Assembly: GCF_025717515.1 (NCBI RefSeq)
Contig: NZ_JAJIRN010000008.1
Coordinates: forward strand, 62,001-126,000
Direction: 5' to 3'
Origin: Roseateles oligotrophus
GTDB lineage: Bacteria; Pseudomonadota; Gammaproteobacteria; Burkholderiales; Burkholderiaceae_C
DNA length: 64,000 nucleotides
Positions 1 through 64,000 of the stretch are shown in pieces; positions within the stretch are counted from its first letter, which is position 1; the number at the start of each line of letters is the position of its first letter. Under the pieces are notes generated by a model. The model was not told the origin of the DNA. It ran no database searches and worked only from the letters and a program-made list of their open reading frames with translations. The translations under genes and the position numbers were made by a program.

Positions 1-29
1 CCGATGGGAATAGAGCCGGGCTGTGGGGC

Positions 30-63
30 AAAAAAAAGCCGCCGCGGCAAAAGCCACGGCGGC
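30..63 (-). terminator. Intrinsic terminator of rne
   Basis: Read on the minus strand, an 11-bp GC-rich stem (one G-U pair) closes on a TTTT loop and is followed at once by a run of eight T. It lies just past the rne stop codon, so it should end the rne transcript. Confidence 0.9.
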
Positions 64-85
64 GTTTCAAGGAGGCTGACGAGAT

Positions 86-3000
86 TTACTGCTCGAAAGG
101 CAACTTGATTTGGGCCAGATCTTTGCGGGTCTCGACCAAGACCAGAGGGCCTTCTTCGATGCTGACCATGGGCGCGCGCTCACGCGGTACATGGACAGGC
201 TTGGCCTCGGCCGCGATGGCTGCCTGAGCGGCTTGGATCTTCGCCACATCCGAGTTGACCCACTGCAAACCGCTGGACTGGGCCACCGCTTGCAAGGCAT
301 CGATCTCCAGCACAAACGGCGCTTCGACAGCAGCCGCAGCAACAGGCTCGACCACGGCGGGGGCCGGTGCCGCCACCGGTGCTGCAGGAACAGGAGCAGG
401 AGCAGGAGCAGCAAGCTCGGCCACTGCGGTGTCCGCCACCACCGCCGCGGCTGCAGTGACAGCAGCAGGCTGGGCAGCTACTTCGCTGACGCTTGCTTCG
501 GCTTGGATCGACTGTGGAGCTTCGGCGGCCGGTTCGGCGAGCAACTCGGCGGTCGACTCGGCGGTCGGCGCGTCATCGCGGCGCTCACGGCGGACGCGGT
601 CACGGCCACCGCGACGGCGGCGTCCATCATTGGCTTGTCCGTCGTTGCCGGCTTCGCCATTGCTGCTTGGCTCATTGGCTTGGCTTTCGCTTTGTGCTTC
701 GCCGTTGGCGCTTTCGTTGGCGCTGCCTTCGGCTCCGGCTTCACCGGCTTCTGCGGGCCGGCCGTCTTCACGGTCACGGCTGCCGCGACGCCGACGACGG
801 CCCCCACGGGCGCCTCGGTCTTCGCTATTGCCGGTTGCTTCGGCGATGGCCGCGTTATTGATCTCGGCCTGGCTTTGCTCCAGCGCGGCCGCGTCTTGCT
901 CGCCGATCGCCGCCATGCTAACTGCCGTGGCAATCGGTGCAGCAACGCGAGCTTCGTCATTGCGCTCGACACGCTCACCGCGCTCGGCGCGTGGGCGGCG
1001 GCCGCCTTCTGGGCGCTCGCCACGGTCAGGACGCTCGGCGCGCTCGGCGCGAACTTCATTGACTTCCGGCTTGCTATCGGCACGGTCAGGGCGGCGATTT
1101 CCGCCACGCTCTCCACGCTCGCTTCGCTCGGGACGCTGGCCTTCCGGGCGTGCTTCCTGCGGGCGCTCGCTGCGGCCAGCATCACGCTTGGCGTTGCGCT
1201 CGCCACGGTCTGCCGAAGCACCGCGCTCGGCGCCGGCACGCTCACCACCGCGTTCACCGCCACGTTCGCCATTGCGACCGCGGTCACGGCCACCACGACC
1301 GCCATCACGGCCACCGTCGCGTCCACCTTCGCGCTTGCGCTCGCCGCCAACGGCCGGCTTGGCCGGGGCTGCCGGCGCTTCAACGGGAGCCGGGCTGCTG
1401 ACGCCAAACAAGCTCTTGATCCAGCCGAAGAAGCCACCGCTGGCTTCCACCGGAGCCGCAGCTGCGGGCGCAGCCACTGGCGCCGCTTTGGCCACCGGTG
1501 CGACCGGTGTCGGAGGCGGCATCTCGGGCAGCACGCCCTTGATGACCGGCTCTTGCTTGTTCTTGATCTTGTCCGCGTCGTTGCGGCGGGTGATGCCCAC
1601 CTCATCCTGCGGCTCTTCGATCATGGTGTAGCTGGCCTGCAGGTTTTCCAGACGCGGGTCGTCGTGGCGCAGGCGCTCAAGCTTGTAGTTAGGCGTGTCG
1701 AGATGCTTGTTCGGCACCAGCAGCACGGTGACGCGCTGCTTGAGTTCGATCTTGGTGATCTCGGTGCGCTTCTCGTTGAGCAAGAAGCTGGTCACCTCGA
1801 CCGGCACCTGCACATGCACGGCCGCCGTGTTGTCCTTCATCGACTCTTCCTGCACCATGCGCAGGATTTGCAGCGCGCTGGATTCGGTGTCGCGGATATG
1901 GCCGGTGCCATTGCAGCGTGGGCAGGTGATGTGGTTGCCGTCGCTCAAAGAAGGGCGCAGGCGCTGGCGGCTCATTTCCAGCAGACCGAACTTGCTGATC
2001 GAGGCGAACTGCACACGGGCGCGGTCGGGGCGCAGCGCGTCGCGCAGGCGTTGCTCGACCTCGCGGCGGTTCTTCGACTCTTCCATGTCGATGAAGTCGA
2101 CGACGATCAGGCCGCCCAGGTCGCGCAAACGCATCTGGCGGGCGATCTCGTCGGCCGCTTCCAGATTGGTGCGGGTGGCGGTTTCTTCGATGTCGCTGCC
2201 GCGCGTCGAGCGGGCCGAGTTGACGTCGACCGAAACCAAGGCCTCGGTGTGGTCAATCACGATCGCGCCGCCGGACGGCAGGTTGACGGTGCGGCTGAAG
2301 GCGGTTTCGATCTGGTGCTCGATCTGGAAGCGGCTGAACAGCGGCGCGTCATCGCGGTAGCGCTTCACGCGGTGGCCCTGGTCGGGCATCACGTGGTTCA
2401 TGAACTGGCTGGCCTGCTCGTACAGGTCATCGGTGTCGATCAGGATTTCACCGACATCGGCGGTGAAGTAATCGCGGATCGCGCGAATCACCAGCGAGGA
2501 TTCCTGATAAATCAGGTAGGCGCCCTTGCCACCCTTGGCCGCATCGTCGATGGCGGTCCAGAGCTTGAGCATGTAGTTCAGGTCCCACTGCAGCTCGGCG
2601 GCCGAGCGGCCGATCCCTGCCGTGCGGGCGATCAGCGACATGCCTTTCGGGTACTCGAGCTGGTCGAGGTTTTCTTTCAGCTCTTCGCGGTCTTCGCCCT
2701 CGATGCGACGGCTGACGCCACCACCGCGCGGGTTGTTGGGCATCAGCACCAAGTAGCGGCCGGCCAGCGAGACAAAGGTGGTCAGCGCCGCGCCCTTGTT
2801 GCCGCGCTCTTCTTTTTCGACCTGGACCAGCAGTTCCTGGCCTTCGCGGATGCAGTCTTGGATGCGCGCGCTGCGCACGTCCACGCCTTCGCGGAAGTAT
2901 TGGCGGGCGATTTCCTTGAAGGGCAGGAAGCCGTGGCGGTCTTCACCGTAGTCGACAAAGCAGGCCTCAAGCGAAGGCTCGACGCGGGTCACGACGGCCT

Positions 3001-3127
3001 TGTAGATATTGCCCTTGCGCTGTTCGCGGCCTTCGATTTCGGTCTCGAAGTCCATCAGCTTTTGGCCATCAACGATGGCCAGGCGACGCTCCTCGGGCTG
3101 CGTCGCATTGATCAGCATGCGTTTCAT
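86..3127 (-). CDS. rne: Ribonuclease E
   Basis: Endoribonuclease that starts mRNA decay and matures rRNA and tRNA, and scaffolds the degradosome. The product is 1013 aa from the ATG at 3127, which is preceded by AAAGGAG 10 nt upstream; the frame is open further upstream but lacks family similarity there. The N-terminal half has the S1 region, the catalytic core with both metal-binding Asp motifs (VSVDVNSA and VVDFIDM) and the zinc-link CPRCNGTG. From about residue 540 to 950 the protein is low-complexity, with Arg/Gly-rich and then Ala/Pro-rich tracts, as expected for the disordered RNA- and partner-binding tail. The last 60 residues become ordered-looking again and may be a partner-binding motif. 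It is divergent from rluC across a long leader, and rne is autoregulated through its leader in E. coli. Confidence 0.97.
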
Positions 3128-3809
3128 TTGTTCATCACTCCTTTTGCGCTCGGGGACTAAGCCTTTGAGCGCGCTACAACACGCTGCCGCAGTGGCCCAA
3201 GAAAGGCGCCGCCTTGGCAACACATCGATGCACGAGCAATATTTGATGAACCGAGGAAGGAATCGCCCTGGACTGAATTGCAACGCTACCGGGTTCGGCG
3301 GGCGATCAGCAATTCAGCGTTGGCGCATGCGGCACAGCAGGCGGCGCGGATGGCCATTCCCATGAACGCGCAGCCCGGGCCGAGGCCCGGTGGTGCTGTG
3401 CGGCCCGGCCACGGCCGCGCGCAACAGCCTCGCCGGCGCTGGGCCGGGGCTGTGATCGAAAGCGGTGGGGGGTGAGGGGATTGGCAATCATCCGCGAGGA
3501 CTGTTGGACGCTAGACCGAGGCGGCCTGGCTCTTGACCGGGCCTGCCTCATGCCTTTAAAAAACCTTGTCTGTACCGACGCGACCCTTGTTCTCAATCGA
3601 AAGCAGGTCGTATCGGCGTGGCTCGTTCTAATATTGCTCTGCCGCGCTACACCCGAAGCCGCCTTGTCACATGGGGACAAGGCCCGCTTACAGCCGATGC
3701 GCGTTGCATCACCTATTTATTTCATACGAGACGCATATTAGCGTTTCGTACGCCACCTGTTCGCCACTGATCTATCTTGGTTTCGGCCTTGATTTAAGCA
3801 AAACCGCCT
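3128..3809. promoter_or_regulatory. Long rne/rluC divergent intergenic region
   Basis: This is 680 bp without a convincing gene between divergently transcribed rne and rluC. It would carry the rne 5' leader. It contains a 9-bp perfect inverted repeat (3273-3281 with 3309-3317) about 150 nt upstream of the rne start and a 10-bp hairpin close to rluC (3725-3750). Short ORFs here overlap one another and resemble nothing I know. A TATAAT on the minus strand at 3878-3873, inside the 5' part of rluC, could be the rne -10 element, which would make the leader over 700 nt; I see no good -35 for it. Confidence 0.5.
3725..3750 (+). other. Hairpin upstream of rluC
   Basis: TACGAGACGC and GCGTTTCGTA flank an ATATTA loop, giving a 10-bp stem. 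The one imperfect pair is G-U when read as plus-strand RNA and A-C when read as minus-strand RNA, so it suits a plus-strand transcript. No T-run follows, so it is not a terminator. It may be leader structure for rluC or a protein-binding palindrome. Confidence 0.5.
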
Positions 3810-5015
3810 GTGGCCATGGCCCAGGTAAAATCAGATAAATCAAATACTTACGGCTATAACGTGGTGAGCAACATTATAAGGGCTAAAGCCAAAGCACCGG
3901 CCGCCACACAAACCCGCAGAAGTGCGGGTGCGAGGACGGGGGGCGGGAACGTCTCCCGTGGCCTTAAAACAGCGCCGCGAAGTGAGCGAGTGCCAACCTC
4001 GCCGAGGTCCGTCGCACAGCCGCTGAAGGTCGAGAGCGCCCCGCAGACGCCGGCCCCGGCGCCGGCCGTTCGCCGCGTGACGGTGGACGAAAACTCGGCC
4101 GGTCAGCGTCTGGACAACTTCCTGCTGCGCGAGTTGAAGGGCGTGCCCAAGACGCATATCTACCGCGTCATTCGCGCCGGTGAGGTGCGGGTCAACAAGG
4201 GCCGGGCGCATGCCGACACGCGCTTGGAGCTGGGTGATGAGGTGCGGGTGCCGCCGGTGCGCCTGCCCGAACGGGTGCTGGAGCGGCCGGACTATGTGCC
4301 GGCGCGCGAGTTTCCGGTTGTGTTCGAGGACGATCACCTGCTCGCCATCAACAAGCCGGCCGGCGTTGCCGTGCATGGGGGCTCGGGCGTCAGCTTCGGC
4401 GTGATCGAGCAATTGCGCCAGGCCAGACCGCTGGCCAAGTTTCTGGAACTGGTCCATCGCCTGGACAAAGAGACCTCGGGCCTGCTGCTGGTCGCCAAAA
4501 AGCGCAGCGCGCTGGTCGCCTTGCAAGAGCAGTTCCGGGAGCGCGAGACCGGCAAGACCTATGCGGCCTTGGTCGCCGGCGACTGGGCCGACAACAAGAA
4601 GGTCATCGATGTGCCGCTGTTGAAGTTCATCGGCAGCGACGGCGAGCGCTGGGTCAGGGCGCTGCCCAACCCGAATGATCCATCGGCTGACCAGGCCAAG
4701 CGCTCGATCAGCTTGGTCAAGGTGGCGCAGCGCTTGAACGGTTACAGCCTGCTCGACGTGACCATCAAGACCGGCCGCACGCACCAGATCCGGGTTCATC
4801 TGGCCTATGCCGGGCACGCCATCGTTGGCGATCCCAAGTATGGCGACTTCGAGGCCAATCGGGCCCTGGCGCGTGGCCCGCATCGCTTCGAGCGGATGTT
4901 TCTGCATGCCAAGCGCCTGCGTTTCGCGCATCCGGCCGGCACCGGTGAGCTTGAGTTGAGCGCGCCGCTGCCGCCCGAATGCGAGCAATTGATCCTGGCT
5001 TTGAAGCACAAATGA
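3810..5015 (+). CDS. rluC: 23S rRNA pseudouridine synthase RluC
   Basis: Converts uridines of 23S rRNA (955, 2504 and 2580 in E. coli) to pseudouridine. The recognisable protein begins near residue 88 with an S4 RNA-binding domain (VTVDENSAGQRLDNFLLR), followed by the RluA-type catalytic domain with HRLDKETSGLLL, whose Asp is the nucleophile, and the TGRTHQIRVH motif. The first ~85 residues are basic low-complexity sequence unlike the family, and the start at 3810 is GTG without a clear ribosome site, so translation may begin further in. Its stop overlaps the start of the next gene by ATGA, indicating translational coupling. Confidence 0.93.
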   Translation: MAMAQVKSDKSNTYGYNVVSNIIRAKAKAPAATQTRRSAGARTGGGNVSRGLKTAPRSERVPTSPRSVAQPLKVESAPQTPAPAPAVRRVTVDENSAGQRLDNFLLRELKGVPKTHIYRVIRAGEVRVNKGRAHADTRLELGDEVRVPPVRLPERVLERPDYVPAREFPVVFEDDHLLAINKPAGVAVHGGSGVSFGVIEQLRQARPLAKFLELVHRLDKETSGLLLVAKKRSALVALQEQFRERETGKTYAALVAGDWADNKKVIDVPLLKFIGSDGERWVRALPNPNDPSADQAKRSISLVKVAQRLNGYSLLDVTIKTGRTHQIRVHLAYAGHAIVGDPKYGDFEANRALARGPHRFERMFLHAKRLRFAHPAGTGELELSAPLPPECEQLILALKHK

Positions 5016-5671
5016 GACCCAAACAATTTGATTTGCTGGTGTTCGATTGGGACGGCACGCTGTTCGATTCGACCGCCATCATCACCCGCAGCATCCAGGC
5101 CGCCGCTGTCGACCTCGGCCTGACCGAGCCATCGGCGGAGCAGGCCAGTTATGTGATCGGCCTGGGGCTGCAAGAGGCCTTGGCCTATGCGCTCCCTGAC
5201 CTGGCGCCCGAGCGCTACCCCGAGTTGGGTCAGCGCTATCGCCATCACTACCTGAGCTCCCAACATCAGGTGACGCTGTTTGCCGGCGTGCTGGACTTGT
5301 TGGCGGGCTTGAAGGCTCGCCACCATTGGCTGGCGGTGGCGACCGGCAAAAGCCGGCGCGGTTTGGACGAGGTGCTGAATGTCGACAGCCTGCGCGGCGT
5401 GTTTGATGCCACGCGCACCGCCGATGAAACGGCCGGCAAACCCAATCCGCAGATGTTGCTGGAGTTGATGCGTGAGTTTGGCGTCGAGCCTGAGCGCACG
5501 CTGATGATCGGTGACACCACCCATGACCTGCAACTCGCCCGCAATGCCGGCACAGCCAGCGTCGGGGTCGGCTATGGCGCCCATGATCACGCCAGTTTTG
5601 GCGAATTCGCGCCTCTGTATGTGGCACATTCGGTGCCCGATCTGCATGCCTGGTTGAACGAGAACGCCTGA
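5012..5671 (+). CDS. HAD-family phosphatase (Gph-like)
   Basis: Haloacid dehalogenase superfamily hydrolase of the subfamily IA type, 219 aa. The N-terminal DWDGTLFDS is motif I, with nucleophile and acid/base Asp. ATGKSRRGL is motif II, a Lys follows in GKPNPQ, and MIGDTTHDLQLARNAG is the metal-binding motif IV. The start at 5012 is chosen because it overlaps the rluC stop by ATGA; a longer frame lies inside rluC. Phosphoglycolate phosphatase is the nearest named relative, but the substrate cannot be told from the sequence. The rluC-HAD pairing is common in Burkholderiales. Confidence 0.9.
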   Translation: MRPKQFDLLVFDWDGTLFDSTAIITRSIQAAAVDLGLTEPSAEQASYVIGLGLQEALAYALPDLAPERYPELGQRYRHHYLSSQHQVTLFAGVLDLLAGLKARHHWLAVATGKSRRGLDEVLNVDSLRGVFDATRTADETAGKPNPQMLLELMREFGVEPERTLMIGDTTHDLQLARNAGTASVGVGYGAHDHASFGEFAPLYVAHSVPDLHAWLNENA

Positions 5672-5672
5672 T

Positions 5673-6077
5673 ATGAGTCAAGAAGACAAACCGCTGGCCC
5701 CGCCCGCAACGCCAGCGATAGCGCTGTGCTCGTCGGAAGAGTTGCTGGAGCGCGGCCGCGCCCATAGCTTTGATGTGCTGCAATGCCGCCAGCCGGCGCG
5801 CGCTTTTGCGCTGCGTTTCGAGGGTCAGGTGGTCGCCTACCTGAACCGCTGCGCCCATGTGCCGACCGAGATGGACTGGCAAGAGGGCGAGTTCCTTGAC
5901 GGCGACAAGCAATTCATCATGTGCTCGATTCACGGCGCGGTCTATGACCCGCTGACTGGCCGTTGCGTGACCGGCATGTGCGGGCGCATCGGGCTGACCA
6001 AGATCGAAGTGCAGGAACGCGAGGGTCAGGTCTATTGGTATCCTAGCCGCGACACCAAACCGGCGTTTGAAGACTGA
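5673..6077 (+). CDS. Rieske [2Fe-2S] ferredoxin-like protein
   Basis: Small 134-aa soluble Rieske protein. The cluster ligands are visible as C60-A-H62 and C84-S-I-H87, the C-x-H / C-x2-H arrangement of the family. No signal peptide or oxygenase domain is present, so it is probably a cytosolic electron carrier or a NirD-like module. It starts one base after the HAD stop and sits inside the rluC-sppA run, so it is very likely co-transcribed. Partner unknown. Confidence 0.9.
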   Translation: MSQEDKPLAPPATPAIALCSSEELLERGRAHSFDVLQCRQPARAFALRFEGQVVAYLNRCAHVPTEMDWQEGEFLDGDKQFIMCSIHGAVYDPLTGRCVTGMCGRIGLTKIEVQEREGQVYWYPSRDTKPAFED

Positions 6078-6099
6078 AGCCCCAAACAGAATTAGAAAA

Positions 6100-7125
6100 A
6101 TGAATAACTCATTCGACGATCTCCCCAAGCCCATCCATGACCCGCAAGCAGATGTGACGGCTCAAGTGGCCAGCAGCGAGTCGGCCCGCGCCGGTGCCAG
6201 CGCCGCAGGCTACGAGCCCTTGCTGGCTCAATTCGCCCGCGAATACCTGCTGGACAAACGCAACGAACGGCGCTGGAAGCTGTTTTTCCGCCTGATCTGG
6301 CTGACGCTGATTGCGGTGATGGCCTGGTCGCTGTTTTCGCAACGCCACCATATGCAGAACCCGAATGCACCTCACACCGCCCTGGTCGAGGTGCGTGGCG
6401 AGATTGCCGCCGACACCGAGGCCAGCGCGGAGTTGCTGCTATCCGCCCTGAAGAGCGCGTTCGAGGACAGTGGCTCGCAGGCGATTGTCTTGCGCATCAA
6501 TTCACCCGGCGGCAGCCCGGTGCAGGCTGGCATCGTCTACGACGAAATCAAGCGGCTCAAGCTCAAGCATGGCAAGAAGGTCTATGCCGTGGTCGAGGAA
6601 ATGTGCGCCTCGGGTGCCTATTACATCGCGGCGGCGGCCGACGAGATCTATGTCGACAAGGCTTCGGTGGTCGGCTCGATCGGCGTCTTGATGGACGGCT
6701 TCGGCTTTACCGAGTTGATGGGCAAGCTCGGCGTCGAGCGTCGCCTGCTGACCGCCGGCGCCAACAAGGGCATGCTGGACCCCTTCACCCCGGTGAGCCC
6801 GAAGCAGCAGGCCTTCGCCCAGGCGATGCTGGATCAAATCCATCAGCAATTCATCGCCGTGGTGCGCGAGGGCCGCGGCAAGCGCCTGAAAGAAACGCCG
6901 GAGATCTTCTCTGGCTTGTTCTGGAACGGCGAGCAGGCGATCACGCTCGGCCTAGCCGACCATTACGGCAATCTGGACTTTGTCGCCCGCGAGGTCGTCA
7001 AGGCCGAAGAGGTGATCGACTACACGCCGCGCGACAACGTCGCCGAGCGCCTGGCCAAGCGTTTTGGCGCCGCGATGGGCGAGGGCGCGATCAAAGCGGT
7101 ACGCAATCTCGCGCCCATCCGCTAG
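6100..7125 (+). CDS. sppA: Signal peptide peptidase, S49 family (SppA-type)
   Basis: Inner-membrane serine protease thought to degrade cleaved signal peptides; 341 aa. A single membrane segment lies at about 62-80 (FFRLIWLTLIAVMAWSLF). The S49 catalytic dyad is readable as Ser171 in CASGAYY and Lys223 in AGANKGMLDPF, with the usual spacing of about 52 residues for short, single-domain SppA enzymes. The ATG at 6100 is preferred to an in-frame TTG at 6067 inside the Rieske gene. Same-strand neighbours suggest an operon. Confidence 0.92.
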   Translation: MNNSFDDLPKPIHDPQADVTAQVASSESARAGASAAGYEPLLAQFAREYLLDKRNERRWKLFFRLIWLTLIAVMAWSLFSQRHHMQNPNAPHTALVEVRGEIAADTEASAELLLSALKSAFEDSGSQAIVLRINSPGGSPVQAGIVYDEIKRLKLKHGKKVYAVVEEMCASGAYYIAAAADEIYVDKASVVGSIGVLMDGFGFTELMGKLGVERRLLTAGANKGMLDPFTPVSPKQQAFAQAMLDQIHQQFIAVVREGRGKRLKETPEIFSGLFWNGEQAITLGLADHYGNLDFVAREVVKAEEVIDYTPRDNVAERLAKRFGAAMGEGAIKAVRNLAPIR

Positions 7126-7174
7126 AGCCCGCCCGCAGCAGTTTTGTTTTTCTTCTTGAATTGAGTGTTTCATC

Positions 7175-8404
7175 ATGCCCGTCAATCTCAGCGCACCCGA
7201 TCCCGCCTCTTTGTTTGCCGTGCCCGGCGTTCGCCTCGGTGTCACGATGGCCGGCATACGCAAGGCCGATCGGCGTGACCTCAGCGTGATCGAGTTGGTC
7301 GAGGGCGCCAGCGTTGCCGGCGTCTTCACCAGCAACCGCTTTTGCGCCGCACCGGTGCAACTCTGCCGCCAGCATCTGGCCGCTGGGCAAGCGATTCGCG
7401 CGATCCTGGTCAACACCGGCAATGCCAACGCCGGCACCGGCGCCGATGGCCTGGCGCGGGCGCAGCAGAGTTGTGAAGCGCTGGCTGGTTTGATGGGAGT
7501 GCGCCCTGAGCAGATCCTGCCGTTTTCGACCGGCGTGATCATGGAAACCCTGCCGGTCGATCGCATCATTGCAGGCTTGCCCGCAGCCCTTAAAGCCTTG
7601 AGCGCGGACGCTTGGGGGCAGGCCGCCTTGGGCATCATGACCACCGACACGGTCCCGAAGGCTGCGTCGCGCCGGATTCAGATCCAAGGCCAAACGGTCA
7701 CGCTTACCGGCATCAGCAAGGGCGCCGGCATGATCCGCCCGAATATGGCGACGATGCTGGGCTATGTGGCGACCGATGCTCACATCAATCCGGCCCTGAT
7801 GCAGGCGCTGGTGACAGAAGCCGCTGACGCCTCATTCAACCGCATCACGATAGACGGCGACACCTCCACCAACGACTCCTTCGTGTTGGTCGCCACCCAT
7901 CAAGCCAAGCATGCCCGCATTGAGTCGCTGGACTCGACCGAGGGCCAAGTCTTGCGCGCGGCGCTGGTCGATCTGTCGCAGCAGTTGGCGCAGGCCATCG
8001 TGCGTGACGGCGAAGGCGCGACCAAGTTCATCACCATCGTCGTCGAGAGTGGCCGCGACGAGGCGGAATGCAAGCAGGCGGCCTATGCGATTGCGCATTC
8101 ACCGCTGGTCAAGACGGCCTTCTTCGCCAGCGACCCCAACCTGGGCCGCATCCTGGCGGCGGTCGGTTATGCCGGCATCAATGATCTCGACCAGACCTTG
8201 ATCGATATGCATCTGGACGAAGTGCTGGTGGTACAGGCCGGCGGGCGCCACCCGGCTTACCGCGAGGAAGACGGCTCCCGCGTGATGAAGCAGGCCGAGA
8301 TCACCGTGCGCGTCAGCCTGAACCGTGGCGCGGCCAAGGCCACCGTGTGGACCTGTGATTTGAGCCACGACTACGTCAGCATCAACGCCGATTACCGCTC
8401 GTAA
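7175..8404 (+). CDS. argJ: Bifunctional glutamate N-acetyltransferase / amino-acid N-acetyltransferase ArgJ
   Basis: Transfers the acetyl group from N-acetylornithine to glutamate in the cyclic arginine pathway and, in bifunctional members, also makes N-acetylglutamate from acetyl-CoA. At 409 aa it has typical length. The self-cleavage motif [16 protein letters not shown] contains the Ala192-Thr193 site that would give alpha and beta chains with Thr193 as nucleophile. Whether it is mono- or bifunctional cannot be read from sequence alone. It ends 10 bp from a convergent gene, with no visible terminator. Confidence 0.95.
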
Positions 8405-8414
8405 ATCAGCGGTC

Positions 8415-10079
8415 CTAAAAATCCACCGCCCGCGTGCGCATGCCGCGCGCGATCAAGGTGGCGTTGATCAACTGCGCTTCCTCGCGGCTGGCAAAGGGCC
8501 AGACCGCAGGGCGATAGCCTTCGGGCGTTTGAAACACCTGCGCTTGCAGCGCGGCGCCGCCCGCACCGCCTTGCGCCGGCGACAGCATCGCGCGCATGCG
8601 GGCCAGCGTGGCTTCGGCGTCGGCTTTGTTGGCGCTGACCGGCCCGACCAGGGCAACCACGGGTTTGTTGACCAAGCTCGAGGCCTTGGCGATGGCTTTG
8701 CTGCTTGGAGGCGGTTCTTTGGGCGCAGTGGAAATGGCGGCAGCAGTAGTGGCGGCTGAGGGCGCGGGAGCGTTAGCCCCTTCGGATGACAGCTTGGGCT
8801 TGCTGGCATGAGCCAAAGCCGACTTAGCCTTGGGTTTTGGCGGCTCCTCTTGAATCGGCTCTGGCTTGGCGCTCAGGTCCACGACGGTCTTTTTGTCTTC
8901 AGGCTTTTTGTCGGCCTTTTTGACCTCTTCCGGCTCGGTCTGCTCCTGTTTGGGCGGCGCACCCAGCGGCGGCGCGGTGCGGCCCGGAATCGGTTTGATG
9001 AACATCGGCCGGATATCCGGCCGCGGCACAGGCTTGTCTTCGGCCTGCTCCGCTTCTTTGCTTGCTTCACGGGCCGCTGCGGCGGAGGCCTGCAAGGATA
9101 TTGCGCTCGGGATAGGCGTTAGCGGAAGGCTCGCACTGGCTACTGCTTCCGGCATCGCGGCCGAGGCAGTCGGCGTCGGCACGTGGCTGGCCGCCTCGGT
9201 GCTTGGCGCAGGCGTCGAAGCAGGCCCAGAAGCTGCGGGTGTGGAAACTGCGGAAGCCGCTGAAGCTGCGGCTGCGGAAGCTGCAGGGGTGGCCGCCGCA
9301 GCCGACTCAGCCTTCTTGGCTTGAGGTAGCAGCAAGGCCGCACCCGCGCCCAATACAGCCAGCAGCAAAAGTGCCACCAAACCCAAGCGCCTCGGGCTAT
9401 AGCAACGCCGCCCGGTGATGGCCGGTTGGCGGCCGCGCCCGAGCAAGATGCGGCTGCGTGAGCGTCCCGCATCGATGGCGGCACTCATCAAATAGAGTTC
9501 GAAGGGCCAAGCTCCACTGCTCGACCCACTAGCCGCGCCGCTTTTTTCCATCAGCGCTTCGTCGATCGGAACTATGCGCTGCGGCCAAGTCGCGTCGCCG
9601 GGTTGGCTGGTGTAGCCATGGGCCTGCGCGAATGCGGCGATGCTCCGAGGCGATAGGTGGCTGACGAAACGCTCGCTGAAGACCGGCCATGACTTTGCCT
9701 CGGCAGCCGCGTCTTTCTTTTTGCCCTTGCCGCGCCAGAATGCCAGTCGGCCCAGCAAGGCGCGCCAGGCCGGCTCGCCCTGGTCAGGCAAGGGCTCCTG
9801 ATCGGCGAGCGCATCGAGATGGGCTGCATTCGGGTTGACGGCAATCGTCAGCCCCTCTTCATCCCAGGCCGCCGCCAGGCTTTCGGCCGAAATTTCGTCG
9901 GTCAATACCGGTTCGACCTTGCCTCTGGCGCCGGCTTGACGAGCGGCCGCGTCGGCCTGCGCGTTACGCATGAACGGCAGAGCCACGACCCCAATCGTAT
10001 GGACGTCGTAAATGGTGATTCGTTTTGCCAGTGGATGGCGGTTATGCCATGCCACTACCTGCTCGGCCAATCGATCCAT
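8415..10079 (-). CDS. Single-pass membrane protein with C-terminal SPOR-like domain
   Basis: 554-aa protein I cannot name. Residues 1-225 look globular and cytoplasmic with no recognised motif. A membrane segment lies at about 232-252 (LGLVALLLLAVLGAGAALLL), followed by roughly 220 residues of Ala/Pro/Ser/Lys-rich linker. The last ~80 residues (from KPVVALVGPVSANKADAEA) resemble a SPOR domain, which binds glycan strands stripped of stem peptides at division sites. The topology (cytoplasmic head, one helix, periplasmic linker, SPOR) is that of several divisome-associated proteins. Function is not assigned. Confidence 0.75.
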   Translation of the reverse strand: MDRLAEQVVAWHNRHPLAKRITIYDVHTIGVVALPFMRNAQADAAARQAGARGKVEPVLTDEISAESLAAAWDEEGLTIAVNPNAAHLDALADQEPLPDQGEPAWRALLGRLAFWRGKGKKKDAAAEAKSWPVFSERFVSHLSPRSIAAFAQAHGYTSQPGDATWPQRIVPIDEALMEKSGAASGSSSGAWPFELYLMSAAIDAGRSRSRILLGRGRQPAITGRRCYSPRRLGLVALLLLAVLGAGAALLLPQAKKAESAAAATPAASAAAASAASAVSTPAASGPASTPAPSTEAASHVPTPTASAAMPEAVASASLPLTPIPSAISLQASAAAAREASKEAEQAEDKPVPRPDIRPMFIKPIPGRTAPPLGAPPKQEQTEPEEVKKADKKPEDKKTVVDLSAKPEPIQEEPPKPKAKSALAHASKPKLSSEGANAPAPSAATTAAAISTAPKEPPPSSKAIAKASSLVNKPVVALVGPVSANKADAEATLARMRAMLSPAQGGAGGAALQAQVFQTPEGYRPAVWPFASREEAQLINATLIARGMRTRAVDF

Positions 10080-10376
10080 GGATGCGGGGCTTTGGGCTAG
10101 AAGAACGGGCTACAAAAAAAGGAATTGCGGGAATCATTGATCGCCAGGGTGCGGCCGATCAATTCGCGGACCCTGGCATGGTGCCTGAACTCTAAGCCTT
10201 GCGGCAGCGTCGAGGCGCTATTTGAACGCTGGAAAAGAAGGAGAAAAACAAATGCCGGGTTGATCCGGGCCAGTTCGAGTGACGCGGCCGCCCGCGCCGG
10301 CTATGCGTCGGCTTCCCGCGCTATGCGCTGCGGCTTGGTATGCGACTTGGCACGCGGCTTGCTGTGGTTTCTGTAA
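10080..10376. other. Gap between divergent genes, nothing recognised
   Basis: About 300 bp between two divergent genes. A short ORF on the plus strand (83 codons) has no recognisable motif or ribosome site. No hairpin with a T-run and no convincing promoter hexamer pair was found by eye. Confidence 0.4.
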
Positions 10377-10787
10377 ATGAAAACAATGCCCTCACACGCT
10401 CCACACCTCGATGCGCCACGGTCGGCCTTGGATGCTTTTGGCTATGCCTGCCTGACGGTGGCGGAAGCAGACGGGCGCTGTCTTTGGCGAACCGCGCTGG
10501 CGCGGCGTTTGATGGCCGAGTACTTCGTCGGCACTCATTTCGAGAGGGGGTATTTGCCGCCCGAGTTGCTCTTGTGGCTGCACCGCGAGGCGCTGCGCCG
10601 GCGCGTCGGTGCTCCGCCTGTGGATCTGACGGTGCTGGAGCAGACGCCGAGTCGCTTCAACCCGACCTTGGCCGCTCGTCGCCCGGTAGCCGGCGCGCCG
10701 AAAAGGCGCCTGAGCTTCAGGCTGCACGAGGTGGATTCGGAGGCCTTGGGCGAAGGCGAATGGTTGATTGTGATGAGCGATGACTGA
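10377..10787 (+). CDS. PAS-like sensory domain protein, possibly a LuxR regulator lacking its HTH
   Basis: 136 aa. The text from DAFGYACLTVAEADGRCLWRT through LPPELLLWL to the closing EGEWLIVMSD resembles the N-terminal sensory half of a group of proteobacterial LuxR-type regulators, where a helix-turn-helix normally follows. Here a TGA stops the frame directly after that half and the next 150 bp encode no HTH in any frame I checked. It may be a natural stand-alone sensor or a truncated gene. The family comparison is from memory and is moderate at best. Confidence 0.6.
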   Translation: MKTMPSHAPHLDAPRSALDAFGYACLTVAEADGRCLWRTALARRLMAEYFVGTHFERGYLPPELLLWLHREALRRRVGAPPVDLTVLEQTPSRFNPTLAARRPVAGAPKRRLSFRLHEVDSEALGEGEWLIVMSDD

Positions 10788-10941
10788 TCGGCGCATCGGC
10801 CGCAGGAATCTGCAATGCACCGATTTGGGGGCTGTTATGGTTGCGTTTCGACCTTCTTTGGTGCGAGGGGCGACGCAGACAAGGTGATGGCGGTCACTCG
10901 CGCGACAGCAAAACCCTTGCCATGGCCCGATGATTGGGTGC

Positions 10942-11616
10942 ATGGGAATTCTCTATCTTGTCCGCCATGGTCAGGCCTCCTTGGGGGCCGCTGACTACGA
11001 CCAGCTTAGCCCCGTTGGCGAGCGTCAATGCCAGGCGTTAGGCGCGTACTGGCGTTCCCGCGGGCTGCGCTTTGATGCGGTCTTGAGTGGGGGCTTGCGT
11101 CGCCATGTGCAATCCTTGGCCGGCATCGCGGCGGGTTTGTCTCAGCCCGACCTGCCCGCCGTGCAGCTTCGGCCCGGCTTGAATGAGTACGACAGCGAGG
11201 CCTTGATTCGCAGCGTGTACAGCGGCGATCTGGCTCGGCCGGTCGACGCCGAGTCGGCCCGGCAGCACTTTCGACTCTTGCGCGCAGGCTTGCGGGCTTG
11301 GATGGCCGGGCAGTCGCAGCCACAAGGGATGGCCAGTTATGCCGAATTTTCGGCCGGTGTAGCGGCTGCATTGGCCCATGTGCGCGAGCAATGCGAGGGT
11401 CATGTCTTGCTGGTGTCCAGCGGCGGGCCAATTTCCACCGCAATTGGTCAGCTTTTGCAAGCCTCCAGCGAGGCCGTCATCGACCTGAACCTGCGCATTC
11501 GCAACAGCGCGGTGACCGAGTTCAGCTTCAATCCGAAACGCCATGCCATGCTGACCTTCAATGTATTGCCGCACCTGAACTCGCCCGACCAGGCCGGCAT
11601 GGTGACTTCGGCTTGA
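10942..11616 (+). CDS. Histidine phosphatase family protein
   Basis: Phosphoglycerate-mutase-like phosphatase of 224 aa. The N-terminus LYLVRHGQAS is the RHG signature with the phosphorylated His, and a second catalytic-type region appears late at HVLLVSSGGPIS, where the usual His is not obvious. The start at 10942 puts the RHG motif at the expected distance; an alternative ATG is at 10930. The substrate is unknown. It ends 7 bp before a convergent gene. Confidence 0.85.
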   Translation: MGILYLVRHGQASLGAADYDQLSPVGERQCQALGAYWRSRGLRFDAVLSGGLRRHVQSLAGIAAGLSQPDLPAVQLRPGLNEYDSEALIRSVYSGDLARPVDAESARQHFRLLRAGLRAWMAGQSQPQGMASYAEFSAGVAAALAHVREQCEGHVLLVSSGGPISTAIGQLLQASSEAVIDLNLRIRNSAVTEFSFNPKRHAMLTFNVLPHLNSPDQAGMVTSA

Positions 11617-11623
11617 CGCCGAT

Positions 11624-12646
11624 TCAAGGCTTGTCGGCTTCCGTCAGCTCTCGCACCAAGCGGAAACCGAGCAAGGTGTAGCGCGAGCTCTCGGAGTTGA
11701 TGTTGCGATAGCTGGCGCGGGCGTAAAACGGCCAGGTGTGCCAGGAGCCGCCGCGCCGTACGCGCACCTCGCCGTCGATCGGCCCTTGTGGGTCAACGGG
11801 GGGTGAGTTGGCGTAATAGTCATCGCCATGCCAGTCCGACACCCATTCCCAGGCATTGCCATGCATGTCGAACAGGCCCCAGGCGTTGGGCGCGAAGCTG
11901 CCCACCGGTGAGGTGAAGGCGTAGCCGTCATGGCCGCTCAGGGCCATGTCCTTCCAGCGCGGCCAGTTGACCGCGCTGTCGGCGTCAAACACATTGGCCA
12001 CCTTGAGCAGCGAGGCCGGATCATCACCCGAGTGGTAGCGCGTGCGCGTGCCGGCGCGGGCCGCGTATTCCCATTCGGCCTCGGTCGGCAGGCGGTAGCG
12101 TTTGCCTTCAAGCTTGCTCAACCATTGCGCGAACGCCAGCGCATCGGCATAAGTGATGTTGACGACCGGGTGGGCATCGGTCTGCGCGAAGCCGGGGTTC
12201 AGCCAGGAGTAGCGCAGGTCGCGGCCCTCGAACGCGTCGCCGCGTGCGGTCTTGCTGGGGTCGTAGTCTTTACGGTAACCATAGCCGCCAGTGCCGTCTT
12301 TGATCGATTCGGGCACGAAGCCGCTGGCCTCAACAAACTTGCGAAACTGGCCCACCGTCACTTCATGTGCGCCGATAAAGAAGTCCCGGCTGATCTGCAC
12401 GCGGTGCGCCGGCGCTTCATCTTGCAGTTTGTGAAAGCGCTCGGCCGGCAATTGCGGATAGGCCTTGGCCAGGCTGGCGGGCGATTCTTCGCTGCCCATG
12501 ATGAACTCGCCCGCCGTGATGCGCATCAGGCGCATGCCTATGCTGTTGACGGCGGGTTCGGCCGAGGTTTTTGCCTCGGCAGCTTGCGCAGCGACAGAAA
12601 AAACCAATAGCTGAGCGGTCAAGGCATAGATGTGAATGGATTTCAT
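11624..12646 (-). CDS. Exported formylglycine-generating-enzyme (SUMF1) family protein
   Basis: 340 aa with a signal peptide (MKSIHIYALTAQLLVFSVAAQA). The FGE/SUMF1 fold is shown by NSIGMRLMRITAGEFIMGS, HRVQISRDFFIGAHEVTVGQFRKF, LPTEAEWEYAARAGT, GNAWEWVSDWHGDDYY and the closing RRGGSWHTWPFYARASYR and LGFRLVRE. True FGEs oxidise a sulfatase Cys or Ser to formylglycine, but many bacterial members have other or unknown roles and no sulfatase gene is nearby. Periplasmic or secreted by its signal. Confidence 0.9.
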   Translation of the reverse strand: MKSIHIYALTAQLLVFSVAAQAAEAKTSAEPAVNSIGMRLMRITAGEFIMGSEESPASLAKAYPQLPAERFHKLQDEAPAHRVQISRDFFIGAHEVTVGQFRKFVEASGFVPESIKDGTGGYGYRKDYDPSKTARGDAFEGRDLRYSWLNPGFAQTDAHPVVNITYADALAFAQWLSKLEGKRYRLPTEAEWEYAARAGTRTRYHSGDDPASLLKVANVFDADSAVNWPRWKDMALSGHDGYAFTSPVGSFAPNAWGLFDMHGNAWEWVSDWHGDDYYANSPPVDPQGPIDGEVRVRRGGSWHTWPFYARASYRNINSESSRYTLLGFRLVRELTEADKP

Positions 12647-12789
12647 GTCGCGATCCTAAACCGGTCGCGAAAAACTGCCTCCGCAAGCCAAATTGTCAGC
12701 GCGGGTGTACAGCGGTAACAGTCCGTTAGCGGCTCGCCTCGAACCTTCAATCACGGCTGACAATCGCGCCCATTCAAAGAGGCAATGAA

Positions 12790-12930
12790 ATGAAGCTCGC
12801 TAAAAATGGCAACATCCCTTGGTCTATTTTGTGGGCCTTGAGCTTGGCCGCCCAGGGCTTTGCCCATGGCTATATCAACCCGCCGGATTCGCCCCAATTG
12901 CCCCGGCCAGCGCATGCTATTGCGGTTTGA
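12790..12930 (+). pseudogene. 5' remnant of an AA10 lytic polysaccharide monooxygenase (chitin-binding) gene
   Basis: 46-codon ORF with a ribosome site (AGAGG, 8 nt spacing). It encodes a complete signal peptide ending AQGFA, followed by HGYINPPDSP. In AA10 LPMOs and CBP21-type chitin-binding proteins the mature chain begins with a copper-binding His, usually as HGYV/HGYI plus a PxSR-like segment, exactly at this position. The frame then runs into unrelated residues and a TGA. I could not find the rest of an LPMO in either other frame, so this is probably the 5' stump left by a deletion. Confidence 0.6.
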
Positions 12931-13038
12931 CAAGGCGAATCAACTGCCTGTCGCCTGGCCGCGCCACCCAGCTTGCGGCGTCCCTATGATGGGCGACGAC
13001 CCAAAAGTCGGGGCCCAACGGCCCTGCCAACATTGACC

Positions 13039-13239
13039 ATGAACTTCCTGCTCTGGCTGATTCTGCTGATCCTGTGCTGGCCCCTGGCCTTGCTCGCGCT
13101 GCTGCTATGGCCCATCGTCTGGCTGTTGAGCCTGCCTTTCAGGCTGATCGGCATCAGCGTGGATGCCTTGTTCGAGCTGCTGAGCGCGCTTTTGCACTTG
13201 CCGGCGCGGCTGCTGGGCGCGAGAGGCGGCAAGCGCTGA
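13039..13239 (+). CDS. Small hydrophobic membrane protein
   Basis: 66 aa, starting at the ATG at 13039. Residues 2-35 are almost wholly hydrophobic (LLWLILLILCWPLALLALLL and onward), followed by an amphipathic part and a basic tail ending GARGGKR. This suggests one or two inner-membrane helices with a cytoplasmic basic tail. Family not recognised. Its stop codon directly abuts the stop of the convergent receptor gene. Confidence 0.65.
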   Translation: MNFLLWLILLILCWPLALLALLLWPIVWLLSLPFRLIGISVDALFELLSALLHLPARLLGARGGKR

Positions 13240-15528
13240 TCAGATCTTGATCTCAAGCCGCAGCGCCCATTGCGTGTAGCTGGCGCCGCTCGAATGGGTC
13301 GTCACTTGACTGTCAGGCGTCAGCGTGAAGCTGGCGTTGCTGTAGTCCAGCGGCGCCAGATTGCTGGCCGACAGCCGCAATGAGGTCTGTTGATTGACGT
13401 TCCAGAGCGCAAAGGCATCCGCTACCAGTTTGCGGCTGGTGCTGGCCTCGGTCAGCAGGGTTTGCTGCACGGTGTTGGCCGGCGTCCAGTTGATGCTGGC
13501 GCCTACGCTCAGCGGCAGGCTGCGCAAGCGGTAGTCAGCGCCGAGGTTGGCGGTGGCGCTTGGTTGCTGATCAAGCTTGTTGTTAGGGCCGGGGATGCCG
13601 TCCACAGACGAGCGGAACAGGCTCAGATTGCTGCGCAACTGCACCGGCCAGGCTTCGTTGAAAAATTCGTCAAGGCGGAACTTTGCCTCCAGTTCCAGGC
13701 CATAGGTGGTCGCCTTGCCGATGTTCTGCGGCTGCGACACCCAGCGCGGCACTTCCGCCCAGCCGACATTCTGCAGCGAGGTGACGTTGCGCATCAGATC
13801 GTTGATGCGGCGCACAAAGGCGCTGACGCTGAGAATGCCGCCCTTGCTCAGGTAGTTTTCATAGGCAAGGTCGATGCCGGTGGCCAGCTCGGGGCGCAGA
13901 TTCGGGTTGCCCGAGCGGTCGGCGTGGTCAACGGTGTTGGGTCCACAAGGCTGGTTGCTGGGGCAGGGATATTGCGAGTTGATCGACGGCTGGGCGATCA
14001 GGTCTTGCAGATTGGGGCTGCGGTAGCTGCGGGTCAGGCTGGCGCGGAGTTGGTCGCGGCTCTTCTCATCAAATTTCCAAACGCCATGCAAGAGCGGTGT
14101 CCAGACGCTGGAGCGGTTGCTGACGGCATAGGCGGCCGACTGGCTCTTGGTGCTGATCGACTCGCCGCGCAGGCCGGCATAGAAAGACCACTGCTTGCCG
14201 ACGCTCCATTCATCCTGCGCATAGGCGGCGATGCGCTGGGTGCTGGCCGAGAGCTCGTCGCCGAACTCCAACTGGCTGCGGCAGCTCAGGCCGTCTTGCA
14301 GGCAGGTCTTGGTCTGATTGCGCTGCGTGCCTTCGCCTTCCAGACCGCCGACCAGGCTGTGCTCATTCTCCAATTGGTGTGAATACTTGCCATTGAGGCT
14401 CCAGCTGCGATCGCGGCTGTCGCTGTGATCGGATTGCTCGCGCACGGCTTGACCGGCCCCCCCCCGAAATTGCTGTTGCTCCGTGTGGCCCTTGCCATGG
14501 GCTTGGCCCAAGCCCGCTCGCAAATCCAAACGGCTGGCATCGTCAAGCTGCTTTTGCCATTGCGTGTTCAGGCGCGCCATCTCATTCCGGTTGTCGGTAT
14601 GGCTTTGGGCGCGGTCGTAGTAGTAGCTGCCGTCGGTGGGCAAGGGCTCGCGGGTGAGCGTGGAGTGACTGTCGCTGCTATTGCGCGAGGCGACGGCAAA
14701 GGGTTGCAGATTGAAGGTCTCGCCGTCGCCCAAGCGCCATTGCAACTTCGCACTCAAGTTCAAGGCCTGGCGCTGGCCGCTGGTTTGCGCCTTGGTCAGC
14801 AAACTGCTTTGCGCCTGGGTATGCAGCTTACGGCTTATGTTGACGGTATCGAGATCATCAAGCGTGTCGGCCTGCTGCACATTGACGCTCAGGTTGTAGG
14901 CGCCGCCCTGTTCGTCCAGCTTGTCGCTGCGGGTCCAGCCGGCGTTGGGGCGAAGCTGGCCGCGCTCCGAGGCAAGGCCCAGGCGCAGATCGTTAAGGCG
15001 CTTGGCCAAGGCTTCGCGCAGCACCACATTGATGGTGCCGGCCACCGCGCGGGCGCCGTATTCGGCCGTCGGCGCGCGCATCACCTCGATGCGCTCGACT
15101 TGCTCGGGCGGCAATTGGTCGAGCGAAAAGCCCGGCGACATGCGCTCGCCGTTGACGAGAATCTGCGTGTAGCCGCCGCCCATGCCGCGCATGCGGATGT
15201 CGCCGCCCCGGCCGGGCCGGCCACCTGTGGTCACACCCGGCAGGCGCTTGAGCACCTCGCCGACGGTGGCGTCGCCAAAACGTTCGATCTCTTCGCGGCC
15301 GATGATGATTTTTGACGCAGTGGAGGACCGCCGTGCCGCGTCATCGCTGGCATTGCCGCTGACTTCGACGCGATCCAGTTGTTCTGCCTTGGAAGTGGAT
15401 TTTCCTGGCTTGGGGGCACTGGCTGCGGAGGCGGGAGAGGGCGGCGCCTCGGGGTTGCTTTGCGCAAACACCGTGCTCGAAACAAGCAAAGGGACTAGGT
15501 AGGCAAGGCGAAAACTGGATGAATACAT
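13240..15528 (-). CDS. TonB-dependent outer-membrane receptor
   Basis: 762 aa with a signal peptide (about 22 residues, cleaved after VFA). A Pro/Ala/Ser/Lys linker follows, then a plug domain from about 75 (SKIIIGREEIERFGDATVGE, RLPGVTTGG, RMRGMGGGYTQILVNGERM, VERIEVMRAPTAEYGARAVAGTINVVL). The rest is the 22-strand barrel ending in ALRLEIKI. It probably takes up a siderophore or other large ligand using TonB energy. No Fur-like box or transport partner was found nearby, so the ligand is open. The plug resembles the FepA/ViuA type more than vitamin B12 receptors. Confidence 0.92.
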   Translation of the reverse strand: MYSSSFRLAYLVPLLVSSTVFAQSNPEAPPSPASAASAPKPGKSTSKAEQLDRVEVSGNASDDAARRSSTASKIIIGREEIERFGDATVGEVLKRLPGVTTGGRPGRGGDIRMRGMGGGYTQILVNGERMSPGFSLDQLPPEQVERIEVMRAPTAEYGARAVAGTINVVLREALAKRLNDLRLGLASERGQLRPNAGWTRSDKLDEQGGAYNLSVNVQQADTLDDLDTVNISRKLHTQAQSSLLTKAQTSGQRQALNLSAKLQWRLGDGETFNLQPFAVASRNSSDSHSTLTREPLPTDGSYYYDRAQSHTDNRNEMARLNTQWQKQLDDASRLDLRAGLGQAHGKGHTEQQQFRGGAGQAVREQSDHSDSRDRSWSLNGKYSHQLENEHSLVGGLEGEGTQRNQTKTCLQDGLSCRSQLEFGDELSASTQRIAAYAQDEWSVGKQWSFYAGLRGESISTKSQSAAYAVSNRSSVWTPLLHGVWKFDEKSRDQLRASLTRSYRSPNLQDLIAQPSINSQYPCPSNQPCGPNTVDHADRSGNPNLRPELATGIDLAYENYLSKGGILSVSAFVRRINDLMRNVTSLQNVGWAEVPRWVSQPQNIGKATTYGLELEAKFRLDEFFNEAWPVQLRSNLSLFRSSVDGIPGPNNKLDQQPSATANLGADYRLRSLPLSVGASINWTPANTVQQTLLTEASTSRKLVADAFALWNVNQQTSLRLSASNLAPLDYSNASFTLTPDSQVTTHSSGASYTQWALRLEIKI

Positions 15529-15688
15529 ATTGGGTAGAAGACGGATTCGTGTCGACAGGTGGGGCAGAGCCTGCGGCGGCGAAAACTCAAATTACCCTGG
15601 GGCGCAAGCATCTCACGCCAGGTCCATATTTTTGGCTGAAAGGCCGCTGGTTTTAACTTCTTTACCAAAGCAGACCGCGGCCTGCGGC

Positions 15689-16033
15689 TCAATCTGGGGC
15701 AAAGAAATAGACCTCGGCAATCAGCCCGTCACGGCAACGGTAGACGACCGCCACCTGCTGCGGCACATCTGCGCGGCCATGCACGATTTCATGGTCGATG
15801 ACCGTGTTGCCCATCGCGATGCGTTGGGCGATCTCGGCCTGCACCTGCGGCTGCGCAAACGGCCCGCTGCGGTAGCTTTCGCGAAAGGCTTCGCGCCCGA
15901 CCAAGCGGGGGGCGTCGGCCGGCATGCGCCACACCTTCACATCCTCGCTATAGCAGGCTACAAAGGCGTCAAGATCTTTGGCGTTATAGGCCTGCAGTTG
16001 GTCTTGGGCTAACTCGGTCGGTGTGCGGTTCAT
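15689..16033 (-). CDS. NTF2-like / SnoaL-type protein
   Basis: 114 aa from the ATG at 16033 (another in-frame ATG at 16045). The pattern LQAYNAKDLDAFVACYSEDVKVW, then REAFRESY and a closing VVYRCRDGLIAEVYFFAPD, is typical of steroid-isomerase-like NTF2 folds. Members can be enzymes or ligand-binding proteins, and no catalytic set is evident. It lies 55 bp downstream of rsgA on the same strand and may share its transcript. Confidence 0.8.
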   Translation of the reverse strand: MNRTPTELAQDQLQAYNAKDLDAFVACYSEDVKVWRMPADAPRLVGREAFRESYRSGPFAQPQVQAEIAQRIAMGNTVIDHEIVHGRADVPQQVAVVYRCRDGLIAEVYFFAPD

Positions 16034-16088
16034 GGACGTTCTCATTGGCTCAAAGAGGGCGCAGTTTCGCATGCGCCCGTTTTGAGGC

Positions 16089-17183
16089 TCAGTCGCCGCG
16101 TTTGGCCCGCACCGCAGCATTGCCGATGCGCCCCCAGATCTTGCGAGCCGCCAGTTGCTCGCGCTTGTCTAGATGAGTCATCTGATCGCGAGCCGCCTCT
16201 CGCTGCAGTTTTTGAAAGCTCTTGAGCCTGGCCGGACTGAGCGCCTCGCGCACCGCGCAGCCGGGTTCACCTTGATGCGAGCAGTTCCTGAATTTGCACT
16301 CGGCCGCCAGTTCTCCGACATCATCAAAAGCCAGCCTCAGCGTGGCTACATCGGCATCCAGCTGCAGGCTGCGCAGGCCCGGTGTGTCGATGATGCAGGC
16401 GCCGCCGACGCAGCGTTTGAGGCTGCGCGAGGTGGTCGTATGGCGGCCGCGGCTGTCGTCCTCGCGCACCCCACCCACCAGTTGCAGCTCGGCCTGACAG
16501 AGCGTGTTGGTCAAGGTGGACTTGCCGGCCCCGCTGGAGCCCAAAAGCACCAGGGTTTGGCCCAGGCCCAGCCAGGGCGAGAGCTGAGTCCGGGCGCTGT
16601 CCGCGTTGCCGTCGACGGCCAGGATGTCCAGCAGGCCACCGCGGCTGCGGCCCAAATGCTCACGCACCTCGGCAATCTTGGCCGATGCGTCCGCGCACAG
16701 GTCGGCCTTGCTCAAGACGATCAGGGCGGGCACGCCGGCGGAATGAGTTAGCACCAGATAGCGGTCAAGACGCGCGAGTTTGAAGTCATGGTCCAGGCCC
16801 ATCACCAAGACGGCGAGATCGACATTGCTGACCAGCGCTTGGCGGCGCCCCTCGGGATCACGCCGGGTCAAGGTGTTCAGTGGGGTGGCGCGGGCGTGGA
16901 TCCAATGATCACCGAAGCTGTTGCGCCGCGTCAGCACCCAGTCGCCGACACAGAGGTTCTCGCCGCTGGCGTGCAGCGTTTGCGTCAGCGCGGGCAAGGC
17001 GCGGGCCTGGACGGAAGAGGCGTCACCCGCTTGCAGCCCGAAGGCATCACGGTGTACCTCCGTCAGTCGCCAGAGCCGAGCGTCGTCGCTCCAGTCCAGC
17101 GCTGCGAGTGCGGGTCTTAAGGTGGAAAAGTTGAGTCCGAGTGAGTGCAGTGTGTTGAGTGAATGTGCTTCTAAGTTGAGCAT
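16089..17183 (-). CDS. rsgA: Ribosome small subunit-dependent GTPase RsgA
   Basis: Circularly permuted GTPase that checks late 30S maturation. The motifs appear in permuted order: VLSKADL (G4), then LLGSSGAGKSTLTN (G1/P-loop), HTTTSR (G2) and DTPGLR (G3). The C-terminal zinc site is in CKFRNCSHQGEPGC, and an OB-like domain precedes the G domain. The ATG at 17183 gives 364 aa, in the family range; an open frame up to 17324 has no similarity. A small well-initiated ORF lies 224 bp upstream on the same strand. Confidence 0.94.
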   Translation of the reverse strand: MLNLEAHSLNTLHSLGLNFSTLRPALAALDWSDDARLWRLTEVHRDAFGLQAGDASSVQARALPALTQTLHASGENLCVGDWVLTRRNSFGDHWIHARATPLNTLTRRDPEGRRQALVSNVDLAVLVMGLDHDFKLARLDRYLVLTHSAGVPALIVLSKADLCADASAKIAEVREHLGRSRGGLLDILAVDGNADSARTQLSPWLGLGQTLVLLGSSGAGKSTLTNTLCQAELQLVGGVREDDSRGRHTTTSRSLKRCVGGACIIDTPGLRSLQLDADVATLRLAFDDVGELAAECKFRNCSHQGEPGCAVREALSPARLKSFQKLQREAARDQMTHLDKREQLAARKIWGRIGNAAVRAKRGD

Positions 17184-17351
17184 GATGGGTTTGCAGACGA
17201 ACGTATCCAGCCGGTCTGCGTTCAAAACGAAACAGACCGGCAATGACCGCTGACCAGGGGCCAAGCGGGGCAGGGGATGCGAAGCGTCGGCCGCAAGCGA
17301 ACTTGGCAGTTCGGGCGGCAGCAACTCAGGCTTGCTTGATGACGAGCTAGT

Positions 17352-17388
17352 GAAGCAGCTGGGTCGCCATCAAAGGCGCTGCTGCTTC
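17352..17388 (-). other. Stem-loop between the 23-codon ORF and rsgA
   Basis: GAAGCAGC and GCTGCTTC form an 8-bp perfect outer stem with a further CGCC/GGCG inner pairing and a TTTGAT loop on the minus strand. No T-run follows, so termination is not indicated. It sits just downstream of the stop of the small ORF and could be an mRNA leader or processing structure ahead of rsgA. Confidence 0.4.
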
Positions 17389-17406
17389 AACCATTCAAAC
17401 AATCAA

Positions 17407-17478
17407 TCAGGCAGTGGCGAGCGCCTGCTGCAGGAGCGCGGCGGCCGACGACGAGAGGGCAATATCGAATTTAGCCAT
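17407..17478 (-). CDS. Candidate 23-residue small protein
   Basis: The short frame begins MAKFDIALSSSAAALLQQ and ends ALATA. It has a strong ribosome site (AAGGAG, 6 nt before ATG), much better than most genes here. The chain is predicted amphipathic-helical with an Ala/Leu-rich second half. I do not recognise it. It could be an independent small protein or a leader peptide whose translation affects the stem-loop just downstream and rsgA beyond it. The evidence is the initiation signal only. Confidence 0.4.
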   Translation of the reverse strand: MAKFDIALSSSAAALLQQALATA

Positions 17479-17611
17479 GCTGTGCTCCTTATAGAGTTGA
17501 TGAAGGAAGCGGGCGAGTGTGCCTGCGCGGCCGGGCCTGGGTCAAGTTCCGCAAGCGGAATCGTGAGCGGCAAGCAACATGGCAATCAAGAAAGTGGCCG
17601 CCACAAAAGCA

Positions 17612-17642
17612 AAGGGCCACGACCTTGCGGTTTGTGGCCCTT
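17612..17642 (-). terminator. Candidate intrinsic terminator
   Basis: A 9-bp perfect stem (AAGGGCCAC with GTGGCCCTT) is followed on the minus strand by TTTGCTTTT. It is well placed to end a minus-strand transcript from the exported Ala/Thr/Pro-rich protein gene upstream, although 225 bp separate them. That spacer holds no gene I can support. Confidence 0.55.
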
Positions 17643-17868
17643 CTGACTTCCGGACACCATCGTTAAAGATGGCGACGGTTTTCTTGGCACTGGTGACGGG
17701 TTCCAGAACTCTGCCCAATCTGCAGCCGGTTCTTGCCTTGAATGAACGCTATTGTGCAGCTCATTTGTGACAGCGCTTTGACGAAAAGCAAAGAAAAAGC
17801 AGCTCAGTTCAAAATCGCATTCAGCCGACCCTAACGTTTCATCAGGACGCCCGTGCCTTCATGTCACT

Positions 17869-18270
17869 TCAAGACTTGGCGGGAGCTTGCTCGGCCTTTT
17901 TGGCCTCCGCCGCCTGCTTGATGGTGGGGGCCGTTTCGGCCTTTGCTGCCGGCGCAGCAGCAGGCGTTGCCGTCGGGGCGGCGCTTGTTGTTGTCGCAGG
18001 CTTGCTGTCGGCCTTGTGCTTGCTGCCATGCTTGGCCTTGTGCCCGGCTTCATGTCCGGCCATTGTGTTGGCTGGGGCAGGGGTCGCCGTTGCCGTTGCC
18101 GCTGTTGGGGCCGTCGGGGTTGCCACCGCAGCCGGCGCGCTTGGAGTTGCCGCAGCGGCGGTCTTGGCTACGCCTGTCGGAGCGGCGGTCGCGCCGGTTT
18201 GAGCGAATGCAGCGCTAACTGTGAAAGCCAGCAGAGCAGGGATCATTGCGTTCTTCAGTGCGGTCTTCAT
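17869..18270 (-). CDS. Exported Ala/Thr/Pro-rich low-complexity protein with His/Lys patch
   Basis: 133 aa from the ATG at 18270 (GGAG 8 nt upstream). A signal peptide (MKTALKNAMIPALLAFTVSAAFAQ) is followed by an almost wholly low-complexity chain of Ala, Thr and Pro, interrupted by AGHEAGHKAKHGSKHK and ending Lys/Ala-rich. It is probably a disordered periplasmic protein. The His/Lys patch could bind metal or polyanions, and composition recalls acid-shock proteins, but no homology is claimed. Confidence 0.65.
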   Translation of the reverse strand: MKTALKNAMIPALLAFTVSAAFAQTGATAAPTGVAKTAAAATPSAPAAVATPTAPTAATATATPAPANTMAGHEAGHKAKHGSKHKADSKPATTTSAAPTATPAAAPAAKAETAPTIKQAAEAKKAEQAPAKS

Positions 18271-18321
18271 CAGGATTTCTCCAAGGGTTGCGAAAGGTAT
18301 GGGTTCAACGACAGCCCTAAG

Positions 18322-18339
18322 CCCAGGGTTGACCCTGGG
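18322..18339. promoter_or_regulatory. Palindrome CCCAGGG-TTGA-CCCTGGG
   Basis: A 7-bp perfect inverted repeat around a 4-bp centre lies 52 bp upstream of the exported-protein start (minus) and about 115 bp upstream of the gamma-glutamyltransferase start (plus). It has no T-run, so it is either an operator for one or both divergent genes or an mRNA leader hairpin of the minus gene. Confidence 0.4.
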
Positions 18340-18455
18340 ATGGCGGTGTTGCAAAGCGTTACAAACAGTTGATCTGTGTGCTTTCAGCGACGCCAGTAGT
18401 CATGCAGTAGGCGCAAGTCGATTGACAATGGGGCGAAACATCCAGAGAGCCCGCC

Positions 18456-20090
18456 ATGACGCATTCCTTCAACTGGAACAAGAGTTACGCCAGCGTGCGC
18501 AGCCCGCTGTTCGCCCGCAATGTGGTGTCGACCTCGCACCCGCTGGCCGCACAAGCCGGGCTGCGCATCTTGGCGCAGGGCGGCAATGCGGTCGACGCGG
18601 CGATCGCCACCGCCGCCTGCATGACCCTGGTCGAACCCTGCAGCAATGGGCTGGGCTCGGATGCCTTTTGTATTCTGTGGGACGGCACGCGACTGCATGG
18701 CCTGAACGCCTCCGGCACCGCTCCGGCCGCCTGGACGCCCGAACATTTCTTCAAGACCTATGGCCACGATATCAAGGCGCCGCCGAAGCGCGGCTGGGGC
18801 GGGGTGACGGTGCCGGGTGCGGTGGCCGGCTGGGTCGCTCTGAGCGAGCGATTCGGCAAGCTGCCGTTTGCTGACTTGATGGCGCCGGCGATCGAGATTG
18901 CCGAGCGCGGCTATGCGGTGCCAGTGATCGTGCGGAGCAAATGGGCGATGGCGGCGGCCTTGTCCGAGTTGACCGAGCAGCCGGGTTTTGCTCAGGCATT
19001 TCTGCCGCGCGGCCGCGCGCCCGAGGTTGGCGAGTTGTTCAAATTTCCGGATGCGGCGCGAACCTTGCGTTTGATTGCTCAAACCAAGGGCGAGGCCTTT
19101 TATCGCGGCGAGGTGGCGCAGGCGGTGCAAAAGTTCGCCCGCGAAACCGGCGGCGCGATGACGGCGGCCGACTTTGCCGACTACAAGCCCGAGTGGGTGG
19201 AGACTATCTCGCAAAGCTATGCCGGCCATGAGCTGCACGAGATTCCGCCCAATGGCCAGGGGCTGGCGGCCCTGATCGCGCTGGGCATTCTCAAGCATCT
19301 CGATCTGCCCGGGCAGGCGGGCGACGGCATTGATGGGGTGCGGGCGCAGCATATGCAGATCGAGGCGATGAAGCTGGCATTCGCTGACGTATATCGTTAC
19401 GTCGGCGACCCGCGCAGCATGGAGGTGACGGTGGCCGAGATGTTGGACCCCGGCTATCTGGCTCAGCGTGCCAAGTTGGTGGACATGAGTCGTGCGCAGG
19501 ATTTCAAGGCAGGCAACCCGGTCAAGGGCGGCACCATCTATCTCACCACGGCGGACGAGAGCGGCATGATGGTCAGCTTCATCCAGAGCAATTACATGGG
19601 CTTTGGTTCCGGCTTGGTGGTGCCTGGTTATGGCGTCTCGCTGCAGAACCGTGGCCATTGCTTCACGCTGCAGGCCGGGCATCCGAATGTGGTCGCGCCG
19701 GGCAAGCGCCCCTTCCACACCATCATCCCGGCCTTCTTGACCCGTGACGGTCAGCCGGTGATGAGCTATGGCGTGATGGGCGGCAATATGCAGCCGCAAG
19801 GCCATATGCAGACCTTGGTGCGCATGCTGGACTTTGGCCAGCACCCGCAAGCTGCCTGCGACGCGCCACGCTGGCGCTTCAACGAAGGCTTGTCGATCAA
19901 TGTCGAGCCGCATATGCCGGCGGCGACGATTGATGGCCTGCGTGCCTTGGGGCACCAGATCGGCGACATTCACGACAGCTATCAAGACTTTGGCGCCGGC
20001 CAGTTCATTTGGAGGATGGGCGACGCTGGCGTGGAGGGTTATGTGGCGGCCAGCGATCCGCGCCGGGACGGCGCTGCCGTGGGCTTCTAG
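18456..20090 (+). CDS. Gamma-glutamyltransferase family protein (cytoplasmic type)
   Basis: 544-aa member of the N-terminal-nucleophile Ggt family. SHPLAAQAGLRILAQGGNAVDAAIA is the conserved N-terminal region, and GGTIYLTTADESG carries the Thr expected at the autoprocessing site. MGFGSGLVVPGYG and the late GGNMQPQGHMQ block are also typical. There is no signal peptide, unlike periplasmic Ggt, so it belongs with cytosolic YwrD-like members whose substrates are poorly defined. The next gene starts 4 bp after the stop, so the two are likely coupled. Confidence 0.9.
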   Translation: MTHSFNWNKSYASVRSPLFARNVVSTSHPLAAQAGLRILAQGGNAVDAAIATAACMTLVEPCSNGLGSDAFCILWDGTRLHGLNASGTAPAAWTPEHFFKTYGHDIKAPPKRGWGGVTVPGAVAGWVALSERFGKLPFADLMAPAIEIAERGYAVPVIVRSKWAMAAALSELTEQPGFAQAFLPRGRAPEVGELFKFPDAARTLRLIAQTKGEAFYRGEVAQAVQKFARETGGAMTAADFADYKPEWVETISQSYAGHELHEIPPNGQGLAALIALGILKHLDLPGQAGDGIDGVRAQHMQIEAMKLAFADVYRYVGDPRSMEVTVAEMLDPGYLAQRAKLVDMSRAQDFKAGNPVKGGTIYLTTADESGMMVSFIQSNYMGFGSGLVVPGYGVSLQNRGHCFTLQAGHPNVVAPGKRPFHTIIPAFLTRDGQPVMSYGVMGGNMQPQGHMQTLVRMLDFGQHPQAACDAPRWRFNEGLSINVEPHMPAATIDGLRALGHQIGDIHDSYQDFGAGQFIWRMGDAGVEGYVAASDPRRDGAAVGF

Positions 20091-20094
20091 GCGC

Positions 20095-20943
20095 ATGGTA
20101 TTGATCGATCAGCTCTCGCTGGGCTGGCAAACCGATCTGATCTTTGCCCGGTTCGACGGCCAAATAAGCGAGCGGGATGATTGCGTGCTGGTGCGCACGC
20201 CCGGCAATCCGCGCTTCTATTGGGGCAATTGCCTGATCTTGCCGCAGCCGCCGGACGACGCGGGGCTGGCCTACTGGCTGGGACGCTTCGACGAAGAAGT
20301 CGGGCGCTTCACCGCTGAGTCCGGCCATGTGGCGATTGGCTATGACGCCAGCGGGCCGCATCAGCCGCTGCGGGCTTGGGCGGCTGCTGGTTTCGAGATC
20401 CATGCCAGCGAGTGCCTGGCCCTGAACTCTGCGCAGCAGCTTGTCGAGCGCAAATCGTTGGCCGTCGGATTCAATTTCCGCGCAATGGATTTGACGCAAG
20501 CCGGGGACTTTGTTGCGGTCTTGAATCTGCAGTGCGACAGCGTCGGCCCCCAGGATGGCTTTGAGCCCAGCGGCTACCGGATCTTTCGTGAGCAGCAGTT
20601 GCGGCGCTACCGGGCCATGCAACTCGCCGGTTTGGGCCATTGGTTCGGCATCTACCGTGGTCGGCAATTGGTGGCCGACTGCGGACTCTTTAGGCAAGGT
20701 GATCTGGGTCGTTTTCAGCATGTCGGTACCCACCCCGAATGGCGACGTCGGGGCCTGTGTACCGTCTTGATCGACCATGTGTTGAGCTACGGCTTCCAGC
20801 GTATGAAATTGGCCACGTTGGTGATGTGCGCTGACCCGCACGATGTTGCCATAGACATCTATCGTTCGCTCGGCTTTGCCTCGGTGTCGCGTGCATTTGC
20901 GGCGCAGCGTCGGCCCGCCAGAGATGTGCGGCCTTTGCGCTGA
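20095..20943 (+). CDS. GNAT-family N-acetyltransferase (tandem-domain)
   Basis: 282 aa, starting at ATG 20095, four bases after the upstream stop. The C-terminal half contains the GNAT acetyl-CoA motif HVGTHPEWRRRGLCTVLIDHVL and the following region ending IYRSLGFASVSR. The N-terminal 140 residues look like a second, degenerate GNAT fold without a clear CoA loop. Pairing with a gamma-glutamyltransferase homologue suggests modification of an amine or gamma-glutamyl compound, but the substrate is unknown. Confidence 0.85.
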   Translation: MVLIDQLSLGWQTDLIFARFDGQISERDDCVLVRTPGNPRFYWGNCLILPQPPDDAGLAYWLGRFDEEVGRFTAESGHVAIGYDASGPHQPLRAWAAAGFEIHASECLALNSAQQLVERKSLAVGFNFRAMDLTQAGDFVAVLNLQCDSVGPQDGFEPSGYRIFREQQLRRYRAMQLAGLGHWFGIYRGRQLVADCGLFRQGDLGRFQHVGTHPEWRRRGLCTVLIDHVLSYGFQRMKLATLVMCADPHDVAIDIYRSLGFASVSRAFAAQRRPARDVRPLR

Positions 20944-21271
20944 ATTGGCCGCATATGTCTTTTTTCACTTGTTTCAAGCTTGGTCGGGCTGCTACCATGG
21001 CAGCCGATTTGATCGAAGTCAAACCCACAGACAAGCAGACCATGACCAAACTTCTCGACCGCACCCGACGCAGCACGCCCCGTGCCGCTGGCGTGCGCGC
21101 TCGCGGTCATGCAGCGCTGGCGACGCCGAATTGACGGTGTAGGCCCAGCCCGGCGCGTGAGAACTTCCGTGCCCGTCAATGAAACCCCGGTACGCCGAGG
21201 TTTCGCCAAAAGAGAATTGCGCAGGCCCCGCTTAGCCCAAGCTGCGGTGGCAGATATTTGGAGATTTCCCC
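20944..21271. other. Gap upstream of the MFS gene, with a hairpin
   Basis: About 330 bp with no supported gene. At 21181-21204 GAAACCCCGG and CCGAGGTTTC enclose TACG, forming a 10-bp stem with one mismatch and a UNCG-like loop. It is about 70 bp upstream of the MFS start and lacks a T-run, so it is more likely leader structure than a terminator. A 30-codon ORF from 21042 is basic and has no good ribosome site. Confidence 0.4.
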
Positions 21272-22627
21272 ATGCAACAAACCTTGCTCAGCTCATGGTT
21301 TGAACGAATACGGCAAGCACTGACGCTGCCCGCCACCGACCTGTTGCGCGACGCCGTCTACCGGCGTCTGTGGTCATCGATCTTGATCAGCTCGCTCGGC
21401 GGCCAGATCACCATGCTCGCGCTGCCGCTGACGGCCGCCGTGTTGCTCCATGCCAGCCCAACTCAAATGGGGCTCTTGACCGCGATGGAGATACTGCCCT
21501 TCGTGCTGTTCTCCTTGCCCTCGGGCGTGTGGTTGGATCGCGTCCGCAAACTGCCCGTCTACATCTGGGGCGAGACGCTCTTGGCTATTGCCGTGGCCAC
21601 CGTACCCTTGGCCTCCTTGATGGGCTGGTTGACCATGACCTGGCTCTATGTGGTGGGCTTTGTGTTGGGCACCGTCTACACCACGGCGGGCAGCGCCGCA
21701 CAGATCGTCTTGACGCAGGTGGTCAGCCGCGACCGGCTGGTTGAGGCCCATGCCAAGAACGCTTTGGCTTCCAGTGGCGCTGAGGTGGCGGGGCCAGGTC
21801 TTGCCGGCATGTTGATCAAGCTGATGGGCGCGCCCATGACCTTGGCCGTTGATGCGGTCTTGGTCTTGATCTCGGCGCTGATTTTGCGCGGCATCAAGGT
21901 CGATGAAGAACTGCACAAGGTCGACGGAGCGGCCTTCTGGCGAGACCTCAAGGCGGGGGTGAGATTCGTGCGCGAGCGCGTGCTGCTGATCGGCTTGGCC
22001 TGCACGGTGGGCGGCTGGCAGTTGTTCTACAGCGCCGCGCAAGTGGTGCAAATCCTGTTCGCCACGCGCACCTTGGGGCTGACTGCGCAGGAGGTCGGTT
22101 TGAGCTATGTGGCGCTCGGCGCGGGCACGGTCCTGGCCAGCATTTTTGGCCACCGCATCAGTCGTCGGCTTGGCCCCGGGCCCTGTTTGGTCTTGGGTGT
22201 CGCACTCACCGGCCTGGGTTGGCTGCTGCTGGCGCTGGCCCCGGCCAACCGTTTCGGCGTTGCCGCCTTTGCGTTCATGTTGTTTGTGTTCGGGGTCGGC
22301 GCGGTGCTGATTTTCATCAACTTCTTGTCCTTGCGGCAGTCCGTGACGCCGGCGCCGATGTTGGGCCGCATGACGAGCACGATGCGCTGGTTGATCCTGA
22401 TTCCTGCCGCGCCGGGCGCGCTGGCCGGTGGTTGGTTGGGCGAGCATGTGGGGCTGCGTTCAGCGCTTTGGTTTGCGGGCGTCGGCACCTTGCTGCTGAG
22501 CCTGCTTGCTTGGCGCTACACCATGCTTCGCCATGTCAGCGATTTGCCGACGCCGGATGAGGAAGAGCCGGCGCTCGGCGCCGAGGCGACGCCGGGTTTG
22601 TCCATCGAGTTGATGCCAAGTAAGTAA
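21272..22627 (+). CDS. MFS transporter
   Basis: 451 aa with about 12 predicted membrane helices. Typical MFS signals are FRRLW-like YRRLWSSILISSLGGQITMLALPL at the start, the loop 2-3 motif LPSGVWLDRVRKL, and the duplicated arrangement in the second half (GHRISRRLGPGP). This is the MFS_3 / EntS-like exporter subgroup, often drug or siderophore efflux. It is followed at 10 bp by a GNAT gene on the same strand, so the two are probably co-transcribed. Confidence 0.9.
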   Translation: MQQTLLSSWFERIRQALTLPATDLLRDAVYRRLWSSILISSLGGQITMLALPLTAAVLLHASPTQMGLLTAMEILPFVLFSLPSGVWLDRVRKLPVYIWGETLLAIAVATVPLASLMGWLTMTWLYVVGFVLGTVYTTAGSAAQIVLTQVVSRDRLVEAHAKNALASSGAEVAGPGLAGMLIKLMGAPMTLAVDAVLVLISALILRGIKVDEELHKVDGAAFWRDLKAGVRFVRERVLLIGLACTVGGWQLFYSAAQVVQILFATRTLGLTAQEVGLSYVALGAGTVLASIFGHRISRRLGPGPCLVLGVALTGLGWLLLALAPANRFGVAAFAFMLFVFGVGAVLIFINFLSLRQSVTPAPMLGRMTSTMRWLILIPAAPGALAGGWLGEHVGLRSALWFAGVGTLLLSLLAWRYTMLRHVSDLPTPDEEEPALGAEATPGLSIELMPSK

Positions 22628-22637
22628 GTGAGACGCC

Positions 22638-23216
22638 ATGCCCGCAAAACCTGACCCCATCCTGATCGAAGTCCCCGAGACGATTGAGACCGAGCGCTTG
22701 CTGCTGGCCGCGCCGCGCCCCGGCATTGGGCCGGCGATGGCCGTGGCTATCGCCGAGTCGCTTGGGGCATTGAGTCCCTGGATGCCCTGGGCCCAACAAG
22801 CACCGAGCTTTGAAGACAGCGAGGCGGTGGCGCGCCGCCTCTGCGCCGACTTCATCGCCCGCCGTGATTTGACCTACCAAATCTATGACCGTGCCGCCGA
22901 GGGTAGGCGCCTGCTGGGCGGTACCGGCTTGCACCGTCTGGACTGGGAAGTACGCCGCTTCGAGATTGGCTACTGGATTCGCAGCAGCGCTCAGGGCCAC
23001 GGCTTTGTCAGCGAGGCGGTGATGGCTTTGACGCGGATGGCGTTTGAGCAACTGCAGGCACGCCGGGTCGAGATCCGCATGGACGATGTCAACCTGCGCA
23101 GCCGCGCTGTTGCCGAGCGCTGTGGCTTCGAGCTCGAAGGGATCTTGCGGCGCGACAGTCTGACGCCGGCCGGCGAGCTCAGGAATACCTGCGTTTATGC
23201 GAGGCTCGGGCTCTGA
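22638..23216 (+). CDS. GNAT-family N-acetyltransferase (RimJ/RimL type)
   Basis: 192 aa. The opening ETERLLLAAPRPG, then LGGTGLHRLDWEVRRFEIGYWIRSSAQGHGFVSEAV (with the Q-x-x-G-x-G/A acetyl-CoA loop as AQGHGFV) and the end VAERCGFELEGILRRDSL are the RimJ/RimL pattern. Such enzymes acetylate ribosomal-protein N-termini or small amines. It lies 10 bp after the MFS gene; the pair could be a resistance-type acetylation/export unit, which is inference. Confidence 0.9.
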   Translation: MPAKPDPILIEVPETIETERLLLAAPRPGIGPAMAVAIAESLGALSPWMPWAQQAPSFEDSEAVARRLCADFIARRDLTYQIYDRAAEGRRLLGGTGLHRLDWEVRRFEIGYWIRSSAQGHGFVSEAVMALTRMAFEQLQARRVEIRMDDVNLRSRAVAERCGFELEGILRRDSLTPAGELRNTCVYARLGL

Positions 23217-23365
23217 GCTTGGCGGGGGCTCGCCTCAAGGGCCTGTTTGAGCCGCGAACGTGAGATACGCCTCGGAAACCGACGCCGTACAAGCGCACGG
23301 TGGCGCATCGCTCCCTATCATCGCGGCACCAGCATGTTGCTGGCAGCCCCACCGGAGCCCAAGCC

Positions 23366-23911
23366 ATGAGCCAGCACACATCTTCTTCGCGGTCCTTGGT
23401 CTCTGCCGGCCAAACTGCGGCGCCCAAAATCCGTACCGAGTACCTGTCCTTTCACCTCGGCAAAGAGGAGTACGGCATCGCGCTGAGTTGCGTGCAGGAG
23501 ATTCGCTCCTTTCAAGCCCCGACGCGCCTGGCCGGTGCCAGCGCCGAGGTCTTGGGCGTGCTCGATCTGCGCGGCGAGGTCTTGCCGGTGATCGATTTGC
23601 GCCGGTGTTTCCACATGCCTTCGGCGGAGGTCACCGCTGCGACCGTGACCATCGTCATCAATCTGAGTCAGCGCAGCGTCGGCATCGTGGTCGACAACGT
23701 CAACGAAGTGGTCGACCTGACCCCCGAGCAGCAGCGCTGCATGCCAGCGATGAACGGCATGGCCAATGAGGGATGCATCTCGGGCATCGGCTCCGTAGGT
23801 CCGCGCATGCTGGTGCTTTTGGACCTCAACCGGCTGCTGGACGGGCGCGATCTGGGTGCCGTTGCTGGCGAAGCCGAGTCGGCGCAGGTGCTGGAAGACT
23901 GCCTGGTCTGA
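23366..23911 (+). CDS. cheW: Chemotaxis coupling protein CheW
   Basis: Scaffold linking chemoreceptors to CheA; 181 aa from the ATG at 23366. The CheW domain runs from about residue 27 (YLSFHLGKEEYGIALSCVQEIRSF) through EVLGVLDLRGEVLPVIDLRRCF and VGIVVDNVNEVVDL to PRMLVLLDLNRLL. No other che gene adjoins it; two chemoreceptor genes lie 29 kb away. It may be an accessory CheW. Confidence 0.92.
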   Translation: MSQHTSSSRSLVSAGQTAAPKIRTEYLSFHLGKEEYGIALSCVQEIRSFQAPTRLAGASAEVLGVLDLRGEVLPVIDLRRCFHMPSAEVTAATVTIVINLSQRSVGIVVDNVNEVVDLTPEQQRCMPAMNGMANEGCISGIGSVGPRMLVLLDLNRLLDGRDLGAVAGEAESAQVLEDCLV

Positions 23912-24141
23912 GCCTGCGTTGCCCATGCGAGCCTTGACAGTCTCCGGGTGTTAGTCAGCCCCCAAAAATCCTATTTGGTCGCCGTCCAGGCGACTTGGTC
24001 GCATAGCGTCTCTCTGCCCCGCCCGCCTTGCCGACAATGAGCAATGGCGGGCCGGATGTCGGCTCGCCTTCCTCTGTGTTCGAGCCAAGGAGAACCAAGC
24101 CACAGGCGCGACAATTCCTCGCTGTCCTCGGCCTGCTGTGC

Positions 24142-25242
24142 ATGAAACAAGCCTTCTTTTCAATCTTCAAGCTGCGGGTGATAGGCGCCATGGTGGCCAT
24201 TAGCCTGCTCTGGGGTTTGGCGCGCGCGCTTGCTTGGTACAAGGCTGATGGGCCGTTGGCGGATCGATGGCTGCAAATCGTCATCGGCTATTCCGGATTG
24301 GCCTTGCTGCCCGGCTTGTTCATCTTGCTGAGCGCCGCTTGCGCCGAGGCCAGCCTGGTTTGGCTGCAGAGGCGGTATCGCGTCAGCGCTCGCGCAGCTT
24401 GGGTGATTCGGGTGGGTCTGGTGCTGCTGGGCCTGGTTTTGGCGATGTTGCTTCGCTTGGCTTGGCTGAAATGGCGGCTGCCGACGGCGGAACTGCTGTG
24501 GGGATTTTTTTTGACGCGGCTGGCGCTGTATGGCTTGTTCGGCAGCTTGGCCTATGCGGTGCTGGTCCTGAGTTTGGGCGACAGCGAGTTGCGCGCACGC
24601 ATAGGCCTGGCCAGGCGCCAGGGTGAGGCCTTGCGCACGCAACAAATGGAGGCGGAGATGGCGGCGTTGAATGCCCAGATCGAACCGCATTTCCTGTTCA
24701 ACACCCTGGCGACCGCTCGCCGCCTGTATGCCACCACGCCCGATCGCGGCCGCGACATGCTGGGCAGTTTGATTGCCTATTTGCGCGCGGCTCTGCCCGG
24801 CATGCGTGAGCAGGTGAGCAGCCTGGGGCAGGAGCTGGATTTGCTGCGCAACTATCTGCATATCTTGCAAATGCGTATGGGCGAGCGACTGCGCTTTGAT
24901 ATCGCCGCCGACGCGGAGCTCTTGGCCCTGCGCTTGCCGCCCTTGATCTTGGCCACGCTGGTGGAGAACGCCATCAAACATGGGCTGGGGCCGCTGACCG
25001 AAGGCGGGCAGATTCAGATCGTCGCCAAGCGCGGCCCGGCCTTGGGCGAGGTGGTGTTGGAAGTGCGCGATAACGGTGCGGGTTTTTCTGGCGCCACCGG
25101 GTCGGGCGTCGGCTTGGCCAATACGCGGGCGCGACTGCGGGCCTATTTTGGGGACCGTGCAAGCCTAGAGTTAGAGGCGGCGCAGCCGCGTGGCATGTTG
25201 GCGCGAATTCGCCTGCCTTGGCCCCAGGAGGTCAGGCCATGA
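24142..25242 (+). CDS. LytS/YehU-type sensor histidine kinase
   Basis: 366 aa from ATG 24142. Four membrane segments lie in the first ~160 residues. A short coiled coil leads to the His-kinase motif of this family, LNAQIEPHFLFNTL, with His as phosphoacceptor. The ATPase domain follows, with VENAIKHGLGPL (N box), VRDNGAGF and GVGLANTRARLRAYFG. No extracytoplasmic ligand domain is present. The stop overlaps the next start by ATGA, and a LytTR regulator lies two genes on, so this is the kinase of a LytS/LytTR pair. Confidence 0.93.
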   Translation: MKQAFFSIFKLRVIGAMVAISLLWGLARALAWYKADGPLADRWLQIVIGYSGLALLPGLFILLSAACAEASLVWLQRRYRVSARAAWVIRVGLVLLGLVLAMLLRLAWLKWRLPTAELLWGFFLTRLALYGLFGSLAYAVLVLSLGDSELRARIGLARRQGEALRTQQMEAEMAALNAQIEPHFLFNTLATARRLYATTPDRGRDMLGSLIAYLRAALPGMREQVSSLGQELDLLRNYLHILQMRMGERLRFDIAADAELLALRLPPLILATLVENAIKHGLGPLTEGGQIQIVAKRGPALGEVVLEVRDNGAGFSGATGSGVGLANTRARLRAYFGDRASLELEAAQPRGMLARIRLPWPQEVRP

Positions 25243-25949
25243 AGATGTTGGCGGGCTGGGCCCATGTTTGGCAGAGTTGGCGATCCATGCGGGGCTCCGA
25301 GCTTGGCTGTGCCTTGCTGGTGGCCGTCTATCTGGGGATGGAGAGTCTGGGGCCGATGCTGGACTTTGGCTCCGGGCCGGACCGCTGGACCGCCTTGATG
25401 CTCTCGACGGGGAAGCTCATGTGCCAGTCCCTGTTCGTTTTTCTGTGCTGGTTGCCGGCCGATCGCAGTGACCCCGCAGACCCCCGGCGCACCCGGTGCC
25501 TGTTGCTGGCGGTGCTGCTGGGTGCGGCAATTTCGTCGCTGCTGCTGCGTTGGTTGATGCCGCATATCTTGCTGCTTGCGCCCGTGGCCTTCGCTTGCAA
25601 TATCTGCCCGGCCTATGACCCCTCGGGGGCATCATGGCTGAATGGGCTGGGCGAGGCCTTGAACGCCTGGATCGCAGGCGGCTTGGTGGTCGCAGCGTTC
25701 GAAATGCTGACAAGAAGGCGGCGAAGCGACGCGGCTTTGCAGGCCTTGCTGAACGAGCAGAGCCGTTGCGCGCGCGAGGCGATGGCTGCACGCTTGGCGG
25801 CCAAACAAGCCCAGCTCGAGCCACAAGCCTTGTTCGATTCGCTGTTGGCGATCGAGCAGGCCTACGCGCGAGGGGATGGACAGGCGCCGACGCAAATGGA
25901 CGGTTTGATCGCGCAGTTGCGTGCGGCCATGGGTGGGGGCCGTCGATGA
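25239..25949 (+). CDS. Degenerate LytS-like membrane protein without phosphoacceptor His or ATPase domain
   Basis: 236 aa, initiated by AGGAGG 7 nt before an ATG that overlaps the kinase stop. Its layout copies the kinase upstream: four hydrophobic segments, then a coiled coil. It ends with KQAQLEPQALFDSLLAIEQAY, which aligns with the kinase motif IEPHFLFNTLATARRLY but has Gln in place of His and Asp in place of Asn. The protein stops about 35 residues later with no ATPase domain. It looks like a pseudokinase stub that could dimerise with the true kinase. Function is inferred only. Confidence 0.75.
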   Translation: MKMLAGWAHVWQSWRSMRGSELGCALLVAVYLGMESLGPMLDFGSGPDRWTALMLSTGKLMCQSLFVFLCWLPADRSDPADPRRTRCLLLAVLLGAAISSLLLRWLMPHILLLAPVAFACNICPAYDPSGASWLNGLGEALNAWIAGGLVVAAFEMLTRRRRSDAALQALLNEQSRCAREAMAARLAAKQAQLEPQALFDSLLAIEQAYARGDGQAPTQMDGLIAQLRAAMGGGRR

Positions 25950-25977
25950 TTGGCCCGGGATTTGATGGAGTTGATTG

Positions 25978-26757
25978 ATGGGCAAAAGCTGTAGCGCCGT
26001 GGTGGCCGAGGATGAGGAGACGCTCAGGCAGGAGTTGATCGAGGCGTTGGGTCAAGTCTGGCCCGAGTTGTGCATCGTGGCCGAGGCGGCCGACGGCATT
26101 GCGGCGCTGCGCATGGTGGCCGAGCATCAGCCGGATGTGTTGTTCCTGGATATTCAAATGCCGGGTGCCACCGGCTTGGAGGTGGCTCGGCAGTTGTCGG
26201 CGGCGGGCGGGCGCGGCCATATCGTCTTTGTGACGGCCTATGACCAATACGCGATCGACGCCTTCGAGGCCGGCGCGGTCGACTATCTGCTCAAACCGCT
26301 GTCGATGCCGCGCTTGTTCACCACCATAAGCCGGCTTAAAGCACGCCTGCAAGAAGCGCCCGCCGATCTGGGCGATGTGCTCGACAAGCTAACGCAAGAA
26401 CCTCGCGGTGCCGGGCTGGCGCCGGCGCGCGCACCGCTGCGCTGGATCAATGCCTCGGTTGGGCAGACCTTGCGGCTGCTGACGGTTGACGAGGTCTTGT
26501 ACTTTCAAGCCGACACCAAATACACCCGTGTCGTGACACGCGACGCCGAGGCCTTAATTCGCAAGCCGCTGAAGGAGCTGGCGGAAGAGCTTGACGCGCA
26601 GCAGTTCTGGCAAATCCACCGCAGCACCTTGGTCAATGTGGCGGCGATTGCCGGCGCCTCACGCGACTTTCGCGGCCGTCTGAATTTGAAGCTGAAGGAG
26701 CGCTCGGAGTCCTTGCTGGTGGCCGAGAGCTACACGCATTTGTTCAAGCAGATGTGA
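25978..26757 (+). CDS. LytTR-family response regulator
   Basis: 259 aa from ATG 25978 (GGAG 7 nt upstream). The receiver domain spans 1-120 with acidic pocket AEDEE, phosphoacceptor Asp in LFLDIQMPG, Thr in VTAYDQY and Lys in LLKPLS. The C-terminal LytTR DNA-binding domain (about 145-255) includes VDEVLYFQADTKYTRVV and FWQIHRSTLVNVAAI. It closes the kinase/pseudokinase operon and probably controls a small regulon by binding direct repeats. Confidence 0.94.
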   Translation: MGKSCSAVVAEDEETLRQELIEALGQVWPELCIVAEAADGIAALRMVAEHQPDVLFLDIQMPGATGLEVARQLSAAGGRGHIVFVTAYDQYAIDAFEAGAVDYLLKPLSMPRLFTTISRLKARLQEAPADLGDVLDKLTQEPRGAGLAPARAPLRWINASVGQTLRLLTVDEVLYFQADTKYTRVVTRDAEALIRKPLKELAEELDAQQFWQIHRSTLVNVAAIAGASRDFRGRLNLKLKERSESLLVAESYTHLFKQM

Positions 26758-26817
26758 GCTCGCTGCGGCGATGGGCCGATACTGGCGGGCAATCCGGCAG
26801 CTTTTTGCCCGTCCCCA

Positions 26818-27363
26818 ATGAAACTGATTCTTTTCAACAAGCCCTTCCAAGTCATGAGCCAGTTCTCGCCGCAGGCCGGCCGCGAGACCCTGGCCGACTA
26901 TCTGCAGATTCCCGACATCTACCCCGCCGGTCGGCTCGACGCCGACAGCGAGGGCCTGATGCTGTTGACCGATGACGGCCGCCTGCAGCACCAGATCAGC
27001 CACCCCAAGCACAAAGAAGCCAAGACCTACACGGTGCAGGTCGAAGGCGTGCCCGACGAGCAAGCCTTGCTGCGCTTGAGCCAGCCGCTGGATTTGCGCG
27101 ACTTCGTCACCCAGCCCTGCAAGGTCGAGCAGATCGAAGAACCGGCCTGGTTGTGGCCGCGCGACCCGCCGGTGCGTAAGCGCCTGAGCATCCCGACCAG
27201 CTGGCTGGCCATCACGATCAAAGAAGGCAAGAACCGCCAAGTCCGGCGCATGACGGCGGCGGTGGGTTTTCCGACGCTGCGTTTGATCCGCAGCGCAATC
27301 GGCCCTTGTTCGCTCGCCAGCCACCCCTTGCGGCCCGGGGAATGGGTGCAATTGCCGATGTGA
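26818..27363 (+). CDS. rluE: 23S rRNA pseudouridine synthase RluE-type
   Basis: 181 aa member of the RsuA/RluE group. The catalytic block is IYPAGRLDADSEGLMLLTDDG, with the nucleophilic Asp in GRLD. The C-terminal EGKNRQVRRMTAAVGFPTLRLIRSAIG is the family signature. It lacks an S4 domain, as RluE does; E. coli RluE modifies U2457 of 23S rRNA. It follows the LytTR operon at 60 bp. Confidence 0.9.
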   Translation: MKLILFNKPFQVMSQFSPQAGRETLADYLQIPDIYPAGRLDADSEGLMLLTDDGRLQHQISHPKHKEAKTYTVQVEGVPDEQALLRLSQPLDLRDFVTQPCKVEQIEEPAWLWPRDPPVRKRLSIPTSWLAITIKEGKNRQVRRMTAAVGFPTLRLIRSAIGPCSLASHPLRPGEWVQLPM

Positions 27364-27472
27364 ATCGCCACAACAGACTTTGCGAAAACTCGGCCCTTGC
27401 AAGAAAGCAGCAAGCCGGCGAGCCTAGTATGCGGAGCTGATATTCAGCAACGCACCCAGAGGCAGGCATTCC

Positions 27473-28768
27473 ATGTCCCATCAAGACTTGTACCGCAAGA
27501 AGTTGGCCACTTGTGAAGATGCTTTGGGGCTGCTGCGCGACGGCGACTTCATCATCATCCCCACCGGCGTGGGCGAGCCGCCGACGCTGCTGACGGCTTT
27601 GTCCGACGCACGCCGGCGCTTTCACGACATCAAGCTGGGGCAGATTCTGGCGGTGCGTAAATACGGCTACTTTGACCCCGAGACCGTGGATCATGTGCGC
27701 CATGTCTCGTTCTTCTACGGCGCCGCCTCCCGGGCCGGCGGGCAGGCGGGTTATGTCGATTTCATTCCCAGCTACTTCTCCGAAATGCCCGGCCTGATCG
27801 CCCGCAAGCTGATTCCCGCCGATGTGGTCTTGAGCATGGCCTCGCCGATGGATGCGCATGGCTACTTTTCGCTCAGCCTGGGGGCGGACTACACGATGGC
27901 TGCGTTGAAGCAGGCGCGGGCGATCGTCTTGGAAGTCAACCCCAACGTGCCCTTTGCCAACGGCAATTGCCAGATCCACATCTCGCAGGTGACGGCGCTG
28001 ATCGAAAGCAGCGATGCCGTGACCGAGGTGGGCCTGCCCAAGATCGGTCCGGTTCAGGAGGCGATCGGCAAATATGTGGCCGATATGATCGAAGACGGCT
28101 CGACGCTGCAGATCGGTTATGGCGGAATTCCCGATGCGGTGGTGATGCAGCTCAGCGCCAAGCATGACCTGGGCGTACATACCGAGATGATCGGCGATGG
28201 CATCCTCAGCCTGGTGGAATGCGGGGCGGTCACCAACCGACGCAAGAACTATCTGCCCGGCAAGATGGTCGCGACCTTTGCGCTCGGTTCGCAAAAGCTT
28301 TATCGCTTTATGGACCGCAATCCGGGCCTGGAGATGCATCCGGTCGACTTCACCAATGACCCCTATCTGGCCGGCCAGAACGACAATCTGGTTGCCATCA
28401 ACGCGACGCTGCAGATCGATTTGCTGGGGCAATGCGGTTCGGAATCCTTGGGCTCCACGCCCTACTCGGGCACCGGCGGGCAGAGCGATTTTGTGCGGGC
28501 CGCCAATCGCTCGAAAGGCGGCAAGGCCTTTATCGTGCTGCCGTCCACAGCCAAAGGCGACAGCATCAGCCGCATCGTCCCGCAGCTGTCGCCCGGCACC
28601 CATATGAGCACCAGCAAGAACGACATCAACTATGTGGTCAGCGAGTTCGGCGTGGCGCAGTTGCGCGGCAAATCAGCCAAGCAGCGGGCAATGGAGTTGA
28701 TCTCGATTGCCCATCCGGACTTCCGCGCCGAATTGCGCGAAGCCGCCAAGGCGATCAATCTGCTGTAG
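27473..28768 (+). CDS. Acetyl-CoA hydrolase/transferase family CoA-transferase
   Basis: 431 aa class I CoA-transferase of the 4-hydroxybutyrate/butyryl-CoA:acetate type. The N-terminal half has PTGVGEPPTLL. The C-terminal half has IQIGYGG-like LQIGYGGIPDAVV, the segment GVHTEMIGDGILSLVE with the catalytic Glu, and a late GTGGQSDFVRAANRSKGGKAF that lines the CoA site. It moves CoA between acetate and a short acyl-CoA; the acyl partner is not determinable here. It ends 9 bp from a convergent gene. Confidence 0.9.
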   Translation: MSHQDLYRKKLATCEDALGLLRDGDFIIIPTGVGEPPTLLTALSDARRRFHDIKLGQILAVRKYGYFDPETVDHVRHVSFFYGAASRAGGQAGYVDFIPSYFSEMPGLIARKLIPADVVLSMASPMDAHGYFSLSLGADYTMAALKQARAIVLEVNPNVPFANGNCQIHISQVTALIESSDAVTEVGLPKIGPVQEAIGKYVADMIEDGSTLQIGYGGIPDAVVMQLSAKHDLGVHTEMIGDGILSLVECGAVTNRRKNYLPGKMVATFALGSQKLYRFMDRNPGLEMHPVDFTNDPYLAGQNDNLVAINATLQIDLLGQCGSESLGSTPYSGTGGQSDFVRAANRSKGGKAFIVLPSTAKGDSISRIVPQLSPGTHMSTSKNDINYVVSEFGVAQLRGKSAKQRAMELISIAHPDFRAELREAAKAINLL

Positions 28769-28777
28769 GGATAAGGT

Positions 28778-29296
28778 TCAATCCAGCCGGTAGTTCAATT
28801 CGTAGAAATGCACGCCGGCTTCGATGCGCAGAATCAGCTCGCCGCTGATGCCTGCCAGCTCGCCCAGGCCCGAGCCGGGCACGACGCTGATGCGCAGGTC
28901 CTGCTTGCCAGCACTCATCAGCCCCAGATGAGCGAGCGCAAAGCTGCCTTTGCGGCCTTGCAATTCGCCTACGAAGGATTCGAGCGCGGTGTAGGCGGCC
29001 TCGCCGATCTGCGGCTGGCCGGCCATCTGCATTTCGCCGATGGCGCTGCCCGTCATGTCGCCGCTGTATTGCTTCCTTAGGCTGCGTTTGAACAAGGGCG
29101 CGCCACCGACCGGGCCGCTCAAGGCCTCAGGAGGGCCAATTTTGACTTCAAATCCGCCTTTGGCGCTTGAGGTGCTTGCTGCCGGGTTGGCTGCACTGGC
29201 TGTTGCGTTCATTGATTGACTCCACAATGTGATCAGGCCGGCCGAGCTTGCCAGCAAGCTACGGCGTTGAATTGGAAATTTCGAACTTTTTGGCAT
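28778..29296 (-). CDS. DUF3224-family protein with possible Tat signal
   Basis: The body resembles the DUF3224 lipocalin-like fold: FEVKIGPPEALSG, RSLRKQYSGDMTGSAIGEM, GELQGRKGSFALAHLG, VVPGSGLGELAGISGELIL. From the ATG at 29296 the N-terminus reads IQRRSLLASSAGLITLW and then ATASA, which resembles a twin-arginine signal peptide. But the inner ATG at 29212 has the better ribosome site (GGAG, 7 nt) and would give a 144-aa cytosolic protein. The upstream start shares its CATG with the divergent AraC gene. Confidence 0.8.
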   Translation of the reverse strand: MPKSSKFPIQRRSLLASSAGLITLWSQSMNATASAANPAASTSSAKGGFEVKIGPPEALSGPVGGAPLFKRSLRKQYSGDMTGSAIGEMQMAGQPQIGEAAYTALESFVGELQGRKGSFALAHLGLMSAGKQDLRISVVPGSGLGELAGISGELILRIEAGVHFYELNYRLD

Positions 29297-30242
29297 GAAC
29301 GCATCATCCACTCTCGATCGTGCGCTGGCTTGTACAAACCCGACAGGCGAGCTGGGCGCTGCGCAAAACAGGCAGTTGAGTGAGCGTGCGCTGCTGGCCT
29401 CGGCAAGCGCTGGGCAAACGGCGCTGCCGTTTCAATTGCATCGCTACCCGGTCAGCGAGGCGCTGTCGCCTTGGCTGGACTTTCATTGGTTGATCGAATG
29501 GGATTTGCCGGCCGGACAGGAGCACAGCCAGCGCGTGCTGCCCTATCCGAACACCCATCTGGTTTTTGAGGCCGGCGCGACGGCGCTGCATGGGGTCGCG
29601 CGTGGCGTCTTTGTGCGAGGCCTGCATGGGCGTGGCCGGGTCCATGGTCTGCGCTTCAAATGCGGCGGTCTGCGCCCTTGGTTGAACGGCTCCGTCCAGG
29701 CCTTGAGCGGGCGTCAAGTGCTGCTGGGCGAGGCTTTGGCTTGGGCCGAGCCGGCGCATGTCTTGCGCGCCGAACAAGCGGTGTTGGGCGCTGGCTCGCA
29801 TCGGCAGGCCATCAAGGCGGCCGAGGCCTTGTTGTTGGGCCATCTGCCGGCCATGGACCCCTGGGTGGCTAGAGTCGATGCGGCCGTGCAGCAAGTGATG
29901 CAGGACAGCAGCCTCACGCGGGTCGCTGAACTGCAAGCCTTGCTCGGCTTGACGGCCGGCAGCGAGCGGACCTTGCAGCGCCGCTTTGCCGACAGCCTGG
30001 GTGTCTCGCCCAAGTGGGTGATCCAGCGGGCGCGCCTGCAAGACGCGCTGCAGGCGCTGGCACAAGAGCAGGCACCGGGCTTTGCCGATTTGGCCTTGCA
30101 CCTGGGTTTTTGCGATCAAGCGCACTTCAGCCGTTGTTTTCGCCAAACGACCGGGCAGACACCGGCCCAGTACCGCTTGGCCCTGGCTCGCAGCATGGAG
30201 AATAGCCATCATCCGGATACTGCGCAGCGGCCTCAAACATGA
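29295..30242 (+). CDS. AraC-family transcriptional regulator
   Basis: 315 aa. The N-terminal ~170 residues resemble the domain found in many uncharacterised AraC regulators (LHRYPVSEALSPWLDFHWLIEWDLP, VLPYPNTHLVFE, LRFKCGGLRPWL). The C-terminal HTH_18 is clear: GSERTLQRRFADSLGVSPKWVIQRARLQDA and FADLALHLGFCDQAHFSRCFRQTTGQTPAQYR. It is divergent from the DUF3224 gene with shared start bases, a common arrangement for a regulator and its target. It overlaps the SDR gene downstream by ATGA. Confidence 0.93.
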   Translation: MNASSTLDRALACTNPTGELGAAQNRQLSERALLASASAGQTALPFQLHRYPVSEALSPWLDFHWLIEWDLPAGQEHSQRVLPYPNTHLVFEAGATALHGVARGVFVRGLHGRGRVHGLRFKCGGLRPWLNGSVQALSGRQVLLGEALAWAEPAHVLRAEQAVLGAGSHRQAIKAAEALLLGHLPAMDPWVARVDAAVQQVMQDSSLTRVAELQALLGLTAGSERTLQRRFADSLGVSPKWVIQRARLQDALQALAQEQAPGFADLALHLGFCDQAHFSRCFRQTTGQTPAQYRLALARSMENSHHPDTAQRPQT

Positions 30243-31246
30243 AATTACTGATACTCGGTGGTACTCAATTCCTTGGCCGCCATGTCGCCGAATTGGCGCT
30301 CGCCAGCGGGCATGAAGTCACCTTGTTCAATCGCGGCAATCATGGTGCCGGTTTGTTTCCGGGAGTCGAGCAACTGAAGGGCGACCGCCTGCTCGATCTT
30401 TCGGCGCTGCGCGGCCGCCGCTGGGATGCGGTCTTCGACGCCAGTTGCTATTTGCCCAGCGCGGCCCGCCGCAGTGCCGAGTTGTTGGCGGATCAGGTCG
30501 AGCATTATTGTCTGATCAGCTCGATTTCGGTCTTCCCGCAGATCAATGCCGATACCGTCGAAACTTCGAGTTTGGCTGTCTTGACGGCCGAGCAAGTCGC
30601 GGCGGCCGAGGCTCAGGCCGTCGGTACCGGTTCCAAATCCGGCGGCGGTTACGGCGCGGCTTATGGCGGGTTGAAGGCCTTGTGCGAGCAAGAGTTGACG
30701 CGCGTGATGGGGCCGCGCGCGCTGATCGTGCGGCCCGGTTTCATCATCGGACCTTATGACTACAGCCCGCGCCTGCGCTATTGGCTAGACCGCATGAGCG
30801 AGGGCGGGCGGGTGCTGGCGCCGGGCCGGCCACAGCGCGCCCTGCGTTTGATCGATGCGCGCGACATCGCCACCTGGTGCCTCGATCTTGCCGAGCGGCG
30901 GCGCGGCGGCGTCTTCAATGCCAGCGGGCCCGATGGGCAAACCATGGGCGAATTGCTGGCGGCCTGCAATACCGCCACTGGCGCCAGGTCTGAATGGGTC
31001 TGGCTCGGTGAGGATGAGTTGCTGGCCGCCGGCGTGCAGCCCTTTCAGGACTTACCGTATTGGTTGGCGGGGGCCGATAACGCGATGATGGAGGTTCGCA
31101 GTGTGGCGGCCATGGCGGCCGGTCTGCGCTTTCGGCCTTTGCTGGCGTCGCTCGGCGACACGACTGCTTGGCTGCAAGGTCAGCCGCCTTTGCCTTCCAA
31201 TGGCCTGAGCCGAGCGCGCGAGCAGGCCTTGTTGGCCCATCATTGA
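30239..31246 (+). CDS. NAD-dependent epimerase/dehydratase (extended SDR)
   Basis: 335 aa. The Rossmann start MKLLILGGTQFLGRHVAELAL has the G-x-x-G-x-x-G-like dinucleotide loop. Further features are DAVFDASCYLP, a Ser-rich strand LISSISVF, and YGGLK as the YxxxK catalytic pair. It resembles the atypical SDR group related to mRNA-binding/isoflavone-reductase-like proteins rather than a named sugar epimerase. It is translationally coupled to the AraC gene. Confidence 0.88.
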   Translation: MKLLILGGTQFLGRHVAELALASGHEVTLFNRGNHGAGLFPGVEQLKGDRLLDLSALRGRRWDAVFDASCYLPSAARRSAELLADQVEHYCLISSISVFPQINADTVETSSLAVLTAEQVAAAEAQAVGTGSKSGGGYGAAYGGLKALCEQELTRVMGPRALIVRPGFIIGPYDYSPRLRYWLDRMSEGGRVLAPGRPQRALRLIDARDIATWCLDLAERRRGGVFNASGPDGQTMGELLAACNTATGARSEWVWLGEDELLAAGVQPFQDLPYWLAGADNAMMEVRSVAAMAAGLRFRPLLASLGDTTAWLQGQPPLPSNGLSRAREQALLAHH

Positions 31247-31307
31247 ATTGGGAGCAGGGAAAACTGTTGCGGAACGAAAGTTTAGGGGGCTTGATTTGCA
31301 GGACTTG

Positions 31308-33458
31308 ATGCGATTGAAGGCAGCGCTGCTGATGTGCCTGGCCCTTGCGCTGTGCATGTTCGGCTCGGCGCGAGCGTTGCCTCGCGAGAATGGTTCGATA
31401 CCGTTCGATGCAGACCAACTCGCCTGGATTGCGGCGCACAAGAACCAAGTCCTGAGCGTCGGTTTTGATCCCTTTGCCGGCGTGGATAGTTTCGAGTTTC
31501 AAGGGCGGCGCATCGGCCTCTTGCCCGCCTTGTTGAGCGATATGCAGGTCCAACTGGGGCTGCGCCTGGAAGCGGCGGAGGTGAAGAGTTGGGATGATGC
31601 CTACAGCCGCTTCTTGGCCGGCAAGATTGATCTGCTCTACGGCGCTAACCCGACGCCCGAGCGGGAAAAAGTCATGCGCTTTACCCGGGCCGCGCAAAAG
31701 TACCCCTATGTGGTGTTCGCGCGCAAGGACTCGCTGGTGCAGACCCTGGGTGATCTGGACGGCAAAAAAGTGGGGTTTCTGGCCAATGACTTTGTGATCG
31801 AGCAACTGCCCGCCGAGTTCCCCAATATTCATATTCGGGTGAATAGCTTCGAGGATCAACGCGAAGGATTGAAGGCCTTGGTGGCGGGCGAGGTGGACGG
31901 CTTTGTCACCGCAGGCGGCGGCGTCGAGTACGAGTTCTTGATTGATTTTCCAACCCTGACCCTGGTCGCGGAAATCAAGGCCATCACATCTGACATGACT
32001 TTTGCGGTTGCCAGGGACCGGGCGGTCTTGGGCCAGATCATCGATCGCTATTTGGAGCATCGCCGCCTCATCATCCAGACGCTGTCCCTGGACGCTCGCC
32101 GCAGCTACAACCGCAAGGTGCTGCGGCTCAGCGAGGCCGAACTGGGCTGGCTGGCTCAACACGGCGAGGCGGTGGTGGGGGTGGCCGAGGACTATCTGCC
32201 TTTTGACTATTTCCACAATGGCGAATACAAGGGCATTGCCGGCGCCACCTTGGACCGGATTGGTGATTTGATCGGCATTCGCTTCAAGGTTGTCGGTGGC
32301 TCGTTTGCCAAGATGCTTGAGCGGGCTCAAGCGGGTGAGGTGCATGTGCTGAATCTGGCCAAGACCGCCGATAGGCAAGAATACTTCCTGTTCCCGCGCG
32401 CCATCAGCACCGAGCGCGACATCATCGTGGGACTCAAAAGCAGCCCGCCGGTGCAAGATGTTTACGGCCTTGATGGCCGGCGTGTGGCGGTCATCGATGG
32501 CTTCTGGCATGAGGAGTATTTGCGCAAGAATTTGAAGGCGCCCCATATCGTCAAGACCAGTGACATCATGGCCTCGCTGCGACTGCTGCGGGCCGGCAAG
32601 GTCGACTACTTGATTGAGAATCCGACCGTCGTCGAGTTCTATATCAATGGTCTGGGGTATACCGACTTGGTCAAGCGCGGCAGTACGTCCAAGGACTCAT
32701 TTGTCTATTTCGGCGTCAGCCGTCAGCAGCCCGAGTTGGCGGCCATCATGGACAAGGTCATCCCCTTGATTCAGTTTGACGAGATGAAGTACCTGGGCAT
32801 TCAGACGGTGCCGACCTTGCGCAATGAGGCGAATCGTCAATTGACGATGATGTTGGCGGCGCTGGCCGTGGCCATGCTGTTTATATTGGCTCTGACCTTG
32901 CGGACGGTGCGCAAGCTGGCTGAACAAAAGGCCAAGACGCAGTTTTTGCATGAGCGCGAGCATCTGCTCTATACCGACAGCCTGACCGGGTTTCATAATC
33001 GCAATTACTTCAGCCAGAAGGCGGATGCCACGGTCAATGTGAATTTCCCGCAGGCGATCGTGGTGGCCGATATGAATAACCTCAAGCGCGTCAATGACAG
33101 CCATGGTCATGCGGCTGGAGATAGCTTGATCAAGGCCTTTGCCGCTGCGGCGCTGGCTCAATGGCCGCGGGCCGACTGCTACCGAATAGGCGGCGATGAG
33201 TTTGTGTTCATCCTGCCCGATTGTGCCGAGCAGCATGTGGCTGGCGAACTGGAGGCCTTGCGGCGGCGCTGCCAGCTGACTCGGTTTGAAGTGGCTCCCG
33301 GGGTTTGGATCAGCCCAAGTGCAGCATTGGGCCATGCCCTTAGGGCCGATGCCGACAGCTCATTGCAAGCTTGCATTGCCAGGGCCGACGAGCGCATGTA
33401 TGCAGCCAAGGCCAGCATGAAGAAGCGCCGTACCGATGCTCCTTCCGAGCCTGATTGA
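31308..33458 (+). CDS. Diguanylate cyclase with two periplasmic substrate-binding domains
   Basis: 716 aa from ATG 31308. A signal/anchor (MRLKAALLMCLALALCMFG) is followed by two SBP_bac_3-type modules in tandem (about 35-275 and 285-520, each with the R-D/E-rich 'ADRQEYF' or 'TPEREKVMRFT' segment). A membrane helix lies near 530-550 (MMLAALAVAMLFILAL), then a linker and a GGDEF domain (DSLTGFHNRNYF, YRIGGDEFVFIL). The catalytic motif is intact. A canonical RxxD inhibitory site five residues before it is not seen. It senses small solutes outside and makes c-di-GMP inside, like BvgS-type input on a cyclase. Confidence 0.92.
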   Translation: MRLKAALLMCLALALCMFGSARALPRENGSIPFDADQLAWIAAHKNQVLSVGFDPFAGVDSFEFQGRRIGLLPALLSDMQVQLGLRLEAAEVKSWDDAYSRFLAGKIDLLYGANPTPEREKVMRFTRAAQKYPYVVFARKDSLVQTLGDLDGKKVGFLANDFVIEQLPAEFPNIHIRVNSFEDQREGLKALVAGEVDGFVTAGGGVEYEFLIDFPTLTLVAEIKAITSDMTFAVARDRAVLGQIIDRYLEHRRLIIQTLSLDARRSYNRKVLRLSEAELGWLAQHGEAVVGVAEDYLPFDYFHNGEYKGIAGATLDRIGDLIGIRFKVVGGSFAKMLERAQAGEVHVLNLAKTADRQEYFLFPRAISTERDIIVGLKSSPPVQDVYGLDGRRVAVIDGFWHEEYLRKNLKAPHIVKTSDIMASLRLLRAGKVDYLIENPTVVEFYINGLGYTDLVKRGSTSKDSFVYFGVSRQQPELAAIMDKVIPLIQFDEMKYLGIQTVPTLRNEANRQLTMMLAALAVAMLFILALTLRTVRKLAEQKAKTQFLHEREHLLYTDSLTGFHNRNYFSQKADATVNVNFPQAIVVADMNNLKRVNDSHGHAAGDSLIKAFAAAALAQWPRADCYRIGGDEFVFILPDCAEQHVAGELEALRRRCQLTRFEVAPGVWISPSAALGHALRADADSSLQACIARADERMYAAKASMKKRRTDAPSEPD

Positions 33459-33510
33459 ATTTTCGCTTGGCTGCCGATGCGCTGTCTTGTTCTGCTGGAA
33501 CCTTGGGAAC

Positions 33511-34515
33511 TTAGTAAGAGCGCTCAACCGATTGCGCGGCGAAGTCCAGCAGCGATTCCCGCCATTTTGTAGGAGGCAAAAGGCTTAGGCACTCGCGCGC
33601 CAGCTTTGCTTCTGCGCGAGCCGCTTCACGGGTGGCTTCAAGGGCTCCGGTGGCGCGGACGATCGCGACGATCTCGCTCAGACGCTCTTGCTCGCCGTGT
33701 TCGATCGCATGCCGCAATAGCGCCCGCTGTTCACTTGAGCCGCGTTCCATGGCAATCAGCAAAGGCAGCGTTGTCTTGCCTTCACGCAAGTCATCGCCAA
33801 CATTTTTGCCCAGCGCTTGGCTGTCGCTTTCGTAGTCGAGCACATCATCGATCAACTGAAAGGCCGTGCCGAGCGCCCGACCGTAGCCGGCACAAGCTTC
33901 TTCGATATCGGGTGGGCTGTCGGCCAAGACCGCGCCAAGCCGGGCGCTGGCCTCAAAGAGCTTGGCAGTTTTGAACCGGATGACGCGCAAGTAACTCTCT
34001 ACGCTGATGTCCGGGTCGTGCATGTTCATCAACTGCAGCACTTCGCCTTCGGCGATCACATTGGTCGCTTCGGCCAAGACTTCCAGCACGCGCATGCGGT
34101 TGACGGACACCATCATCTGGAATGCGCGGGAGTAGAGAAAGTCCCCCACGAGCACGCTGGCGGCGTTGCCGAACAGCGCATTGGCGGTCTGCTTGCCGCG
34201 ACGCAGCGCGGATTCGTCGACGACATCGTCGTGCAGCAAGGTGGCGGTGTGGATGAACTCGACCACGGCAGCCAGTTCAAGCCGCTGTGGGCCGGCGAAA
34301 CCAAGTGCGTTGGCAAACAAAAGCACCAGCTTCGGGCGCATGCGCTTGCCGCCCGCATGGACGATGTAAGCAGCGATTTGATTGATCAGCGCGACCTCTG
34401 AGCCGAGGCGATCCGCAATGACGGCATCGACCTGGAGCATTTCGGCTGCCAATGTGGCAAGCGCGTCGCTGGTTTCGGGGCTTGTGATGGGGGGCGAAGC
34501 AGACGCAGCGTGCAC
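33511..34515 (-). CDS. ispB: Octaprenyl/polyprenyl diphosphate synthase
   Basis: Makes the side chain of ubiquinone by chain elongation from farnesyl diphosphate. The first Asp-rich motif DDVVDES sits after FIHTATLLH, and the second is DDVLDYES; GKRMRPKL binds pyrophosphate. I place the start at the GTG at 34515 (334 aa, family length) because a TATAAT on the minus strand at 34549-34544 would put transcription start just upstream. A longer frame to ATG 34614 adds 33 Pro/Ala-rich residues. It is divergent from rplU, as in many proteobacteria. Confidence 0.92.
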   Translation of the reverse strand: MHAASASPPITSPETSDALATLAAEMLQVDAVIADRLGSEVALINQIAAYIVHAGGKRMRPKLVLLFANALGFAGPQRLELAAVVEFIHTATLLHDDVVDESALRRGKQTANALFGNAASVLVGDFLYSRAFQMMVSVNRMRVLEVLAEATNVIAEGEVLQLMNMHDPDISVESYLRVIRFKTAKLFEASARLGAVLADSPPDIEEACAGYGRALGTAFQLIDDVLDYESDSQALGKNVGDDLREGKTTLPLLIAMERGSSEQRALLRHAIEHGEQERLSEIVAIVRATGALEATREAARAEAKLARECLSLLPPTKWRESLLDFAAQSVERSY

Positions 34516-34543
34516 GCTCGGATCTCGTTTGAATGGAGCTTGG

Positions 34544-34549
34544 ATTATA
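34544..34549 (-). promoter_or_regulatory. Candidate -10 element for ispB
   Basis: A perfect TATAAT on the minus strand, about 30 bp upstream of the proposed ispB start. The -35 position is GC-rich and not recognisable, so this is weak support on its own; its main value is in choosing the start. Confidence 0.4.
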
Positions 34550-34632
34550 GGGAGTGGCCCAGCAGGGGTGGCCGGAGCTTGGCCGGGATTGTGCGTCAGA
34601 GTTGGCGCTGTCAAGCCCCGTGCTTGCGTGAT

Positions 34633-34661
34633 TTGGAAAATTTCTTTGGGCGTGCTAAACT
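34633..34661 (+). promoter_or_regulatory. Sigma-70 promoter of rplU-rpmA
   Basis: TTGGAA, a 17-bp spacer and TAAACT, with a G-C extended context, about 108 bp upstream of the rplU start. The leader that follows is moderately G/T-rich; no terminator-like hairpin was found in it. Confidence 0.65.
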
Positions 34662-34769
34662 CGTCGGCTCTGCGCTTCTTGAAGGCTGCGGAGTTGAGGC
34701 CTGTGGGTCTGCTGAGTTGCTTTGGCTACTCGGCGAGGCTTTACGGGTGGTTTAATTGAAAGGGCTGAT

Positions 34770-35081
34770 ATGTACGCGGTCATAAAAACCGGCGGTAAGC
34801 AATATAAAGTTGCTGCCGGCGAAAAGATCAAAATAGAACAGATTGCTGCGGATGTTGGCCAAGAGATTGTGATCGACCAAGTTCTCGCCGTTGGTAGCGG
34901 CGCGGATCTGAAGGTTGGCACTCCCTTGGTTGCTGGCGCAAGCGTCAATGCCACTGTTGTGGCTCACGGTAAGCACGACAAAGTGCGCATCTTCAAGATG
35001 CGTCGTCGTAAGCACTACAAGAAGAGTCAAGGCCATCGCCAGACGTATACCGAGCTGTTGATCAGCACGGTGAACGGCTGA
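34770..35081 (+). CDS. rplU: 50S ribosomal protein L21
   Basis: 103 aa, full length. [14 protein letters not shown] at the start and the basic [21 protein letters not shown] near the end are diagnostic. It binds 23S rRNA and is co-transcribed with rpmA 42 bp downstream. An in-frame extension upstream lies in the leader and is ignored. Confidence 0.98.
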
Positions 35082-35123
35082 TCGAGAGCTGACTTTTTAG
35101 CCAACAGTTCAAGGAGATAATCC

Positions 35124-35381
35124 ATGGCACAGAAAAAGGGCGGCGGTTCAACACGAAACGGCCGCGACTCCAAACCTAAGATGCTCGGTGTGAAGGTCTA
35201 TGGCGGCCAATCCATCTCGGCAGGTTCCATCATCGTGCGTCAGCGCGGTACCAAGTTCCATCCCGGCACCAATGTCGGTATCGGCAAGGACCACACGCTG
35301 TTTGCCTTGATCGACGGCCAAGTGTCGTTCGCCATCAAGGGTGAGAAGAGCCGTCAGACGGTTTTTGTCACCGCTATCTAA
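35124..35381 (+). CDS. rpmA: 50S ribosomal protein L27
   Basis: 85 aa. The N-terminus [16 protein letters not shown] reaches toward the peptidyl-transferase centre, and the body [16 protein letters not shown] is conserved. AAGGAG lies ahead of the start. It has no cleavable N-terminal extension of the Firmicutes kind. Confidence 0.98.
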
Positions 35382-35402
35382 ATCAGATAGCCGATGAGCA
35401 CC

Positions 35403-35477
35403 GCAAGCGGAGGGCAGCAGCCGACCGCTTGCAGCAGGTGACGCAAAAGCCCCGCCTAGCCGGGGCTTTTGCTTTTT
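35403..35477 (+). terminator. Tandem hairpins ending the rplU-rpmA transcript
   Basis: The first hairpin is GCAAGCGG with CCGCTTGC (35403-35432). The second is a 12-bp stem GCAAAAGCCCCG/CGGGGCTTTTGC (35443-35472) followed by TTTTT, a standard intrinsic terminator. obgE starts 80 bp later, so obgE either reads through or has its own promoter. Confidence 0.85.
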
Positions 35478-35553
35478 GAGGCTGCAGCAAGGCCTGTGTT
35501 CGTCCCCTCGGATGGGCGCCGCTTTGCCTTAACATCAGCCTCAAAGGGCGTAA

Positions 35554-37763
<2,210 letters not shown>

Positions 37764-37770
37764 GTTGAAG

Positions 37771-37800
37771 ATCGAGCCGCATTTAGCGCGGCTTGATTTT
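37771..37800 (+). terminator. Terminator of obgE-proB
   Basis: ATCGAGCCGC and GCGGCTTGAT pair over 10 bp (one G-U in plus-strand RNA) around ATTTAGC and lead into TTTT. It lies between the convergent proB and rppH stops. Read from the other strand the pair becomes A-C and no T-run follows, so it mainly serves proB. Confidence 0.75.
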
Positions 37801-38435
37801 CAGGCGTCGGGCAGCTGGCCGAGCGAGTTCATGGCCTGGTCTTGCGAAGGCTCAGGCTGAGCCTTCACCGTCGGCTCGGCCTGCTGCCCTTGCCCTGGCC
37901 CATAGTCACCCCGGTGCTGCTGCGGCCGCATGCCGCCGCGCAGATAGCGGTTGTGATGGTTGATGCGCGGCAGATAGCGCGCCAGCTCGGTCAAGGCGTT
38001 CTCATAGACCCCGCGCTTGAACTCGATCACGGCTTCAAGTGGCACCCAGTAATCGTTCCAACGCCAAGCGTCGAACTCCGGGTGATTGGTGGCGCGCAAA
38101 TTCATATCGCTGTCGCGACCCATCAATTGCAGCAGGAACCAAATCTGTTTTTGACCGCGGTAATGCCCGCGGGCATCTCGCCTGATGAAGTGGTCGGGCA
38201 CCTCATAGCGCAGCCAATCGCGCGTGCGCGCGATGATTTGCACATGGTCAGGAACAAGCCCCACTTCTTCATGGAGCTCACGGAACATCGCCTGCTCAGG
38301 CGTTTCACCATAGTTAATGCCCCCTTGCGGGAACTGCCAGGAATGGGTGCGGATACGCTTGCCCCAAAACACTTCATTCCTGTGGTTGAGCAGGATGATG
38401 CCGACGTTGGGGCGGAAGCCGTCACGGTCGAGCAT
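37800..38435 (-). CDS. rppH: RNA pyrophosphohydrolase RppH
   Basis: Nudix enzyme that removes pyrophosphate from mRNA 5' ends and so triggers RNase E-dependent decay. The Nudix box is intact: [40 protein letters not shown] at the start fits the family and fixes the ATG at 38435 (211 aa). Beyond about residue 165 there is a Gln/Pro/His-rich tail. It is divergent from proS, as in other Burkholderiales. Confidence 0.95.
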
Positions 38436-38558
38436 AATCAACCTCGAATCTTTAGTTGCGTCAATTATTGCATTGGGATGCCACCTCGGCAGCCTCATCG
38501 CTAACCCTCACTCACCAAACCCTGCTTGGCCTTTGCGGCCGAGCCTTGCCAAAGCGCC

Positions 38559-40304
38559 ATGAAAGCCAGTCAGTTTTTCGTCTCCACGCTCAAAGAAGCT
38601 CCTGCCGATGCCGAAGTTGTCAGTCATCAGCTGATGATGCGAGCCGGCATGATCAAACGTATCGGCGCCGGTATCTATAACTACATGCCGATGGGCTTGC
38701 GCGTTATCCGCAAGGTCGAGGCCATCATCCGCGAAGAAATGACGCGCGCCGGCGCGGTCGAGTTGCTGATGCCGGTGGTGCAGCCGGCCGAGCTGTGGCA
38801 AGAAACTGGCCGTTTCGACAAGATGGGCCCGGAGCTGATGCGGGTGAAAGATCGCCATGGCCGCGACTTCATCATTCAGCCCACCTCCGAGGAGGTGATG
38901 ACCGACATCGCCCGCCAGGAGTTGCGCAGCTACAAGCAGCTGCCGAAGAATTTTTATCACATTCAGACCAAGTTCCGCGATGAGCGCCGGCCGCGCTTCG
39001 GCGTGATGCGGGGCCGCGAGTTCACGATGAAGGATGCCTATTCCTTCGACCGTGATGTGGCCGCTGCAACCGTCAGCTACCAGGGCATGTTTGCTGCCTA
39101 TCAGCGCATCTTTGATCGCTTCGGCCTGCAATACCGTGCGGTCGCCGCCGACACCGGTGCCATCGGCGGCGAGCTCTCGCACGAGTTCCAGGTGATTGCC
39201 GACACCGGAGAGGACGCGATCGTCTATTGCCCGAGCAGCGACTACGCCGCCAATATCGAGTTGGCCGAAGGCGTGGCTTTGTTGAGCGAGCGCGCGTCCG
39301 CCTCACAGGCTTTGACCAAGACAGCAACCCCTGGCAAGAGCACTTGCGAGGATGTCGCGGCCTTGTTGGCCCTGCCCTTGACGCAGACGGTCAAGTCCCT
39401 GGTCTTGGCCACGGATGAGCTGAACGACAAGGGCGAGATCATCAAATCGACGATCTGGCTCTTGCTGCTGCGCGGCGACCATGACTTGAATGAGGTCAAG
39501 GCCGGCAAGATTGAAGGGCTGAAAGCGGGCTTCCGCTTCGCCACCGTTGCCGAAATCGAAGAGCATTTCGGCTGCAAGCCCGGCTATCTCGGCCCGATCA
39601 ATTTGCTCAAACCGGTAAAGGTCGTCGCCGACCGCACCGTTGCCCTGATGAGCGACTTTGTTTGCGGCGCCAACGAGTTGGACTTCCATTTCACCGGCGC
39701 CAACTGGGGCCGCGATCTGCCCGAGCCGGATATGGTCGCCGACCTGCGCAATGTGGTGGCCGGTGATCCGTCGCCGGACGGCCAAGGCGTGCTGGCGATT
39801 CAACGCGGCATCGAGGTCGGCCATGTCTTCTTGCTCGGCACCAAGTATTCGGCCGATATGAAGGCCACCTTCCTGGACGAGAACGGCAAGCCGCAGCTGA
39901 TGGTGATGGGCTGCTACGGTATCGGCGTGACGCGCATCTTGGGCGCCGCCATCGAGCAAAGCCATGACGCGCGCGGCATCATCTGGCCGGACGCGATTGC
40001 GCCCTTCAGCGTGGTCGTCTGTCCGATTGGCATGGACCGCAGTGAAGAGGTCAAGGCGGCCGCTCACAAGCTGCATGATGACTTGCAGGCGCTGGGTATT
40101 GACGTGCTGCTGGACGACCGCGGCGAGCGCCCGGGCGCGATGTTTGCCGACTGGGAGTTGATCGGCGTGCCGCACCGCGTCGTGATCTCCGACCGTGGCC
40201 TGAAGGAAGGCCAGGTCGAATACCAAGGCCGGCGTGATGCCGAGGCCTCGAAGTTGGCGCTGGTTGACCTGCTTGCCCATTTGAAGGGCAAGCTCAAGCC
40301 TTGA
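38559..40304 (+). CDS. proS: Prolyl-tRNA synthetase
   Basis: 581-aa bacterial-type class II synthetase. Class II motifs are seen around [23 protein letters not shown], motif 2 [26 protein letters not shown], and motif 3 [17 protein letters not shown]. The editing insertion (INS domain, about 230-390) and C-terminal anticodon-binding domain are present. The start at ATG 38559 is the standard MKASQFF. The lytic transglycosylase start overlaps its stop. Confidence 0.97.
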
Positions 40305-40936
40305 AGCCGCTGGCTTTGCAGCGGCGCAGCCTGCTGGGCGGCGCTGCCCTTGCCTTGGCTGGGGCAGGCCTGCCGCGTCTCAGCCTAGCGGGCATGCAGG
40401 CCGAGGAGCCGCTGGCCGACGCCGTCCGCTCGGCCTTGACGGCAGCGGTTGCCTATAGCGCGCCGCCCAAACCGCGTTTCGACAATGTCGAGGCGCGCTT
40501 GGCCTATTTACGCTGGCTGGGCGCCACCAGCGAAAAGCTCAAGTCCCGCAAGAGCGAGGTGCAAACGCGGATCGAGTTTTTGGAGTCGGTCTGGTACGAA
40601 GCCAAGCGTGCCGGCTTGGACCCCAGCCTGATGCTGGGCTTGGTGCAAGTCGAGAGCGGCTTCCGCAAATACGCGATCAGCAGCGCCGGGGCGCGCGGCT
40701 ATACGCAGGTGATGCCGTTTTGGGCCAATCTGATCGGCGATGGCCAGGCCTCACGGCTTTTCCATATGCAGACCAATCTGCGCTTTGGCTGTGTGATTTT
40801 GCGCCACTACCTGGACCGCGAAAAAGGCGATATGTATCTGGCGCTGGGGCGCTACAACGGCAGCCGGGGTAAGCCGGAATATCCCAACTTGGTGTTTGGT
40901 GCCCGCAAACAATGGTTGCTGCAGGGCGAGATTTGA
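40301..40936 (+). CDS. Lytic transglycosylase, SLT domain
   Basis: 211 aa. The frame opens at TTG 40301, overlapping the proS stop (TTGA). The N-terminus [19 protein letters not shown] is a signal peptide with a twin-arginine look. The SLT domain begins near 100: [24 protein letters not shown] holds the catalytic Glu, followed by [17 protein letters not shown] and the [10 protein letters not shown] motif. It cleaves peptidoglycan in the periplasm. TTG initiation is supported by the stop/start overlap, not by a ribosome site. Confidence 0.88.
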
Positions 40937-40938
40937 AG

Positions 40939-41526
40939 TCAGCTTTTGCTGTTCAAGCCGCCCCAGGCCTGCGGCCGCGCACCCGCCACGCCGGCCAACT
41001 CCAGCACCCGCTCGGCACTCTCGTTGACCAGTTCTTCGATGGAAGTCGGATGGTGATAGAAGGCCGGCAGCGGCGGGAAGATGATGGCCCCCATCTCAGT
41101 CGCGGCCACCATATTGCGCAGATGGGCCAGATTGAAGGGCGTCTCGCGCACCATCAGGATCAGCCGGCGGCGCTCTTTCAGCGTGACGTCGGCCGCACGC
41201 GTTAGCAGGTTGTCGCCAAAGCCATGGGCCACCGCAGCCAGCGTCTTCATCGAGCAGGGCGCAACGACCATCGCCGCGGTCGCAAAACTGCCGCTGGCGA
41301 TGCAGGCCCCGACATCGCCGGGCGCGTAGCAAAAGCTCGCCTCGCGCTCCAGCTCTGGGCGACTCAGACCCAGCTCATGATGAGCGTTCAGCACGCCGGC
41401 CGGCGTGACGATCAGATGGGTCTCGAGCCCCAGCTCGCGGCCACGCCGCAAAAGCCGCAGCGCATAGGCCGCGCCGGTCGCGCCGGTGATGCCGATGACC
41501 AGCCGTTGTTGAGGGGCTGACGTCAC
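40939..41526 (-). CDS. ubiX: Flavin prenyltransferase UbiX
   Basis: 195 aa. It attaches dimethylallyl to FMN to make prenyl-FMN, the cofactor of UbiD decarboxylase in ubiquinone synthesis. The FMN-binding start is VIGITGATGAAYALRLL, with APCSMKTLAAVAHGFGDNLLTRAADV and LKERRRLILMVRETPFNLAHL also conserved. It is the last gene of the minus-strand run that begins at hemA. Its stop lies 2 bp from the convergent transglycosylase stop. Confidence 0.96.
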   Translation of the reverse strand: MTSAPQQRLVIGITGATGAAYALRLLRRGRELGLETHLIVTPAGVLNAHHELGLSRPELEREASFCYAPGDVGACIASGSFATAAMVVAPCSMKTLAAVAHGFGDNLLTRAADVTLKERRRLILMVRETPFNLAHLRNMVAATEMGAIIFPPLPAFYHHPTSIEELVNESAERVLELAGVAGARPQAWGGLNSKS

Positions 41527-41537
41527 GCCGAGCTGAC

Positions 41538-41852
41538 TTATTTGGCTTCGAGCGTTTGCTGCAACTCACCCGACTCGTACATCTCCATCATGATGTCCGA
41601 GCCGCCGACGAATTCGCCGTTGATATAGAGCTGGGGGATGGTCGGCCAGTTGGCGTAGTCCTTGATGCCTTGGCGCACTTCGGCATCATCGAGCACGTTG
41701 AAGGTCTTCAGATCGGTGGCGCCACAGGCCTTCAGGATCTGGATCGCGCGGCCCGAAAAACCGCACATCGGGAATTGCGCCGATCCCTTCATGAAGAGCA
41801 TCACGCGGTTGTTTTTCACCAAATCATCAATACGTTGCTGCACGTCGCTCAT
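41538..41852 (-). CDS. grxD: Monothiol glutaredoxin GrxD
   Basis: 104 aa class II glutaredoxin that carries [2Fe-2S] clusters. The CGFS active site is in FPMCGFSGRAIQIL, with WPTIPQLYINGEFVGGSDIMMEM after it. Starts at 41852 and 41858 are both possible; the former leaves proper room for GGGCGAG. It lies 11 bp upstream of ubiX. Confidence 0.96.
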   Translation of the reverse strand: MSDVQQRIDDLVKNNRVMLFMKGSAQFPMCGFSGRAIQILKACGATDLKTFNVLDDAEVRQGIKDYANWPTIPQLYINGEFVGGSDIMMEMYESGELQQTLEAK

Positions 41853-41935
41853 TGTCATCTCGCCCAAAAAAGTGGAATCTCGGGCGCGATTATCGACGAG
41901 CCGGACCGAGCTGGCCGGCCGCCCCTATAAAGAGC

Positions 41936-42553
41936 TCAATAACTGTAGGACAGCCCGAGCTGAAGTACCGGCCTGAAGCGTATGTCGCGCAGCAGGTCTT
42001 CCATGCCTTGAGACCGGCTGGTCCCCAGGCGCAGGCCGCTGGTGGCGCTGCCGTTGACCAGACCGAGGTCGGCGCTGAAACCCCAGCCGCCTCGCAAGGA
42101 TTGGCCGGTGTAGCCGATGCCCAGATAAGACATGGATCCATAAGGGTCGTTGCCATCGCCCAGCGGCGCAAGCAAGCTGATGCTGCGCTGGCCAACCGAC
42201 CAAGCTTGGCCGCTGCTGCTGGCGCCAAGCGCCAAGCCCGCACTGCTTTGCGAAAGAGAACCCAACATCAGTCCGCCGGTCGCGCGCAGGCCGCCCTGCA
42301 CGCCGCTCAGACCGGAGCCCGTCAGGTAATAGTCGCCCAAAAGATTGGCGCTCAGCAGCCGGGAGCCGCTGTAGCTTTGCGCTTCATAAAGCCCGGCAGG
42401 TGCGGGCTCAAGGCTGCTGAGCTGCAATCTGGCTTGCCAACTGGAGGGCGTGAGCGCCGGAGTTTTGGTCGCGTCGATCGCCAAGGCATTGAAGCTCAGG
42501 CTTGCCAGCAAGGCAATGGCGGCTGCACAAGGAGTCAAACGGGCGACTGTCAT
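41936..42553 (-). CDS. Putative outer-membrane beta-barrel protein
   Basis: 205 aa, started by GGAG 7 nt before ATG 42553. A signal peptide (MTVARLTPCAAAIALLASLSFNALA) precedes alternating Gly/Ser/Leu strands such as LLGDYYLTGSGLSGVQGGLRAT, and the chain ends QLGLSYSY with a terminal aromatic, as outer-membrane barrels do. Length suggests 8 strands. Family not identified. It lies within the hemA-prfA-prmC-grxD-ubiX direction. Confidence 0.75.
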   Translation of the reverse strand: MTVARLTPCAAAIALLASLSFNALAIDATKTPALTPSSWQARLQLSSLEPAPAGLYEAQSYSGSRLLSANLLGDYYLTGSGLSGVQGGLRATGGLMLGSLSQSSAGLALGASSSGQAWSVGQRSISLLAPLGDGNDPYGSMSYLGIGYTGQSLRGGWGFSADLGLVNGSATSGLRLGTSRSQGMEDLLRDIRFRPVLQLGLSYSY

Positions 42554-42651
42554 GACGTTCTCCGGCGGCGATTGGACTGGGTCCATGCTACGCCCGCGGC
42601 GGCCCGCTGTGGCAAGAAAAAAGCCAACAAATTCTGTTTCTGTTGACTGGA

Positions 42652-43479
42652 TCAACTCGGCCAGCGGCCGGCGCTGACACGGGGTTGACCGCCCAAGTCG
42701 CGGCGCAAGCCCAAGTCGACGAATCCCCGAACGCTAAGGGCCTCGGCGACGGCCGGCGCTTGGTCATAGCCATGCTCAAGCAAGAGCCAGCCGCCCTTTG
42801 TCAGGTGTGCCGGCGCCCCTTCAATCAAGAGCAGCAGGTCCGACAAACCATCGCCACCAGGCGACAGTGCGCCGATAGGCTCATGCTGGAGGGCCGGCAG
42901 ATGCGGGTCACCGCCGGCGATATAGGGCGGGTTGCTGACGATGATGTCGAAGCGCCGCCCTAGCAGCGGCTGCCACCAATTGCCTTGCATAAACGCCACA
43001 TCCAGACCCAGCCTGTGGGCATTGCCTTGCGCAACGGTCAAGGCGGCCGGGCTGAGGTCGACCGCGCTGACGATGGCGGCAGGATGGCCGGCCTTGATGG
43101 CCAGAGCGATCGCGCCGCTGCCGGTGCCGAGGTCAACCAGGCTTGGCGTGCCGGCCATGGGCACCAACAATTCAAGCGCCCAGTCGACCAGGGTTTCGGT
43201 GTCTGCTCTGGGCACCAAGGTGTCCGGGGTGACGGTCAACAACAGGCCGTGGAATTCCTGTTCCCCGAGCAAATAGGCCAGCGGCATGCCGGCCGCGCGC
43301 TGCGTCATTTGCTCGACGAGCGTGGCGGCCAGCGCAGGGGCCAGAGGTGCATCGTCATGGCTGATCAGCCAGGCGCGGTTTTGCTTCAGGCTTGCGGCCA
43401 GCAGCAGTTGCGCGTCCAGCCTATCCAGCCCGAGCGAGCGCGCCAGGCTCAGGGCCGCACGCACATCGCCGGGCATCAT
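42652..43479 (-). CDS. prmC: Release factor glutamine methyltransferase PrmC
   Basis: 275 aa. It methylates the Gln of the GGQ motif in RF1 and RF2. The signature [12 protein letters not shown], the SAM loop [16 protein letters not shown] and the N-terminal helical domain are present. The ATG at 43479 overlaps the prfA stop, so the enzyme is coupled to its substrate RF1. Confidence 0.96.
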
Positions 43480-44561
43480 GTCCTGCCTTCTTCCAGCAAG
43501 GCCAGTTGCTCGGCGGCCTGCGCCGCTTGCAGGCCGGCGGCCACATCGCTCAAATCACCGTCCATGATGGCGCCCAGCTTGTACAGCGTCAGGTTGATGC
43601 GGTGGTCGGTCAGGCGGCCCTGGGGGAAGTTGTAGGTGCGGATGCGGTCGCTGCGGTCGCCGCTGCCGATCAGGCTCTTGCGGTTGGCGGCGTCTTGCGC
43701 CTCGCGGGCGACGCGGTCCTTGTCGCGCACCCGAGCCGCCAGCACCAGCATCGCCTTGGCCTTGTTGCGGTGCTGGCTGCGGTCGTCCTGGCATTCGGCC
43801 ACCAGGCCGGTCGGCACATGGGTGATGCGCACGGCGCTGTCGGTCTTGTTGATGTGCTGGCCGCCGGCACCGCTGGCGCGGTAGGTGTCGATGCGCAGAT
43901 CGGCCGGGTTCAGCGTCACCTCCTCGGTCTCGTCCGGCTCGGCAATCACCGCCACCGTGCAGGCGCTGGTGTGGATGCGGCCCTGTGATTCGGTCGCCGG
44001 CACGCGTTGTACGCGGTGACCGCCCGACTCGAACTTCAGGCTTCCGTAAACGCGCTCGCCTTCGATGCGCACGACCAGTTCTTTGTAGCCGCCGAGATCG
44101 GAGTCGCTGCTGGACAGAATCTCCGTCTTCCAGCCCATCCGTTCGGCGTAGCGCAGATACATGCGGGCGAGGTCGGCGGCAAACAGCGCCGACTCGTCGC
44201 CGCCCGCACCGGCGCGGATTTCCAGGAAGGCCGACCTGTCATCATCGGGGTCGCGCGGCACCAGGGCCAGTTGCAGCGAGGCCTGCAAGCGCGCCAGGTC
44301 GGCTTCCGCCGCCTTGATTTCCTCGGCGGCCATCTCGGCCATCTCCGGGTCGTCCAGCAGCAGCTTGGCCTCGGCCAGATCGGCCTCGCGCTGCACATAT
44401 TGGCGATATTGCGCGTCCAGCTCGGCGACTTCGGACTGCTCCTTGGTCAGCGCGCGGTAACGCTTCATATCGGCGGCAACGCTGCCGTCGCTCAAAATGG
44501 TGTCGAGTTCGCTCAGGCGGTAGCCGAGGCGGTCAAACTGCTGGCGCAGTGAATCTTTCAT
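43476..44561 (-). CDS. prfA: Peptide chain release factor 1
   Basis: 361 aa. The catalytic region contains [18 protein letters not shown], with GGQ entering the peptidyl-transferase centre, plus [15 protein letters not shown] and [21 protein letters not shown] (with PAT as the codon-reading tripeptide). It lies in the classic order hemA-prfA-prmC. Confidence 0.98.
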
Positions 44562-44632
44562 GGGGAATTTCTAGCGGTGAGCCAAGGGACCGATCGCCGC
44601 AGTCGCGGGTCGGGGCGTTGAGCGCTACGCCG

Positions 44633-45949
44633 CTAATGCTCGTTAGGAGTTTCCGCCGGATTGCGGCTGCTGCTGCGCAAAAACAACCGCGAGACGGTTT
44701 GCGCCAATTGAACGCGGTGCTCACCGTCGCTGGCATGCAGCTCGGCCAAGGTGCCATGCAGCATTTTTTGCGTCAGGCCGCGTGACAAGGCTTCCAGCAC
44801 CTCGTCGACATTGGCGCCGCGCGCTAACTGCTTGCGCGCACGTGCCACCTCATGTTCGCGCCAGTCATCGGCCTGCGCGTTCAAGGCCTGAATCAAGGGC
44901 ACGGTATTGCGCTGGCCCAGCCAATGCACAAAGCTTTGCACGCCGGTTTCGATGATGGCCTCGGCCTGCGCGACGGCGGCCTGGCGCTTCTCGCCGGCCG
45001 ACTGCACCAGACCCGCCAATTCATCGACGGTGTAGAGATAGACGTCGTCGAGCTTGGCAACTTCGGGCTCGATATCGCGCGGCACCGCCAGGTCCACCAT
45101 GAACATCGGCCTGTGCTTGCGGGCTTTGAGCGCCCGCTCAACGGCTCCCAGGCCGATCAAGGGCAGGCTGCTGGCGGTGCAGGAGATCACCGCGTCAAAT
45201 TCATGCAGGCGCTGCGGCAGGTCGGCCAGGCGAATCGCCTCGGCGCCCAAGCGGCCGGCGAGCTTTTCGCCGCGCTCGAGCGTGCGGTTGGCGACGGCCA
45301 TCGCCTTCGGCGTTTTGGCGGCAAAGTGGGTGGCGACCAACTCGATCATTTCGCCGGCGCCGACAAACAGCACCTTGATCTGACTCAGGTCTTCAAATAA
45401 CTGTGAGGCCAAGCGCACCGAGGCCGCCGCCATGCTGATCGAATGCGCGCCGATTTCGGTCGAGCTGCGCACTTCTTTGGCGACCGAAAAACCGCGCTGA
45501 AACAGCTGGTGCAGGGTCGAGCCGACGGTGCCGGCCTGCGTCGCCTCGCGCACCGCCTGCTTCATCTGGCCGAGGATTTGCGGCTCGCCCAAGACCATCG
45601 AGTCCAAACCGCTGGCCACGCGAAACGCATGGCGGGCCGCCGCGCTGCCTTCCACCACATAGGCGTGATCCATCAGCGAGGCACTGCTGACGCCGCCGAT
45701 GCGAGCCAGCCAGTCCACGGCCGGCTGCACCATGGTCTGGCTGCCGGCGACATAGAGTTCGGTGCGATTGCAGGTCGACAAAATCGTCGCCTCGGGGCCG
45801 GAATTGCCGGCCTTGCTCTGCCTGCTCGCCAAAATCTGGTCACGAAAACCATGCAAGGTGGGTGCCAGTTGTTCCAGCGAGAATGCAAAACGCCCGCGCA
45901 AATCCAGCGGGGCGGAGTTGTGATTCAGGCCAAGGGCAAACACTGTCAT
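44633..45949 (-). CDS. hemA: Glutamyl-tRNA reductase
   Basis: 438 aa. It reduces Glu-tRNA to glutamate-1-semialdehyde, the first committed step of the C5 heme pathway. The active-site Cys is in [16 protein letters not shown]-domain sequences are [17 protein letters not shown] and [14 protein letters not shown]; the dimerisation helix is C-terminal. A TATAAT lies only 6 bp before the ATG and a perfect FNR/Anr site lies about 73 bp upstream, suggesting oxygen-responsive expression and possibly a leaderless mRNA. It heads the prfA-prmC run. Confidence 0.97.
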
Positions 45950-45955
45950 GGGCGG

Positions 45956-45961
45956 ATTATA
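45956..45961 (-). promoter_or_regulatory. -10 element abutting the hemA start
   Basis: TATAAT on the minus strand ends 6 bp before the hemA ATG, so transcription would begin at or next to the start codon. No good -35 is visible, which fits an activated promoter. Confidence 0.45.
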
Positions 45962-46015
45962 AAATTGACTTTCGGGCGGCGCGGCATTGCTTTGTTTTAC
46001 GTCGAGCGGCCGAAC

Positions 46016-46029
46016 TTGATGTGCATCAA
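46016..46029. promoter_or_regulatory. FNR/Anr-type binding site
   Basis: TTGATGTGCATCAA is an exact match to the TTGAT-N4-ATCAA consensus, with the flanks extending symmetry to CTTGAT/ATCAAG. It is centred about 73 bp upstream of the hemA ATG (minus) and 55 bp upstream of the small membrane-protein start (plus), so it could act on either or both. Anr control of hemA is known in Pseudomonas aeruginosa. Confidence 0.7.
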
Positions 46030-46077
46030 GTATTCGCCAATCCCACAGCTTTTCAGACTATCAAGGCCTAGCCGCTC

Positions 46078-46365
46078 GTGAACCCCATCGACGCCTTCTG
46101 GCATATCGCCAACTTCTTCGCGCCGGCTTGGGGCGTGGCGGCCTTGCTGGCGCTGGCCGCCAAGCTGCTGTGGCGCCAGTCCTATGGCGGCGTGGCTTGG
46201 CGAAGGCTGGCGCTCTGGGGTGGCTTGGGCGGCAGCCTGGGTTTGCTGGCCGCCTTGGCAATGCTGGGTCGCGACGGCAAGATGTTGGGCTACGGCCTGA
46301 TGTTGCTGAGCGTCGCTCTGCCGCAATGGGTGTTGGGTCTTAGGGGCCTTAGATTGCGGAAGTAG
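46078..46365 (+). CDS. Small inner-membrane protein
   Basis: 95 aa from a GTG start. Three hydrophobic stretches ([54 protein letters not shown]) are separated by basic loops. Resembles an uncharacterised protein often found opposite hemA in this group. Its 3' end overlaps the 3' end of the convergent miaB by 17 bp. Confidence 0.75.
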
Positions 46366-47695
46366 CATCCTCAACCGTCAGCACCTCGGCGCGCAGCGAA
46401 TGCGCAAAGGCCTCGGTGATGTTGACGTCCACCAGCTTGTTCATCAAGCGCGGATGGCCCTTGAAGTTGACGATGCGGTTGCATTCGGTGCGGCCCATCA
46501 GCTCCGACGCATCCTTGCGCGCATTGCCCGTCACCAGGATGCGCTGGGTCTTGCCGACCATGGTCCGGCTGATTGCCAGGGTATTGGCCTCGATGACGTC
46601 CTGCAACTCCTGCAAGCGACGCAGCTTGACCTGATAGGTGACCAGATCTTCCAGGTTCGCCGCCGGCGTGCCGGGGCGCTGGCTGTAGATGAAGCTGAAG
46701 GACGCGTCGAAGCCTACCTCGTCGACCAGCTTCATCAGCTTGGCGTGGTCATCCTCGGTCTCGCCGGGGAAGCCGATGATGAAGTCGCTGGCGATGCGGA
46801 TGTCGGGGCGGATCGCGCGCAGCTTGCGGATCGTGCTTTTGAATTCGATGCCGGTGTAGCCGCGCTTCATCGCCATCAGGATGCGGTCGCTGCCATGCTG
46901 GACCGGCAAATGCAGGTGGTTGACCAGTTGCGGAATCTTGGCGTAGGCATCCACCAGCCGCTGACTGAACTCGTTAGGGTGGCTGGTCGTGAAACGCAGG
47001 CGCTCGATGCCGGGGATCTCGGCCGCGTATTCCAGCAGCAGGGCGAGGTCGGCGTATTCGCCCGAGTCGCCCATCTTGCCCCGATAAGCATTGACGTTCT
47101 GGCCCAGCAGATTGATCTCCAGCACGCCCTGGTCGGCCAGACCGGCGATCTCGGTCAAGACGTCATCAAACGGGCGCGATACCTCTTCGCCGCGCGTGTA
47201 GGGCACGACGCAGTAGGAACAATATTTGGAGCAGCCTTCCATGATGGAGACATAGGCCGAGGCGCCCTCGACCTTGGCCGGCGGCAGGTTGTCGAACTTC
47301 TCGATCTCGGGGAAGCTGATGTCGACCTGCGGGCGCAGCTCATCCTGGCGGGCCTTGATCATCTGCGGCAGGCGGTGCAGCGTTTGCGGGCCGAACACCA
47401 GATCCACATAGGGCGCGCGGTCGATGATGGCATTGCCTTCCTGGCTGGCGACGCAGCCGCCAACGCCGATCAACACGCCTTTTTCTTTCAGATGCTTGAC
47501 CCGGCCCAGATCGGAGAAGACCTTCTCCTGCGCCTTCTCGCGCACCGAGCAGGTGTTGAACAGGATCAGATCGGCTTGCTCGACGTCATCGGTTTTTTCG
47601 TAGCCTTGGGCGGCGCCCAGCACGTCGGCCATCTTGCCCGAGTCGTACTCGTTCATTTGGCAGCCGAAGGTTTTGATGAAGACTTTCTTGGACAT
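46349..47695 (-). CDS. miaB: tRNA-2-methylthio-N6-dimethylallyladenosine synthase MiaB
   Basis: 448-aa radical SAM methylthiotransferase acting on A37 of tRNAs. The N-terminal UPF0004 domain has [12 protein letters not shown] and other cluster-binding Cys. The radical SAM site is [17 protein letters not shown] (CxxxCxxC), followed by a C-terminal TRAM domain. Standard length and start ([15 protein letters not shown]). Confidence 0.97.
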
Positions 47696-47802
47696 GGTGC
47701 CCCTCGTTCGGTGAGTACACCGACCGATCCCCCGAGGGGATACCGGCCAGCTTGGGGCGGCCCGGCGCTTGGCCGGGGCGCAGTTTTATGAAGGGAATGA
47801 AG

Positions 47803-48201
47803 CTAGCGCTTGATCCAGACCTGTGCAGCCTGATCGAAGGACCAGGTCTCGGCCTCTTGCGGACTGCGTGGCCAAGGTTTGTTGGCCAACTCGACCGGGT
47901 TCAGCACCCACACATCCATCAGAAGACCGGAGGGGTCCAGCGTGTAATGCACGGTCAGCTTTTCACCGCTGAGTGCGGCCGGTTGCTGCAAGAGATTGTT
48001 GTCGCCGCGTACGCGGGCGCCGGGTGCCAGCCTTGCGGCCACACCGTTCAGGCTGACATCGGGGGTTTGTAGCACCACCAATTCGCCGCGCAAGGCCTGC
48101 GCAGGGAAGGGGCGATGGGTTTGGGCTTGCGCGCTGAAGCTGCTACTCAGCGCGGCCGAAGCCAAGACAGAAACGGCCAAAATCGAGGCACAGCGGTACA
48201 T
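47803..48201 (-). CDS. Exported hypothetical protein
   Basis: 132 aa with a signal peptide (MYRCASILAVSVLASAALSSSFSAQA). The mature part reads QALRGELVVLQTPDVSLNG, LAPGARVRGDNNLLQQP, VHYTLDPSGLLMDVWVLN and ends QVWIKR. Likely a small beta-rich periplasmic protein. I do not know the family. Same direction as the L,D-transpeptidase 72 bp upstream. Confidence 0.75.
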   Translation of the reverse strand: MYRCASILAVSVLASAALSSSFSAQAQTHRPFPAQALRGELVVLQTPDVSLNGVAARLAPGARVRGDNNLLQQPAALSGEKLTVHYTLDPSGLLMDVWVLNPVELANKPWPRSPQEAETWSFDQAAQVWIKR

Positions 48202-48273
48202 GGTATTTTTCCAGTGGCTGCAAAGAGGTGGGCGATTGTAATCGAGGCGCCCTCGGGAGCCGGTCAGCGAAAA

Positions 48274-49692
48274 CTAGCTGACCAAACCGTCGAAAAATAT
48301 CGTCCAGTGGCCGTCTTTCTCGCGCCAGTATTGGCGCTTGAGCTTTGGCGCGCCGCCGTTCGGGCTCAGCTCGCGGTAGGTGATGATCTTCACCGAGGGC
48401 TGATCGGGCCAAGGCAGCAGGCTCAAACGCTCCAGCGACTGCACCGGCAGTTCTTGCTTGGCCATGCGGGCCAGGTTGGCATCCAGTCTGGCTGCGGCAC
48501 TGTCCGAGCCTCGCTCAAGGCCGGCTTCGTAAAAGCTCCGCAGATGCTGTGCATCTTGGCTGAGACGTGCTTGCTTCCAGGCCTGATAAGCCTGCTCAAA
48601 ACCTGCGTCGGCAGGCGGCTTGGCGACCATCTGGCGATCCACCCACTCGATCTTTTCGACGATCACCACCGGTGTTTCACGCGCCGCGACGACATCCGCC
48701 AACGAGCGCATTTCATCATTGCTGAGCACGATGCAGCCATCGGTGGACAAGGGGCCGCGCGCGTAATTGCCGGCGCGCTCGCCATGCAACCAAATGCTGC
48801 TGCCGCTGCGGCCCAAGACGCGGTCGTACTCGCTCGGATAGTTCAGCGGCAATGCGGCGGCGCCATAGCGAGCCGCAGCTTCGTCGCGGCGCACGCCAAT
48901 GTGATAGATGCCCAGCGGTGTGCGTTGGTCGCCTTCGAGGAGCTTGCCGGTGCCGAGTTTGCCGATCGAGACATAGCTGTCGCGCAGCAACCTCAGGCCA
49001 TCGGCCCCGTTCTCGAACAGGTAGAGGCGGGCGCGGCTGGTGTCAACCACGACGGCATGGCGTACCCCCGATGACAGGCCCAGCAACTGTTTAGGTAAGG
49101 CGTTATGAGGTGGGCGCTCAACCAAAGCGGCGAGGCGGAGTCTGGCTTCTGCCCGCAGTCCGTCGCCGGCACCGGGCACTGCGCTGGCCGCCGCCTCGGC
49201 GCCTTGCTCCAAAGCGCCCTGCCGGCCGCTACGGGCCAGCAGCAAGTCGCCCAGCAATAATTGCGCCAGCGCAAAATCAGGTTGACGCTTGACCAGTTGC
49301 TCGGTGGTGCTGAAGGCCTGAGCCTCCTCGCCCTGTGCCAGGTGTTGATAGGCAAGGATCAACTGCCCCTCGGGGGTCTGTCCATCGATCTCGGTCTTGA
49401 GCAGGCGCTCGGCCGGGTTGATTTTTTCACCGCGCGCCGCACGGTCGTCGAACTCGGATTTGCTCAGCTTGCTTGAGGGGGACCCCAAGAGATCTGCCGT
49501 CCCCGCATTGAAATCAACCTTGGCAAACACATAGCCGACCGCGCCCAGCACCGCCGCCAAACCCAAGACTGCCAAGACGGCTGGTTTGACGGTTCCGCCC
49601 ATCCCCGTACTGGCGCCGGCAGCGGCGGCCCGTGGCGGGGCGTGCCGACCGGTTAGGGTGCTTGGATCGAGGTCTAGTTGCGAGTCGTTCAT
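48274..49692 (-). CDS. L,D-transpeptidase (YkuD domain)
   Basis: 472 aa with one N-terminal membrane anchor (about 36-57, AVLAVLGLAAVLGAVGYVFA). A helical region with TPR-like character runs from about 90 to 200. The YkuD domain starts near 220 (HAVVVDTSRARLYLFEN), and its active site is IWLHGERAGNYARGPLSTDGCIVLSNDEM with catalytic His and Cys. The DGC in place of the usual HGC is found in this subgroup. About 100 further residues are NTF2-like (end YWREKDGHWTIFFDG). It forms 3-3 peptidoglycan cross-links or attaches proteins. Confidence 0.9.
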   Translation of the reverse strand: MNDSQLDLDPSTLTGRHAPPRAAAAGASTGMGGTVKPAVLAVLGLAAVLGAVGYVFAKVDFNAGTADLLGSPSSKLSKSEFDDRAARGEKINPAERLLKTEIDGQTPEGQLILAYQHLAQGEEAQAFSTTEQLVKRQPDFALAQLLLGDLLLARSGRQGALEQGAEAAASAVPGAGDGLRAEARLRLAALVERPPHNALPKQLLGLSSGVRHAVVVDTSRARLYLFENGADGLRLLRDSYVSIGKLGTGKLLEGDQRTPLGIYHIGVRRDEAAARYGAAALPLNYPSEYDRVLGRSGSSIWLHGERAGNYARGPLSTDGCIVLSNDEMRSLADVVAARETPVVIVEKIEWVDRQMVAKPPADAGFEQAYQAWKQARLSQDAQHLRSFYEAGLERGSDSAAARLDANLARMAKQELPVQSLERLSLLPWPDQPSVKIITYRELSPNGGAPKLKRQYWREKDGHWTIFFDGLVS

Positions 49693-49732
49693 GGCGGGAG
49701 AGTTGGCGATTTGAAACGAGTCAAAGCGAAGT

Positions 49733-50878
49733 TCAGCTGGATGACTCTTGCGTGATTTGCCAATCGCCGGACTTGTTTTTGACCATCTCGAAATTCTTGC
49801 CGCTCTTCACGCTCAGTGCATCGGAGTTGTAGTCTTGGCGCACGCGGACGGTGGCCTTGTCGCCATTGACCTTGACATGCAGATCGGACAGGGTCACGGT
49901 AATTTTCTTCTTGCTGGTGATGCGGTCGTGGCGCTCTTGCTCCCAGGCCTTGCGGCTTGCGGCCTTGCCTTTGAACTCGGGCGCGTAGGCGGCGTAATAG
50001 CCGGCCATATTGCGTGCGCTCCATGCCTTGGCCCAGTCCTGCAAGGCTTTTTCGACCGCCTGCTTGTCTAGATCTGCGGCGTCAACTCGGGCCGGCTCGG
50101 CCTTGGCCACTACCGGTGCAGAAGCGGGCTTGGCCGCTGTGGCTGCCAACGCAGGGGCTGAGGCTGAGGCTTTAGTGACCGCCGCCGAACTGGCGGCCGG
50201 CGCGGCCGTTGCGACTGCTGGCTTTGGCGTGGGCAATGGCGCTGGGGCAGCGGGTTTTGCCGTCACCACGGCCATGGCGGCAGGTGTTGATGCTGGCGCG
50301 GAGGCTGCAACTGCCGAGCTCGCAAGTTTGGGCGCACGCGGATCTACGCTGGCTTCAAACACGTTTTGCACCACCGCCAACTTCAGGGGCAGGCTGCCGT
50401 CGGACTTGTCCAGGGCCAAGGCTTTTTTGTAGGCTTGACCGGCAAGCCTTGCGTAGACATCGCCTAGATTCTGGAACGCGGTGGCATAGGTCGGATTGGT
50501 GCGGATCGCCAGTTCCAGCGCTTGTCGAGCCTTTTCGTAGTCGCCTTGATTGCCGTAGAGCACGGCCAGGTTGTTATAGGGGCCGGGCAGTTCAGGGTGG
50601 CTTTCGATCAGCTTTTGAAACACCACGATCGCCTCGGCTTGACGGTTCAGCAGCGACAGCGCGATGCCGCGCTGCAGGCGCAGGCGTGGATCGTTTGGTT
50701 TGGCGATCAATAGTTGATCGACCTTTTTGAGCCCTTCGGCCGACTTGCCGCTGGCCAGAATGGCCTGCACATCGCTCACATCATCGGCCATCGTCATGCT
50801 TGAGCTCAAGAGCAGCGCGGCGGCCAGGCAAATTGAGCGTAGCGAGAAAGGAGTCGTCACTGCTGTGAATGGAGTCAT
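49733..50878 (-). CDS. TPR protein with C-terminal NTF2-like (Cds6-type) domain
   Basis: 381 aa from ATG 50878. A signal peptide (to SSSMTMADD) is followed by tetratricopeptide repeats at about 40-140 (AILASGKSAEGLKKVDQLL, PGPYNNLAVLYGNQGDYEKA, ATAFQNLGDVYARL). An Ala/Pro/Lys/Thr linker comes next, and an NTF2-like domain ends the protein (LQDWAKAWSARNMAGYYAAYAPEF to GDWQITQES). It lies 40 bp ahead of the L,D-transpeptidase, which ends in the same kind of domain, so the two probably act together at the cell wall. Confidence 0.85.
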   Translation of the reverse strand: MTPFTAVTTPFSLRSICLAAALLLSSSMTMADDVSDVQAILASGKSAEGLKKVDQLLIAKPNDPRLRLQRGIALSLLNRQAEAIVVFQKLIESHPELPGPYNNLAVLYGNQGDYEKARQALELAIRTNPTYATAFQNLGDVYARLAGQAYKKALALDKSDGSLPLKLAVVQNVFEASVDPRAPKLASSAVAASAPASTPAAMAVVTAKPAAPAPLPTPKPAVATAAPAASSAAVTKASASAPALAATAAKPASAPVVAKAEPARVDAADLDKQAVEKALQDWAKAWSARNMAGYYAAYAPEFKGKAASRKAWEQERHDRITSKKKITVTLSDLHVKVNGDKATVRVRQDYNSDALSVKSGKNFEMVKNKSGDWQITQESSS

Positions 50879-51000
50879 GGCGCGGCTGAAATGGTTTGCG
50901 CCGATTGTAGTGGGGCAGCCGCATGGAAAGCAGCGCGAGTCGGCCAGCCCGCATGCTAGAGTGGCCGCCGGACATGGGTCGATCGAAGCCTGTATCACCC

Positions 51001-52089
51001 ATGATTGTTTTCCTCAAGTTTCTCTACCCCCCATTCGCCTGCATGGACAGCCGCTTTGCCTTGAATTCCCAGTCCGCAGCATGGCCCAAATTGACTGCTG
51101 CTCGGCTGCTCTTGTGCAGCGCGGCCTGGGTGAGTTTCTCGGCGCATGGGCTGGAAGTGGGGGCCGTGCAAATGTTGTCGGGCCTGGGGCAGCCGCTCTC
51201 GCTGCACCTGCCGGTTCGCTGGGCCGCCGGCGAGGCACGCTCCGCCGACTGTTTGAAGGTGACCGTCGAAGCGGGTGAGCGGCATTTGAGTGCGGCCGAA
51301 CTGCAGCAGAGCTTGTTGAAGGGGGCCGACGCGAATTCGGCCCTGATCTGGCTGCGCTCCAAGAGCGAGGTTGTAGAGCCGGTGCTGGTGCTGTCGATGG
51401 GATGCCCGGCGCAGCAATTGATGGCGCTGGTTGATCCGGTGCATTCGATGACGGCGCCCGCGGGTGGTTTCAAGACCATGGCGACCGAGGCGGTTCAGCT
51501 TGAGCCACTCGGCCCGACCAAAGAAACGGCGCGTCCGATTCGGGCACTCAAGGTCCGTGCGGAGCGGCCGACGCAAAGGAGTCAATTGCGCTTGTCGGGC
51601 GGGAGCTTGCCGCCCTTGTCGATGGCGGATTCCGAAACGCCGGGTTTGCGTTGGCGTTTTGACAGCGATCTCGAGGATCAGGCGGTCATGGAGTTGAGAA
51701 GTCGCCATGACAAGTTGAGCAAGGCGGTCAAGGATGGGCCGTTTTATGTGCGCCCCGGCGCGCCCGGTGCCAGCTTGTTGATGGCTATCGATGTGGGTCG
51801 GCCCGGCGGGCCGGCCGATTTGTTGATGGCCCAAGATGGCCTCGAGCGGCTGCAGCGCGCGCAGGCGCAGTTCACTTCCCTGCAGGCCGAACATCTTGCG
51901 CTCAAGGCCGAACTGGACAAGCTGCAGGCCGAGATGGCGGCCCGCGAGGCCTCCGCCGAGAGCAGGCAGCGCTGGATGATGGTCTTGTCGCTTGGGCTGG
52001 CCGGCTTGGTAGCGGGCGGCCTTTATCTGTTCAGGCGGCGGCGCGATATGCAGCCAATCGCCCCCAGACCCGCCAACATCAGCGCATAG
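51001..52089 (+). CDS. FimV-like envelope protein
   Basis: 362 aa (start 51001; 51043 also possible). After the signal sequence the text GLEVGAVQMLSGLGQPLSLHLPVRW, then CLKVTVEAGERHL, WLRSKSEVVEPVLVLSMGCP, matches the N-terminal domain of FimV/HubP family proteins, which organise polar structures and pilus assembly. A long linker, a coiled coil (about 280-335, LERLQRAQAQFTSLQAEHLALKAELDKLQAE) and a single membrane helix follow. It lacks the LysM and large acidic TPR half of full FimV. Confidence 0.78.
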   Translation: MIVFLKFLYPPFACMDSRFALNSQSAAWPKLTAARLLLCSAAWVSFSAHGLEVGAVQMLSGLGQPLSLHLPVRWAAGEARSADCLKVTVEAGERHLSAAELQQSLLKGADANSALIWLRSKSEVVEPVLVLSMGCPAQQLMALVDPVHSMTAPAGGFKTMATEAVQLEPLGPTKETARPIRALKVRAERPTQRSQLRLSGGSLPPLSMADSETPGLRWRFDSDLEDQAVMELRSRHDKLSKAVKDGPFYVRPGAPGASLLMAIDVGRPGGPADLLMAQDGLERLQRAQAQFTSLQAEHLALKAELDKLQAEMAAREASAESRQRWMMVLSLGLAGLVAGGLYLFRRRRDMQPIAPRPANISA

Positions 52090-52385
52090 CTCTGACCGGC
52101 CTGCGGACTTGGTTGGTGAACGCCTGGAAGGGCTCGTAGCCCAGCTCCAGCTTGGCGCTGTCTTAATTGTTCGCGTCCGGGGAGTCGGGGCGCAGCAAGT
52201 TGGCGATCAAGCTGCCTTCCAACTGGCCAAAGTCGCCGCGATGAGTTCCACTCGTCCCGCTGTGTCGTTCTCATATCAACCCCGATGCGGGGCAAAAGGC
52301 CGATGAATCCTGGCTTTATCGCTGCTAGGTGAGCGCCGCGAGGCGCCTACATTGATCCATTGATTTCCTTCAAGGAGTGGTGGCA
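52090..52385. other. Gap with possible minus-strand gene remnant
   Basis: About 300 bp between the FimV-like gene and the first chemoreceptor. On the minus strand one frame reads GDFGQLEGSLIANLLRPDS, then a TAA at 52165-52163, then DSAKLELGYEPFQAFTNQV to a stop at 52079. Both pieces look protein-like, and SAKLELGYEPF recalls the C-terminus of extended SDR enzymes. Possibly a decayed gene, at low confidence. The plus strand near 52370 carries the chemoreceptor ribosome site AAGGAG. Confidence 0.3.
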
Positions 52386-53936
52386 ATGAATTTGCAAGAT
52401 TTCACCGTGCGGGCCCGTTTGTATGCATTGGCGCTATTCGCCATGCTGATGCTGGGCACGGTGGCCGGCGCCGGCCTCTACAGCCTGAATCAGGCGCGTG
52501 CTTCTTTTGTGCACTTTGCCGAAGATGACGCAGCCGCCCTCAACATCGTCTCGGGCGTGCGAGCCAGCGTCGGCAATCTGCGCCGCTTTGAGAAAGACAT
52601 GGTGATCAATCTCGCGGATGAAAAAGCGATCGAGAAATACCGTGAGGATTGGGCCGGCGCCTACGCAGCGACCGTCAAGGGCCTGCACGACATGGCCAAG
52701 CTTGACCTGGAGCCCGAAACGCGCCGCCTCGATACCGACATCGACTCGCTGCTGGTTGTCTACAAGACCGAGATGGACGGTTTTATGAAACAACTCGGCG
52801 CCAAGGTCTTTGCCGACCAAGACGCGGCCAACAAGGCGCTGGACGCGGCTAAAAACGCGGTCCGCCCGATCGAACAGAAGATGAAGGAAATGGTCGAGTC
52901 GCTGGACAAAGCCGGCGTCAAGGCAGTGGCGTCGGCGCTCGATCATCAAGACAGCACACGCACGGTATTGATCATGGTCTCCTTGTTGGCGATGGTCTCG
53001 ATTGCGACCTTCACCTTCTTCAATATCCGCTCAATTTTGATTCCGCTGCAGGAGGTGCAGCGGACCACCGAGCGCATCGCAACTCAGGACTTGAGTGAAA
53101 AAATCAATGCCAAGGGCCAAAGCGAAACCGGCGATCTGATGCGCGGGGTGCAGGCGATGCAAGAGTCCTTGCGTGATGTGGTGGGCAATGTGCGCAATGC
53201 CACCGACGGCATTGCCACCGCCTCGGCCGAGGTGGCAGCCGGCGGTCACGACCTCAGCCACCGCACCGAACAAGCGGCCTCCAATCTGGAGGAAACCGCC
53301 TCGGCGATGGAGGAGTTGACGGCCAGCGTCAAACACAACGCCGATTCCGCCCGTCAAGCTAATCAGTTAGCGGTGGACGCCGCCAAGGTGGCCGAGCGTG
53401 GCGGCACCGTGGTGGGCGAGGTGGTCGACACCATGAAGCGCATCAGCGCGGCCTCGCACAAGATCAGCGACATCATTTCGGTCATCGACGGCATCGCGTT
53501 TCAAACCAATATCCTGGCGCTGAACGCGGCGGTGGAAGCGGCCCGAGCCGGCGAGCAGGGTCGCGGCTTTGCGGTGGTGGCCAGCGAGGTGCGCAGCCTG
53601 GCGCAACGTTCTGCCGAAGCCGCCAAGGAGATCAAGGGCTTGATCACCGCCAGCGGCGAGGCGGTCGATAACGGCGCACTGCTGGTAGAGCGCGCGGGCC
53701 AGACCATGCAAGAGGTGATCGGCTCGATCGACCGCGTCAGCAGCATCGTCGCCGAGATCAGCAATGCCACGGCGGAACAAAGCACCGGTATCGGGCAGAT
53801 CGGTCAGGCCATCACCCAACTCGACACGATGACACAGCAGAACGCCGCCTTGGTGGAGCAGTCGGCCGCTGCCGCGCAGAGCCTGCAGGTGCAGGCCGAG
53901 GACCTGGCCAAATCGGTGGCGGTGTTCAAGCTCTGA
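52386..53936 (+). CDS. Methyl-accepting chemotaxis protein (copy 1)
   Basis: 516 aa. TM1 is at about 10-32, a periplasmic four-helix-bundle ligand domain runs from about 33 to 188 ([13 protein letters not shown] is typical), and TM2 is near 190-210. A HAMP domain and the long signalling hairpin follow, with tip [26 protein letters not shown]. The C-terminus lacks the NWETF-type tether for CheR/CheB. It starts after AAGGAG at 8 nt. The next gene is a same-length paralogue. Confidence 0.95.
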
Positions 53937-53997
53937 ATTTGAGGCCGGGGTCAGATCTTGCCTTGAACAGCGCAGATGCCGAGTTAGCCGTGTAAAC

Positions 53998-54020
53998 GGG
54001 GGGGTATTTTGCCCCCCCCC
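53998..54020. other. G7/C9 hairpin between the chemoreceptor genes
   Basis: Seven G, the loop TATTTTG and nine C form a very stable potential hairpin 60 bp after the first receptor stop. There is no T-run afterwards. It may attenuate read-through, and the homopolymer runs could slip during replication, but they lie outside both reading frames. Confidence 0.45.
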
Positions 54021-54081
54021 TTCCGTGCGGGCAGCGGATCAAATATATTGCCCCACTGGTGTTCCACAAGGAGTGGTTTTC

Positions 54082-55632
54082 ATGAATCTGCAAGATTTCA
54101 CCGTACGAGCCCGTTTGTATGCCTTGGCGGGTCTCTCGATGATGATCTTGCTGATCGTGGGACTCAGCGGCCTCTATAGTTTGAATCAAGCCAAGAGCGC
54201 CTTCGTTCACTTTGTCGACAATGACAACCAGTCTTTGAATTACGTCTCCAAGATCCGTGCCGAGGCCGGTAATTTGCGCCGTTACGAGAAAGACATGGCG
54301 CTCAATCTCGACGACGCCGCAGCAGTCGAGAAATATCGCGCCGACTGGCAAAAAGCCTATGACGCGCTGCTCAAGGCCGAGAACCAACTGGCCAAGCTAG
54401 ATATTCCGCCCGAGGTGCAAAGTGCGCTCAAATCGATCGAGGAAGGGCTGAAGGCCTATAAGAGCGAAATGGACGGCTTCATGGCCAAGCTCGGCGAGAA
54501 GGCCTTTGCCGACCCAGCCACGGCCAACAAGGCCTTGGGTGCCGCCAAAAAAGCCATTCGACCGATGGAAGAGAAACTGGCCGAGTTGGTCGCCGCCATC
54601 GATAAGGATGCCGCTCGAGAGGTCGAGATCATCGCCACCAATGAGGTCAGCATCCGGCGCAGCTTGACCCTGACCTTGGTCGGTGGTGTGCTGGTGATTG
54701 GTGTTTATACCTTCTTCAATATCCGCTCCATTCTGGAACCCTTGAACGAGGTCAAGCTGTCGGCCGAGCGTATCGCCGAACAAGACTTGAGCGAGAACAT
54801 CGTCGTGCATGGCAAATGCGAAACCGGCGAGTTGCTGCGCGGAGTGAAGGCGATGCAGACCTCGCTGCGCGATGTAGTGGGCAATGTGCGCAGTGCAACC
54901 GACGGCATCGCTACCGCCTCGGCGGAAGTGGCCTCCGGCGGCCATGACCTCAGCCACCGCACCGAGCAGGCGGCCTCCAATCTGGAAGAGACCGCCTCGG
55001 CGATGGAAGAGCTGACGGCCAGCGTCAGGCATAACGCCGATTCGGCGCGGCAGGCAAATCAGTTGGCGGTCGATGCTGCGGCGGTGGCCAAACGGGGCGG
55101 CACCGTGGTGGGCGAGGTGGTCGCGACCATGAGCCGCATCAGCACTTCGTCCAACAAGATCAGTGACATTATTTCGGTCATCGACGGCATCGCTTTTCAA
55201 ACCAATATCCTCGCTCTGAATGCAGCGGTTGAAGCGGCGCGGGCCGGTGAACAGGGCCGCGGCTTTGCGGTGGTGGCGAGCGAGGTGCGCAGCTTGGCGC
55301 AGCGCTCGGCCGAAGCCGCCAAAGAGATCAAGGGCCTGATCACGGCCAGCGGGGAGAGCGTCGATGCCGGTGCGGTATTGGTCGGCCGGGCCGGCGAAAC
55401 CATGCAGGAGGTGATTGACTCGATTGGCCGGGTGGGCGCCATCGTGGCCGAGATCAGCCATGCCACCGGTGAGCAAAGCAGCGGTATCTCGCAGATCGGC
55501 TTGGCCATCGCCCAACTCGACACCATGACACAGCAGAACGCCGCTTTGGTCGAGCAGTCCGCCGCTGCGGCGCAGAGCTTGCAAGTGCAGGCGGACGAGT
55601 TGGCTCGCTCGGTAGCGGTGTTCAAGCTCTGA
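54082..55632 (+). CDS. Methyl-accepting chemotaxis protein (copy 2)
   Basis: 516 aa, identical in length and domain plan to the receptor just upstream. The cytoplasmic hairpin is nearly identical between the two, while the periplasmic four-helix bundle is clearly diverged (for example [20 protein letters not shown] here). This is a tandem duplication with ligand-domain divergence. It has its own AAGGAG ribosome site and again no C-terminal pentapeptide. Confidence 0.95.
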
Positions 55633-55633
55633 A

Positions 55634-55831
55634 GGTCCGCGCCAGCCTGAGGCAACAGCAAACCAAAGCGTCAAACGAATCTTCCGCGGCCCGCTGCTGA
55701 TTGCAGCGCGGGCATTGGCTTTGATTGTTGGTCTCGCAGTCTATGGAGGCAGCGCGCTGTGGCAGGCGCTGGAGCGTTTGCGCTTTGATGCCGTGCCGGA
55801 GCATGGCAGCGCCGGACTGGCTTATCAATAA
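55634..55831 (+). pseudogene. Possible remnant of a membrane protein gene
   Basis: After the second chemoreceptor the frame reads SVKRIFRGPLLIAARALAL, then IVGLAVYGGSALWQALERLR and FDAVPEHGSAGLAYQ before TAA. It contains a good membrane helix and coding-like composition but no start codon beyond TTG and no ribosome site. It may be the 3' end of a lost gene. Nothing else is seen between 55832 and 55915. Confidence 0.3.
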
Positions 55832-55915
55832 GCGCGGGCGCGCATTGAAGTCGATGTTCTTCTTCTGCAGCGAGCCGATACCTTGGTGCGCCGCGCCGAC
55901 CGGCCTTTGGTTGAG

Positions 55916-57250
55916 TCAATCAGGCGTGACCAGATCTACCTGCGCCAACGCCAATTGTCCCGCGCTATTGCGCTTGACCTTGTAGACAATGAAAGAGCCG
56001 GTGGTGATGTCTCCTCGTGCATCCCAGTCTGCCGCAGTTTTTGCGCCGTTGTAATCCCAATCCGCGCCTGGATTTTTCAGCGCAAGTGAAAATTGGCCCG
56101 GCATGATCTTCAAGGAATTGGCGCTGTCCGGTCGTGAAACCGGGCCCAGCCATTGGCCGATTGAAGCCTTGTCCGCGCTGCCCCCCGCCAGCATGGCCAA
56201 TGCGTAAAGATAGACTGCGTCGTAACCAGAGGGGCTGATGCCTACTTCGGGTGCGACGCCGTAAGCCTTGGTGTAGATGTCCGCGAAGGCCAGGTATTCG
56301 GGCCGTTTGGGGTTGCTGTCGGCACCCATGATTGTCATGCCCTCAACCACCGAGGCTTCTGCCGTCGAAACGAACTGGGCTGTGCTCAATGAACTGGCCG
56401 CATAGATCGCCGGTCTTGGCAAAGAGATGCCCAGTGCCATGTCCTTGCTCAGGCCCACGGCCTCGGCCGACTGGCCGGCAATATAGATGGCGTCAGGCCG
56501 GCCGTTGGCCATGGCCTTGGCCACCACGGCGGCAAAGTCAGCGGTCTTGCCTGCCGGGTAGGCCGACGCCGCCAAGATGGTGCCGCCTCGTTTTACAAAA
56601 GCGTTGCTGAAAGACTCGCTGTTCGAGAGTCCAAAACTGTCGTCGGAATGAATCATGACCACGGTCTGTTTGCCGTCTCGCCGGGCTATCTGTGCGGCAA
56701 CATTGCCGGAGAACGAGTCCGACGCGATCAAGCGGTAGAGCACATTGGGCGTCCCTCTGTCCATGGTGTCCAAGCGGGAGGTGCTGGGGCCTAGGGCAAT
56801 CACGGGCAGGCCGGTCTTGATGATGGTGGGCGCCAGCAATAAGACTTCGGCACTGGTCAATGGCCCGATGATGCCGATGCAGCCCGCATGGATCAAATCA
56901 TTCAATTCGCCAATCTGCGCATCGCTCCCCTCGGTCGTGCCGGCCTTGGTGTCGCGCACCATATAGCCCAGCGTTTTGCCGTTGACGCCGCCGGCAGCGT
57001 TGATCTCGTTGATGGCCAGTCTGATATAGCGCTCGCGCACATCGTAGTTGGCCGACGAGGTGCCGGTAAACGGCAAGAGCACGCCGATCATCAGATCGCC
57101 CTGAATGCCGGGGCGCATGCTGCCGGCCGCGCCCTCGATCTGGGCCGCGCTGCCCTCAACGCCACCGCCTCCTCCACAACTTGCCAGCAGGCCAGCTGCG
57201 CTCAGAATTGCCAGAGCGGCGACATGTTTGAGTCTGGAGTCGACTTTCAT
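55916..57250 (-). CDS. Lipoprotein substrate-binding protein of the branched-chain amino-acid (LivJ) type
   Basis: 444 aa from ATG 57250. The lipobox LLASC is followed by a Gly run, so it is a lipid-anchored periplasmic protein. The Peripla_BP_6 fold shows in GVLLPFTGTSSANYDVRERYIRLAINEINAAGG, IGPLTSAEVLLLAPTI, VMIHSDDSFGLSNSESFSNAF and PSGYDAVYLYALAML. No ABC permease or ATPase lies here. It begins 5 bp after the stop of a TonB-dependent receptor, so it is co-transcribed with that receptor and may serve as a sensor or as the periplasmic carrier of its ligand. Confidence 0.9.
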   Translation of the reverse strand: MKVDSRLKHVAALAILSAAGLLASCGGGGGVEGSAAQIEGAAGSMRPGIQGDLMIGVLLPFTGTSSANYDVRERYIRLAINEINAAGGVNGKTLGYMVRDTKAGTTEGSDAQIGELNDLIHAGCIGIIGPLTSAEVLLLAPTIIKTGLPVIALGPSTSRLDTMDRGTPNVLYRLIASDSFSGNVAAQIARRDGKQTVVMIHSDDSFGLSNSESFSNAFVKRGGTILAASAYPAGKTADFAAVVAKAMANGRPDAIYIAGQSAEAVGLSKDMALGISLPRPAIYAASSLSTAQFVSTAEASVVEGMTIMGADSNPKRPEYLAFADIYTKAYGVAPEVGISPSGYDAVYLYALAMLAGGSADKASIGQWLGPVSRPDSANSLKIMPGQFSLALKNPGADWDYNGAKTAADWDARGDITTGSFIVYKVKRNSAGQLALAQVDLVTPD

Positions 57251-57255
57251 GACGT

Positions 57256-59307
57256 TCAGTTCCAACGGTAGCGGTAGCTCAGGAGTGCGCTGCGCCCCCT
57301 GCCTGGGAAATCAACGCTGCCATAGCCGGGCTCGGAATAATTGGCGTTGAGGGCATTGTCCAGACGCAGTTGGACTTCATGGCTGTTGTATAGGACCTGC
57401 GTCCAGACCAAATTCAGGCGTGTGCTCGGGGCCAGCGAATAGGGCGTCAGGAAATTGGCAAAAGCATTGCTGAAACTGGCATGGCGTTTGGAAGCGTAGA
57501 GCAACTCGGTCGCCCATTGGCCAAATTTACCCGAATGCCAGCGCCACTCGGCGCGTACCGAATGCTCGGGGAATCGCTCGGGCGGCCTGACCAAATCGCC
57601 GACCAGCGGAATCGGGTCACGTTCGGTCATGTTCAATCCCGTCCAGGAGATGCCAAAGCGATGCGCGCCGTCTTCATAACGGACATCCAGCTCGGCGCCT
57701 TGGCCGGCAAAGCGGCCGCGGTTGACGGGTTGGTAATTGAGCCCGGTCTGCTGCAATTCGATCTTGTTTTTGACCTCGAGTTGGTAGGCATTGGCACTGA
57801 GCTGCAAATTCGGACTGGGCAGCCAGTTGATTTGAAACTCGCTATTGCGCGCGGTCTCGGCATGGAGCTTCAGGTTGCCGATCGCGTCGCCGCTGTAGAG
57901 TGGCTGGGCCAAGAGGTCAAACACGCTGGGCGCTTTGTAAGAGGTGCTCCAGATCAGCTTGGTGTTGAACTCTCGGCTGTATTCATACACGGCGGCAGCC
58001 CGCCAATTGGTGTTGCCGCCAAAGGTCTTGTGATCGTCCCGCCGCCAGTTGGCGCTCAGGCCCAACTTGTCGCTCATCTGCCAAAGGTATTGGGCGAACA
58101 CACCGGTGTTTGCCAAGCGCATGGCGGTGCTGGGTTTGCCACTCAGGCTGCTGCTGCCGTTGGGCGCCACCAGTAGCACTTGCATGCTGTCTTGATGGTC
58201 AACCGTGCGGTCGGCGCCAAAGCTCAGGCTGTGGTCTGCGTTCAGTGCTCCATTGAAATTGAGCCCCAGGTCATTGGCCAATGAGGACAACTCGCGCTTG
58301 GGGTAGCTGCTGGTGCTGGTCTCCAAGCGTTCTGTGGGCGAGATGCCGGAGCGGGCGACGTTCCAGCGGAACTTGGCCTGCCAACTCGGACTGATGTCCC
58401 AGTGGCTTTGCCAGCCGAATTGGGCGCGATATTGCGAGTAGCGATTCTTGTGGCTGAGTACGCCGAAGTCGAGGAACTCGGCCACGCTGTCCGTGCGCGA
58501 ATAGTTCAACTCAAGCTGGTGTTTGACTTCTTCGGTGTCGAAACTCGCGCGACCCAGGACCGACACCGGCTGCTGGTGCGCGTCCTGCGAATCGGCCCCT
58601 CGCAAGGCCGGTTTCGCGCCCAGCAAGGGCGAGCTGGCTGGCAGTCGCAGTCCGTTCAATTCGTAGTGCTCGGCCTGCACGGCGAACAGCAAGCCCAGGC
58701 GACCGTTCCCGCCGGCAATGCTGGCGTCCACACCGTTGGCGCTGCCAGCATAGGTGCGCAGTTGCGCGCTGGCATCTGTGGCGCCGACATGGTGCTTGCG
58801 CGTGACCACGTTGACGGTGGCCAAAAAAGCGTCGGCGCCATAGAGCGCCGATGCAGGCCCGCGTACCACCTCGATGCGGTCGATGCTGTTCATAGGCATC
58901 AAGGAGGGGTTGAGAAAGTTGCTGGCATCGGGGCGAAAGGCTTGCGGCTGGCCGTCGATCAAGAGCTTGATCTGGCGGTTCCAGCTGCGCTGCCCGCCAA
59001 ACAAACCGCGCACGCCGATGTCTTGAGAGCCTTGCGCATCGACGCGGTAGAGCCCAGGCACGCGAGCCAAGGCGTCGGCCACCGAGCGATCGCCCCAGGC
59101 CTCGATTTCCTCGCGCCCAATTACCGAGACGATCGCTGGTGCGCGTGCCAAGCTGGTGGCCACCAAGCTGGCCGACTCGACCCGGATGTCGGCCAACTGT
59201 TCCAAAGACATGCCAAACAAGCCCGGCACGATGGGCTCAACGGGGGGGCTTTGAGCGAGCAAGCCTGCAGGCAATAAAGCCAGCAGTCCTAAACACGGCT
59301 TTTCCAT
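57256..59307 (-). CDS. TonB-dependent outer-membrane receptor
   Basis: 683 aa with a short signal peptide (MEKPCLGLLALLPAGLLA). The plug runs from about 45 to 165: TSLARAPAIVSVIGREEIEAWGD, LARVPGLYRVDAQGSQDIGVRGL, IDGQPQAFRPDASNFLNP, IDRIEVVRGPASALYGADAFLATVNVVT. The barrel follows and ends in aromatic residues (SALLSYRYRWN). The plug recalls CirA and the receptors that partner YfiR-like proteins. It is transcribed from a promoter at 59347-59375 together with the LivJ-type lipoprotein. Confidence 0.92.
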   Translation of the reverse strand: MEKPCLGLLALLPAGLLAQSPPVEPIVPGLFGMSLEQLADIRVESASLVATSLARAPAIVSVIGREEIEAWGDRSVADALARVPGLYRVDAQGSQDIGVRGLFGGQRSWNRQIKLLIDGQPQAFRPDASNFLNPSLMPMNSIDRIEVVRGPASALYGADAFLATVNVVTRKHHVGATDASAQLRTYAGSANGVDASIAGGNGRLGLLFAVQAEHYELNGLRLPASSPLLGAKPALRGADSQDAHQQPVSVLGRASFDTEEVKHQLELNYSRTDSVAEFLDFGVLSHKNRYSQYRAQFGWQSHWDISPSWQAKFRWNVARSGISPTERLETSTSSYPKRELSSLANDLGLNFNGALNADHSLSFGADRTVDHQDSMQVLLVAPNGSSSLSGKPSTAMRLANTGVFAQYLWQMSDKLGLSANWRRDDHKTFGGNTNWRAAAVYEYSREFNTKLIWSTSYKAPSVFDLLAQPLYSGDAIGNLKLHAETARNSEFQINWLPSPNLQLSANAYQLEVKNKIELQQTGLNYQPVNRGRFAGQGAELDVRYEDGAHRFGISWTGLNMTERDPIPLVGDLVRPPERFPEHSVRAEWRWHSGKFGQWATELLYASKRHASFSNAFANFLTPYSLAPSTRLNLVWTQVLYNSHEVQLRLDNALNANYSEPGYGSVDFPGRGRSALLSYRYRWN

Positions 59308-59346
59308 GGGGCGATGCCTTCGGCCGTAGCCGGCGTAAATGGGGGC

Positions 59347-59375
59347 AGTATTGACATATTGACACCCTGAGTCAA
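59347..59375 (-). promoter_or_regulatory. Promoter of the TonB receptor operon with tandem 8-bp repeat
   Basis: On the minus strand, TTGACT, a 17-bp spacer and AATACT lie about 40 bp before the receptor ATG. The spacer and -10 hold two adjacent copies of TGTCAATA (plus-strand positions 59349-59364), a plausible operator. A looser repeat, GAGTCAAGTCGAGTCA, overlaps the -35. Confidence 0.6.
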
Positions 59376-59437
59376 GTCGAGTCAGGTGTAAAGAACTGTT
59401 GCTTTTTTGGGGCCGTAAATTGAGCCTTCATTGGGTT

Positions 59438-59466
59438 TTGGCGTCAGCCTAACTTTGACCTAATAT
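59438..59466 (+). promoter_or_regulatory. Candidate promoter of the DUF3369-EAL regulator
   Basis: TTGGCG, a 17-bp spacer and TAATAT on the plus strand, about 60 bp upstream of the regulator ATG and back-to-back with the receptor promoter. Confidence 0.5.
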
Positions 59467-59527
59467 GGCATGCTTGTTGAGCTCAACGCGGGCTTGACGA
59501 AATTCATTGCTGGGAAGTGGATGAACC

Positions 59528-61750
59528 ATGTCCGATGAAGACCAACTCTTCCTGACCGATTCACCTCCAGACGCCGAGCCGGCCGGGCAAGCGCCTTGGC
59601 GGGTTTTGGTGGTGGACGACGATGAAGAGGTGCACCGGGCCACCGACTATGCGTTTCGCCGCACACTCGTATTGGGCCGCCCGCTGATCATGCTGCACAG
59701 CTATTCGGGCACCGATGCGCGTGCCTTGCTGGCACAGGATCGTGACTTCGCGCTGGTGTTGCTGGATGTGGTGATGGAGGACGCGCAAGCCGGGTTGATG
59801 CTGGTGGAATACATCCGCCGCGACTGTCAAATGCAGACGACCCGCATCATTTTGCGCACCGGTCAACCTGGCTCGGCGCCCGAGTTGCCCATCATCGAAG
59901 CCTACGACATCAATGATTACCGTACCAAGAGCGAGTTGACACAAACCAGGCTGATCACGGCGGTGACGGCGGCGCTGCGCTCATATGATCAGATTCGCAT
60001 GATTGCAGAGAGCCGGCGTGGGCTCGAGTTGATCGTGCGCTCCTCGGCCGATCTGATGGAGCGCCACGCGATGCTCAGCTTCGCCGAGGGCGTGTTGACC
60101 CAGTTGGCCGCGCTCTTGGGGCTGCCGCGTGATGGCCTGGTTTGTGTGCATCGGGGCGATGAAAAGCGCGGCGAACGCGCCGACACGTTTTACGTCATCA
60201 GCGCTGGCGGACAACTATCGGATTACCTCAGCTGCACATTGGACAAACTCACCGACACGGCAGTGCGCGAGGCGGTGAGCGATGCGCTGCGCCAGCGCCA
60301 GCATCAGTTCACTGTTTCCTCCACCGTCTTGTATCTATTTGCGGATGGTCACGAGGCTGCTGTCTATATGCGTTCGCATCAGCCATTGCTGCCCTTGGAT
60401 CGGCAGTTGGTGGAGGTTTTTGCGACCAATCTGTCGGCCTATTTTGGCAATGTGCATTTGATCGGCGAGCTGAATCGCCTGGCCTTCTTGGATGGGCTGA
60501 CCGGCTTGGCCAATCGGGTTCAGTTCATCAAGGATATTGAGACCCAACTAAGCGCTCAATTGGTCGGGAAAGAAGAACCGCAGGCCTTGCTGCTGCTCGA
60601 CGTCAAGCGCTTTTCTGAGCTCAATAACGGTCTCGGCCATGAGGTCGGAAATGCCTATTTGAAGGCCATAGCCCAGGGCTTGCGGGCGGGCTTCTCGGCC
60701 CAAACCCGGGTGGCTAGGCTGGGCGGCGACGTATTCGGTCTGGTCGGGTCTGCGGCCGAGCTTGCGCCTGAGCGGGTGCGATCGTTGTTTGAGGGTGGTG
60801 TGCTGGCCGGGGAGCATCGCCTGGTGGTGGCCTTTGCGGCCGGCTATTGCGCACTGGAAGGCCATCGGGGTTCCGGGCTTGCCGCCTTGCGCCGCGCGAA
60901 TATCGCTTTAGCAAGGGCCCGGCTTAGTGCTCAGGCGCAGCGGGTGAGTTTTGATCCGATCATGGAAGAGCAGACGGCTCAGCGCCTAGCACTGTTGCGG
61001 GCCTTGCGTCGTGACATTCAGGCGCAGCGACTGGAGCTTTGGTATCAGCCCCAGCTGGACCTGCAGAGCGGTCGCATGATTGGGCTGGAAGCCCTGATGC
61101 GCTGGCCGGACGGCACGGGCGGCATGGTGGCATCGCCGGCGGTATTTGTGCCGCTGGCCGAGCAGGCCGGTTTGATCGTTGAGATGGGTCTGTGGGCCTT
61201 GCACCGGGCGGCCGAAGATTGGGTGCATTTGCAGGGCGTTGCCGATGCGCCTCCACGCATCAGCGTCAACGTCAGCATGCCGCAGTTCCGCAGCGGTGAG
61301 CTGCAGGGGCAGGTGGCAGAGGTGCTGGCGCGCCACGCCTTGCCCGCCGGCACGCTGGAGCTGGAGATCACCGAGAGCATCGCCATGGATGACCCTTGCT
61401 TGGTGATTTCGACCTTGACTGCACTGCGTGAGCAAGGTGTGCGGGTGGCGATGGATGATTTCGGCACCGGCTATTCGTCCTTGTCGCAACTGCGTACCTT
61501 GCCCATCGATGTGCTGAAGATAGACCGGGCTTTTGTCAGCCAGATCGGTGAGCGACAGGGCGAGATGTTTGTAGAAACGGTGCTCGCCTTGGGTAAGCGT
61601 ATCGTCGCGGAGACCGTCGCCGAGGGCGTCGAAACCCCTCTGCAGGCCGAATTTCTGCGCCAACATGGCTGCCACATCGCGCAAGGCTGGCTCTATGCCA
61701 AGGCAATGCCGCTGCAAGAATTGAAGGCTTGGATGGCGGCTCGAATCTGA
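59528..61750 (+). CDS. Response regulator with DUF3369, degenerate GGDEF and EAL domains
   Basis: 740 aa. The receiver domain has the acidic cluster VVDDDEE, phosphoacceptor Asp80 in LVLLDVVMED and Lys134. A DUF3369 (GAF-like) domain covers about 170-310. The GGDEF domain (from LDGLTGLANRVQF) has GGDVF instead of GGDEF, so cyclase activity is doubtful. The EAL domain (490-735) is intact: GLEALMRW, Asn in NVSMPQF, ELEITES, DDFGTGYSSLSQLRTLPIDVLKID. The likely activity is c-di-GMP hydrolysis controlled by phosphorylation. It converges on the histidine kinase operon, whose stop is 6 bp away. Confidence 0.94.
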   Translation: MSDEDQLFLTDSPPDAEPAGQAPWRVLVVDDDEEVHRATDYAFRRTLVLGRPLIMLHSYSGTDARALLAQDRDFALVLLDVVMEDAQAGLMLVEYIRRDCQMQTTRIILRTGQPGSAPELPIIEAYDINDYRTKSELTQTRLITAVTAALRSYDQIRMIAESRRGLELIVRSSADLMERHAMLSFAEGVLTQLAALLGLPRDGLVCVHRGDEKRGERADTFYVISAGGQLSDYLSCTLDKLTDTAVREAVSDALRQRQHQFTVSSTVLYLFADGHEAAVYMRSHQPLLPLDRQLVEVFATNLSAYFGNVHLIGELNRLAFLDGLTGLANRVQFIKDIETQLSAQLVGKEEPQALLLLDVKRFSELNNGLGHEVGNAYLKAIAQGLRAGFSAQTRVARLGGDVFGLVGSAAELAPERVRSLFEGGVLAGEHRLVVAFAAGYCALEGHRGSGLAALRRANIALARARLSAQAQRVSFDPIMEEQTAQRLALLRALRRDIQAQRLELWYQPQLDLQSGRMIGLEALMRWPDGTGGMVASPAVFVPLAEQAGLIVEMGLWALHRAAEDWVHLQGVADAPPRISVNVSMPQFRSGELQGQVAEVLARHALPAGTLELEITESIAMDDPCLVISTLTALREQGVRVAMDDFGTGYSSLSQLRTLPIDVLKIDRAFVSQIGERQGEMFVETVLALGKRIVAETVAEGVETPLQAEFLRQHGCHIAQGWLYAKAMPLQELKAWMAARI

Positions 61751-61756
61751 GCTTGC

Positions 61757-63322
61757 CTAGAGCTGATTCAAGGGCGCCCGGCGCGGAAATCTCAGCTCGA
61801 ACGTGGTGCCTTGGCCGACTTGGCTGCGCGCTTCGATGACGCCGCCCAAGGGGCGAATTGCCAAGCTATGCACGACATGCAGGCCCAGCCCAGAGCCACC
61901 CTGCCCAAGTCGGGTGGTGAAGAAGGGCTCGAAGATACGGTGCAGATGCTCTGGCGGGATGCCCGCGCCATGGTCGCTCACTTGCAGGGTCAGCCAGCTA
62001 TTGCCTGCGTCCGATCCTTGCTCGTCGATGGACTCCCGCACCTGCACCTCGATTCGCCCGCCGCCAATCGGCTCCAGACCATGGCGCGCGGCGTTTTCGA
62101 TCAGATTGCTGACGATCTGTGTCAGCGCACCGGGGTAGCTATTGCAGCGTATGCCTGGTGCGCAGTCCAGCGCGACCTCAATCGGCCGGTGCTTCATACC
62201 GGGTGCCAGCAGGGCCATGCAGTCATCCAATACATGGCGCAGATCAAAGTCCATGCGCGCCTCGCTGGTTTCATTCACCGCCACCGACTTGAAGCTTCGC
62301 ACCAGCGCAGCTGCGCGCTCCAGCGACCGCGACACGATGCCCGAGCCCTCATCCACCGAAGCCATGAATTCCTCCAGCCCGCGCCGACTCAACGAGTTGC
62401 CGGTGATTTGATCGCGCATTTGCTGCGTACTCTTGTTCAGGCTGGTCGCCGCCAGCAAGGCGTTGCCGATCGGCGTATTCAGCTCATGCGCAACGCCGGC
62501 CACCACATTGCCCAGAGCGGCCAGTTTCTCGTTTTGCATCAGCAGCGTCATTGCCCGCTCCAACTCTTGACTGCGTTGCTGCACGCGCTGCTCCAGCAAA
62601 TCATTGGCGGCCTGAAGCGCATGATCGCGTTCGCCAACGACCCCCAACATGCGGTTGAATTCATCCGTCAGTTGGCCGATTTCGTCGCCGCTGCTTTTCT
62701 GCACGCGCAGCGAGAAATTGCCGGTGCGGCCGACCTCGCTGGCCGCCGCGCTGAGGCGCTCCATCGGCTGACTGACCAGGCGACGCGCCGCCCACAGCAG
62801 CGCAGCGCCGAGCACCAACACGCCGAGGGCCAAGGCGCCGAACATGATGCCGTATTGCGGCAGGCGCTGTATCAGCGGTGGCATCTGCACGCGAATCCAG
62901 ACCCGGCCAAGCTCGCGCCCGTCGCGCAACACCGGCAGGCTTCGGCTCGCTTTGTTGGCCTGGAACTGGCTGCCGCTGGGCGGCATAGTGGCCGGGTTGA
63001 CTGGCTGGCCCTCAATGGGCCAAAAGGCAAAAACCGAACCGTCGCTGCGATAGAGCGCCCCGGCATCAACGCCTTCATACAGGCGCAGAAAGCCCAGGTT
63101 GTCTTGAGCTTGCTTGACATCATCAAAGTCCAAAGCGGCCTGATTGATGTCGGCCATCACCTTGGCGACTGACTCAAGTTGGCGTTCCAGTCTTGGCCGG
63201 AAAGTTGTGGTTTCGTAGCTGAGCACGGCCAAGCCGGCCAGCAGCAGTGCCAAGATCGTGCCCAACACCATTGCCAGCAGCAGCTTGCGCTGCAGGGGCA
63301 GGGATGTGTATCGCCAAGCCAT
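61757..63322 (-). CDS. CHASE8/HAMP sensor histidine kinase
   Basis: 521 aa. TM1 is at about 13-35. The periplasmic domain (36-155) carries LESVAKVMADINQAALDFDD, LRLYEGVDAGALYRSDGSVFAFW and ELGRVWI, the pattern of the CHASE8 domain of the diguanylate cyclase YfiN/DgcN. TM2 is near 160-180, then HAMP, a coiled coil, a HisKA-like H box GVAHELNTPIGNAL, and an HATPase domain with NLIENAARHGLE, DHGAGIPPEH and GGSGLGLHVVHSLA. The ATG overlaps the YfiR-like stop (ATGA). The likely partner is the convergent DUF3369-EAL regulator. Confidence 0.92.
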   Translation of the reverse strand: MAWRYTSLPLQRKLLLAMVLGTILALLLAGLAVLSYETTTFRPRLERQLESVAKVMADINQAALDFDDVKQAQDNLGFLRLYEGVDAGALYRSDGSVFAFWPIEGQPVNPATMPPSGSQFQANKASRSLPVLRDGRELGRVWIRVQMPPLIQRLPQYGIMFGALALGVLVLGAALLWAARRLVSQPMERLSAAASEVGRTGNFSLRVQKSSGDEIGQLTDEFNRMLGVVGERDHALQAANDLLEQRVQQRSQELERAMTLLMQNEKLAALGNVVAGVAHELNTPIGNALLAATSLNKSTQQMRDQITGNSLSRRGLEEFMASVDEGSGIVSRSLERAAALVRSFKSVAVNETSEARMDFDLRHVLDDCMALLAPGMKHRPIEVALDCAPGIRCNSYPGALTQIVSNLIENAARHGLEPIGGGRIEVQVRESIDEQGSDAGNSWLTLQVSDHGAGIPPEHLHRIFEPFFTTRLGQGGSGLGLHVVHSLAIRPLGGVIEARSQVGQGTTFELRFPRRAPLNQL

Positions 63323-63876
63323 CAGTGGCCCTCCTCATAGTTTCTGAGCGCAAGTTGCTGCAGCTTGGCCGAAACTTTCAGCCCCGAGCGTTCGGCCGCT
63401 TTGGTGTTCAGCTCGAAACGCAGCTGCTCATCGCGTAGCAGCAAGCCGATGATGCCGCCGCGATCGAGAAAACCTATGCCTGGGCCTATGGTCAGGATGG
63501 GCAGAGCCCCGAGTGGACGCAAGGGAGCGGTATTGCCCTCGGGCGTGTAGAGCAAGTGGACATGGGCGGCTTGCAAGATGTTGTCAATGCGCTTGACCTC
63601 CACCGGGCGGCCTTGCAGTCGCCCGGTCTTGAAGCCGCTTTCCAGCAAGCGCAACATCGGCTCGTCGTCCATCACGCCGATGACGAAGGGTGCGGTCGCG
63701 TCGGCAAATGCATTCGCCGGCCATTCGACATAACTGCCAAAGGCGGCGACATACTTGGCCCGCGCGGTCTCGGGAGTCATCCGTTGCTGAGTCGCCTGGG
63801 CATAGCTTGGAGCTGTCGTGAGCGCCAAGCACAACAGACACGAAAATCCAAGGAGAGCAATCGCGGTAAATTTCAT
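63322..63876 (-). CDS. YfiR-like periplasmic protein (DUF4154)
   Basis: 184 aa with a signal peptide (to APSYAQA). The YfiR family pattern is clear: KYVAAFGSYVEWPANAF, FVIGVMDDEPMLRLLESG, GRPVEVKRIDNI, AHVHLLYTP, ILTIGPGIGFLDRGGIIGLLLRDEQLRFELNTKAAERSGLKVSAKLQQLA. In Pseudomonas, YfiR binds the periplasmic domain of YfiN and represses it. The mature chain here has no Cys, so the disulfide control described for P. aeruginosa YfiR cannot operate. It is translationally coupled to the CHASE8 kinase. Confidence 0.92.
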   Translation of the reverse strand: MKFTAIALLGFSCLLCLALTTAPSYAQATQQRMTPETARAKYVAAFGSYVEWPANAFADATAPFVIGVMDDEPMLRLLESGFKTGRLQGRPVEVKRIDNILQAAHVHLLYTPEGNTAPLRPLGALPILTIGPGIGFLDRGGIIGLLLRDEQLRFELNTKAAERSGLKVSAKLQQLALRNYEEGH

Positions 63877-63907
63877 GGAGCGTCTAAGCTGAAGCGATTA
63901 TGCGGCT

Positions 63908-64000
63908 TCAGCTCAGAAATTTGAGCACAATGCGTGCGCCGGGCTGGGCCGACTCAATGCTCAGGCGGCCCTGCAATTGGCGCGCCAGCGAGGCCACCAA
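63908..64000 (-). CDS. C-terminus of a histidine kinase (cut by window edge)
   Basis: The last 30 codons of a minus-strand gene entering from the right: LVASLARQLQGRLSIESAQ, then PGARIVLKFLS and stop. This is the closing part of an HATPase domain, as in HWE/HisKA_2-type or hybrid kinases. It lies 31 bp upstream of the YfiR-like gene, so it is probably the preceding gene of that operon. The 5' part is outside the window. Confidence 0.7.
   Translation of the reverse strand: MVASLARQLQGRLSIESAQPGARIVLKFLS

Follow-up and report, generated by a model that had tools for sequence, protein, structure and literature searches.

A YfiR-like protein and a CHASE8 histidine kinase co-inherited with a TonB receptor and an EAL response regulator in Roseateles oligotrophus: a candidate route to lowered c-di-GMP

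Results

Gene content and layout of the cluster

The window analyzed here is a stretch of 64,000 nucleotides from the genome of Roseateles oligotrophus. It contains a confirmed set of five genes, encoding a YfiR-like protein, a CHASE8-HAMP kinase, a REC-DUF3369-GGDVF-EAL regulator, a TonB receptor and a lone binding lipoprotein. The open reading frames agree with those of an earlier sequence-only reading of this DNA.

The YfiR-like periplasmic protein (63322..63876, minus strand) matches PF13689 (DUF4154/YfiR) at 104.6 bits (cut-off 24.9; E 6.2e-30). It is followed by a kinase of 521 amino acids (61757..63322, minus strand) with a CHASE8 domain (PF17152) at residues 43-143 (45.4 bits, cut-off 27; E 1e-11), a HAMP domain at residues 180-226 (42.6 bits, cut-off 25) and an HATPase_c domain above the Pfam cut-off; HisKA scores below it (20.9 versus 26.9 bits). 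The Pfam domains thus bear out the earlier description of a CHASE8-HAMP sensor with a histidine kinase output in place of GGDEF. The two genes had been described as coupled by ATGA. They do overlap, but the junction is TGATG, an overlap of 1 nt, as it likewise is in all three orthologous clusters that we identified.

The kinase gene converges with that of the response regulator (59528..61750, plus strand), the stop codons being 6 nt apart. DUF3369, GGDEF and EAL score above their Pfam cut-offs and the receiver just below (28.2 versus 30.2 bits); together with the motif positions, these matches agree with the architecture first read from the sequence. Residues expected of a phosphorelay are present in both proteins: H279, the predicted phospho-acceptor of the kinase, in AHELNTPIGN (codon 62486..62488, minus strand), with the HATPase_c domain, and D80, T111 and K134 of the regulator. 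The D80 codon lies at 59765..59767 (plus strand), and this residue is the same in all four aligned orthologues, including that of the window. At residues 399-403 (60722..60736, plus strand) the cyclase motif is degenerate, reading GGDVF here and SGDVF or TGDVF in the three orthologues, and the GGDEF half is therefore probably a dead cyclase. The EAL motif (E521-L523; 61088..61096, plus strand) is present, and alignment to structure 4rnh places E521, N581, E613, D643, D644, K664 and E699, which we take to be the catalytic residues.

The TonB-dependent receptor (57256..59307, minus strand) is CirA/BtuB-like, with Plug and TonB barrel domains; its best solved relatives are the colicin I receptor and BtuB. 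We found no STN domain, Plug and barrel alone being listed by Pfam at E up to 0.1. The adjoining gene encodes a Peripla_BP_6 lipoprotein with LLASC at the end of its signal peptide (55916..57250, minus strand; open reading frame listed to 57265). Its neighbors are the receptor gene and two genes for chemoreceptors; none of them is an ABC gene, in line with its earlier description as a lone binding lipoprotein. The receptor and lipoprotein had been placed in one operon. Their listed overlap rests on an upstream TTG; since an ATG lies 5 nt from the receptor stop, the lipoprotein probably starts at 57250.

Inheritance of the five genes as a block

All five orthologues, in unchanged order, were found in three of 38 relatives (G003, G005 and G008) and in no other at the cut-offs used. 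Identities were 68-83% for yfiR, 75-83% for the kinase and 71-85% for the regulator, whose position is unchanged. Matches to the receptor (E up to 1e-60) and to the lipoprotein (E up to 1e-30) were likewise confined to these three relatives. Conservation in relatives, which the earlier reading had named as a test, was thus observed, but in only three of the 17 same-genus genomes searched. In each of the four genomes with any of the orthologues, the window's own included, the full five are present, and inheritance as a block indicates that the cluster is more than a chance assembly.

Proposed pairing of YfiR-like protein and kinase

The motif of YfiN that docks YfiR is AAVVF (PMC3375315). Its counterpart in the kinase is AALDF (residues 62-66; 63125..63139, minus strand), of which Phe66 is present in all of 54 aligned CHASE8 domains, Asp68 in 53 and both alanines in 22. 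On the other side, L152, F154 and L175 of the YfiR-like protein correspond to the hydrophobic YfiN-binding residues 160, 162 and 183 in a weak profile alignment to YfiR (4zhu; E 0.009). Docking residues are therefore kept on both sides of the proposed pair. YfiR and CHASE8 distances were also correlated across 55 pairs (r 0.89; 0.40 for distant pairs), the best shuffles giving 0.14 and 0.18. AlphaFold2 models of the YfiR-like protein and the kinase, built from four-row alignments, were of too low quality to be used (mean pLDDT values of 47.6 and 52.4), and in a fold search with the low-confidence kinase model all listed matches had a query TM-score of 0.31 or less.

The aligned domain of the window YfiR-like protein contains no cysteine, and the positions of the Cys71-Cys110 pair of YfiR are occupied by G67 and V106 (a match read by eye from flanking residues). 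Among 78 YfiR loci, both cysteines are present in 66, one in three and neither in nine.

Neighborhoods of YfiR genes

Neighborhoods were drawn from domain coordinates for these 78 loci, which comprise all samples, including an even class sample of 31 loci. A TonB receptor gene lies beside yfiR in 52 of the 78 (17 of the 31 in the class sample), which upholds the earlier statement that YfiR homologues often sit near such receptors. In the window genome four of five YfiR genes adjoin one of 47 Plug proteins, far above chance. A YfiB-like OmpA gene lies beside yfiR at seven of the 78 loci, all seven confirmed as OmpA by Pfam, and no locus has both (Fisher p 2.5e-4); the seven OmpA loci are not independent of one another, because all come from the relatives sample, six of them from the same genus. 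The OmpA profile was built from those seven loci, so distant OmpA genes may be missed; it matched at none of the 31 class-sample loci, nor within 2.5 kb of the window yfiR. At 14 of the 31, neither a TonB receptor nor OmpA is nearby; in two of these cases yfiR lies less than 720 nt from where the contig ends. Kinases are the commonest output on YfiR-linked CHASE8 proteins (31 of 55). No CHASE8 partner is within reach in 18 of the 52 receptor-YfiR pairs, and YfiR therefore probably has other partners.

An N-terminal motif of the receptor, MSLEQL (59194..59211, minus strand), which precedes a TonB-box-like segment, was considered as a YfiR docking signal and rejected, because it proved not to be specific in further genomes. 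A first pattern matched four of five YfiR-associated receptors of the window genome (44 of 47 receptors scored); the pattern was widened after this result to admit the fifth, and then matched five of five and none of the 42 other TonB receptors. The widened pattern matched six of seven linked versus one of ten other receptors in G037 and one of two versus none of eight in G027, and around the sole unlinked match no YfiR gene lies closer than about 6 kb. Across a further seven genomes the pattern matched six of nine linked versus eight of 45 unlinked receptors, some of the eight being stray; in G175 and G155, clear motif receptors have no DUF4154 match beside them. On a plug tree, motif and linkage could be compared in four independent pairs, of which on average 2.7 agree and none disagree (median p 0.25). 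The motif thus marks a kind of receptor and not YfiR binding as such.

Discussion

We favor, with moderate confidence, a mechanism in which the state of the receptor controls the YfiR-like protein, the YfiR-like protein restrains the kinase, and the kinase drives an EAL phosphodiesterase that lowers c-di-GMP. A ligand would be taken up or recognized by the TonB receptor, possibly together with the lipoprotein, and the receptor would then act on the periplasmic YfiR-like protein, which would serve as a brake by docking onto CHASE8 at the AALDF face. Freed of this brake, or with the brake altered, the kinase may phosphorylate Asp80 of the regulator, whose EAL domain would then degrade c-di-GMP. 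Gene content, synteny and co-inheritance, the conservation of docking and catalytic residues, and the recurrence of every pairwise link in other genomes are observed; we infer the contacts of the YfiR-like protein with kinase and receptor, the phosphotransfer, the direction of control and the ligand.

Pairing of the kinase with the regulator, as proposed earlier, is supported at the sequence level by the synteny shared among four genomes and by recurrence elsewhere. At one locus (L101), genes for a TonB receptor, YfiR, a CHASE8 kinase and a REC-DUF3369 protein form a single operon; two others (L092 and L104) combine YfiR and a CHASE8 kinase with REC-GGDEF-EAL, and a fourth (L112) is a hybrid-kinase version. 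Kinases of the same HE[IL]NTP class also occur, without YfiR, beside or one gene away from REC-DUF3369-GGDEF-EAL genes at three of nine other such loci (L278, L279 and L282), two of the nine having been chosen because a kinase match was already known nearby. Against the pairing, an EAL or DUF3369 regulator lies within 3.5 kb of only seven of 15 non-hybrid CHASE8 kinases, four of the seven being the window cluster and its orthologues; the receiver of the regulator scores below its Pfam cut-off; and at the remaining six of the nine loci no HE[IL]NTP kinase is found at this distance. The last of these observations also favors a rival reading, in which the YfiR-kinase pair is real but the kinase targets another receiver, the EAL regulator serving a different kinase. 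A REC-HisKA_2 gene on the same strand, 31 nt upstream of yfiR and mostly beyond the window, would be one such target, and a query with the kinase returned 156 first-look candidates in the window genome. In G003, G005 and G008, however, the REC-HisKA_2 gene does not adjoin yfiR, while the position of the EAL regulator is conserved in each, and the single operon at L101 also argues against this reading, which we regard as unlikely.

Co-inheritance, and the receptor genes beside 52 of the 78 YfiR genes, likewise support the receptor as input. The window arrangement differs from most linked receptor-YfiR pairs: the two genes are 4 kb apart with the opposite-strand regulator gene between them. On the plug tree, moreover, the window receptor branches apart from the main YfiR-linked group, although its neighbor there is a long branch. 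The receptor and lipoprotein might therefore be an ordinary uptake pair whose proximity is incidental, YfiR answering another periplasmic cue such as a small ligand or envelope stress; YfiR of Pseudomonas aeruginosa is reported to bind vitamin B6 and tryptophan weakly (PMC4887326). The joint presence of the five genes in every genome with any of them, and the adjacency of YfiR and TonB receptor genes far above chance in the window genome, make this improbable.

Finally, the sign of control could be reversed: if bound YfiR stimulated the kinase, or if the kinase worked mainly as a phosphatase, the ligand would raise c-di-GMP. No sequence feature fixes the sign, and DUF3369 is a domain of unknown function, but the docking residues match those of a system in which YfiR represses YfiN (PMC3375315), and we give this reversal a low probability. 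The route from receptor through brake and kinase to c-di-GMP breakdown remains our preferred reading.

The closest studied relative is YfiBNR (TpbB) of P. aeruginosa, which likewise couples a DUF4154 repressor with a membrane protein that carries CHASE8 and HAMP, and which shares an AAxxF docking motif and the hydrophobic YfiN-binding residues of YfiR. The window differs in that its output is a histidine kinase and not a GGDEF diguanylate cyclase, in that a TonB receptor is nearby and a YfiB/OmpA gene is absent, and in that its YfiR lacks the cysteine pair. The kinase output had been put forward as a surprise, but histidine kinases on YfiN-type sensors have been in print since 2012: Malone et al. 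described YfiN homologues with GGDEF-EAL, HPT, MCP or sensor histidine kinase outputs and termed the YfiR-PAS/HAMP core modular (PMC3375315). The histidine kinase output is common to those replaced-output systems and the window set. "TonB" does not occur in the main text of that paper, and main-text passages name no REC-DUF3369-EAL partner. Three successive NCBIfam accessions, NF053590 (TOL_0244 receptor), NF053591 (TOL_0243 YfiR-like) and NF053592 (HK_near_YfiR_like), describe the same three kinds of protein, but the window proteins score under all three curated cut-offs (65.9 versus 645, 110.6 versus 125 and 175.1 versus 194 bits, respectively). Given these models and the swapped outputs of Malone et al., the core is not new. 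What we add is the frequency of TonB receptors beside YfiR genes, against few YfiB-like genes and no locus with both, the frequency of kinase outputs, the occurrence of REC-DUF3369 proteins beside HE[IL]NTP kinases at some other loci and the missing cysteine pair. Among the open-licence papers listed for YfiR or DUF4154 together with TonB receptors or with kinases, none describes a TonB-YfiR link in its title or abstract, which is weak evidence of absence.

In FecA-type TonB-dependent transducers, a TonB receptor is the signal input, with an STN domain and an anti-sigma/sigma pair. In the receptor described here no STN domain was found, and YfiR and a kinase replace the anti-sigma/sigma pair. 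More tentatively than the mechanism itself, we suggest that TonB receptors, and not YfiB, could be the usual outer-membrane input to YfiR, with an STN-less receptor signaling by holding YfiR on its periplasmic side or letting it go, and that outputs comprise cyclases, phosphodiesterases, hybrid kinases, chemoreceptors and, as here, a kinase driving an EAL enzyme.

The proposed mechanism would give STN-less TonB receptors a concrete route for reporting an imported substrate to the cell, and would link a sensor familiar from a cyclase to a pathway with the potential to reduce c-di-GMP. Since TonB receptors lie beside most sampled YfiR genes, reconstitution of a single example would be instructive for many genomes. 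TOL_0244, a distant relative of the window receptor, is reported to rise sevenfold on a long-chain alkane compared with Tween 80 (PMC6304351), and some such systems may therefore sense hydrocarbons. If TonB receptors are the usual YfiR input, a single genome would make c-di-GMP (locus L009) and destroy it (the window) with the same kind of sensor, and receptor-triggered behavior of the sort reported for OmpS, an alkane receptor (PMC6304351), would have a route.

A co-inherited five-gene set

The five genes that the sequence-only reading had placed at the window's right end are all confirmed: a yfiR-like gene (63322-63876, minus strand), a CHASE8-HAMP-histidine kinase gene (61757-63322, minus strand), the convergent gene of a REC-DUF3369-GGDVF-EAL regulator (59528-61750, plus strand), a TonB receptor gene (57256-59307, minus strand) and a Peripla_BP_6 lipoprotein gene (55916-57250, minus strand). 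The ATGA overlap that it had proposed between yfiR and the kinase gene needs correction, the actual junction being TGATG in the window and in three orthologues. In the regulator sequence, receiver residues D80, T111 and K134 are present, the cyclase motif is degenerate and the EAL residue set is complete. The five genes are a real, conserved and coherent signalling set, in which contact, phosphotransfer, sign of control and response to a ligand are predicted steps. Directly past the lipoprotein gene lie two tandem 4HB chemoreceptor genes (52386-55632). At locus L132, too, the gene after that of the lipoprotein is MCP-like; none was detected there in the available stretches of L131 and L133.

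Orthologues were sought in 39 genomes, comprising the own genome and 38 relatives, 17 of these from the same genus. Among the 39, orthologues of the receptor (E up to 1e-60, at most 30 candidates scored per genome) and of the lipoprotein (E up to 1e-30) occur only in the own genome and in G003, G005 and G008, three relatives assigned to the genus of the window. These three carry orthologous yfiR (68-83% identity), kinase (75-83%) and regulator (71-85%) genes in the same order and orientation as the window; remoter relatives of yfiR (36% or less) and of the kinase and regulator (47% or less) are found in these and other genomes. What lies upstream of yfiR varies: the own genome has a REC-HisKA_2 gene there, G003 and G005 have a divergent REC-HK-REC-REC gene, and G008 has neither of the two. 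With all five orthologues confined to the same genomes, the five genes thus travel together amid changing surroundings.

Published YfiN homologues carry a histidine kinase, GGDEF-EAL, HPT or MCP domains in place of the YfiN output (PMC3375315), and the window kinase shares the histidine kinase output of some of these systems. Three consecutive NCBIfam models describe a TonB receptor, a YfiR-like protein and its associated kinase; the window proteins all score under the model cut-offs. We found no paper on a TonB-YfiR link in the open-licence literature, covered mainly by titles and abstracts. Within the scope of these searches, the survey counts, the co-inherited set, the link to a REC-DUF3369-EAL protein and a YfiR lacking the cysteine pair are new.

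YfiR and the CHASE8 sensor

In YfiN, the AAVVF motif is the YfiR-binding site, and its counterpart in YfiR comprises hydrophobic residues 160, 162 and 183 (Malone et al. 2012, PMC3375315). The window kinase has AALDF (residues 62-66) in place of the motif, and a weak alignment puts L152, F154 and L175 at the counterpart positions of its YfiR. The motif phenylalanine is present in all 54 aligned CHASE8 domains, kinases among them, and both alanines in only 22; in the seven OmpA-linked GGDEF proteins the motif reads AAV(V/M)F. Distance matrices of YfiR and CHASE8 (55 pairs) correlate far above shuffles, a result that shared linkage and ancestry can also produce.

A YfiR cysteine pair, seemingly the counterpart of Cys71-Cys110 in Pseudomonas aeruginosa YfiR, occurs at 66 of 78 loci and is missing from the window protein as well as from all three of its orthologues. 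Disulphide-based redox control as discussed for P. aeruginosa YfiR (PMC3375315, PMC4655355, PMC4887326) is therefore unlikely in this cluster, judging from its sequences.

Receptors beside YfiR

The own genome has five DUF4154 (YfiR) genes and four CHASE8 proteins, and all four CHASE8 genes cluster with a DUF4154 gene. Their outputs are a kinase in the window, a hybrid kinase at L007, GGDEF at L009 (with a receptor gene in between) and a HisKA_2 kinase at L010; the fifth YfiR gene, L008, lacks a CHASE8 partner and is accompanied by a divergent TonB receptor gene. The genome encodes 47 Plug proteins, and four of the five YfiR genes have one of them as a neighbour (p about 6e-7 for at least four by chance, assuming 5000 genes). 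The window receptor lies 4 kb from yfiR yet is co-inherited. Elsewhere in the genome (G000:C52, about 61600-64000; L221:4141-6462), a TonB receptor is split into three open frames and is apparently a pseudogene.

Our wider survey covered 78 YfiR genes: five own, 42 from relatives (all non-own matches of the window YfiR protein) and 31 from a class sample (all non-own PF13689 matches, one under the family cut-off). The class sample held 143 evenly drawn genomes, the own included, with matches in 17 others. Profiles derived from the surveyed loci themselves served to label the neighbours. Every orthologue was entered individually, so that the counts do not represent independent events. At 52/78 loci the YfiR domain has a TonB receptor within 700 bp, on the same strand at 49 (own 4/5, relatives 31/42, class 17/31). 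A CHASE8 partner is found within 700 bp at 44 loci and within 3 kb at a further 11; the outputs of these 55 are kinase or hybrid kinase (31), GGDEF (17), GGDEF-EAL (6) and unlabelled (1), with kinase outputs in 13/18 of the class sample alone. Conversely, 17 of 30 CHASE8 domains above the Pfam cut-off adjoin a DUF4154 match in the non-own class sample, the lists being compared by hand.

In P. aeruginosa, YfiR is sequestered at the outer membrane by YfiB (PMC4655355, PMC4887326), whereas the window cluster has a co-inherited TonB receptor instead. A YfiB-like OmpA gene occurs at seven of the 78 loci, all seven confirmed by Pfam and all with GGDEF output. Because OmpA and receptor genes share none of the 78 loci, our results suggest that receptors may stand in for YfiB. 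By these distance limits, 19 loci have neither gene; four of these are the window cluster and its orthologues, with the receptor 4 kb away, and three lie within 720 nt of the end of the available stretch.

The window receptor has no STN domain detectable by Pfam, and its nearest solved structures are the colicin I receptor and BtuB. A single clade of YfiR-linked receptors is rejected in the plug tree (AU p 1.3e-5). Outside the main YfiR-linked group, next to a long branch, falls the receptor of the window, and its placement is therefore unsure. An N-terminal motif before a TonB-box-like segment was rejected as a marker of YfiR linkage, holding in the own genome and not generally. TonB receptors with an N-terminal MSLEEL-type motif occur in G175 (L249, L255, L262), with no DUF4154 match beside them.

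Other arrangements were also seen. CHASE8-less YfiR genes of the same genus (L123, L128, L129) adjoin, by Pfam, a phytase-like PEP-CTERM protein, which may hint at an organophosphate as the ligand; a TonB receptor flanks the other side at L123 and L129, and L128 stops at a contig edge. At L083 (3626-7909), a TonB receptor, YfiR and a 4HB methyl-accepting chemotaxis protein stand in a row, possibly a direct receptor-to-chemotaxis link. Tandem receptor-YfiR pairs (L107, L095) and two receptors ahead of a single YfiR (L084) suggest that receptor repertoires expanded around YfiR.

Kinase and regulator

Several gene rows support a kinase-regulator pairing. At L101, one operon encodes a receptor, YfiR, a CHASE8 kinase (HEINTPI) and REC-DUF3369. 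YfiR, a CHASE8 kinase (hybrid at L112) and REC-GGDEF-EAL are consecutive at L092, L104 and L112, although these three kinases lack the HE[IL]NTP motif. An EAL or DUF3369 regulator lies within 3.5 kb of 7/15 non-hybrid CHASE8 kinases, four of the seven being the window kinase and its orthologues.

We examined nine of 19 other regulator matches, two of them (G035, G018) chosen partly for a kinase match already seen nearby. An HE[IL]NTP kinase is adjacent or one gene off at three (L278, L279, L282) and about 5 kb away at another (L281); none was found within the examined stretch at the remaining five. Such kinases thus accompany some regulator loci that lack YfiR. On this limited and partly selected sequence evidence, the pairing of transmitter and receiver looks like the older part, to which the YfiR/CHASE8 input was added.
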